From a virus, in IMG/VR virus record IMGVR_UViG_3300032053_000483, positions 1 to 25,023 of that record: a stretch of DNA of 25,023 nt; one strand, 5' to 3'. Within the stretch, counting starts at the first letter, position 1; each line of letters opens with the position of its first letter. A model generated the notes under the pieces. That model saw nothing but the letters and a program-made list of their open reading frames with translations, searched no databases and was not told where the DNA came from. The position numbers and the translations under genes were made by a program. Shown in pieces: positions 1 through 25,023 of this stretch.

Positions 1-180
1 CTCTCTAACGCTGTAAGCAAAAGCATATTTATACCAAACATCGGAGGAAGGAGAGCCAAAAAGAAAGACATAATCGGCATCGGGTCGTAATGTTTCAAAG
101 GTTTCCCAACCCATACTTAGGAGTCGCTTGTTAAGTGCTGAACCGAGAAACCCCGATTGACCAGTTATTGTTGCTTTCAT
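1..180 (-). CDS. NAD-dependent epimerase/dehydratase (SDR), 5' part only
   Basis: Only the first 60 codons are in the window; the gene runs off the low-coordinate edge. The N-terminus begins MKATITGQSGFLGSAL, the glycine-rich dinucleotide-binding turn (GxxGxxG) that follows the first beta strand of extended short-chain dehydrogenases, a family that includes sugar-nucleotide epimerases, reductases and dehydratases. The ATG overlaps the stop of the upstream glycosyltransferase gene by ATGA, so the two are translationally coupled. Being last in a glycosyltransferase/methyltransferase operon, it probably makes or modifies an activated sugar. The exact reaction cannot be told, because the catalytic YxxxK region lies outside the window. 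Confidence 0.75.
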   Translation of the reverse strand, partial: MKATITGQSGFLGSALNKRLLSMGWETFETLRPDADYVFLFGSPSSDVWYKYAFAYSVRE

Positions 181-1022
181 GGTAAGGCCAAGTACATCTT
201 GGCGACGTTTTCAATATGATAAAATTCTGCCCTCTCTAAATTCTTTTTGGCAACATCTTCATAGAGAATCGGGTCATCTTTAAGTTTCCTAAGCCATTCA
301 ATCATCTCATCTATGTTGTTTGCCGGAAGAAAACACCCCTCAAACTCCCTAACGTAGCTTTTTTCGGGATAAGCGACAGTAGGAATCCCCATAGAGGCAG
401 AATTACCCATCTTGTTAGGGTTGGCAAAAGGAGCAAGAAGTTTATACTTTGCCTGTGGCCGATAAACTACCTGAACATCAAGCGAAAGATAGAAATCAGC
501 TACATTTAGCCTCATTTCTTGTTGTTTATTCCCCTTATAGACATTCCAGTAATCTTCCTCGTATTTCAATTCCATGCCTATTGCTTCGACTTTTTTCCTA
601 AACTCGTCTGCCGGATATTGAAAAGAACTCTTTTGACCGATAATCCCCACTGTCTTGACTTCTCTTTGCGGTCTCAGTCTTCTTTCGAAGTTACAGTGTT
701 GGTGGGGAATCCAATAAACATCTTCTCTATGGAGAAACTTTTTCAAATAATCTTGGGCAGTTTGGGAAATTGCAATTACTCCGAACTCTGGGTGAGATTT
801 AAGGAACACCGATGCTTCATAAGAATCGTCTACGTCTGAATAAACGTGTTTGGGAGTAGTTTTGGGACATTCGGGATGAGGAGGAACAATTTTGACATAG
901 ATACAAAGGTCATTTTCATAACCTTCTGTCGGATTATTCTTCCCGTTGAGATAACGAGCCATTTGGGTTCCTCTGATATAACCTGAACCACCTCTGGTAT
1001 GAAAGAAACTAAATTTTTTCAT
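177..1022 (-). CDS. GT-B fold glycosyltransferase (GT1/GT4-like)
   Basis: 281 residues. The N-terminus MKKFSFFHTRGGSGYIRGTQ looks like the acceptor-side Rossmann start of a GT-B enzyme. The C-terminal half has the layout of a donor-binding domain: LAPFANPNKMGNSASMGIPTV (about residues 195-215) is the usual 'pick the right copy, gain or lose by choice' helix-strand segment, followed by a C-terminal helix series with a DDPILYEDVAKKN-type tail common in glycosyltransferases. Sugar and acceptor are unknown. Its start lies inside the end of the FkbM-type methyltransferase gene (14-bp overlap) with no clear Shine-Dalgarno, so coupled translation is likely. Family call from overall pattern, moderately sure. 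Confidence 0.65.
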   Translation of the reverse strand: MKKFSFFHTRGGSGYIRGTQMARYLNGKNNPTEGYENDLCIYVKIVPPHPECPKTTPKHVYSDVDDSYEASVFLKSHPEFGVIAISQTAQDYLKKFLHREDVYWIPHQHCNFERRLRPQREVKTVGIIGQKSSFQYPADEFRKKVEAIGMELKYEEDYWNVYKGNKQQEMRLNVADFYLSLDVQVVYRPQAKYKLLAPFANPNKMGNSASMGIPTVAYPEKSYVREFEGCFLPANNIDEMIEWLRKLKDDPILYEDVAKKNLERAEFYHIENVAKMYLALP

Positions 1023-1641
1023 ATACTATATCGTATCCATGATTTCTACCTTTTTTAAAAACAAAAGTCCGTCTAGCAATCTCTTTATACCTATGTTGTT
1101 CCATAAATAGTTCAATATCTTTTAATACGCAACAATCTTTATATGCTTCAAAATTAAAGGCTTCAGTTTTGATATACCTAAAGTTATCTAAAATAGGGAC
1201 TGATCCCTCCAAGATAAGCATCTCTGTACCCTGAGTATCTAGCACTAAGGCATCATATCTGCTAATATCAATGTTTTCTCTTTGTAATAAAGTAGGAAGG
1301 GTTATCCCTTTTAAATTAATTGTTTCTACATAGGTTATATTAGGCCATAGATCTTTATGATCATTAAACTCTAGTATTGACGATGATTCATATCTGTTAC
1401 TAGACAGGTGGAACTCATATTCTTTGTCATCTTCATCCGTAACTAGATATCTGAAAGCCTGCTGTTTAGGATAATCTCTAATTCTTCTTTTTAATAACCC
1501 AAAAACTCTTGGTATTGGTTCAACCCAAACAACATCTAAATTATATTGGTTATAGACTTCTCTTTCTTGGCCTAAACTAGCCCCAACATGAATTACTCCA
1601 GATACATTTTTCAAAAACTCGGTTGTGGCTACATCAATCAC
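1009..1641 (-). CDS. FkbM-family SAM-dependent methyltransferase
   Basis: 210 residues, starting at a GTG that overlaps the previous stop as GTGA, with a GGAGG ribosome site 8-9 bases upstream. Residues 16-25 (VIHVGASLGQ) form the SAM-binding glycine loop and VVWVEPIP (about 37-44) the acidic end of strand 2. YDALVLDTQGTEMLILEG (about 127-145) is the characteristic FkbM segment with the motif-IV Asp. FkbM-type enzymes O-methylate sugars or polyketides; here the neighbouring glycosyltransferases point to methylation of a glycan hydroxyl, for example as a chain cap. Methylation of a sugar is inference; the fold is clear. Confidence 0.85.
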   Translation of the reverse strand: MIDVATTEFLKNVSGVIHVGASLGQEREVYNQYNLDVVWVEPIPRVFGLLKRRIRDYPKQQAFRYLVTDEDDKEYEFHLSSNRYESSSILEFNDHKDLWPNITYVETINLKGITLPTLLQRENIDISRYDALVLDTQGTEMLILEGSVPILDNFRYIKTEAFNFEAYKDCCVLKDIELFMEQHRYKEIARRTFVFKKGRNHGYDIVYEKI

Positions 1642-3014
1642 TTATGATACCCTCCACTCCACATTTTAACTACATCTGTTACTTTTCCCCAAAGAGGGAT
1701 ATCAAATGCTCTTAATACTCCTAATGCTTTATTAGTACCCCAACTTACATTACCAAATCCTTCTGGATGGTTAAATTGGATAATACATGGGTTTGAATAG
1801 AACTCCTCGGTATTCCTTTCCGTTACTCCTAATCTCTTTTCGTATCTTCCGGGATCTCCCCATCTAGATAAATCAATCTTACTTTCATCAGGGAACTTAT
1901 TAAATCTTTCTTCCATAGCATCAACAATGTATTGTCTGGGAGCGATCAAGGCATTGACCACTTTCCTACCTATTCTATAAGAATAGATTGGTGGTTCTGA
2001 CCAAGTGAATACAGACCATCGGTTCATATTATAAAGGAAAACATCATCTCTACTTGGTCGTTTAGTGTGGAAATGCTCCCAAGAATAGAGAATATCATCC
2101 TCAACACTAGCGATATATTTTGTTTTAGCTTCTCTTGCCCCAATCATCAGTTGACGATAAATGTTTAAATGAGAACGCCCTATATCTCCTAAGCAAATGT
2201 TAGTACAATTATCTCCTAACATCTTCGGTTTCTGGGAAACAATTATCAATGGCAAACCATCAAGGGCTTTTAATAGTTGTTCTTCAATCTTGTTGAGAAA
2301 ATAAGGATTCGTTTCCTCAAGATGATTACAGGTATAGTAAATAGCAGTAAGGTCGGGTTCTCTCCTCTTTTTAACTTCTCCTTTTTTTTGTACAAACGAA
2401 GTTAAATAACTTGCTCTATTCCCAACTTTTATCTCAGTAGTGAACCCAGGATAAATCTCTGACAATAGAAATGACTCTTTCTCTCTATTCCAAAATTTAC
2501 AGTCTCCATCATCAGTTCGGTCAAGATTCCATTTGTGCATCCCGTGATAACCAAGTCTCTTTCCCTCATGGGCATGATGCCAAAAATAAATCCACCCGTC
2601 GGGTTTACATATCCTAACCATTTCTTTTAATGCTTTGTGGGGGTCAAGACAATGGTCAAGAGCGTTGGTACAATACACAATATCAAAGGAATCATCTTCA
2701 TAAGTTAAAGATTCCATATCCTGTTTCTCTATGGGAACAGGACTCTTTATCCCCTGTTCTTTCCAAATTCTGTTGTAATCATCTGCCAGTAAGTCTGAAG
2801 CAACTATGGTTACCATTACCCCCTCTTTCTTGTTACCAATAAGATTTATTGCTCCGGCTCCCAAGTTGGCAATCTTCACCTCTTTCTTGTCTCCAATCAT
2901 GGAGTTAAATAATTTATCTAATGGCCTATCTCCCTGAAGTGCAAATCCTTTTCGAGGAAACCACTCTTTCCAGAAATTAACCTCATCGTTTATTCCTTGT
3001 TCCCAATCGTTCAT
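1638..3014 (-). CDS. Fused SAM methyltransferase and GT-A-like glycosyltransferase
   Basis: 458 residues. The N-terminal half is a Methyltransf_11-type domain: ANLGAGA (49-55) is motif I, VASD (71-74) the acidic ribose-binding end of strand 2, DSFDIVYCTNALDH (108-121) motif IV with the usual DxVxxxxxxxH pattern, and KPDGWIYF (137-144) strand 5. The C-terminal half (about 220-458) starts a new domain with TAIYYTCNHLE and contains ASVEDDILYS (302-311), a DxD-like nucleotide-sugar/metal motif, then Trp-rich blocks; it resembles a GT-A glycosyltransferase. ATGA overlap with the upstream gene. Joining sugar transfer and methylation in one chain fits a pathway that methylates what it adds. The methyltransferase half is more certain than the glycosyltransferase half. 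Confidence 0.75.
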   Translation of the reverse strand: MNDWEQGINDEVNFWKEWFPRKGFALQGDRPLDKLFNSMIGDKKEVKIANLGAGAINLIGNKKEGVMVTIVASDLLADDYNRIWKEQGIKSPVPIEKQDMESLTYEDDSFDIVYCTNALDHCLDPHKALKEMVRICKPDGWIYFWHHAHEGKRLGYHGMHKWNLDRTDDGDCKFWNREKESFLLSEIYPGFTTEIKVGNRASYLTSFVQKKGEVKKRREPDLTAIYYTCNHLEETNPYFLNKIEEQLLKALDGLPLIIVSQKPKMLGDNCTNICLGDIGRSHLNIYRQLMIGAREAKTKYIASVEDDILYSWEHFHTKRPSRDDVFLYNMNRWSVFTWSEPPIYSYRIGRKVVNALIAPRQYIVDAMEERFNKFPDESKIDLSRWGDPGRYEKRLGVTERNTEEFYSNPCIIQFNHPEGFGNVSWGTNKALGVLRAFDIPLWGKVTDVVKMWSGGYHK

Positions 3015-3598
3015 TTAAACCTTTCTAATGGAAAAAAGTTACTAACAACACTTGTGTTCGGGTTGTACTTGGTAAAATCATATCTATATTTAAACAAGGG
3101 CCATATTTCGCTATATCTGTAACCTTTGCGGCGACCATGCCTGTAATCTTCGTATTCTGGGTTGGTATCGTGAATTACGATGTAATCAACCAAATTGACT
3201 AATCTTTTAATATCTACAATCCTTCTGCTGGTGGGATGTTGGTCTATTAACGCCAGCCCCCAATGCTTACAACTAAGATCAATCTCGTCAAAACTATCAA
3301 CCTTAAAGACTTTATCGGTATCGCTTTCTAAATCCCCATCAGTAAGCATAAGTGCCTCGGTGTCGGAGTCTCCATCTGTTTGAAAAGAAGTCGGTTTCCG
3401 TATTGCCCTATTGTACCAATACATATCGGTTTCGTATGAATAAAGAGTTCTACCACTCATTTCACAAAGCCACCGGAGTATATTGGTAGAAAAGAAACCC
3501 GTACCAAGTTCCAACACATCACCTTCCGACAACTCGAAGGCTCTTACTAATACTGGTAAGTGAGTGCCAACTAAAATCATGTTTTTCCCTGTGCTCAT
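3011..3598 (-). CDS. Class I SAM methyltransferase-like protein with acidic repeat insertion
   Basis: 195 residues, with a strong GGGAGGAG ribosome site. DVLELGTGFFSTNIL (27-41) is a SAM-binding motif I and TLYSYETD (51-58) the acidic end of strand 2. WGLALIDQHPTSRR (113-126) and DYIVIHDTNPEYED (138-151) match strands 4 and 5 of small sugar-linked methyltransferases (Methyltransf_24 type). Between them, residues 74-95 form an acidic stretch (TDGDSDTEALMLTDGDLESD) not expected in the family. Its DNA, read on the other strand, spells the Ser-Pro repeat of the gene at 6375-7403. The core fold appears otherwise complete. The substrate is probably a glycan or its precursor, from context. Confidence 0.7.
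   Translation of the reverse strand: MSTGKNMILVGTHLPVLVRAFELSEGDVLELGTGFFSTNILRWLCEMSGRTLYSYETDMYWYNRAIRKPTSFQTDGDSDTEALMLTDGDLESDTDKVFKVDSFDEIDLSCKHWGLALIDQHPTSRRIVDIKRLVNLVDYIVIHDTNPEYEDYRHGRRKGYRYSEIWPLFKYRYDFTKYNPNTSVVSNFFPLERFK
3314..3379 (-). repeat. Inverted copy of the Ser-Pro repeat DNA inside a methyltransferase gene
   Basis: On the plus strand this stretch reads SVSLSKSPSVSISASVSESP, the same alternating Ser-X peptide encoded on the minus strand at 6390-7040. On the minus strand it codes TDGDSDTEALMLTDGD, which lines up with TDGDTEGDLLILTDGD spelled by the plus strand at about 6973-7038. My hand alignment over 66 bases gives 42 identities. This is either a transposed or copied piece of the repeat or convergence in low-complexity sequence. 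Confidence 0.5.
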
Positions 3599-3608
3599 TT
3601 CTCCTCCC

Positions 3609-4481
3609 TTAAATCATTTTCCATAATTTTTGTAATATTATTTCCCAATTAAAATTAGTTTTAACATATTCTTTTTCTGTTTCCGCAACGGGTCGCACCC
3701 CTTTATCAAACAACCCTCTTAAATTCTCAGAGACATGAGTGTCTTCTGGAATAAACTCGGCTATCTCATTAAACCAATGTCTGTAATTTGGGGTATCAAA
3801 ACAAATCGGTCTCGCCCCGCAGAGTAAACCTTCAATTATAGGCAATTCAAATCCTTCCACCCTCCTCAATCCAGATACAAACTCGCATTGACTATAATAT
3901 TTAGCAAGGGTTTCATCATCCATATCGTTGCTATAAGTAATAATATCGGTATTCTCTCCTGTTCCCAGTTGAAATATTTTTCTATTAAGCCCTTGTACCG
4001 CCAATAATATCTCGTTCTTACATTCTTTATTCCAAGCCCTACCACTACCCGTACTAAGTATTAAATACTTACGTTCAGACTTAGTTTCCTTAAAGACATC
4101 ACTTTCTACTCCTAACGGGGCATAATAAAAGTTAAAATTAACTGGTGTTTGTTCTTCCTGGCATGATTTGACTAAATCATGGAAACTCCAAACTACCTCT
4201 GCCCTTTCCCACATTGGTCTCCAAATAGCGGTATTGGTACACTTGGTTAATTCTGCACCCCTCAAGTTTACTTGTACTATCGCATACTTCTTATTGTTGT
4301 TAATCGCCCAATCAACCTGCTTTTGGGTATATCTTCTATTCCTATATGAAGCAATAAAAACTAAATCAGCCTCTTCTTTGGTACTAACCAACTCATGTTC
4401 GAGTGGTAAATATTTTTTGATTGCATCGGCAATTCTTGTTATCGCCCTATCTTGAACACAAAACTCAAGGTAGACTTTCAT
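3609..4481 (-). CDS. GT4-like glycosyltransferase (GT-B fold)
   Basis: 290 residues from the ATG at 4481, which overlaps the upstream stop (TAATG) and has GGGAGG about 6 bases away; an in-frame GTG 24 bases upstream lacks support. The C-terminal half carries the GT4 donor-site signature: EGFELPIIEGLLCGARPICFD has the EX7E motif (Glu of EGFE and Glu of IIEG). LILSTGSGRAWNKEC opens the C-terminal Rossmann domain, and FVSGLRRVEGFE precedes the motif. Likely transfers a sugar from a nucleotide donor in the cytoplasm. Donor and acceptor cannot be read. The position between two methyltransferases supports a role in making a methylated glycan. Confidence 0.8.
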   Translation of the reverse strand: MKVYLEFCVQDRAITRIADAIKKYLPLEHELVSTKEEADLVFIASYRNRRYTQKQVDWAINNNKKYAIVQVNLRGAELTKCTNTAIWRPMWERAEVVWSFHDLVKSCQEEQTPVNFNFYYAPLGVESDVFKETKSERKYLILSTGSGRAWNKECKNEILLAVQGLNRKIFQLGTGENTDIITYSNDMDDETLAKYYSQCEFVSGLRRVEGFELPIIEGLLCGARPICFDTPNYRHWFNEIAEFIPEDTHVSENLRGLFDKGVRPVAETEKEYVKTNFNWEIILQKLWKMI

Positions 4482-5062
4482 TAATCCGCCTCCCTTACCC
4501 ACCAATAAACCGGTTGTTCATCGGCCCCCCGATCCCTCAATTTATTCGTAAGAGGGTCGGTTAATTCAAATTTAATACCATGTGCCTTAGTATAGTCATT
4601 AACCGCCTCAACTACTCCGGCATAGTTTTGATGGCCTTTTTTAAAAGCATAATAATCATCGCCCGACACAACACCGCCGATTTTAACTCTTTTCGTCCAT
4701 TCGATTAAATCCTGCATCACATAGTCAAAGGCATGATTAGCGTCAATAAAAACAAAGTCCAGTGAAAAGTATTTAAACTTCTTGACCGCCTCCATACTCA
4801 TTTCTTTCATTATGTGAGTATTATACTTAGCCAATCTCTCGGTGGCGGCTTTAAAATTACCGTCATTTCTTGCATAACTGCCCGACCAACGATTCCCATG
4901 ATACGGTCGCCAAATATCAATGCACCAAAGTTCCAAATCTGGCATTGCCTGACACATCGCCTCGGAGAAAACTCCTCCAGCTACCCCAATCTCGGCTCCC
5001 TTTTTAAAACCCAACTCGTTAAAGTATTTCAAAAGTTCATATTTGCTCTTCACGGGTTCCAT
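4481..5062 (-). CDS. SAM-dependent methyltransferase (Methyltransf_24 type)
   Basis: 193 residues. GAEIGVAGGVFSEAM (22-36) is motif I, LELWCIDIW (43-51) strand 2, and YFSLDFVFIDANHAFDYVMQDL (about 98-119) is the diagnostic strand-4 segment of this group, whose IDxxHxxxxxxxDL pattern is shared with sugar and cephalosporin hydroxylase-like methyltransferases. GGVVSGDDYY follows as strand 5 with the metal-type DD. The start overlaps the end of the GT2 gene by 26 bases, with AAGAAGG directly before the ATG. Likely O-methylates a sugar in the glycan built by the neighbouring transferases (inference). Confidence 0.8.
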   Translation of the reverse strand: MEPVKSKYELLKYFNELGFKKGAEIGVAGGVFSEAMCQAMPDLELWCIDIWRPYHGNRWSGSYARNDGNFKAATERLAKYNTHIMKEMSMEAVKKFKYFSLDFVFIDANHAFDYVMQDLIEWTKRVKIGGVVSGDDYYAFKKGHQNYAGVVEAVNDYTKAHGIKFELTDPLTNKLRDRGADEQPVYWWVREAD

Positions 5063-5930
5063 CCTTCTTTATCTCTGCTAAACCATCAGTCTCAACGCTT
5101 GGCACTTCCTCGGCATTATCATTCCATGTCGGGACAGGGGCGAATTTATCCACCAACCATCTCACATTATATATTTGTTTCCGCCAGTTTTGTTGAGTCA
5201 ACCACTTCTTAACGTGTTCCTGGGCTTTTAATCCTTCCGAACTGGGTAAACTGTAACCTCTTGATTCGTTTTTATGCCAGTGGGCGTACCAGGTCTTCTT
5301 GTTTACCTTGACCTTACCGCCCGACAACCAACACTTTAACCCGATTTCTTGAAACTCGACCCAGAAAGTACCATAGTTTGCCTCATCCATAAGGTCTAGG
5401 TAGTCAAAATAGGTCTTTTTCATAAACCAAACACTTCCTTGATTGCTCATCGTGTCATCAATCAGGACTTCTTTTAACCTTAAATCGTGGTTTTTCTCAT
5501 CCCAGACCACTCCATGAAGTTCACTGGAGAGATACATATAGTCGATGGGGTACTTATTGTCCGTCCTTTCTTCAATTTGCCACTTCTGAGGGTCTAGGGC
5601 ATACCTTCTTGGCACGACAACCCAATTATCTTCACATTCTGCCTTCAATATCTCATCATAACCCTCTCCGAACATACAATGAGCATCCAATTTCATCAGA
5701 TAGTCACCTTTAGCGATTGCACGAGCCGAATTAATAGCATTTCTCATCCCTTTAGCGGTACTGAAGTGTAAATAGATAACTCTGGGGTCTTCAACTATCT
5801 CATTTGCGGGCATCCAATATCCATCAAGAACAACAATAATTTCTATTTCTCCTTTGGCTTTGGACAGTAAGTCCAATATGGTTTTCTGAAGATATGGTTC
5901 GTTGCGGGCTGGAATAATGGCAGTAATCAT
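5037..5930 (-). CDS. Family 2 (GT-A) glycosyltransferase
   Basis: 297 residues from the ATG at 5930; an open extension to a GTG at 5990 adds 20 residues, but GT2 proteins usually begin within a few residues of the first strand, here MITAIIPARNE. IIVVLDGYW (31-39) is the second strand with the nucleotide-binding Asp. DYLMKLDAHCMFGEGYDE (77-93) contains a DxH motif (Asp82, His84) of the kind found in GalNAc-transferase-like GT2 enzymes, and GTFWVEFQEIGLKCW carries the acceptor-side Glu region. It begins the modification operon right after two virion-type genes. A polypeptide acceptor is possible because DxH enzymes include O-GalNAc transferases, but this is inference. No clear Shine-Dalgarno at either start. 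Confidence 0.85.
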   Translation of the reverse strand: MITAIIPARNEPYLQKTILDLLSKAKGEIEIIVVLDGYWMPANEIVEDPRVIYLHFSTAKGMRNAINSARAIAKGDYLMKLDAHCMFGEGYDEILKAECEDNWVVVPRRYALDPQKWQIEERTDNKYPIDYMYLSSELHGVVWDEKNHDLRLKEVLIDDTMSNQGSVWFMKKTYFDYLDLMDEANYGTFWVEFQEIGLKCWLSGGKVKVNKKTWYAHWHKNESRGYSLPSSEGLKAQEHVKKWLTQQNWRKQIYNVRWLVDKFAPVPTWNDNAEEVPSVETDGLAEIKKDGTREEQI

Positions 5931-5980
5931 ATTTATATGTTCTGGCTCGGTACAGACATAGAAACCAGACTCATAATCTA

Positions 5981-6010
5981 CATATAACACATGAAATTAG
6001 TTTAATGCAA
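5981..6010 (-). promoter_or_regulatory. Weak candidate promoter before the glycosylation operon
   Basis: On the minus strand TTGCAT (6005-6010) and TATATG (5981-5986) are 18 bp apart, with a TGT in the extended -10 position. Predicted transcription starts near 5974, upstream of the ATG at 5930 but downstream of the alternative GTG at 5990, which would support the shorter GT2 start. Both boxes are imperfect. Confidence 0.3.
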
Positions 6011-6015
6011 GGGGA

Positions 6016-6369
6016 TTACTTGTAGGTGACAGTTATATCCTGAGCCGTTACCGAAGAAACAATAGTCAAACCACCAGTAAAGGCAACATCGTAAACAAGA
6101 GTACAATTTTGGGGACTAGTGGGAGAAGTAACCGTTGCAATTATCGGCCCACCAGCTTCATTATTGTCATAAATCTTAATGACGCCGGTTGCTACTGGTG
6201 TATTAAAAACAACTGAGTGTAATACCCCTGCTTCGGTTTTAAGCACAAAAGTATTTAAGGTAAGAATATTCCGATGGTCGAATGGGCCGATAGAAACTGG
6301 CACTTTACCATTCACATCCACAACCGCTTGAACAATATTACCATTTGTATCTTTAAATGAATCTTGCAT
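6016..6369 (-). CDS. Small beta-rich phage structural protein (putative)
   Basis: 117 residues, no signal peptide or membrane segment. The sequence is almost entirely alternating hydrophobic and polar strands (for example VPVSIGPF, LTLNTFVLKT, GVIKIYDN, TIVSSVTAQDITVTYK), like small virion decoration or fibre-associated beta-sandwich proteins. It follows the Ser-repeat protein gene after only 5 bases and lacks its own clear ribosome site, so the two are probably made together and could act together on the particle. No family recognised with certainty. Confidence 0.5.
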   Translation of the reverse strand: MQDSFKDTNGNIVQAVVDVNGKVPVSIGPFDHRNILTLNTFVLKTEAGVLHSVVFNTPVATGVIKIYDNNEAGGPIIATVTSPTSPQNCTLVYDVAFTGGLTIVSSVTAQDITVTYK

Positions 6370-6374
6370 ATATT

Positions 6375-7403
6375 TTAAATATCAGGATAACTTGGTGATG
6401 GTGATGGACTCAAACTTACCGATGAACTTGGTGATGGCGATAAACTCGGACTCAAGGAGACGGACACACTCGGGCTGACAGATGGTGACAAACTAACACT
6501 AACCGAAGGACTCAATGATACCGAGACCGAAGGACTTAACGATGGTGAACGACTAATACTGACTGACGGGCTAAGACTCACACTGACTGAAGGTGAGACG
6601 CTTGGCGACCAGCTAGCACTCGGCGATTTGGAAGGTGAAGATGATGGACTTGGACTCTTTGAAGTACTGACTGATGGGCTGACACTTGGACTCAACGAGA
6701 CGCTGACTGATGGACTTAAAGATACTGATACACTTGGACTTACTGAAGGCGAAAGGCTGACACTCACTGAAGGTGATAGAGAGACACTCACGCTTGGAGA
6801 CAAGGATACCGAGACACTTGGAGAAACGCTCGGCGAAACTGAAAGACTTGGCGATAGGGAGACTGAAACACTCGGTGATTCCGAAAGACTTGGAGAGAGA
6901 GAAACACTCACAGAAGGCGACAAAGAGACAGAGACTGACGGAGAAACACTTGGCGAGAGTGAAACCGATACGGACGGTGACACAGAGGGAGACTTGCTTA
7001 TACTTACAGATGGAGACAATGAGAGTGAAACTGATGGCGAGAATGACCCGATACTTTCAGTTCCAGTAACCAATGACCAAACGGCAGTCGTTGAAGTGCC
7101 GGTATTAGTATAAAGATTGGAACCTGTTTTGTTTAGATGCCAGAAGAAAGCACCTTGCATAAATCCTGAATAACTAGTCGGTAAGGTAGTGCCTTCTGCC
7201 TCTAAAATCGTATCAGCACTAGTTGCTGGTAGGTTGGTTAATGAAGCTGAATAACGAAGCACCCGATTAGTTAAATAAGGAGTCAAAGCAGTTAAAAAAG
7301 CCGTTTCAAGAGTTTTTCTTTGTGTAGAAGTGATAGCCTCAATTCTTGCGATTTCGGCTTGTGTTTCTGCTGGTAAGTCCGTTTTTATTTCAAATGTCGC
7401 CAT
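6375..7403 (-). CDS. Virion-type protein with long Ser-Pro/Ser-Val mucin-like repeat
   Basis: 342 residues in two parts. Residues 1-120 look folded: a helical start (TQAEIARIEAITSTQRKTL), then GTTLPTSYSGFMQGAFFWHL and a strand-rich end. Residues 122-338 are a degenerate repeat in which nearly every second residue is Ser, with Pro, Val, Leu or Ile between (SPSVSVSLSPSVSPSVSVSL). It ends SYPDI. Codons for the same peptide unit vary (AGT, AGC, TCA, TCG, TCC), so the peptide pattern appears kept by selection and not by fresh slippage. It lies after the capsid gene and before a glycosyltransferase operon, which suggests a surface protein that is O-glycosylated. Function inferred only from composition and context. 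Confidence 0.65.
   Translation of the reverse strand: MATFEIKTDLPAETQAEIARIEAITSTQRKTLETAFLTALTPYLTNRVLRYSASLTNLPATSADTILEAEGTTLPTSYSGFMQGAFFWHLNKTGSNLYTNTGTSTTAVWSLVTGTESIGSFSPSVSLSLSPSVSISKSPSVSPSVSVSLSPSVSPSVSVSLSPSVSVSLSPSLSESPSVSVSLSPSLSVSPSVSPSVSVSLSPSVSVSLSPSVSVSLSPSVSPSVSVSLSPSVSVSLSPSVSPSVSTSKSPSPSSSPSKSPSASWSPSVSPSVSVSLSPSVSISRSPSLSPSVSVSLSPSVSVSLSPSVSPSVSVSLSPSLSPSPSSSVSLSPSPSPSYPDI
6390..7040 (-). repeat. Degenerate tandem repeat coding Ser-X-Ser-X peptide
   Basis: About 217 codons with a core unit near SPSVSVSL (18-30 bp), arranged irregularly. The opposite strand is also open across the array (6628-7113) and reads acidic TDG/TEGD/TLGD units; this is a by-product of the repeat but matters for the insertion at 3314-3379. 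Synonymous codon drift between units indicates an old array. Confidence 0.9.
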
Positions 7404-7411
7404 ATTTTTCC

Positions 7412-7452
7412 GATTGACTGGGGGCTGAGGTTTCTAATCCCAACCCCCAATC
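7412..7452 (-). other. Stem-loop between capsid gene and repeat-protein gene
   Basis: In the minus-strand RNA GATTG (7448-7452) pairs with CAATC (7412-7416), followed inward by GGGG pairing with CCCC after a 3-base bulge and a further weak stretch. No run of U follows, and the repeat-protein ATG is 9 bases beyond, so it does not look like a full terminator. It may stabilise capsid mRNA or reduce expression of the next gene. Confidence 0.4.
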
Positions 7453-7462
7453 ACTTTCTCGT

Positions 7463-8575
7463 TTAAGCGAATGTTGCGTATAGTTCTGCCGCAAAATGTC
7501 GGCGAGAATCTGTCACCTTGCATCCATATACGAACAAGTCCTTGTAGGCTGACCCAAAGTCACCGGTGATATCTTCTTCGATATCGGCTTCTAATAGTTT
7601 CTCGGCAAAGGTCATCCAGTTAGAATGTCCTGCGAGAATCCTGAACCCATCGGTGTTGTTTCCAGTCAATCTATTTGACTTAAACACTTTGAATCCCTGC
7701 AATTCGGTGATAAATCCGTTCTTCACCAGTTCTTGATATGCTTCTGGAACGTGTAGCACGACTCCAGATGCCCGAACTAGCGTTGATTCGAACTCAGGCG
7801 GTACAACCAGGAATCTGTCTGAATCCGGGACGGATGAATAACCGAATCTCTCGGCAATGTCCAGTTTCTGTTTCAAAAGAGAAATCTTCTGCAACAGGTT
7901 GGCTGTCGTGAGACTTATGGCAGAAATTGCCTCTACCACATAAGATGCACCAGCGATTGCCCCGCCTTTGTATTGAGAAGTGACATCATCTAAGTCGTCC
8001 TCAATAAATCCTGTGGTCGTATTGGTCACTGATTTAACCCGATACCATTTGGAATGACCAACGGCTTTAATGCCCCGGCCAACCCAAGTTGAATCACATG
8101 GAGTGCCCCCGGCGACAGTAAATGCTCCTGTGTCTACAAGAATGGTAATCGTGGTTGCATCATCGGCATCTGTGCCGACTCTGTTCCCTGCCCCGACATC
8201 AGCGTATTTCCCGAACACGAACGTATCCATGTTCTTATTCCTTTCGTCGGCCTTCTGGGAAACAATGGTTGCGTGTGGGTTCTTAATATAAGACAACCAT
8301 TTATCGATGGTATATTCCTTCCAATAGAAAGATTTATACGTATCGATAGTAAGCGTGGCATTATTCTCGTACAGAGACTCTACTACCAGGCCACCTTTGG
8401 TGTAGGTTTGTTCCGAAATTCGATTAAAGTTGAGTATATTCAACTTTGAACCGACGCCGTTAATTTCTCCCTCGTAATCTCGATTAACGATTTTGTCAAT
8501 GAGGCTCTTATCGTAGACTTCCTTCATTAACTTTTGGGAAAAACCTTCGGCTACTTTAGTAGCATATGCGGACAT
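7463..8575 (-). CDS. Major capsid protein (HK97 fold, P22 coat-like)
   Basis: 370 residues with a very strong AGAAGGAGG ribosome site. The order terminase, portal, scaffold-like protein, this gene is the standard head module. The N-terminus (GFSQKLMKEVYDKSLIDKIVNRDYEGEI) and TLTIDTYKSFYWKEYTIDKW fit the N-arm and E-loop/long-helix region of P22-type coat proteins. FGYSSVPDSDRFLVVPPEF and a C-terminal strand series ending VTDSRRHFAAELYATFA match the P and A domains. Residues about 145-220 (TILVDTGAFTVAGG to ITSQ-like strands) are a beta-rich insertion comparable to an I-domain. Has its own probable promoter. Confidence 0.8.
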   Translation of the reverse strand: MSAYATKVAEGFSQKLMKEVYDKSLIDKIVNRDYEGEINGVGSKLNILNFNRISEQTYTKGGLVVESLYENNATLTIDTYKSFYWKEYTIDKWLSYIKNPHATIVSQKADERNKNMDTFVFGKYADVGAGNRVGTDADDATTITILVDTGAFTVAGGTPCDSTWVGRGIKAVGHSKWYRVKSVTNTTTGFIEDDLDDVTSQYKGGAIAGASYVVEAISAISLTTANLLQKISLLKQKLDIAERFGYSSVPDSDRFLVVPPEFESTLVRASGVVLHVPEAYQELVKNGFITELQGFKVFKSNRLTGNNTDGFRILAGHSNWMTFAEKLLEADIEEDITGDFGSAYKDLFVYGCKVTDSRRHFAAELYATFA

Positions 8576-8638
8576 GGTTTAATCCTCCTTCTAATTAATA
8601 ATGGATTCTTTACCAGTCCCGCAAGGGGGTTAGGAAGT

Positions 8639-8655
8639 TAATCTAGTCTAGATTA
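8639..8655. promoter_or_regulatory. Perfect 17-bp palindrome at the capsid promoter (operator candidate)
   Basis: TAATCTAG, one central T, then CTAGATTA: two perfect 8-bp arms. It covers the proposed -10 box and start region of the capsid gene promoter, the typical place for a repressor dimer. Confidence 0.5.
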
Positions 8656-8685
8656 GCACGAGTCCTTATTTCTTGTCAAGTGCCA
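8650..8685 (-). promoter_or_regulatory. Promoter for the major capsid gene
   Basis: Minus strand: consensus -35 TTGACA (8674-8679), 18-bp spacer, -10 TAATCT (8650-8655) preceded by TGC, an extended -10. It lies in a non-coding gap of about 110 bases before the capsid gene, giving a leader of roughly 70 bases that includes the GGAGG. The -35 is embedded in TGTCAAGTGCCA (plus strand, 8674-8685), a 12-mer that recurs with one change at the HTH gene promoter. The -10 is imperfect. Confidence 0.55.
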
Positions 8686-8686
8686 C

Positions 8687-9490
8687 TTATAATCCGAGTT
8701 CTATCTTACCCGACCGTAACATTTCTTTATATTTCTCATAATTGGTCGTTCTTAGAGTCCTTGCCTCCTCTATGGTAATCTTATCCCCTTTTGGTTTACC
8801 TTTGTCATTCGGCCCACCACTTCCTGTTTCGAACATCTGCCCTTTCTTTTTGGGTTCGGGTTTAAGACCGTATAAGAAGGAAGAAACTATATCCTCAAAG
8901 TCAACATTCCTTCTTGTCGGTTTGGTGGCAAAGAGTTTAAACTCGCTCTCTTTCCCGTCAAGTTCGGGATACTTAGTCAGATTGGCGACATCGGCAACAA
9001 ACTCATCCACTTTAGTCACCCAACCCTCCAAGTCTTTGTTCTCTTTAACAATCTCATCAAGAGCTTTTAACCTTTTAGCATTGGTTATACTGTCCTTCCC
9101 CATCTTCTTTTCAAAGTCACTCATTAACTCCCAGTCTGGAAACTCTTGTATCAACTCATCGTTGGTTGGTTCGGCAGTCGCAAGTGCCTTGTCAAGTGCT
9201 TCGGTCATCTTTTTGTTCTTGGCATGAAGGATTTGAGCCTCCTGAGCAGACGCAACCAGTCTTTCCTTCTCTCTTTGGGCGACATCTTTAATAATTTCCT
9301 TAGAAGGTACCGGTTCTTCTACCTCAACCTCTGGTGTTTCCTCAACGGGAGTCACTTCAACCGGAGTTTCTTCGGGAGCTTCAACCGGTTCTTCCTGTGG
9401 GGTTTCTTTTAGTGCTTCGGCTTCTTCAAGTGCTTTTTGAGCACCAGCCTCTAATTCATCGGTGGTCGGTTTAACATGGAGTTTGGGCAT
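8687..9490 (-). CDS. Scaffold-like head assembly protein
   Basis: 267 residues, acidic and mostly helical, with AAAGGAAA as ribosome site. Residues 20-65 are a Glu/Pro/Val/Thr-rich disordered stretch (PVEAPEETPVEVTPVEETPE), then coiled-coil-like helices (EIIKDVAQREKERLVASAQEAQ; NAKRLKALDEIVKENKDLEGW). Near the C-terminus there is a basic PKKKGQMFETGSGGPNDKGKPKG linker and a last helix. Disordered start, coiled coil and basic C-terminus directly upstream of the coat gene are typical of scaffolding proteins that bind coat subunits during procapsid assembly. No protease domain seen. Call rests on position and composition. Confidence 0.65.
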   Translation of the reverse strand: MPKLHVKPTTDELEAGAQKALEEAEALKETPQEEPVEAPEETPVEVTPVEETPEVEVEEPVPSKEIIKDVAQREKERLVASAQEAQILHAKNKKMTEALDKALATAEPTNDELIQEFPDWELMSDFEKKMGKDSITNAKRLKALDEIVKENKDLEGWVTKVDEFVADVANLTKYPELDGKESEFKLFATKPTRRNVDFEDIVSSFLYGLKPEPKKKGQMFETGSGGPNDKGKPKGDKITIEEARTLRTTNYEKYKEMLRSGKIELGL

Positions 9491-9530
9491 ATTTTCCTTT
9501 CGTCCTATTTCTAGGGTTAGATAATAATAA

Positions 9531-9665
9531 TTACTTTCTTTTTTTGGTCGCTATCTTCTTTTTACCCTTAACTACCTTGTTTCCATACTTCTTGGCCCAT
9601 TTCTTAGCCAACTTTGGTAATTTGGCAAACATATATTTTTTTTGTTTCTCGCTTTTAAATGGCAT
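9531..9665 (-). CDS. Very basic 44-residue phage microprotein
   Basis: Starts MPFKSEKQKKYMFAKLPK and continues with KKWAKKYGNK, ending in a run of Lys and Arg. Short 'MPF-SEKQ-KY-FA' proteins of this kind are common in tailed phage head modules. A GAGGTG ribosome site overlaps the end of the upstream gene. The high positive charge suggests DNA binding or a coat-binding role, but none is established here. Confidence 0.7.
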   Translation of the reverse strand: MPFKSEKQKKYMFAKLPKLAKKWAKKYGNKVVKGKKKIATKKRK

Positions 9666-9668
9666 AGT

Positions 9669-9986
9669 TCACCTCGCCTTCACTAACCCTGACATGGCTT
9701 CCTCTAAGGCTTTCTTTGCCTTCTCTGGTGTTAATAAAAAGGCTTCCAATAACATATAGTTTCTTAGTCTTGCTTTTAAAAATAGGTCTTGTTTGGTTTC
9801 GTTACCCGTCTTGGTCAACTCACTCTCAACCGCACTCCGCATCGAGACAATATAGTCTTTGACACTCTCGAGAGTAACCTTCTTGTCGTTTAGAGCTTCC
9901 ATCCAAGAGTGAAGCGTCTCACGCTCTCCGACATTTAAGTCCTCATACTTGAGGTTGTACTTTTCGAGTATGTCGTCTATCTTCAT
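9669..9986 (-). CDS. Helical protein following the portal, function unknown
   Basis: 105 residues, almost all predicted helix by composition (MKIDDILEKYNLKYEDLNVGERE; KDLFLKARLRNYMLLEAFLLTPEKAKKALEEAM-like stretches). The ATG overlaps the portal stop by ATGA and has a strong GGGAGGGAG inside the end of the portal gene, so it is made along with the portal. A small helical gene here might be a head-assembly factor. No family recognised. Confidence 0.6.
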   Translation of the reverse strand: MKIDDILEKYNLKYEDLNVGERETLHSWMEALNDKKVTLESVKDYIVSMRSAVESELTKTGNETKQDLFLKARLRNYMLLEAFLLTPEKAKKALEEAMSGLVKAR

Positions 9987-11764
9987 ATTGGTCTCCCTCC
10001 CATTTGCATATTAACTTGCGGTTGTCCTTGTGGTTGCGCTTGTGGTTGGGGTTTTGGTTGTGCTTGACCCGGCTGACCTGGCGGGGGTTGACCCATATTC
10101 ATTCCCCCCATACCCATCATCATCATATTCTCCATCTTTTTCTTCTCGTAGTCCATTACTTGATTTACTTCGTCAGGAGTCAATTTGGCAAACTCAACCA
10201 ACTTTCTCTTATAAATCTCATCCAATTTAGGATTGTCGGGCATATTCATCTTAGCGGCATTCAGTTTCTCTAAAGAATCGGTATTCTGAGTGTCCTTTTC
10301 ATCCTGACTCCATACTTTAACCTGATAACCCGATTTGGTCATCCAGTCGGCAGGGGTAATCTCTTTGGTGAAAATGTCATCAGTGTTTCTTCCCTTCTTG
10401 TATATCTTAACCGCATCTAATTTATCGGAGGCCGCTTCAACCAACTTAATGAATATCTCTCCTCTGTCCTTCCATGCTTGGGTATAGAACTTAGAGAGTC
10501 CTTTAATTCGCTCTTTGGCCTCACCTAAAGCCAGTTGCACCTCACCTAAGGTGATTTGTCTCTCGGTCTTCATTCCCTGTTGGGTGGCGGTTGCCCCAGT
10601 TCCCCTCTCGGTCATATCGATTAAGAATTGCATTTCATCTAAAGACTCGGACAGGTCGGGGATATCTACCTTTTGCATAATATCTTGTGGTTTGCCCGGC
10701 ACTCCATACCAACCCCAAGGTACAGGGGTGAATGTTTGGGGGACAAAGCCTTCAATCGTTGAGTCAAAGTAGTGCATCCCAAAGTTTCTAAGAGTCCTAT
10801 TCTCTACTAATTGAGAGAACCATGAATTTAAGACCTTATTTGGGGTTCGGACAACATCCGCTATTCCATCACTCCAGAAATCTTGCCTTTCAACATCTCC
10901 CGCCCATGAAACATAAGGAAAGTGATTTCTCCAAAAGTTATCCTTGGTCTTGCCAATGACTTCTTCAAGCGGTTTCTTCATTAGTATCTCCATATCATCA
11001 CACTCAACCATCAGATAAAGTTGTTCTTCGCCCTTCTCTTCCCGATAAACAAAGTGCATCGTCAACTCAACATAAGTCTCGCCCAACACCGGCTCGTCTA
11101 TATCGGACACGCCTAAGTCGGACAACTTCTTGTTCTTGTTTTGAAGCATATTCTTATTCTCTTGGGATTTAATCAATCCTTGGTCGGTAGCGTGCCATAG
11201 TTTAAGTTTAGCCACCGCCTCTTGGTCGTAGTCTTTATTCTTTTCCAGTGTATTTAAAGGAACGAATATGTGCGTATGAATCAAAAACCTTGAAGAATTA
11301 AGATTTGAGGGGTCGCAATATCTATCGACCAGAATGTCCATCGGGTCTTGAATCGTCATCTTGACCTTGCCGTCTACTATCTGCCATTGGTCGAAAGAAC
11401 GGCCGAATAAGAATTGTTGACGCTTATCTACTATGTCTTGAATCTCTATCTTGTTGTGTTCGGCGGTGTACTTCCAGTATTCATTCTTAAAGATTTCGGC
11501 CTCTTTGTCGTTGTCTAAATTCTCGAAGTAAAGCACCGGCATATCATCAACATCTTTCATTAATGTCTGAATGGAGAGTTTCATCATCGGAAGATTGACC
11601 GACTGTCTTTGTGTTAAGCGGTTAATAATTACTTTGTCCCTATAAAGTTGATAGTTCTCATCCCAATCGTTCTGCCGTCTCTCACGATAGTTGTACCCGC
11701 TTTCCTTGTTGAGACGAAGCATGGTCAATTCGGGGTCTTCTAACTTGATTCCTTCTTGTGGCAT
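9983..11764 (-). CDS. Phage portal protein
   Basis: 593 residues, a usual length for SPP1/P22-type portals, which form the twelve-fold DNA gate at one capsid vertex. Supporting stretches: LPMMKLSIQTLMKDVDDMPVLYF (about 57-80), a membrane-free helical stem, the core block WRNHFPYVSWAGDVERQDFWSDGIADVVRTPNKVLN, and a helical region with GEVQLALGEAKERIKGL. The C-terminal 55 residues are Met/Gly/Pro/Gln-rich (MMMMGMGGMNMGQPPPGQPG) and probably disordered. Lies between the terminase and the scaffold-like gene, as expected. No Shine-Dalgarno is visible; see the promoter just upstream. Confidence 0.85.
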   Translation of the reverse strand: MPQEGIKLEDPELTMLRLNKESGYNYRERRQNDWDENYQLYRDKVIINRLTQRQSVNLPMMKLSIQTLMKDVDDMPVLYFENLDNDKEAEIFKNEYWKYTAEHNKIEIQDIVDKRQQFLFGRSFDQWQIVDGKVKMTIQDPMDILVDRYCDPSNLNSSRFLIHTHIFVPLNTLEKNKDYDQEAVAKLKLWHATDQGLIKSQENKNMLQNKNKKLSDLGVSDIDEPVLGETYVELTMHFVYREEKGEEQLYLMVECDDMEILMKKPLEEVIGKTKDNFWRNHFPYVSWAGDVERQDFWSDGIADVVRTPNKVLNSWFSQLVENRTLRNFGMHYFDSTIEGFVPQTFTPVPWGWYGVPGKPQDIMQKVDIPDLSESLDEMQFLIDMTERGTGATATQQGMKTERQITLGEVQLALGEAKERIKGLSKFYTQAWKDRGEIFIKLVEAASDKLDAVKIYKKGRNTDDIFTKEITPADWMTKSGYQVKVWSQDEKDTQNTDSLEKLNAAKMNMPDNPKLDEIYKRKLVEFAKLTPDEVNQVMDYEKKKMENMMMMGMGGMNMGQPPPGQPGQAQPKPQPQAQPQGQPQVNMQMGGRPI

Positions 11765-11770
11765 ATTTTT

Positions 11771-11800
11771 ATAATATACTAACGCTTTATTTTAACACAA
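11771..11800 (-). promoter_or_regulatory. Candidate promoter immediately before the portal gene
   Basis: Minus strand TTGTGT (11795-11800), 18-bp spacer, TATTAT (11771-11776). Only 6 bases separate the -10 from the portal ATG, so a transcript from here would be leaderless or nearly so, consistent with the lack of a ribosome site. The -35 is weak. Confidence 0.35.
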
Positions 11801-11803
11801 GTA

Positions 11804-13000
11804 TTATCCTGGCAACCCCTGGAAGAAAGGTAACACTCCTCCCGACTTGGTATTTGTCTTGACCCTAGCGATCGGCCTGAAACTATCAAGTCCATAACGA
11901 ATTGCATCCATACAATGATTCATAAACTCTTGTGGTTCGTTAATAACCTTGCCGTCCTTGTCGGTCATCCATAAGTAATTGCGGTACTCTTTAATTAGAT
12001 TGATACTTTGGCTGGTAATGGAAATCCTTTGCGCCTGTATATACTGTATGCCCTGTCTCACTGAATCATTCCCTTTTTGTGAGCCAATAACATTAATACC
12101 ATGTCCATCGGTTCTAAATCCTTTTATCTCATCAATACTCTTTGGCTCGGCACTATCCGCAATCGTTAAGGCCGAAGGATAGTTAATTAATATATCGTAA
12201 ATGTTTCTATTACTTAAACCATATTGATAAGCAACTTCGTCCAGTATGTATCCCCCATTGTAAACATAAATGGCGACAATCGCCGTAGGGTCGTTCGTAT
12301 AACCAAAATCTATACCATATCTCCTTAATTCTGCCTCATGGGGAACGGAGTTGACTATCTCCCAATCCTTGTAGATACGACCTTCTACGATCCCTAGTTG
12401 CCCCAAACCATAGACCTGCCACCAGTTCTTGTTCCCTTTGCGTGCTTCGATTGCTTTAACGATGTTAACATCTAAAGCCTCGTTATCTAAATAAGTTAGA
12501 GTGACAAAATCTACATTGTCTTGGTTCATCACATCAGTATAAAACCAAAATTCCTGCTCGGGATTCCAGTCAAGCCATATAACATCTTTGGTTCTAACCT
12601 CAAGTTGAGTATAAGTTTCATAAGTTAAATGGTTGGCTTCGTTTATAAATATCACATCACGCCTTGCACCTTTAACCTTTTCCCATGATTCAACCCCGAA
12701 GAATTCAATCACCGAGTTGGTCTCGAAAGTATAAATTGAATTGGTCTTTTCCCATCTATTGTCTTTAAAGTATTGATGCTCTTTCATTATGTTTAAAAAG
12801 TCTCTCATCGCCCCCTTTCTTAAGTGAGGCATGGACTCGGAGACGATTGAAATCACCTTGTTATCGTTTCGTTGGGCGTAATCAATTAAGATAAGAAGAA
12901 TAGAAATAGTCTTAGAAGCTGAAGTCCCACCGCTTATACCTCTAATCCTTTTATTCAGTTGTTGGAGTTTCTTTGTTGCACTGGTCTGTAGATAAAGCAT
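11804..13000 (-). CDS. terL: Terminase large subunit (PBSX-type ATPase/nuclease)
   Basis: 398 residues. GISGGTSASKT (21-31) is the Walker A loop, DVIFINEAN (115-123) Walker B with catalytic Glu121, and IWLDWNPEQEFWF (141-153) the coupling region of PBSX-type terminases. The nuclease half has its acidic residues at GIDFGYTNDPTA (Asp231), ALTIADSAEP (Asp282) and CMDAIRYG (Asp365). The enzyme cuts concatemeric DNA and pumps it through the portal. Its start overlaps the small-subunit gene by 50 bases, and no strong ribosome site is visible, so it may depend on translation of that gene. No key residue is missing. Confidence 0.95.
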   Translation of the reverse strand: MLYLQTSATKKLQQLNKRIRGISGGTSASKTISILLILIDYAQRNDNKVISIVSESMPHLRKGAMRDFLNIMKEHQYFKDNRWEKTNSIYTFETNSVIEFFGVESWEKVKGARRDVIFINEANHLTYETYTQLEVRTKDVIWLDWNPEQEFWFYTDVMNQDNVDFVTLTYLDNEALDVNIVKAIEARKGNKNWWQVYGLGQLGIVEGRIYKDWEIVNSVPHEAELRRYGIDFGYTNDPTAIVAIYVYNGGYILDEVAYQYGLSNRNIYDILINYPSALTIADSAEPKSIDEIKGFRTDGHGINVIGSQKGNDSVRQGIQYIQAQRISITSQSINLIKEYRNYLWMTDKDGKVINEPQEFMNHCMDAIRYGLDSFRPIARVKTNTKSGGVLPFFQGLPG

Positions 13001-13412
13001 TGTTTGTTAATATTGGTATTGGCTTCCCGCCGGAGGTTACATCGGTTCTTTCTACTAATTTTCTTTTAAGTTTTAAAGCTGTTTCTAAATACTTGTGTCG
13101 TGCCATGAAATCAGGAACATCAACAAAATCAGTGCTACTAGCCGTGGCGTTCTTAGAAGTATTAACTGCACTTACCGTTCTTGTGGAATCCAGTCCCTCC
13201 ATTATCTTTTCTTGAAGAAGTTTATCAGTTATCCCTGCTTCTTCAAGAAAATCGGAAAAATCAAGTTTTGTTAAGTTTTCCCAACCTATCTGTCTAGCAC
13301 TATCTCTATCCCCACAATCATATACTTGGGCCGCCGCTTCAGTCGCATTTCCCAATTCAAGATATAGTTTGAGCCACTTGCGTTGTTTAAGAGTTAAATC
13401 ATCTTGTGCCAT
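12951..13412 (-). CDS. terS: Terminase small subunit
   Basis: 153 residues. LTLKQRKWLKLYLELGNATEAAAQVY (6-31) is the N-terminal helix-turn-helix typical of Terminase_2/PBSX-type small subunits, which recognise the packaging site. A helical middle (FLEEAGITDKLLQEKIMEGL) would form the oligomer core, and MARHKYLETALKLKRKL leads into a tail that contacts the large subunit. Located directly before the large subunit, as usual. No clear Shine-Dalgarno before the ATG. Confidence 0.85.
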   Translation of the reverse strand: MAQDDLTLKQRKWLKLYLELGNATEAAAQVYDCGDRDSARQIGWENLTKLDFSDFLEEAGITDKLLQEKIMEGLDSTRTVSAVNTSKNATASSTDFVDVPDFMARHKYLETALKLKRKLVERTDVTSGGKPIPILTNNALSTDQCNKETPTTE

Positions 13413-13424
13413 AATCTTATCTTA

Positions 13425-13676
13425 TCAGTTATCTCTACTTGTTGGCAAATTACAGACTACCCAGTCGTGTCCGGTTAAATCGGCTTCGGAAATAATCCAT
13501 TGATAGTCTTTGTTATCGTCTTTGTGTAAAATCAAAAAACCGTTTCTTAATACAACATAGACATTACTATTTGCCCACTCTAACTTAGTAATTGTTTTGC
13601 CGTCAATCACTACCTTTAAAGCGGTTGGTAAATCCATTCCTATCGGCATCCTAGAAACTATTTGTCCTTCTTCCAT
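13425..13676 (-). CDS. Tad2-like (DUF2829) protein, putative anti-Thoeris
   Basis: 83 residues with strong GAGGAGG ribosome site. From residue 15 the pattern fits the Tad2/DUF2829 domain: DLPTALKVVIDGKTITKLEW (15-34: amphipathic helix, GK, then conserved Trp34), two strands VYVVLRNGFLIL (39-50), then YQWIISEADLTGHDWVVC (58-75) with Trp60, Ser63, Asp66-Leu67 and Asp71-Trp72. Tad2 proteins bind and sequester the cyclic ADP-ribose signal of Thoeris defence, and short DUF2829 proteins of about this size are common in phages. Whether this copy binds the signal is unknown. Lies just before the terminase genes. Confidence 0.7.
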   Translation of the reverse strand: MEEGQIVSRMPIGMDLPTALKVVIDGKTITKLEWANSNVYVVLRNGFLILHKDDNKDYQWIISEADLTGHDWVVCNLPTSRDN

Positions 13677-13686
13677 ATACCTCCTC

Positions 13687-13947
13687 TCATATAGACCTTA
13701 ACATTACAAAATAACTTTTGTTGCTAATTATACAAGCCCGTCTCAAGTAACCCTTACGAAGCAGTCCATTAATTGCGTTTATAGTTGTCGGGTTTCCTAT
13801 CTTTTGTTCTTTCATCTTTGTTTTTATTTCTACCAATGATATTGGTGTTTTCTCTTGGTGCGCCCACTTGCTGACAACTTCCATAATCCTCCGTTGCAGG
13901 TCTGTTAACTCGCTTAACCCGTTAAAGTCGGCGTAGATGGTTCTCAT
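13687..13947 (-). CDS. Winged-helix DNA-binding protein
   Basis: 86 residues. LTDLQRRIMEVVSKWAHQEK (15-34) and the following ISLVEIKTKMKEQKIGNPTTINAINGLLRKGYLRR form a MarR-like three-helix unit with recognition helix TTINAINGLLRKGYL, then a strand pair at the C-terminus (ACIISNKSYFVMLRS). Likely a small transcription regulator. Overlaps the end of the HNH nuclease gene by 26 bases. Possible target promoters lie elsewhere in the window, but nothing links them directly. Confidence 0.7.
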   Translation of the reverse strand: MRTIYADFNGLSELTDLQRRIMEVVSKWAHQEKTPISLVEIKTKMKEQKIGNPTTINAINGLLRKGYLRRACIISNKSYFVMLRSI

Positions 13948-14437
13948 TTAGTTCTTTCAGTCTCCTCTCTAGTTTAAACTTAATGTCAATATATGACAAC
14001 TCTTTGGTCTGTAAATCTTCTTTGTGGTCTTTCCAGTAATTATACTTGGTGGGGTAAGTCTCTTGCAACCACTCGCTAAACTCCAGTGGATGATGATGCC
14101 CCCAAAGAATGTGACAGGCGTAACAAAGGGTGATGGAAGAGTTTTCGTCCCATCGGTGAGCCATGTGGCCAATGTTTATCAGGTGAGCTCGTTGCAGATT
14201 ATTCTTTGTCCCGCACCGCATACACTTACCGTCTCTTAACCGAATAATTAACGAGTGCAATTCGTCACACTCTTTCTTTAAAACCGAGGTAGAGTTGGCT
14301 TTCTTTAATTTCTTTGTTTGGGCCTCGGCTCTGTCTATCTCTCTCCGGCAAGAAGAGCAGTATTTGCTAATTCCTTGCCGTAATTTTTTACCGCAGGACT
14401 TACAAAGTGAATCTTTTTTAAAGGCGATTCTTTTCAT
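13922..14437 (-). CDS. NinG/Rap-type HNH recombination nuclease
   Basis: 171 residues from the ATG at 14437 (GGAGAAAAAAG upstream, ATGA overlap with the previous gene). The N-terminal zinc finger uses Cys12, Cys15, Cys27 and Cys30 (LCKSCGKKLR, YCSSC). The nuclease part has CMRCG (72-76), RAHLINIGHMAHRWDENS (83-100) with His85 and the RWD block, then LCYACHILWGHHHPLEF (104-120). The order CxxC, H, RWDxxN, CxxC, GHH matches lambda NinG (Rap), which acts in phage recombination, cutting branched DNA. The C-terminal helix (FKLERRLKELNENHLRR) is also as in NinG. An HNH homing-type role is less likely because of the embedded operon context. Confidence 0.75.
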   Translation of the reverse strand: MKRIAFKKDSLCKSCGKKLRQGISKYCSSCRREIDRAEAQTKKLKKANSTSVLKKECDELHSLIIRLRDGKCMRCGTKNNLQRAHLINIGHMAHRWDENSSITLCYACHILWGHHHPLEFSEWLQETYPTKYNYWKDHKEDLQTKELSYIDIKFKLERRLKELNENHLRRL

Positions 14438-14550
14438 TCTTTTTTCTCCATCCCGCACTTTTCTCTTTCGTAGTGTTCCATAACTAACCACATCCCGATT
14501 AAGAAACCAAGAGTAAAGACAAGTAAAATTAAAAGTATTAAAAGTATCAT
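14434..14550 (-). CDS. 38-residue single-helix membrane microprotein
   Basis: MILLILLILLVFTLGFLIGMWLV forms one hydrophobic helix at the N-terminus, followed by a charged cytoplasmic-type tail (EHYEREKCGMEKKE). Both ends are shared: ATGA with the upstream gene and ATGA with the nuclease gene. No family known. Confidence 0.65.
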   Translation of the reverse strand: MILLILLILLVFTLGFLIGMWLVMEHYEREKCGMEKKE

Positions 14551-14723
14551 TTCTTGTCCTTCCATCCATCCGGTTGCATTATGTCCAGCATTTCTTTAAT
14601 AACCGCAAATGCCTCCCATGTGATGCAAATAGCACAGAAGCGGCTCTTGTATTTACACTTCTTGCCCGCAACCTCAATTAGTCTTTTTTCAAGTCTATTT
14701 AATAGTTTTTCGTCTCTTGTCAT
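14547..14723 (-). CDS. Small hypothetical protein with Cys pairs
   Basis: 58 residues from the ATG at 14723, which overlaps the upstream stop by ATGA and has GGGTGGGG just before; a GTG 9 bases further up is less likely. A basic first helix (DEKLLNRLEKRLIEVAGKK), then CKYKSRFCAIC with three close Cys and a final helix. Could bind a metal. Function unknown. Confidence 0.55.
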   Translation of the reverse strand: MTRDEKLLNRLEKRLIEVAGKKCKYKSRFCAICITWEAFAVIKEMLDIMQPDGWKDKK

Positions 14724-14875
14724 TTTCCCCACCCATATTGTGTATCAATCAGTATTTTCTTAATAAGAAGCATCAACTCGTCTAACTCTTGCCAACTAAA
14801 GGTATATTTAATCCCTTTGATTTCCACCGAGTAAAGACCAGTCTTTTTGTTGAATGTTATAAAAAATTGGTTCAT
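14720..14875 (-). CDS. 51-residue hypothetical protein
   Basis: MNQFFITFNKKTGLYSVEIKG folds as strands, followed by a helix (SWQELDELMLLIKKILID) ending QYGWGK. Start and stop are both in ATGA overlaps with the neighbours, the best sign it is real. Strand-helix microproteins of this kind are usual in phage early regions; no function recognised. Confidence 0.6.
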   Translation of the reverse strand: MNQFFITFNKKTGLYSVEIKGIKYTFSWQELDELMLLIKKILIDTQYGWGK

Positions 14876-15123
14876 ACTCGCCTTTTAAACGCTTCCTTAA
14901 TTTTTAACTCTTGTGCTTTAACGGCGTTATTCCAACCTACCTGGTCGCCAAACCAATCCTCATAGTCTTGTTTCTTTAACTTTATTTCTTCAGCAAATTC
15001 AGAAAGTTCTTCAATAATTAACTCAAGGAAATTAGGAATACCGTAAATTTGGCCTTTATCGTACTGCTTTAACAACTTACTTATTTTCTTACAGATTACC
15101 CAACCCCAATTTTTATTTTTCAT
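14872..15123 (-). CDS. Hypothetical 83-residue protein with GWNxA tail
   Basis: Basic N-terminus, amphipathic helices (ICKKISKLLKQYD; FLELIIEELSEFAEEIKLKK), then DQVGWNNAVKAQELKIKEAF. The VGWNxA plus helix ending also occurs in the 98-residue protein at 15226-15522 (VGWNSALTELETRL), suggesting related ends. ATGA overlap with the preceding 33-residue gene. Function unknown. Confidence 0.6.
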   Translation of the reverse strand: MKNKNWGWVICKKISKLLKQYDKGQIYGIPNFLELIIEELSEFAEEIKLKKQDYEDWFGDQVGWNNAVKAQELKIKEAFKRRV

Positions 15124-15221
15124 TTCTTATAAATCAATCTTACTAACTTGTTAATCAACCCTTTGGTTAGTTTGTGTCTCTTGGTTAGTTTTTCCAAGCC
15201 TTTAATGTCTTGGGTGTTCAT
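15120..15221 (-). CDS. 33-residue basic microprotein
   Basis: MNTQDIKGLEKLTKRHKLTKGL then NKLVRLIYKK. Strongly basic, helical, with an internal KLTK repeat. Ends in an ATGA overlap with the next gene; its start region ACCTATTAAAAGAATG copies that upstream of the gene at 15226-15522. Could bind nucleic acid. Low certainty because of size. Confidence 0.5.
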   Translation of the reverse strand: MNTQDIKGLEKLTKRHKLTKGLINKLVRLIYKK

Positions 15222-15225
15222 TCTT

Positions 15226-15522
15226 TTAATAGGTTAATTTCAGCCTTGTTTCTAATTCGGTCAAGGCACTATTCCAACCAACCGAATATCTATTTTTATC
15301 AGTTTCTCTCTTGTCCCACATTTTATCTATTGCCTCCTCCACCTTTTTCTCTAATTCAGTCTTTTGGGCTTTGAGTGCTTTATAGTGTAAGTTGTCCAAG
15401 AAATTAGTTGTTTGGTCAATAACGGCAGACGAGGAGTGTGGTTCTTCGCTGGCATAATAAACCCCACTAATTAAATGTCTTAATTTTTCTTTGTCCCAAG
15501 TAGTTATTTTTTTATCTTTCAT
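15226..15522 (-). CDS. Hypothetical 98-residue protein (MKDK start cassette)
   Basis: Good ribosome site GAAAGGAAAG. Begins MKDKKITTWDKEKLRHL; mainly helical with a central coiled-coil-like run (KALKAQKTELEKKVEEAIDKMWDK) and a VGWNSALTELETRLKL end similar to the 83-residue protein downstream. Its start region is nearly the same as those of the genes at 15810-15962 and 15976-16098. Function unknown. Confidence 0.65.
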   Translation of the reverse strand: MKDKKITTWDKEKLRHLISGVYYASEEPHSSSAVIDQTTNFLDNLHYKALKAQKTELEKKVEEAIDKMWDKRETDKNRYSVGWNSALTELETRLKLTY

Positions 15523-15533
15523 TCTTTCCTTTC

Positions 15534-15779
15534 TTATTCTTTTAATAGGTTTTTGTTTAAAAAAGTAATCGTAATTCTAGAGATGCCTGTTCCTTTCAAA
15601 AGTTTTATCAATTTGTCAATCGTTTTTGTATAGTCAGGCGGGTTAGTCACCATGTGTTTATCAGACATAAAAAAATAAATCATCTCAATTTCTTCTCCGC
15701 CTTTACTTACTTTTCGGAAGTAATCCACATTTTCGGTATCATAAACTGGCTTGTAAATTATTGACATATCTTTCTTCAT
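15534..15779 (-). CDS. Hypothetical 81-residue protein
   Basis: Strong ribosome site AAGGAGGAAAG. Alternating strands and one helix: MSIIYKPVYD, EIEMIYFFMSD, then YTKTIDKLIKLLKGTGISRITITFLNK, which looks like a helix followed by a terminal strand, a small alpha/beta unit. Third member of the group with a shared start region. No family recognised. Confidence 0.6.
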   Translation of the reverse strand: MKKDMSIIYKPVYDTENVDYFRKVSKGGEEIEMIYFFMSDKHMVTNPPDYTKTIDKLIKLLKGTGISRITITFLNKNLLKE

Positions 15780-15809
15780 TCTTTCCTCCTTATTCTTTTA
15801 AGTTCCATA

Positions 15810-15962
15810 TTAGTATTTGTCATTTTCAAGCAACCAATCGTTAAATCCCATTCCTCCTGCTTCAAATTTATCTTTGAAAGCTCGCTTATAAATTTCCTTC
15901 ATAGCTAATTTATGAGCCCTTTTTTGTGCCTTAATTATTATCTTCTCCTTTTTATCTTTCAT
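15810..15962 (-). CDS. 50-residue basic microprotein (MKDKK start)
   Basis: MKDKKEKIIIKAQKRAHKLA, then a second helix and EAGGMGFNDWLLENDKY. Ribosome site AAGGAAGGAAAG. Codes cleanly to a TAA; the first residues copy those of the genes at 15226-15522 and 15976-16098. Basic N-terminal helix, acidic end. Function unknown. Confidence 0.55.
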   Translation of the reverse strand: MKDKKEKIIIKAQKRAHKLAMKEIYKRAFKDKFEAGGMGFNDWLLENDKY

Positions 15963-15975
15963 TCTTTCCTTCCTT

Positions 15976-16098
15976 TTATTTATTAAAACTTATTAAGAAC
16001 TTTGCGAGGGGCTTGGGTTGGCCGTTACGGGTATTTCGTCCCCCCATTGTTTCCAATTTCCCCGACCCTGGCAAAATTCTCAAAGTTTTATCTTTCAT
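15976..16098 (-). CDS. 40-residue microprotein (MKDKT start)
   Basis: Begins MKDKTLRILPGSGKLETMGG with ribosome site AAGGAAAG. After the first four residues it has nothing in common with the others of the group. GSGK here is too short and out of context to be a P-loop. It may be a real tiny protein or a leftover of duplication of the start region. Confidence 0.4.
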   Translation of the reverse strand: MKDKTLRILPGSGKLETMGGRNTRNGQPKPLAKFLISFNK

Positions 16099-16126
16099 TC
16101 TTTCCTTATTCTTTTAAGTTAGTAAA

Positions 16127-16345
16127 TTATTTTTCTATAATATCCACTAAATCTTTAATTGACCCCGTGCTAAACCTGTCATGCTCACACTCTATATTTA
16201 CCCCAGAGCTTAAAGGAACAAGAAATCTTTGTAAACAAGTTCTACATTGAAATACTTTGTATAATTGTTTCCCGGTCTGGGGAGAACCCGTTGCTGGTAC
16301 TTTACCATTTAGTGGACCTTCAAATGTTTTACTTTCCATTTTCAT
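16127..16345 (-). CDS. Small zinc-ribbon-like protein
   Basis: 72 residues. VFQCRTCLQRFLVPLSSGVNIECEHD holds Cys34, Cys37, Cys53 and His55, a probable metal knuckle around a beta hairpin. The N-terminal 30 residues are Gly/Pro/Thr-rich, the C-terminus one helix. AAAGGAGG lies in the end of the upstream gene, and its ATG overlaps that stop. Possible nucleic-acid or protein-binding adaptor. Confidence 0.6.
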   Translation of the reverse strand: MKMESKTFEGPLNGKVPATGSPQTGKQLYKVFQCRTCLQRFLVPLSSGVNIECEHDRFSTGSIKDLVDIIEK

Positions 16346-16482
16346 TTTCCTCCTTTAAACAAATAATTTATTAACCAAAAAAAGAATGGCACTATAAAAC
16401 TACCAATTACCATCCCGGCTAGAAATAATATCCAACCGTGGTCAAGTATGTATAAGACTATTTCTATTTCTGGTATGTTCAT
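16342..16482 (-). CDS. 46-residue membrane microprotein
   Basis: MNIPEIEIVLYILDHGWILF, then LAGMVIGSFIVPFFFWLINYLF, one long hydrophobic helix, ending KGGK. The codons of KGGK are also the ribosome site of the next gene. ATGA overlap at both ends, third of a run of tiny membrane proteins. Confidence 0.65.
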   Translation of the reverse strand: MNIPEIEIVLYILDHGWILFLAGMVIGSFIVPFFFWLINYLFKGGK

Positions 16483-16649
16483 TTAATTACTCCTAATCCT
16501 TGAAGTCCCCATAAAAAACCTATCACCATTAGTAAAACCAAAAAAATATAAAAGAGACCTTCTCTAAATTCTTCATCTACTATTGTTGCCACAATTATTA
16601 TTACTCCAAATATAATTGCGGGTATAAATCCCAAAAGTTGTATTTTCAT
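16479..16649 (-). CDS. 56-residue two-helix membrane protein
   Basis: Starts at MKIQLLGFIPAIIFGVIIIVAT (ATG at 16649, ATGA overlap with the upstream gene; a longer reading to 16694 has no such support). First helix about 4-22, charged turn VDEEFREG, second helix LFYIFLVLLMVIGFLWGL. This hairpin shape would suit a class II holin-like or spanin-accessory protein, but the proper lysis cassette lies at 22641-21087. Confidence 0.65.
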   Translation of the reverse strand: MKIQLLGFIPAIIFGVIIIVATIVDEEFREGLFYIFLVLLMVIGFLWGLQGLGVIK

Positions 16650-16765
16650 TTCAATATAAAAAATAGTGCAACTATGACCGCCCCAATCAAGCACCCTAAA
16701 ATAAACTGGCCTATCATTTCTTCATATCTCTCTTCGTTTTGGGTAAGTTTGGTTAGTATATTCAT
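16646..16765 (-). CDS. 39-residue tail-anchored membrane microprotein
   Basis: Charged N-terminus MNILTKLTQNEERYEEMIGQ followed by one C-terminal hydrophobic helix FILGCLIGAVIVALFFIL. Joined to both neighbours by ATGA overlaps. The layout is that of a small tail-anchored protein. Function unknown. Confidence 0.6.
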   Translation of the reverse strand: MNILTKLTQNEERYEEMIGQFILGCLIGAVIVALFFILK

Positions 16766-16920
16766 TTTGTTTTCCGGTGCCGTAATACTCTAATTAAAAA
16801 ACATAAAAGCGAGTATTGAGAAACTCTGTCGAGAACAATAGAGTTATATTTATCGCTGGCAGAAACCAGCCCACCTTCTTCAAGTTCCCAAATACAGCCT
16901 CTTTTTAATTGAGTTCTCAT
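16762..16920 (-). CDS. 52-residue hypothetical protein
   Basis: MRTQLKRGCIWELEEGGLVS then ASDKYNSIVLDRVSQYSLLC and a basic end VLRHRKTK. No convincing membrane helix. Kept as a gene because start and stop each overlap a neighbour by ATGA. Confidence 0.5.
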   Translation of the reverse strand: MRTQLKRGCIWELEEGGLVSASDKYNSIVLDRVSQYSLLCFLIRVLRHRKTK

Positions 16921-17489
16921 TTACATTCACCTCTACTAATTGGCCCCCACTCTTTGCCATAACCTCTTACAAGAGCGTAAGCTGTAGTCTCTATTGAATA
17001 AAATGGGCTAAATCTATCTCCTAACTCATTAACTAAACCTTTCTTAATCATTTCTTTTCTTATCCGGTTATAAGTAGCCTCTCTAAATTGCAAGACTCCA
17101 CAACTTTTACCGGAATCACCGCAACTTTCATTCTCGCCGAAGTTGCTCTCTTCTCTTAACAAACAGTATAGTTGGTAAATTATGTAATTCTTTTGCTTGG
17201 CACTGCCGGTAAACCTCTCGGCGGTCATTTCTACCATATTGGGAATCGATTGTCGCACAATCTCTTTTGCCTCCATTAGGGTAAGAAACTTAACCTTGTA
17301 ATTATTATCTACCGCCCCAACCTCCGGCACCGGACTTATAATCGGGGCTTTTAATTCTTTCTCGTACCAAAGTGAGGCCAAATATATAAGGGCCATTATC
17401 ATTAAGAACATGAGAGCCATTCTAAAGAACCAATGGTTGCGGTAACTAACTTTTTTCCAGGCTTTGTAGGCTTTCTTGTATTTTAACAT
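16917..17489 (-). CDS. Membrane-anchored lytic transglycosylase-like protein (SLT fold)
   Basis: 190 residues from the ATG at 17489, chosen because GGAGG stands 10 bases before it; the longer frame to 17651 has low-quality sequence. Residues 23-41 (MALMFLMIMALIYLASLW) are one membrane helix after a basic start, so the enzyme domain would lie outside the cytoplasm. REESNFGENESCGDSGKSCGVLQF holds the SLT signature: catalytic Glu of EESNF, two Cys that may form a disulfide, and GVLQF. PFYSIETTAYALVRGYGKEWG is the last conserved helix. It would cut peptidoglycan, either at DNA entry or to help lysis. Sequence-only call. Confidence 0.75.
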   Translation of the reverse strand: MLKYKKAYKAWKKVSYRNHWFFRMALMFLMIMALIYLASLWYEKELKAPIISPVPEVGAVDNNYKVKFLTLMEAKEIVRQSIPNMVEMTAERFTGSAKQKNYIIYQLYCLLREESNFGENESCGDSGKSCGVLQFREATYNRIRKEMIKKGLVNELGDRFSPFYSIETTAYALVRGYGKEWGPISRGECK

Positions 17490-17517
17490 TTGGTTAATTC
17501 CTCCGGGTTCGGGCCGG

Positions 17518-17730
17518 TTATCTGCTCGGCAGGACAGGCCCGACTCCGGGGGCATCAACGCCTCCGGTACTATCAGTAAACAACTTCTTCGACCTTTGTA
17601 CCTTAAGTTCAAACTTGACAAGCGACTGACACGAGAAACACAACTCCTCACCGAAAGCGTGAAACGAATAACTCGCCACCTTCTCGTGAATTATTGTCCC
17701 GCACTTTGTACACTTGTTTGAAAATTCCAT
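17518..17730 (-). CDS. Small double-CxxC zinc protein
   Basis: 70 residues from ATG at 17730, directly after the upstream stop at 17732. CTKCG (7-11) and CFSCQ (31-35) are spaced as in a zinc ribbon. The last 20 residues are Gly/Pro/Val-rich and unstructured. An in-frame longer start lies inside the previous gene and is unlikely. Possible nucleic-acid binding. Confidence 0.6.
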   Translation of the reverse strand: MEFSNKCTKCGTIIHEKVASYSFHAFGEELCFSCQSLVKFELKVQRSKKLFTDSTGGVDAPGVGPVLPSR

Positions 17731-17731
17731 A

Positions 17732-17905
17732 TTAGTTGTTCCCGTCATTAATAAACTCGGCCGGTAATTCTTCCTCAAAAACCTTTGTAACGCTTATGGT
17801 CGCCCTTCTTGCCCCTTCTTTTAACCCCATCTCGTACCCTTCTTTGTAAGCTCTCGCTTGCAATTCAATTACATTCTTGGCTAAAATATCCATTGGTATA
17901 TTCAT
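17732..17905 (-). CDS. 57-residue hypothetical protein
   Basis: Start at MNIPMDILAKNVIELQARAYK (17905), preceded by GAAAGGAAT; a longer reading overlaps the previous gene. Helical, with AYKEGYEMGLKEGARRA, a Gly-spaced helix seen in many small phage proteins. C-terminus acidic. Function unknown. Confidence 0.6.
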   Translation of the reverse strand: MNIPMDILAKNVIELQARAYKEGYEMGLKEGARRATISVTKVFEEELPAEFINDGNN

Positions 17906-17915
17906 ATTATTCCTT

Positions 17916-18320
17916 TCAGGCTTTAAGCCATTTAACTTTTTTACATTCAGGGTTTTGGCAAAAGACACCTTTCCATTTCTTATTATTCGTTTCCCCGGAT
18001 TTCTCTACCGCTTCCCCTCCGCAAGCATCACATACCGCCTTGGGTTCTTGTTTAACGGCCTTTCCGTTAGTTTCGGTGTTCCAGCTTGGTTTAAATCCCT
18101 TCTCTACCATGTTGTTAACCGCTTCCATGATCTTGTCCAGTTTAATATCGCCAGAGTCGCTTCTTTTAGTGATGAGAACAGAAAAACCTTTGAAGTAACC
18201 CTTGACCGTAATTGAGACCGGGGCTTCGGGTAATGCTTTCTTGGTCAATTCTTCCGCCTTATCCATAACTTCTTCTATTTCTTGGGTTTCTGCAAGTTCC
18301 ATTGCTTCCGATCCATTCAT
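17916..18320 (-). CDS. Hypothetical protein with C-terminal zinc ribbon
   Basis: 134 residues from ATG at 18320 (AAAGGAAAC upstream; the longer frame to 18377 would run through the folded leader). Acidic helical start, a small alpha/beta middle (VSITVKGYFKGFSVLITKR; IKLDKIMEAVNNMVEKGFKPSW), and a zinc ribbon: CDACG then FCQNPECKKVKW. It is the first gene after the strongest promoter in the window, so it is probably made early and abundantly. Single-stranded DNA or RNA binding is possible; not shown. Confidence 0.65.
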   Translation of the reverse strand: MNGSEAMELAETQEIEEVMDKAEELTKKALPEAPVSITVKGYFKGFSVLITKRSDSGDIKLDKIMEAVNNMVEKGFKPSWNTETNGKAVKQEPKAVCDACGGEAVEKSGETNNKKWKGVFCQNPECKKVKWLKA

Positions 18321-18357
18321 TTTGTTTCCTTTCTTAATTATTTTAAAAACTTTGGTC

Positions 18358-18411
18358 AGGACTATCTCGTAGGACAATGAATCCCCGTAAGGTAATTAAC
18401 CAGATAGTCCT
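18358..18411 (-). ncRNA. Folded 5' leader (three-way junction candidate)
   Basis: In the minus-strand transcript AGGACTATCT (18402-18411) pairs perfectly over 10 bp with AGATAGTCCT (18358-18367). Inside are two smaller possible hairpins, GGT/ACC around TAATT (near 18390-18400) and GGGA/TCCT around a short loop. It lies 38 bases before the ATG at 18320 in a leader of about 130 bases. It does not match a riboswitch class I know; it may be a regulator-responsive leader or simply stabilise the mRNA. Confidence 0.5.
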
Positions 18412-18456
18412 TATCAAAATCTTCAAACCTATTAACTTTTTAATGTTCTAATGTTT

Positions 18457-18485
18457 ATTGTATCACCTATTATCTACCTTGTCAA
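18457..18485 (-). promoter_or_regulatory. Near-consensus sigma70 promoter
   Basis: Minus strand: TTGACA (18480-18485, 6/6), spacer of exactly 17 bp, TACAAT (18457-18462, 5/6). Start expected near 18450, with a leader to the ATG at 18320. Best promoter seen in the window; it would drive the run of small genes down to the 13-17 kb area. Confidence 0.8.
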
Positions 18486-18505
18486 TAGGGTATTTTGTGC
18501 CTAAT

Positions 18506-18718
18506 TTAGTCCCCTTTTAAAAACTGGCCGGTTTTAAAATTCCTTTTTCTTGCCTTTAAAACAATACCCATATCTCTTAAGTGGCGGTAGACCGACCCAA
18601 CGGTTAAATCTATCTCTTTGGCTATTTTTGCCACTGAAGTGCCGGAATTGTACATAGAAAGTATCTTTTGCCGAATTTCACGAATGTAAGTTAGAAGCGC
18701 AACATCATATTCTTGCAT
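18506..18718 (-). CDS. Small HTH regulator
   Basis: 70 residues. A leading helix (VALLTYIREIRQKILSMYNS) then TSVAKIAKEIDLTVGSVYRHLRDMG (28-52), a clear helix-turn-helix of the resolvase/Hin or sigma-region-4 type with recognition helix VGSVYRHLRDM. The basic tail KARKRNFKTGQF may sit in the minor groove. No ribosome site precedes the ATG, but a strong promoter ends 6 bases before it, so the mRNA is probably leaderless. Located between that promoter and the strong promoter at 18457, a good place for an early switch. Confidence 0.75.
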   Translation of the reverse strand: MQEYDVALLTYIREIRQKILSMYNSGTSVAKIAKEIDLTVGSVYRHLRDMGIVLKARKRNFKTGQFLKGD

Positions 18719-18724
18719 GTAAAC

Positions 18725-18759
18725 ATTATATCATAGGTGTCAAGTGGCATCAAGTAGTT
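18725..18759 (-). promoter_or_regulatory. Promoter and operator-like repeats of the HTH gene
   Basis: Minus strand TTGATG (18748-18753), 17-bp spacer, TATAAT (18725-18730) with TGA directly before it (extended -10). Plus strand also shows TCAAGTGGCA and TCAAGTAGTT in tandem (18740-18759, 10-bp period), and TGTCAAGTGGCA (18738-18749) which recurs with one change at the capsid promoter. The start of transcription should fall on or beside the A of the HTH gene ATG. Confidence 0.7.
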
Positions 18760-18940
18760 TGCCGCCGAATATATTTTCTATTTCTTGATCTTTATCAACA
18801 ACACCAACACTTTCCGCAATCCGGACCTTGATTGATAACCCAACCTTTTCCCAAAGCGACATCATGGAGATATCGCCTTTACTTTTCGCTTCTAACCACT
18901 TCTTGCGGGTATCTATTAGTAACTGTTCTAAATTAGTCAT
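18740..18940 (-). CDS. 66-residue hypothetical protein
   Basis: MTNLEQLLIDTRKKWLEAKSKG is a charged helix, followed by SMMSLWEKVGLSIKVRIAES and an acidic VVDKDQEIENIFGG. No strong ribosome site. The frame stays open for 46 more codons upstream, to a TAA near 19079, but holds no usual start codon. Its end overlaps the regulator's operator-like repeats. Function unknown. Confidence 0.5.
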   Translation of the reverse strand: MTNLEQLLIDTRKKWLEAKSKGDISMMSLWEKVGLSIKVRIAESVGVVDKDQEIENIFGGKLLDAT

Positions 18941-19070
18941 ATACTTTTGTTTATAAGATACTATATCCCTAATAACGGTTAAGTTACTTTTTAATTTCGG
19001 CGATGCTCTGAAATTCTCCTGCTTCTTCGTCTCAGGTCTGGCTTTACACTCCGCAGGCTTTGTCTTAGTT

Positions 19071-19089
19071 TCGGGGACTTACACCCCGA
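19071..19089 (-). other. GC-rich hairpin in a 188-base gap
   Basis: TCGGGG and CCCCGA (6 bp, perfect) enclose a 7-base loop. The gap 18941-19128 otherwise shows two copies of CTTCCAGT (plus strand) and the open upstream extension of the 66-residue gene. No T-run after the hairpin on either strand, so not an obvious terminator. Confidence 0.45.
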
Positions 19090-19128
19090 CTTCCAGTACG
19101 GTCTTTAACTTCTGAGAGAGCTTCCAGT

Positions 19129-19359
19129 CTAATGAATCATTAGCTGGGCTTTTCTGTTCGCCTTTCTAATAACAGTATGTTCCTTATCAGACACTTCGGA
19201 ACAGGGACTAAATAACGCTTGTTGGTTTTCTTCGTTGAAGATTTTAGAGAAAAGGTCGTTGGCGTCTTTCTGGTAGTTTGGGTGGTAACGGGAACAATAG
19301 ATAAGAAGACACATTAAAGTCTCAAGTTCATCCTCGTTAAAGTTAATAGTTTTACTCAT
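19129..19359 (-). CDS. 76-residue hypothetical protein
   Basis: Starts MSKTINFNEDELETLMCLLIYCSRYHP, helical, then ANDLFSKIFNEENQQALF and a basic helix IRKANRKAQLM. ATGA overlap with the preceding gene supports the start. Not recognised; may act with its neighbour. Confidence 0.6.
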   Translation of the reverse strand: MSKTINFNEDELETLMCLLIYCSRYHPNYQKDANDLFSKIFNEENQQALFSPCSEVSDKEHTVIRKANRKAQLMIH

Positions 19360-19658
19360 ATATTCGTATACACATAATAATCATCCGGTTGTTTTTTACA
19401 ATGAGGGATGCAAAGTTCGAACATTTCCATCGGACGACTTTCGAACAGGAAAACTTCCTTGACTACTTTATACTTTTTACAAGCTTTCGGCATAAATACT
19501 CGCTCCCCATTAGGGGTTCTTACTAAAACATATCTTGAAGACTTTTTTGCTTTGTCGAAGTAGGTTTTGTTTACACGGCAGAAATCATAGTCGGGCTGAA
19601 CACTCATCGGTTTGTGTATGTCTACTACTATGTGGTTTCCTAGTGTTGTTAGTTGCAT
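19356..19658 (-). CDS. 100-residue hypothetical protein behind an attenuator-like leader
   Basis: Mixed strands and short helices (MQLTTLGNHIVVDIHKPM; RYVLVRTPNGERVFMPK; KVVKEVFLFESRPMEMFELCIPHC). Three Cys and a CIPHC ending suggest possible metal binding. Ribosome site GGAG at 7-8 bases. A hairpin with a U-run ends only about 11 bases before the start, so expression is likely controlled there. Confidence 0.6.
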   Translation of the reverse strand: MQLTTLGNHIVVDIHKPMSVQPDYDFCRVNKTYFDKAKKSSRYVLVRTPNGERVFMPKACKKYKVVKEVFLFESRPMEMFELCIPHCKKQPDDYYVYTNI

Positions 19659-19669
19659 ATTACTCCACT

Positions 19670-19709
19670 AAAAAGCCCCCCGTGAGCTAGAACGCAAAAG
19701 CGGGAGGCT
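19670..19709 (-). terminator. Rho-independent terminator or attenuator
   Basis: Minus-strand RNA: AGCCTCCCG (19701-19709) pairs with CGGGGGGCT (19674-19682), 9 bp with one G-U, an 18-base loop, then T's at 19673-19670. The loop contains TGCGTTCTAG, complementary to an upstream segment (19729-19738), which could block hairpin formation. Confidence 0.7.
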
Positions 19710-19738
19710 GTAATATTATAATCTATAATGCGTTCTAG
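19687..19738. promoter_or_regulatory. 10-bp inverted repeat around a TATAAT box
   Basis: CTAGAACGCA (19687-19696) and TGCGTTCTAG (19729-19738) are perfect inverted arms, 12 of 13 if extended outward. Centres are 42 bp apart, about four helical turns. On the minus strand TATAAT lies between them (19715-19720) but without a good -35. Either an antiterminator pairing in RNA or a pair of operator half sites in DNA. Confidence 0.5.
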
Positions 19739-19807
19739 TTCATCCATAACTACAATTTAAACCTTTTTAAGAAGAAGTCAATAATGCAATCGCATACAAA
19801 CCATATC

Positions 19808-19837
19808 ATCACGCCAAAATCACGCAACTAATCACGC
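19808..19837. repeat. Three ATCACGC direct repeats (iteron-like)
   Basis: ATCACGC occurs at 19808-19814, 19819-19825 and 19831-19837, steps of 11 and 12 bp, so on nearly the same helix face. Minus strand TTGCGTGAT twice and TGGCGTGAT once. The third copy lies in the last codons of the 70-residue gene; the other two are in the gap before the attenuator-like leader. Confidence 0.55.
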
Positions 19838-20040
19838 AAGGCTATTTTCGTTCTAACTTCAATAAACGGAGCTTTCGGAGATACTTCCATCCCCTCACAC
19901 TCGCCCTCAAGTATTTTAAACTTATCGGGAAGATAGGCAAGGGTGCCATTCATTTTAGAGGGAAGTCTGTATCTTGGTATGTATTCAACCCCAACCCACT
20001 CATTTGTCGGAAAGCCTGAGGTAAAGTGTATTTCTTTCAA
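19828..20040 (-). CDS. 70-residue hypothetical protein, TTG start
   Basis: Begins at TTG in a TTGA overlap with the metallophosphoesterase stop, with AAAGG upstream. Short strands dominate: EIHFTSGFPTNEWVGVEYIPR, TLAYLPDKFKIL, and PFIEVRTKIAL. No family recognised. Coupling to the upstream enzyme suggests a shared function. Confidence 0.55.
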   Translation of the reverse strand: MKEIHFTSGFPTNEWVGVEYIPRYRLPSKMNGTLAYLPDKFKILEGECEGMEVSPKAPFIEVRTKIALRD

Positions 20041-20996
20041 TTTAGGCCTTTTATTTCCCTTAATACCGAAAAGTAATGATGTGCTTCTGATAAAGAATAA
20101 AAGGGGATAATTTCTTTTCTGTCTGGGGAGAGGGCAAGGGTAATTCCTCCAAGGTTATTAAGCCTGTCTCCTCCATGTTCCAAGGCAAATTCGTCCTCAG
20201 TTTTATAGGTGCCTCCGACTATAGCAACAATGGTTTTGTCCCCCCGCCCGAATTGTTCTACGGACTTTTGGTGGGTGTGGCCAATAAAAACAATGTCTGC
20301 TTCTGGATATGAATGTTCCCAAAATCGTTTAGCAACATTGGTGATATTAAGACGGCTACTCCCCCAATGTTGGTGCGTAATTGCCACCCTATATTCCTGA
20401 CTGCCGTGTTTAAGGTGAATAAGCCCGCCACAATTAAGCACCGGACATTTAAAGTTCCTCAACCAAGTGTTCTCAAATTTATACCCCGCCCCTCTTATAA
20501 ACTGGTTGTGATTGCCAAAGCTGAAAGCCACCATCTTATCCTGGTCGTCTAGTTTTTTAAAAAGGCTCTGCATAAGCAAAGCCTGTTGTTGGGGGGTTAT
20601 CGGGGTTTCATAGACCCCATTGGCTGTCTTGCCAAGAGTAATCATAAAGTGATCAACCTCATCTCCGTTGGATAAACAAAAAAAGTTCGGGGTGTCCCTT
20701 ACGATGTTGTAATCTCTTAAAAAGGCATTATAATCCACCAGCTTTGAGCCGAGGTGGTCGTCACAATTAAGCCAAATAAAAGCTGGTAAATCCGGATACT
20801 TGGGTTTTAACTCAACTGTCGCCTCTCTTTGCCCTACTTCCATTTCCCGATAAAGTCTTTGGGATTCGTTTAGGTGAAGCAATATACTTTCTTCGTCAAC
20901 TATCGGGGTTTTTTTGTCGATAAAGGTAGAAGATTCAATCGGCCGAATAACCTTTTCCGTTCCCTTCCCGTCTATGATTAAAATTTCTCTACTCAT
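20037..20996 (-). CDS. Calcineurin-like metallophosphoesterase
   Basis: 319 residues with all five metal-ligand motifs in order: NCDDH (Asp79, His81), SNGDEVDH (Gly111-Asp112), FGNHNQ (160-165, Asn162-His163), THQHWG (His208) and GHTHQK (239-244). The fold is a two-metal phosphoesterase; substrates in the family include nucleic acids, cyclic nucleotides and protein phosphates. About 60 residues precede the core, and the start has no clear ribosome site. A candidate promoter lies directly upstream. Phage relatives are often linked to DNA processing, but context here does not decide the substrate. Confidence 0.85.
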   Translation of the reverse strand: MSREILIIDGKGTEKVIRPIESSTFIDKKTPIVDEESILLHLNESQRLYREMEVGQREATVELKPKYPDLPAFIWLNCDDHLGSKLVDYNAFLRDYNIVRDTPNFFCLSNGDEVDHFMITLGKTANGVYETPITPQQQALLMQSLFKKLDDQDKMVAFSFGNHNQFIRGAGYKFENTWLRNFKCPVLNCGGLIHLKHGSQEYRVAITHQHWGSSRLNITNVAKRFWEHSYPEADIVFIGHTHQKSVEQFGRGDKTIVAIVGGTYKTEDEFALEHGGDRLNNLGGITLALSPDRKEIIPFYSLSEAHHYFSVLREIKGLN

Positions 20997-21001
20997 TTGA
21001 C

Positions 21002-21015
21002 ATAGTTAATACTAT
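21002..21015. promoter_or_regulatory. Small palindrome before the phosphoesterase gene
   Basis: ATAGT, TAAT, ACTAT: 5-bp perfect arms with a 4-base centre, just downstream of the proposed -10 box and 6 bases from the ATG. It could be an operator or a small hairpin covering the start. Confidence 0.3.
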
Positions 21016-21028
21016 TTGGTATCATTCC

Positions 21029-21056
21029 ACTATAAACCTGTGGGTCTGCAAACCAA
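21029..21056 (-). promoter_or_regulatory. Candidate promoter for the metallophosphoesterase gene
   Basis: Minus strand TTGGTT (21051-21056), 16-bp spacer, TATAGT (21029-21034). Predicted start near 21022, about 25 bases before the ATG. It sits in the 90-base gap after the lysis cassette, the natural place for a new transcription unit. The -35 is weak. Confidence 0.4.
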
Positions 21057-21086
21057 GCTCTTTGTTAAGAACTTAAAAACACGGGT

Positions 21087-21311
21087 TTATTTATTTTCTA
21101 GGGCTCTCTTATAACCTTCCCCTTCTAATTCTTTTGCTAAACGATACAAAACATAGTTAATTGCCGGTGCGAATACTGCCGTCAACATAGGGTCTTTGGC
21201 AACATAGGTCGCCAAAACATAACCCAATCCGCCGGACAACACTAAATACCCCACCAGAGTCATGTCTTTTTTAACAACATCCGATACCGTTATTTTTGCT
21301 TTTGTGGCCAT
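21087..21311 (-). CDS. Holin-like membrane protein
   Basis: 74 residues with a strong AGGAGG ribosome site. Two hydrophobic segments, LVGYLVLSGGLGYVLATYVA (about 18-37) and LTAVFAPAINYVLYRLA (about 43-59), with a basic start and a charged end KELEGEGYKRALENK, the form of a small holin. It closes the cassette with the CHAP endolysin. Holin function is inferred from shape and position. Confidence 0.6.
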   Translation of the reverse strand: MATKAKITVSDVVKKDMTLVGYLVLSGGLGYVLATYVAKDPMLTAVFAPAINYVLYRLAKELEGEGYKRALENK

Positions 21312-21484
21312 ATAATTACCTCCTTTCTCTCCTGAATGTCTCGGTCAATTCTTTTGTCTGCTTCTTGAAAAAGTCTTTCTTCTAATATCTTCTCAAGGGG
21401 CAACCCCCCGCTTGCCACTAATGCTTTGCCTTCCGCCCGCAACCGGCAGACTGCAAACCACATGCTTGCTAAACTTTCTTTCAT
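21290..21484 (-). CDS. 64-residue hypothetical protein in the lysis cassette
   Basis: MKESLASMWFAVCRLRAEGK then GGLPLEKILEERLFQEADKRIDRDIQERK, a charged helix. Ends 22 bases inside the holin-like gene. ATGA overlap with the 28-residue gene. No membrane helix. Function unknown. Confidence 0.55.
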   Translation of the reverse strand: MKESLASMWFAVCRLRAEGKALVASGGLPLEKILEERLFQEADKRIDRDIQERKEVIIWPQKQK

Positions 21485-21567
21485 TTTTTTAATAGTTTCT
21501 TTTTATTGGCCGCCAGTGCTCTTGCTAACACTACCGGAAACCTTTTGTCTCTTGGTGTTTTAGTCAT
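21481..21567 (-). CDS. 28-residue basic microprotein
   Basis: MTKTPRDKRFPVVLARALAA followed by NKKKLLKK. Starts in the end of the endolysin gene and stops in an ATGA overlap with the next gene. No good ribosome site, so it would depend on coupling. Tentative. Confidence 0.4.
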   Translation of the reverse strand: MTKTPRDKRFPVVLARALAANKKKLLKK

Positions 21568-22420
21568 TTTTATAAATTCTGATAATATAATTTCCGAAAC
21601 TAAACGCTTTTATCGCCCCGTTCCTTTTTAACTTCAACTGGCATTCCGAAAGTTTAGTGGTGAGTGTCAAATTATCGCCCCTGAGGGCCTGTAGTGCCCC
21701 AAGAAGGGCATCATCGGTCTCAAATGTGCCAACAGCACTCTCAATCGCAAAACGGAATTTATTGACCCTATCTTCTAAGGGTAACAACTTGGTCATTTCC
21801 GTTTCTATCTCTATCAAGTTTGACCCTGAAGTAAGTTTAAATTCTTCCACCCATTTTGAAACAAACCCGTCTAACTGTTTGGCCTTATTCTCCAAATCCT
21901 TATAGTTTGTATGTTCGCCGATTAGTTGTCTGACCAAACCTTCAAGACTGCCCTCATAAGGTGTTTGTTTAAGAAGGTCAAGACAAACCTTGTCTTCGGT
22001 AGATGCTTCCGGCGGTAAGTGTTTGGGTCTCAACCACCCAAGAACTCCGGTATATTTATGGGGTTGGTAGTGGCAAGGCGTATTAAGGGGGTCGTTTTGG
22101 TCGAAAGAAGTAAAAGTAGTGGTGTCGGCAATATCGGTGCACACCGCTATGTGGCCGTATTTACCATAGTTAGTCCCCCAGATAACAACATCACCAAGTT
22201 GGGGAAATCCAGTCGGGGTATTGGGAATTTTGTCATAGAAGTCGGTTTGGTAATTGTTCCAAATGTCGGGGGGGTTGCCGAAGATGTCGGGAGCGCCAAC
22301 TACTTTGCGGTTATAGGTTCGCCAAGCATCGATACACTGCTGGTGGGTCGTGGGGTCTGTTCCCTTATTGGTCTCTACCCACAGGCCAAGATAGGCGGTA
22401 AAAAACTCTTGAACAGTCAT
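21560..22420 (-). CDS. CHAP-domain endolysin
   Basis: 286 residues. Residues 1-135 form a CHAP amidase/endopeptidase: THQQCIDAWR (Cys29 catalytic), PDIFGNPPDIW, FPQLGDVVIWG (72-82), YGKYGHIAVCTD (His90 catalytic), TSFDQNDP (the acidic/amide third residue), and GVLGWLRPK as the last strand. It cuts peptidoglycan cross-links or stems for host lysis. The C-terminal half (140-280) is helical (YKDLENKAKQLDGFVSKWVEEF; ALLGALQALRGDNLTLTTKL) and has no standard wall-binding repeat. No signal peptide, so it needs the holin. Overlaps the upstream gene by ATGA. Confidence 0.85.
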   Translation of the reverse strand: MTVQEFFTAYLGLWVETNKGTDPTTHQQCIDAWRTYNRKVVGAPDIFGNPPDIWNNYQTDFYDKIPNTPTGFPQLGDVVIWGTNYGKYGHIAVCTDIADTTTFTSFDQNDPLNTPCHYQPHKYTGVLGWLRPKHLPPEASTEDKVCLDLLKQTPYEGSLEGLVRQLIGEHTNYKDLENKAKQLDGFVSKWVEEFKLTSGSNLIEIETEMTKLLPLEDRVNKFRFAIESAVGTFETDDALLGALQALRGDNLTLTTKLSECQLKLKRNGAIKAFSFGNYIIRIYKND

Positions 22421-22641
22421 TTTATAACAAGTTTAATTATAGCACCTAAAACTGCCACTAAAATTAGAGTCGTCATGCCGTAAACAATTTTCTCAATCGG
22501 AGTAAAACGGGAGATTGGGACGAAACTATGGTCTAATTTCTCGTCTATCTCCTCAATCTTTTTTAAAATTTCTGCATGGTCACTATTGTTTGTCTTAACC
22601 ATATTCCCCACCCTTTCTTCAAGTACATTAAGTGTTGTCAT
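22417..22641 (-). CDS. XhlA-like membrane lysis accessory protein
   Basis: 74 residues: a charged coiled-coil start (LEERVGNMVKTNNSDHAEIL; KKIEEIDEKLDHSF) and one C-terminal membrane helix IVYGMTTLILVAVLGAIIKLVI. This is the arrangement of XhlA/haemolysin-type proteins that act with holin and endolysin. AAAGAAA as ribosome site. Immediately precedes and overlaps the endolysin gene. Confidence 0.65.
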   Translation of the reverse strand: MTTLNVLEERVGNMVKTNNSDHAEILKKIEEIDEKLDHSFVPISRFTPIEKIVYGMTTLILVAVLGAIIKLVIK

Positions 22642-22678
22642 TTTCTTTATTTTGTTCTTAATAACTATTTATAGGCAA

Positions 22679-24580
22679 TTATTCAACTAACTTTTTAATA
22701 ACTTCCGTTTCGTCTTTTTGCCCTTGTGTCTTTGGTGGTGTCTTATAGGTAAATCCGTATTGGTCTAAAACTTTCTCTTGTATCATCGCCTTACCCTTAG
22801 TTACCACACTTGCCTTGCCCTCATCCGATAGACCTTTGTATTCGGCACTATTGGTCGTCTTTGAAAGCCATTCATCGAAATTTCTATTAAACTGGTCATT
22901 GGCTCTTTTAAACTTTTCGTTCCCGACCTTTTCTTTAAATTGCAACAAAGTTTTACTTGTACTTTGTTCCCAGTCGGTTGTTGCCGAGTAGGTATTCAAG
23001 TTAGCACCCAACAAACCCGCAAGAGCAAAAGCAAACTTACCATCGGTGTCGCTTTTAAGAAGTTCAACTAATGAACTAACATACATCGGTTTAAACCTGT
23101 CAATAACTGATTGGGGTATGGTTTTCTTTTCTCCAATCGCATTAGCCTTAGTAACCGCATCAACCAACAAAGAAGCATTGGGTGAAAGTTTGTATCTCAA
23201 AAATTGGGCAAGTAAATCAGCCCCGGAAGTTTCTCCATAACCAGTTCCCAACTTTCTGGAAACGCCAGTTGAACTTTTTATCTTTCCAGTAATAAGTCTT
23301 GACAAAAGATTAAGATAAGTGGCGTTGCCCCCACTTACATCAAGCCTGGTGTCCCCGACCCTAATCTTTCCAAATTCGGAACTTGTCGGGTCTGCTTCTT
23401 GTTCTTTCCCACTAAGTAGAGAATACAAAGCAATTACCCCCGCCGAAAGAGCCAAACTGCCAATCATGTTTCTGGTTCTTTCTTTTCTGGCGGTTTTGCT
23501 TATCTTCGGGTCAATATATTTAAGAGGATTAAGCATATTAACCGTTGAGGTTATTTTTCTAGGTGAAAAGAAAGCCGCATTTAGAAGTGGGACGGCACCC
23601 TCGATTTTACCAACCCTAGCCCCTCCGGTGAAATCATTGACCGCACTCGCTAAATCTTTTGTGGTTTGTGAACCCTCGCTAATATCTTCACCTGCTACTT
23701 CTGCTTTTTTAACTAAGTCTTTAAAAGAGTCGAATCTTAGTTTATTTAAAAACCCAGTGTAGGCTCTTTGCGAGGCGGCAAATCCAGGAACCTTATCGAG
23801 GAGTGTGGTCATAAATTGTTCTTCTCTTAATTCAAGTTTATTCCCCAACTCGGTTAATCTAAGACCCGCTTTTTTCGCCAGTGGGTATTCTAGGCTTGTT
23901 ATTATCGAAGCCTGTAAGTCTCTATACGCCCCCTTGCTTTTTACATATTTCAACATACTTCCCAAAGAAGTATAGAATCGTTTTCTACTCACCATTCCCC
24001 AGCCCTGATTAAGTGGTGCGGACAAATCAAAAGAAGCCATTGTTGCCCGTGGAACTCCCAATATGTTAGTGGCAAGGTCAACCTTTTTTCCCTTGAGAGA
24101 ATTGACATAATCGGTTAGGTCAATCATCGCTCTCCCCAAAGTTATATCGGGTTTTGTTATGTCGGTTTTACTTCTTAACTCCGAAATCTTTTTAGACAAC
24201 TCGGAGATATTTTTAGCCTCCTTTTCAGTAACCTCTAATCCTAATCTTTTAGAGGCCAAATCTTGTAAGAATTGCTCACCCTCTTTGGGGTCTAATACTT
24301 TGTCTAATCTTTCAATTTTCGAGAGAATATCCATTCTTGTCTCTTTAGTAATTCCAACCACTCGTTTAGCCCAACTAACCATTCCTGCCTGTTGGTTCTT
24401 TAAAAGCAATTTACTTTCAAATAAAACATTTATTTGTTTAGCATTGTCTTCACTGATAAACTTGCCAAACATAGCGTGTCGTGCCGCACTTGTCATCCCG
24501 GCCAAAGTAACCGGGTCTAACTCTCTATTTAAAAATGCTTTTCTTATTTTTGCTGATTCACTTTTTGTTAAACACCACAT
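22679..24580 (-). CDS. Polyvalent-type protein with LPD38-like region
   Basis: 633 residues, ribosome site AAAGGAG. ATMASFDLSAPLNQGWGMVSRK (179-200) and later DPTSSEFGKIRVGDTRLDVSGG (397-418) with TYLNLLSRLITGKI match the LPD38 region of the large polyvalent proteins of phages and conjugative elements. One hydrophobic helix, MIGSLALSAGVIALYSLL (372-389), precedes it. Long helical parts surround these blocks. In phages such proteins are thought to enter the cell with the DNA. The gene follows another piece of the same protein type, so the usual giant chain seems divided here. Domain recognition is from memory of the pattern. Confidence 0.6.
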   Translation of the reverse strand: MWCLTKSESAKIRKAFLNRELDPVTLAGMTSAARHAMFGKFISEDNAKQINVLFESKLLLKNQQAGMVSWAKRVVGITKETRMDILSKIERLDKVLDPKEGEQFLQDLASKRLGLEVTEKEAKNISELSKKISELRSKTDITKPDITLGRAMIDLTDYVNSLKGKKVDLATNILGVPRATMASFDLSAPLNQGWGMVSRKRFYTSLGSMLKYVKSKGAYRDLQASIITSLEYPLAKKAGLRLTELGNKLELREEQFMTTLLDKVPGFAASQRAYTGFLNKLRFDSFKDLVKKAEVAGEDISEGSQTTKDLASAVNDFTGGARVGKIEGAVPLLNAAFFSPRKITSTVNMLNPLKYIDPKISKTARKERTRNMIGSLALSAGVIALYSLLSGKEQEADPTSSEFGKIRVGDTRLDVSGGNATYLNLLSRLITGKIKSSTGVSRKLGTGYGETSGADLLAQFLRYKLSPNASLLVDAVTKANAIGEKKTIPQSVIDRFKPMYVSSLVELLKSDTDGKFAFALAGLLGANLNTYSATTDWEQSTSKTLLQFKEKVGNEKFKRANDQFNRNFDEWLSKTTNSAEYKGLSDEGKASVVTKGKAMIQEKVLDQYGFTYKTPPKTQGQKDETEVIKKLVE

Positions 24581-24589
24581 ATTTCTCCT

Positions 24590-25023
24590 TTAATATTGAC
24601 ATTCAATCGATTTTAAAAACTCGACCCACGAGTCTTTTAACGGGGGTTTGATTTCTTTCTTAATCTTAGCCACTTCGTCTTTAATTACTTCCTTAACCTT
24701 TTTTCCCGTTCTCTTTTCAATCGCCTCTTCCCTTACTTTTTTCAATTCTTGAAATTTCTTTGTTAGACTATCTTGTTCTCTTTCAGCCGCTAACCTCATT
24801 TCTTGCGCCGCCGCTGAAGTTTCTGAAACCAATGGTGAGTTGGCAAGTTCGTAAGCAAGTTTGGCATCGCCTGTTTCCTTGATGTATCCCTCGGCGGCGG
24901 TAATCAAGGCCGTTCCCCTTAGTCCCTCTGGCAAAGGTTCTTCGCCCCGAATAACCTTACTTGCTTTTTCAAGGTCTCTCATCAAATTAGAAGCCAATTC
25001 TGCTTGTTTTTTAATGGTTATCT
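24590..25023 (-). CDS. Upstream piece of the polyvalent-type protein (partial)
   Basis: Open from the window edge to a TAA/TAG-type stop at 24590; an apparent TTG start at 24997 is probably internal because the frame is open above it. LPEGLRGTALITAAEGYIKE and KLAYELANSPLVSETSAAAQ (within the first 70 visible residues) match the helical segment that precedes the LPD-type blocks in polyvalent proteins. The end is a Lys/Glu coiled coil. The next gene starts 9 bases later with its own ribosome site, so these are two separate chains and not a frameshift. Confidence 0.6.
   Translation of the reverse strand, partial: ITIKKQAELASNLMRDLEKASKVIRGEEPLPEGLRGTALITAAEGYIKETGDAKLAYELANSPLVSETSAAAQEMRLAAEREQDSLTKKFQELKKVREEAIEKRTGKKVKEVIKDEVAKIKKEIKPPLKDSWVEFLKSIECQY

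Follow-up and report, generated by a model that had tools for sequence, protein, structure and literature searches.

The window analysed here, the whole 25,023-base stretch of a virus record, is a partial genome that contains the head block of a tailed phage. The terminase and the major capsid protein of this block (the latter at 7463..8575, minus strand; PHROG 267 major head protein, E 2.9e-23) were assigned by family match, the portal and a scaffold-like protein by position. Just downstream of the capsid gene lies an open reading frame for a Ser-Pro repeat protein of 342 amino acids (6375..7403, minus strand), composed of a conserved N-domain of about 114 residues and a following array (6381..7058, minus strand, delimited by a six-frame scan for alternating Ser); orthologues of this protein are found in nearly all relatives recruited via the major capsid protein (up to 92% identical). 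Past the repeat gene, and directly adjoining it, a block of glycosyltransferase- and methyltransferase-type genes extends over positions 1-6000, an arrangement kept in the related contig L002, and this block could serve the sugar modification of the Ser-rich protein. Two further features of L002 should be recorded. Its terminase large subunit (4401-6425) has 674 residues versus 398 in the window and carries an apparent intein-like insertion (CVDGNTLVDTTKGQIKIKNL...VEDTCCYSINGGILVSNC), which is overlapped by an HNH-like ORF (5755-6267) and which the terminase of the window lacks; an ORF at 1588-2325 contains an Ala-rich repeat (AAYAAADAAHAAAYAGVYAVNAAYAG...).

The gene at 3011..3598 (minus strand) encodes a SAM-methyltransferase-like protein of 195 amino acids, described here on the basis of its ORF, its homologues, an AlphaFold model and Foldseek matches. 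Positions 3314-3379 form a clean insertion of 66 bp, or 22 residues (residues 74-95), in this protein. Homologues were gathered from 80 loci via the capsid protein and from 56 loci via the methyltransferase alignment, and residues 74-95 face a gap in every one found (about 60 phage contigs, L009 ending before the insertion site; of the 84 rows in one of the alignments, many repeat a contig in overlapping stretches, and the window itself is included). This includes the two nearest, L003 and L002, in which the sequence runs cleanly across the insertion site (marked by a slash) as ...RKPVPFQ/KVFKIDSF... and ...KTPNFYH/KVFKVENY..., respectively. Most homologues are 161-174 residues long, compared with 195 in the window. 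The site tolerates changes in length, since the loop is a few residues longer there in L105, L122 and L078, none of these loops being acidic or array-like. The initial annotation, made from the sequence alone, had proposed residues 74-95 as the segment to be compared with homologues, and it is exactly this segment that the homologues lack, its TDGD motif included. The insertion is known from one contig, as no second carrier was found among the records searched; a single-sequence search of viral contigs and phage records for close relatives of the methyltransferase returned nothing, and searches with the N-domain of the repeat protein and with the L003 methyltransferase yielded neither a closer donor nor a second carrier. 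A match in an Isosphaeraceae record (L082, RAINQPTLFQTDGDSD) was dismissed as coincidence: it owes its detection to the peptide with which the search was seeded and occupies the end of an ORF that is unrelated, with no methyltransferase context.

On the plus strand the inserted segment reads as the Ser-Pro repeat peptide SVSLSKSPSVSISASVSESPSV, and in the frame of the enzyme, on the minus strand, as TDGDSDTEALMLTDGDLESDTD. In an ungapped search of the 66-mer against both strands of 82 loci (1.8 Mb in all), its three best matches were in L002 (11517; 49 of 66 positions), in L003 (1589; 44 of 66) and in the window's own array (6970-7035, minus strand; 42 of 66). These three places are orthologous to each other: each comprises the opening units of the Ser-Pro array of one of the three closest phages, in inverted orientation with respect to the enzyme gene. 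Compared pairwise (pairwise table), these arrays agree at only 37-45 of the 66 positions, so that the insert takes its place among them as a fourth orthologue would. At 61 of its 66 sites the insert agrees with at least one of the three, the maximum among 15,496 other alternating-Ser windows being 57; none of these windows equals the insert by best match, by sum or by agreement with any of the three, and one draws level when the majority base is the standard. The codons AGY-ATW-AGY (Ser-Ile-Ser) stand at the identical place in the insert and in all three arrays. In a search for the array-start pattern, no loci other than L002, L003 and L142 came up, and the gene in L142 is an unrelated array gene.

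When 3290-3400 was aligned locally with the reverse-complemented array, the score was 56.5, and nowhere else in the window scored as high (next best 48); of 2000 dinucleotide-shuffled queries one reached this score, and of 1000 shuffled arrays none. Taken alone, the shuffle result is moderate and only suggestive, the site having been picked out of 25 kb, but the objection of multiple testing falls because the gap in the homologues, which is the decisive result, delimits the segment independently of the repeat match. The initial annotation had seen, between core strands of a small methyltransferase, a piece of the Ser-Pro repeat in inverted orientation that matched the window's own array at 42 of 66 bases by hand alignment, and had suggested a comparison with shuffled controls; this description stands, the insert being in frame, the 42 of 66 exact and ungapped, and the match exceeding the controls. 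It had also placed the repeat gene on the other strand, which applies in so far as the plus strand within the enzyme gene spells the repeat peptide, the two genes themselves both lying on the minus strand.

How array DNA can be read backwards at all follows from the register in which it landed. The third codon position of the Ser-Pro frame faces the third codon position of the enzyme frame; in this register, a TCN Ser becomes Asp or Glu (GAN) and an AGY Ser becomes Leu. Because the third positions face each other, inverted array DNA is almost always stop-free and acidic: this antisense frame is free of stops in 99% of the 66-nt windows of the three arrays and in 87% of those in all arrays of the group, whereas the other two antisense frames are stop-free in 4% and 19% of windows in all arrays. 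That the repeat gives usable frames in both directions, as had been supposed, is thereby borne out. It should also be noted that the long antisense ORFs opposite arrays (6628-7113 in the window, 68-2293 in L142) are a mechanical outcome of this register and not evidence of genes.

No family in Pfam, PHROGs or NCBIfam was found for the methyltransferase. Its model and sequence identify it, at the level of prediction, as class I SAM-methyltransferase-like, with a Rossmann-like order of elements and a SAM-binding motif I (VLELGTGFFST) that contains the family-invariant E30, G32 and G34. The AlphaFold model, built on a 19-sequence alignment, has a mean pLDDT of 84.4 and a pTM of 0.83, with values above 90 in the core and of about 50 at residues 71-90, between helix 59-65 and core strand 95-99; thus the acidic loop between core elements that had been anticipated is present in the prediction as a low-confidence loop. 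The insert contributes nine acidic and no basic residues, the rest of the protein 21 acidic and 24 basic ones. Since the core is modelled confidently, the top Foldseek matches are methyltransferases (TM 0.4-0.6) and all invariant residues of the family are kept, the predicted enzyme is probably intact and bears an acidic disordered loop.

We consider it very probable, on the sequence comparisons given above, that a 66-bp stretch from the array start was copied in inverted orientation into the nearby methyltransferase gene, the recipient being this phage lineage itself or a relative that passed the gene on to it. The donor array would have been that of the Ser-Pro gene which follows the capsid gene, a few kb from the methyltransferase gene. 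The insertion itself, its clean in-frame edges, its origin in the array start and its inverted orientation can be read in the DNA; the route is inferred, a one-off template switch during replication or the illegitimate capture of a short DNA fragment being the most likely and the simplest account. Inverted orientation and clean edges are as in template-switch or illegitimate insertion, and junction homology amounts to 1 nt, at one junction, in bases that have diverged since. Survival of the insert may have depended on three circumstances: its length is a multiple of three; the wobble positions of the array came to lie opposite those of the enzyme, which would turn TCN Ser into Asp or Glu and AGY Ser into Leu with hardly any stops; and the landing site would be a loop at the surface, with a helix on one side and a core strand on the other, where disordered acidic sequence could be tolerated.

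With 74% identity to the insert, the best match (L002) is not the donor itself, nor does the insert look like a plain copy of the own array as it is today. Seventeen sites of the insert match exactly one of the three arrays, namely L002 at nine, L003 at seven and the own array at one (P ~0.01 for so few), and the present own array, some 3-3.6 kb away, is therefore probably not the direct donor. Either the start of the own array has changed since, or a related phage was the site of the event and the gene was exchanged, so that the event would be older or the donor a relative. Exchange among relatives is plausible, as the capsid gene is nearest to that of L002 and the methyltransferase nearest to that of L003.

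A different question is whether the array possesses machinery of its own. The Ser-Pro array could carry, or be moved by, a dedicated transposase- or retroelement-like mechanism that inserts it in either orientation, in the manner of Rickettsia palindromic elements (RPEs). Sense arrays do follow up to 32 N-terminal clusters (a number that depends on the cut-off and on fragmentary contigs), among them F5/8-type carbohydrate-binding domains, and at least two array genes are present in 29 of the 97 loci with arrays, to which the inverted case may be added. However, when 108 non-redundant loci (1.4 Mb) were scanned in six frames, no further strong inverted case appeared outside arrays, and this single intragenic copy stands against the multiple dispersed copies of an RPE-like element. 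No inverted repeat, palindrome or terminal inverted repeats were found in 3270-3420 and no target-site duplication at the insert, where erosion since insertion is possible; no reverse transcriptase (RVT_1, E up to 1) was detected in the records of the window, a partial genome, and of L002. The sense arrays, moreover, are long tandem modules rather than copies of a uniform unit. We therefore regard a dedicated mobile repeat as improbable. In sense orientation the array proves to be a promiscuous, linker-like module, which fits a repeated spread of the module. The suggestion in the initial annotation that the repeat jumps in either orientation thus holds for the existence of one inverted fragment and for the sense spread to varied proteins, and is not supported where a mobile element is implied: the inverted insert is one well-documented event and not yet evidence for a repeat moved by its own machinery. 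Two sense arrays found in other contigs are reported here for their own sake. In L125 (13589-16012) an array is joined to an ORF with a glycosyltransferase-like N-terminus (without a Pfam match), followed by other domains, and in L038 (2280-2609) an ORF of 109 amino acids opens with a Ser-Pro stretch (MKNKNKFSFSLSRSPSPSRSDSP...), for which no stretch-less homologue was found in the loci at hand.

Three known systems are nearest to the present case. RPEs (Ogata et al. 2000, as reviewed in PMC2229807) are palindromic, 105-146 bp long, flanked by terminal inverted repeats and present in many copies (19 reading frames), and the tested one, in guanylate kinase, is described there as neutral and tolerated. 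The likeness lies in repeat-derived DNA standing in frame within conserved enzyme genes, and the differences in the single copy of 66 bp, the lack of a palindrome and a source that is itself coding repeat DNA. PARCELs (PMC2996958) comprise a 25-residue motif encoded by DNA with dyad symmetry; they resemble the Ser-Pro arrays as coding tandem repeats dispersed across different genes, with a history of intra-genomic shuffling and transfer, and differ from them in that inversion of a Ser-Pro array changes the encoded peptide greatly, into an acidic one, and the insert region is without an inverted repeat. Template-switch mutations in yeast (PMC8604942) are local, occur between the arms of inverted repeats and change up to five neighbouring residues. 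They likewise copy nearby sequence in inverted orientation into a reading frame through an ordinary replication error, whereas here 22 residues were added, and on the present map some 3.6 kb separate the donor from the insert. No relevant literature was found on Ser-rich repeat arrays of phages.

It is very unlikely that the resemblance arose by convergence, that is, from an acidic low-complexity loop grown by local duplication, whose GAN codons happen to spell alternating Ser on the other strand. The insert does hold TDGD twice, and where the scaffold genes of these phages encode acidic stretches, the antisense frames are indeed Ser-rich. These frames, however, read as SGSG-type and not SPSV-type and sit in an ordinary Glu-rich linker, and were for that reason rejected as further inverted copies. 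Codon shuffles of the insert reached at most 42 matches, and at most 45 when every acidic position was kept, against the 49 observed (0 of 300 in each case); the best matches fall on one orthologous place in three related phages; and the codon choice in AGY-ATW-AGY is one that acidic convergence would not predict. Chance acidic convergence is accordingly rejected, and since no codon shuffle and no other array window reaches the match, the insert is an inverted copy of array DNA. Less probable still is a chimeric assembly, conceivable for a single contig of metagenomic origin, as 24 of the 66 sites of the insert depart from the own array and two clean in-frame junctions, 66 bp apart and coinciding exactly with the homologue gap, would hardly be produced by misassembly.

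The copying of an array start into the methyltransferase gene is a rare case in which the source, the orientation, the register and the landing site of a new protein segment are all legible from the sequence. A coding tandem repeat copied backwards yields a usable peptide of quite different chemistry, and it does so by a simple rule: where third codon positions face each other, TCN Ser becomes Asp or Glu and stops are nearly excluded. One may speculate, although we think it rather unlikely, that the arrays form a reversible coding stock, giving Ser-Pro stalks in the forward direction and stop-free acidic loops when inverted, pieces of which, in either orientation, would recurrently seed new segments in unrelated phage proteins. 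How frequently repeats seed protein parts in reverse can be counted in this array-rich group of phages.

Follow-up and report, generated by a model that had tools for sequence, protein, structure and literature searches.

Near-identical leaders before neighbouring tiny phage genes suggest local copying of an intercistronic junction

Four neighbouring tiny genes of a phage start behind copies of nearly the same leader; the copies are local, the proteins encoded downstream have no detectable relation to each other, and related phages show the same pattern with other sequences. The similarity among the four leaders is real, and we put a probability of about 0.55 on the reading that junctions between genes were copied locally while tiny genes were gained, lost or swapped. 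The four starts, and in part a fifth, would then be copies by descent of one intercistronic junction. The origin of phage orphan genes is an open question, and a copied junction of stop, ribosome site and start would set the origin of the translation signals apart from that of the coding sequence. The mark left by such copying, a local leader array, can be counted in any phage genome set, and nearly identical leaders in front of different bodies are natural test constructs. Sets of copied gene starts may be left over from the exchange or creation of small genes in phages.

The stretch analysed, here called the window, is the whole virus record of 25,023 bases, and the genes discussed lie on its minus strand. 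Genes on this strand gave PHROG matches to large terminase, small terminase and major head; CHAP and glycosyltransferase domains were found with Pfam; and a 593-aa protein without PHROG match is named portal by its position only. Alignment of this protein retrieved 180 relatives in viral contigs, of which 80 were kept, together with a contig of a Candidatus Woesebacteria MAG at 61% identity and a second genome contig, Patescibacteria-labelled, at 36%. A patescibacterial host is likely for the phage group and, by extension from the group, Patescibacteria are probably the host of the window phage.

The common leader of the four minus-strand starts is TTAAAAGAATAAG..GGAAAGAATGAA together with the first codons. 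Copy 1 (AACTTAAAAGAATAAGGAAAGAATGAA, 16094-16120) belongs to start 16098, with MKDK as first codons. Copy 2 (15958-15984, start 15962) is the loosest in its upstream part, with AAATAAAAGG in place of AAAAGAATAAG, and the stop of the previous ORF lies inside it. Indels of 3-4 nt set the copies apart: in copy 3 (15775-15804, start 15779) the ATG is preceded by an additional GGA and followed by an additional GAA, and copy 4 (AACCTATTAAAAGAATAAGAAAGGAAAGAATGAA, 15518-15551, start 15522) has 4 extra nt. A partial leader on the same strand (AACCTATTAAAAGAATGAA, 15217-15235, start 15221) has AACCTATTAAAAGAAT (16 nt) in common with 15522, lacks GGAAAGA and carries ATGAAC directly after AAAAGA, as might be expected if the part of copy 4 that separates its two AAAGAAT had been lost. 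An earlier note on this DNA had reported five neighbouring genes with nearly the same start region; shared leader and first codons bear this out for four of them, and 15221 belongs in part only. It had also given MKDK or MKK as the first residues: MKDK opens three of the proteins, and that of 15779 begins with MKKD.

Searches of the window show which parts of the leader carry the signal. All four starts have an exact GGAAAGAATGAA, and no other site comes within 1 mismatch of it (0.5 expected); exact copies of GAAAGAATGAAAGATAAAA lie at 16098, 15962 and 15522, with no further site within 3 mismatches (0.06 expected). The longer AAAAGAATAAGGAAAGAATGAA is exact at start 16098 only and has 2 sites with up to 3 mismatches against 0.01 expected, in an ungapped search that misses copies with indels. 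TTAAAAGAATAAG is exact at 16098, 15779 and 15522, and with up to 2 mismatches it has 6 sites against 3.3 expected, so that this part taken alone is a weak signal. The likeness includes bases outside the Shine-Dalgarno site, namely the TTAAAAGAAT part and codons 2-4.

Pairs of starts in the window were scored by the best local alignment of their -40..+20 contexts. The six pair scores among the four starts are 32-53, against a mean of 14.7 (sd 3.9) for the window's 1,225 start pairs. Their summed score of 279 was reached in 0 of 3,000 simulations under each of three nulls, one built on the window's own smoothed composition and two in which the 12-nt core GGAAAGAATGAA was given free. With the core free, the largest simulated sums, 276 and 274, came close to the observed one, and single pairs were only mildly unusual, with p 0.03 and 0.015 for the maximum pair and 0.08 and 0.03 for the minimum pair. 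Real starts provided a more realistic control: 461 ATG starts with a Shine-Dalgarno site were taken from 56 other loci, 165 of them AT-rich and 113 with ATGAA, and quartets were drawn from different loci (8,539 + 8,205 + 8,250 = 24,994). None of the 24,994, AT-rich and ATGAA-matched quartets included, exceeded 177. A scan statistic, taking the best four of six consecutive genes, gave 281 for locus L074, 279 for the window, 177 for the next locus and a median of 107.

These figures bear on the alternative that AT-rich composition, a Shine-Dalgarno site and lysine-rich starts yield look-alike leaders by convergence. The GGAAAG core and ATGAA are what such constraints favour, lysine stands at position 2 in 192 of 1,234 proteins, and the core given free leaves single pairs only mildly unusual, as described above. 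Moreover, scores at the bottom of the range can result from composition without copying, since in the AT-rich comparator FPSV-S2 12 of 1,275 far pairs score at least 32. Nevertheless, no real quartet from relatives came near 279, MKDK opens only 4 of the 1,234 called proteins, three of these in the window array, and none of 6,807 start pairs at least 13 genes apart in the related loci reaches 32. We consider convergence highly improbable. A refutation test set beforehand, in which modelling of AT bias and Shine-Dalgarno constraint should bring the similarity down to background, was run, and the leader likeness stays above background (279 against a maximum of 177 for real quartets).

The ORFs behind the leaders, all on the minus strand, were examined by codon statistics with the first five codons left out; held-out 35-codon pieces of long genes gave a median z of 1.5 and a fifth percentile of -0.2, and off-frame pieces a median of -0.7. 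The 40-aa ORF behind copy 1 (15976-16098) has no coding signal (z -0.9) and is a candidate nascent or spurious frame. Those behind copy 2 (15810-15962, 50 aa) and copy 4 (15226-15522, 98 aa, with the VGWNSALTELETRL tail) are coding-like, with z of 2.3 and 3.8, and that behind copy 3 (15534-15779, 81 aa), whose last codons and stop lie within copy 4, is weakly so (z 1.8); a homologue was found for none of these three. Behind the partial leader, the 33-aa ORF (15120-15221) has an absent or borderline coding signal (z -0.3). The next ORF (14872-15123, 83 aa) has a VGWNNA tail and a start region that is not of the leader type. The bodies of 15962, 15779 and 15522 thus look like ordinary coding sequence in the frame set by the leader, as in imported or mature genes, and 16098, less clearly 15221, look like nascent or non-coding frames.

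Whole small genes might instead have been duplicated in tandem and their coding parts then have diverged fast, selection for translation keeping the leader. The genes are indeed neighbouring, tiny and in the same orientation, and two proteins share the VGWNxA ending remarked on earlier, SVGWNSA in 15226-15522 and QVGWNNA in 14872-15123, with 16 of 19 nt identical in the DNA and none expected in 100 shuffles. On the other side, beyond residue 8 the four proteins show no similarity (scores 13-26), in agreement with the earlier statement that the downstream parts differ; the lengths are 40, 50, 81 and 98 aa; GC is 0.45 in the body of 16098 against 0.31-0.37 in the others; and, apart from one 14-nt pair elsewhere, the direct repeats found in 14500-16600 are those of the leaders and the tail. 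Tandem duplication therefore appears quite improbable. The tail may fit a unit made of an intercistronic junction. A pattern chosen after two of its four proteins had been seen, [GAQSEKR][WYF]N.A[LIVF], turns up within the last 36 residues of four small proteins, with no other occurrence in 804 (Fisher p 0.049). Two of these proteins, from L011 and L023, are products of genes whose ends make a shared junction.

The leaders appear to sit in an orphan island between conserved neighbours, since all 11 ORFs (14720 to 16646) of the minus-strand stretch 14720-16765 lack a tblastn match in the other fetched loci at E up to 0.05, with queries so short that they are hard to match, the ORFs on either side, 14547 and 16762, have weak matches in L006/L009 (E 5e-5, 2e-4), and L006 has other genes at the island's place. 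A related-locus search, which reaches close relatives only, found none for 15226-15522, 14872-15123, 16127-16345 and 15534-15779. Pfam gave matches below cut-off only for the ten proteins scanned, among them TetR_C_24 for the 98-aa protein (E 0.0013), which was not used. The four tiny proteins scanned against PHROGs had no match, and a nucleotide search of 14600-16600 against phage records gave none either. The exact gapped leader pattern had 0 matches in IMG/VR viral contigs, from which near-identical records were possibly left out, and, leaving aside L001, the locus of the window itself, GGAAAGAATGA occurs once in L011, once in L086 and nowhere in the other 87 loci; hence we see no sign of a family-wide leader signal. 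An RNA element was rejected, with no Rfam match, no tRNA and leaders that fold no better than shuffles. A promoter or terminator unit was not supported either by a scan of 14500-17000, which gave 0 terminator-like sites and 11 promoter-like sites against 8.3 (sd 2.5) expected, using the sigma-70 consensus only.

Related phages were compared in a set of 57 dereplicated loci (680 kb and 1,234 called genes, window included), with starts from a home-made gene caller, contexts of -30..+15 and a cut-off score of at least 32. Pairs reaching this score amount to 28 of 5,315 within 5 genes, 4 of 5,246 at 6-12 genes and 0 of 6,807 at 13 genes or more, pairs within one locus not being independent; with the window left out they are 21 of 5,080 near and 0 of 6,104 far pairs. 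Control coding segments 60 nt inside genes gave 1 of 4,456 near pairs. When gene order was permuted in 2,000 trials the near count was never reached, with 28 against a maximum of 20 with the window, 21 against 18 without it, and 16 against 12 (again 2,000 trials) when three loci with CTAACCCT were also left out. Near pairs are present in 13 of the 57 loci, and in 10 of the 32 loci of at least 10 kb; the best score is no more than 42 in six of the 13 (L027, L038, L043, L061, L072 and L090), and the clear cases are the window, L074, L011, L036, L058, L023 and L002. Genes in near pairs are somewhat shorter than genes overall (median 77 against 104 aa, p 0.014). Proteins of the 46 start pairs listed score 13-43 past residue 8.

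The earlier note had proposed comparing such cassettes among related phages, and some relatives turn out to have sets of their own. In L074 four consecutive genes have TTACCAAAGAAGAAT or a near-copy, without a canonical Shine-Dalgarno site, and this leader has single scattered matches in six other kept loci. A pair in L011 shares 30 identical nt, one in L023 21 nt and one in L002 17 identical nt; for the L011 and L023 leaders no match within 2 mismatches was found in the other kept loci. The near pairs of L036 and L058 are CTAACCCT leaders, and L086 has a pair of that type 6 genes apart.

Such private sets have to be set against the main rival to local junction copying, a lineage-specific functional leader like the SAS of cluster K, in which a phage or host factor or an initiation enhancer would act on TTAAAAGAATAAG..GGAAAGAATG of one co-regulated gene set and selection would keep the copies alike. 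We regard this as possible, though on the whole unlikely. The copies do lie at starts and in one orientation, their RNA is weakly structured (z -0.1 to 0.7 for all five leaders), SPO1 early genes have leaders in common too, and functional leaders do exist in this family, where some leaders reappear in front of structural genes from phage to phage. For the CTAACCCT..GGAC leaders, 18 of 26 plus-strand sites fall within 60 nt before a called start; the 15 minus-strand sites were only counted. Against a functional role of the window leader speak the lack of any match outside the window phage in IMG/VR viral contigs (near records possibly left out), its restriction to four neighbours, the unrelated sequences used by L074, L011 and L023, and a likeness that runs into codons 2-4.

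The CTAACCCT..GGAC leader itself appears to be an SAS-like element of this phage group. It precedes a putative scaffold gene of 258-293 aa in eight loci, namely the window (9488-9520, minus strand, before start 9490), L026, L030, L036, L058, L068, L077 and L086; some loci have it before putative small-terminase or capsid genes as well, these names being given by position and eye. The SAS of cluster K mycobacteriophages has a 13-bp consensus, GGGATAGGAGCCC, with 11-19 dispersed copies and conservation throughout the cluster (PMC3203893). It lies just upstream of starts, nearly always in one orientation, before different gene families and with the Shine-Dalgarno site inside (PMC3203893). The window leader likewise lies a few nt upstream of starts, in one orientation and before unrelated genes, but its sequence, like that of the other sets, is private to each phage, its copies are adjacent and they reach into codons. 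With up to 3 mismatches the SAS consensus has 0 matches in the window. Conservation among related phages is absent for the window leader, near records having possibly been left out, whereas the CTAACCCT leader would show it.

The copied unit is perhaps best described as an intercistronic junction, judging by the shared stretches of L011, L023, L005, L002 and the window. In L011 and L023 the stretch takes in the last codons of the upstream gene and an overlapping ATGA; in L002 it covers most of a 17-nt gap and the start; and in L005, whose score of 31 is below the cut-off and uncounted, a stop, a 7-nt gap and ATGAA are in common. The window leader contains, or comes after, the stop of the preceding gene, and copy 1 has, in TTAAAAGAATAAGGAAAGAATGA, a stop in each of three frames. 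The earlier idea that a ribosome site and start codons were copied is thus upheld by the non-Shine-Dalgarno bases, codons 2-4, the restriction to neighbours, scores above AT-rich and Shine-Dalgarno nulls and the sets in relatives, with the amendment that the unit looks like a gene-gene junction (stop, ribosome site, start) instead of a start module. Its further suggestion of gene birth goes beyond what the data show: three of the five bodies carry ordinary coding signal and only 16098, less clearly 15221, look nascent or non-coding.

A copied junction would run from a stop codon, or a stretch rich in stops, through a Shine-Dalgarno site to the ATG and roughly four codons. Copying would be local in the phage lineage, whether through recombination (short-homology or illegitimate) or through slippage during replication, and during it small orphan genes would be inserted, lost or exchanged in the hypervariable island upstream of the terminase genes. 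Each copy would end any preceding frame and open a new one, making the frame behind it translatable at once, and two copies flanking a gene would allow its clean loss or exchange. Which way and by what molecular route the copying went, whether the ORFs are translated and whether any of this is beneficial are matters of inference. A bolder version, speculative and rather doubtful in our judgement, would have tiny-gene islands built around self-propagating junctions of stop, ribosome site and start, which would multiply locally, closing upstream and opening downstream frames; foreign or non-coding DNA could become a translated gene in one step, recombination between copies could trim or swap genes in frame, and ORF 15976-16098 would be a gene caught at birth.

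Near relatives give a few examples of genes inserted or exchanged at the start or end of a gene. The GGAGAATATGGCAAAA start, which in L044 belongs to the putative small-terminase gene, opens a 60-aa gene in L059; there the putative small-terminase gene has a second start, ATGGCAAA. A further case is a gene of L046 (1999-2613, HNH-type by eye) that L047/L049 lack: a 12-nt repeat flanks it, its last codons (RNI, stop) repeating the upstream gene's end over 12 nt. L088 against L085 shows a gene insertion or exchange at a start or end, judged by eye, and an 8.3-kb match between L050 and L055 ends within the first 6 nt of a gene. The seven insertions listed represent six events, L045 and L046 showing the same one, and only two events have overlapping flanks, of 12 and 7 nt. 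Among the relatives fetched, no pair was found of which one has and the other lacks a leader gene of the window, and for the window itself we therefore infer the copying. Of 89 right homology breakpoints, 52% have a stop within 20 nt (random 7%) and 29% a start (random 7%); for 98 left breakpoints the figures are 30% and 15%. Recombination boundaries specific to starts were rejected as evidence, since starts are above random but below stops, and the stop bias is as in ordinary mosaicism.

Several known systems resemble the window array in part. The PeSLs of T4-type phages were reportedly described as mobile regulatory cassettes by Arbiol (2010) and Comeau (2014). They are repeated intergenic elements tied to shuffling of small genes and carry an early promoter and a stem-loop (see also PMC4503421), whereas neither a stem-loop terminator nor a clear promoter excess was found at 14500-17000, the leaders folding at the level of shuffles. 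Lambdoid boundary sequences are short, lie at gene boundaries, act as recombination sites and are shared between phages at matching boundaries. PMC3029335 also mentions them. The window leaders are alike in being short shared boundary sequences and differ in that the copies lie within one genome.

The nearest single precedents, described in PMC3029335, come from the mycobacteriophages: Island3 genes 67/68, with a 60-bp shared 3' end in gp67/68, and LRRHood, with 29-bp repeats. There a small orphan gene or block lies between short direct repeats at gene ends or junctions, relatives have a single copy and repeat recombination is proposed, each event involving a single repeat pair of 29-60 bp at a 3' end or junction (PMC3029335). 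The window also has direct repeats at gene boundaries flanking an orphan gene, but it has an array of four to five leaders of stop, ribosome site and start, and relatives have their own arrays or pairs; by this comparison the adjacent private array seems to differ from the known cases. A single-copy relative without the inserted gene was found for none of the window genes, and comparable cases in relatives are L044/L059 and L046/L047. Titles and abstract beginnings of the phage literature searched, SPO1 and Patescibacteria viruses included, hold no description of private, adjacent leader arrays, which is no proof of absence.

Comparator phages were treated as genome stretches only, with the home-made gene caller on both strands and pairs of at least 32 counted as near, middle and far. 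SPO1 (1-25 kb) gave 5 of 320, 2 of 364 and 1 of 762, that is, local leader sharing, and the effect may extend beyond this phage family because SPO1 early genes show similar sharing. T4 (1-30 kb) gave 0 of 275, 2 of 301 and 0 of 630; AP45 0 of 435, 0 of 525 and 0 of 1,576; and part of phage G 0 of 206, 0 of 245 and 2 of 496. FPSV-S2, with 3 of 325 near and 4 of 381 middle pairs besides the far pairs given above, has no locality. Pixie, the SAS control, gave 1 of 260, 3 of 280 and 0 of 281, with one SAS pair, 8 genes apart, so that the pair score misses most SAS. Within the SPO1 stretch (L091, 4487-7571), gp41 and gp42 have a leader in common (CCAAGATTGTAAAAGGAGAGGTT), with weaker likeness at 5450, 5889 and 7571.

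Other genes of the window and its relatives deserve mention. At 13425-13676, adjoining the terminase genes, a Pfam Tad2-like (Thoeris anti-defence 2) match lies just over cut-off (27.3 against 25 bits, E 5e-6) and has tblastn matches in 28 fetched loci, making it a possible conserved anti-defence gene. The large terminase of the sister phage L006 (8904-10928) has 674 aa against 398 aa in the window, and its insert of about 276 aa, which starts with CVDGNTLV and ends with GGILVSN before a C, looks by eye like an intein. SLT-like and MRTQLKRG-type genes stand in apparently swapped order in the window (16762-17651) and L006 (4630-5486), in a pairing judged by eye and with the SLT match below cut-off. 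Finally, a 342-aa protein with long SPSVSVSLSPS repeats (6375-7403), possibly a glycosylated virion fibre, adjoins glycosyltransferase and methyltransferase genes (GT2 at 5037-5990; FkbM at 1009-1641), and a similar serine-proline repeat protein is encoded by L004.
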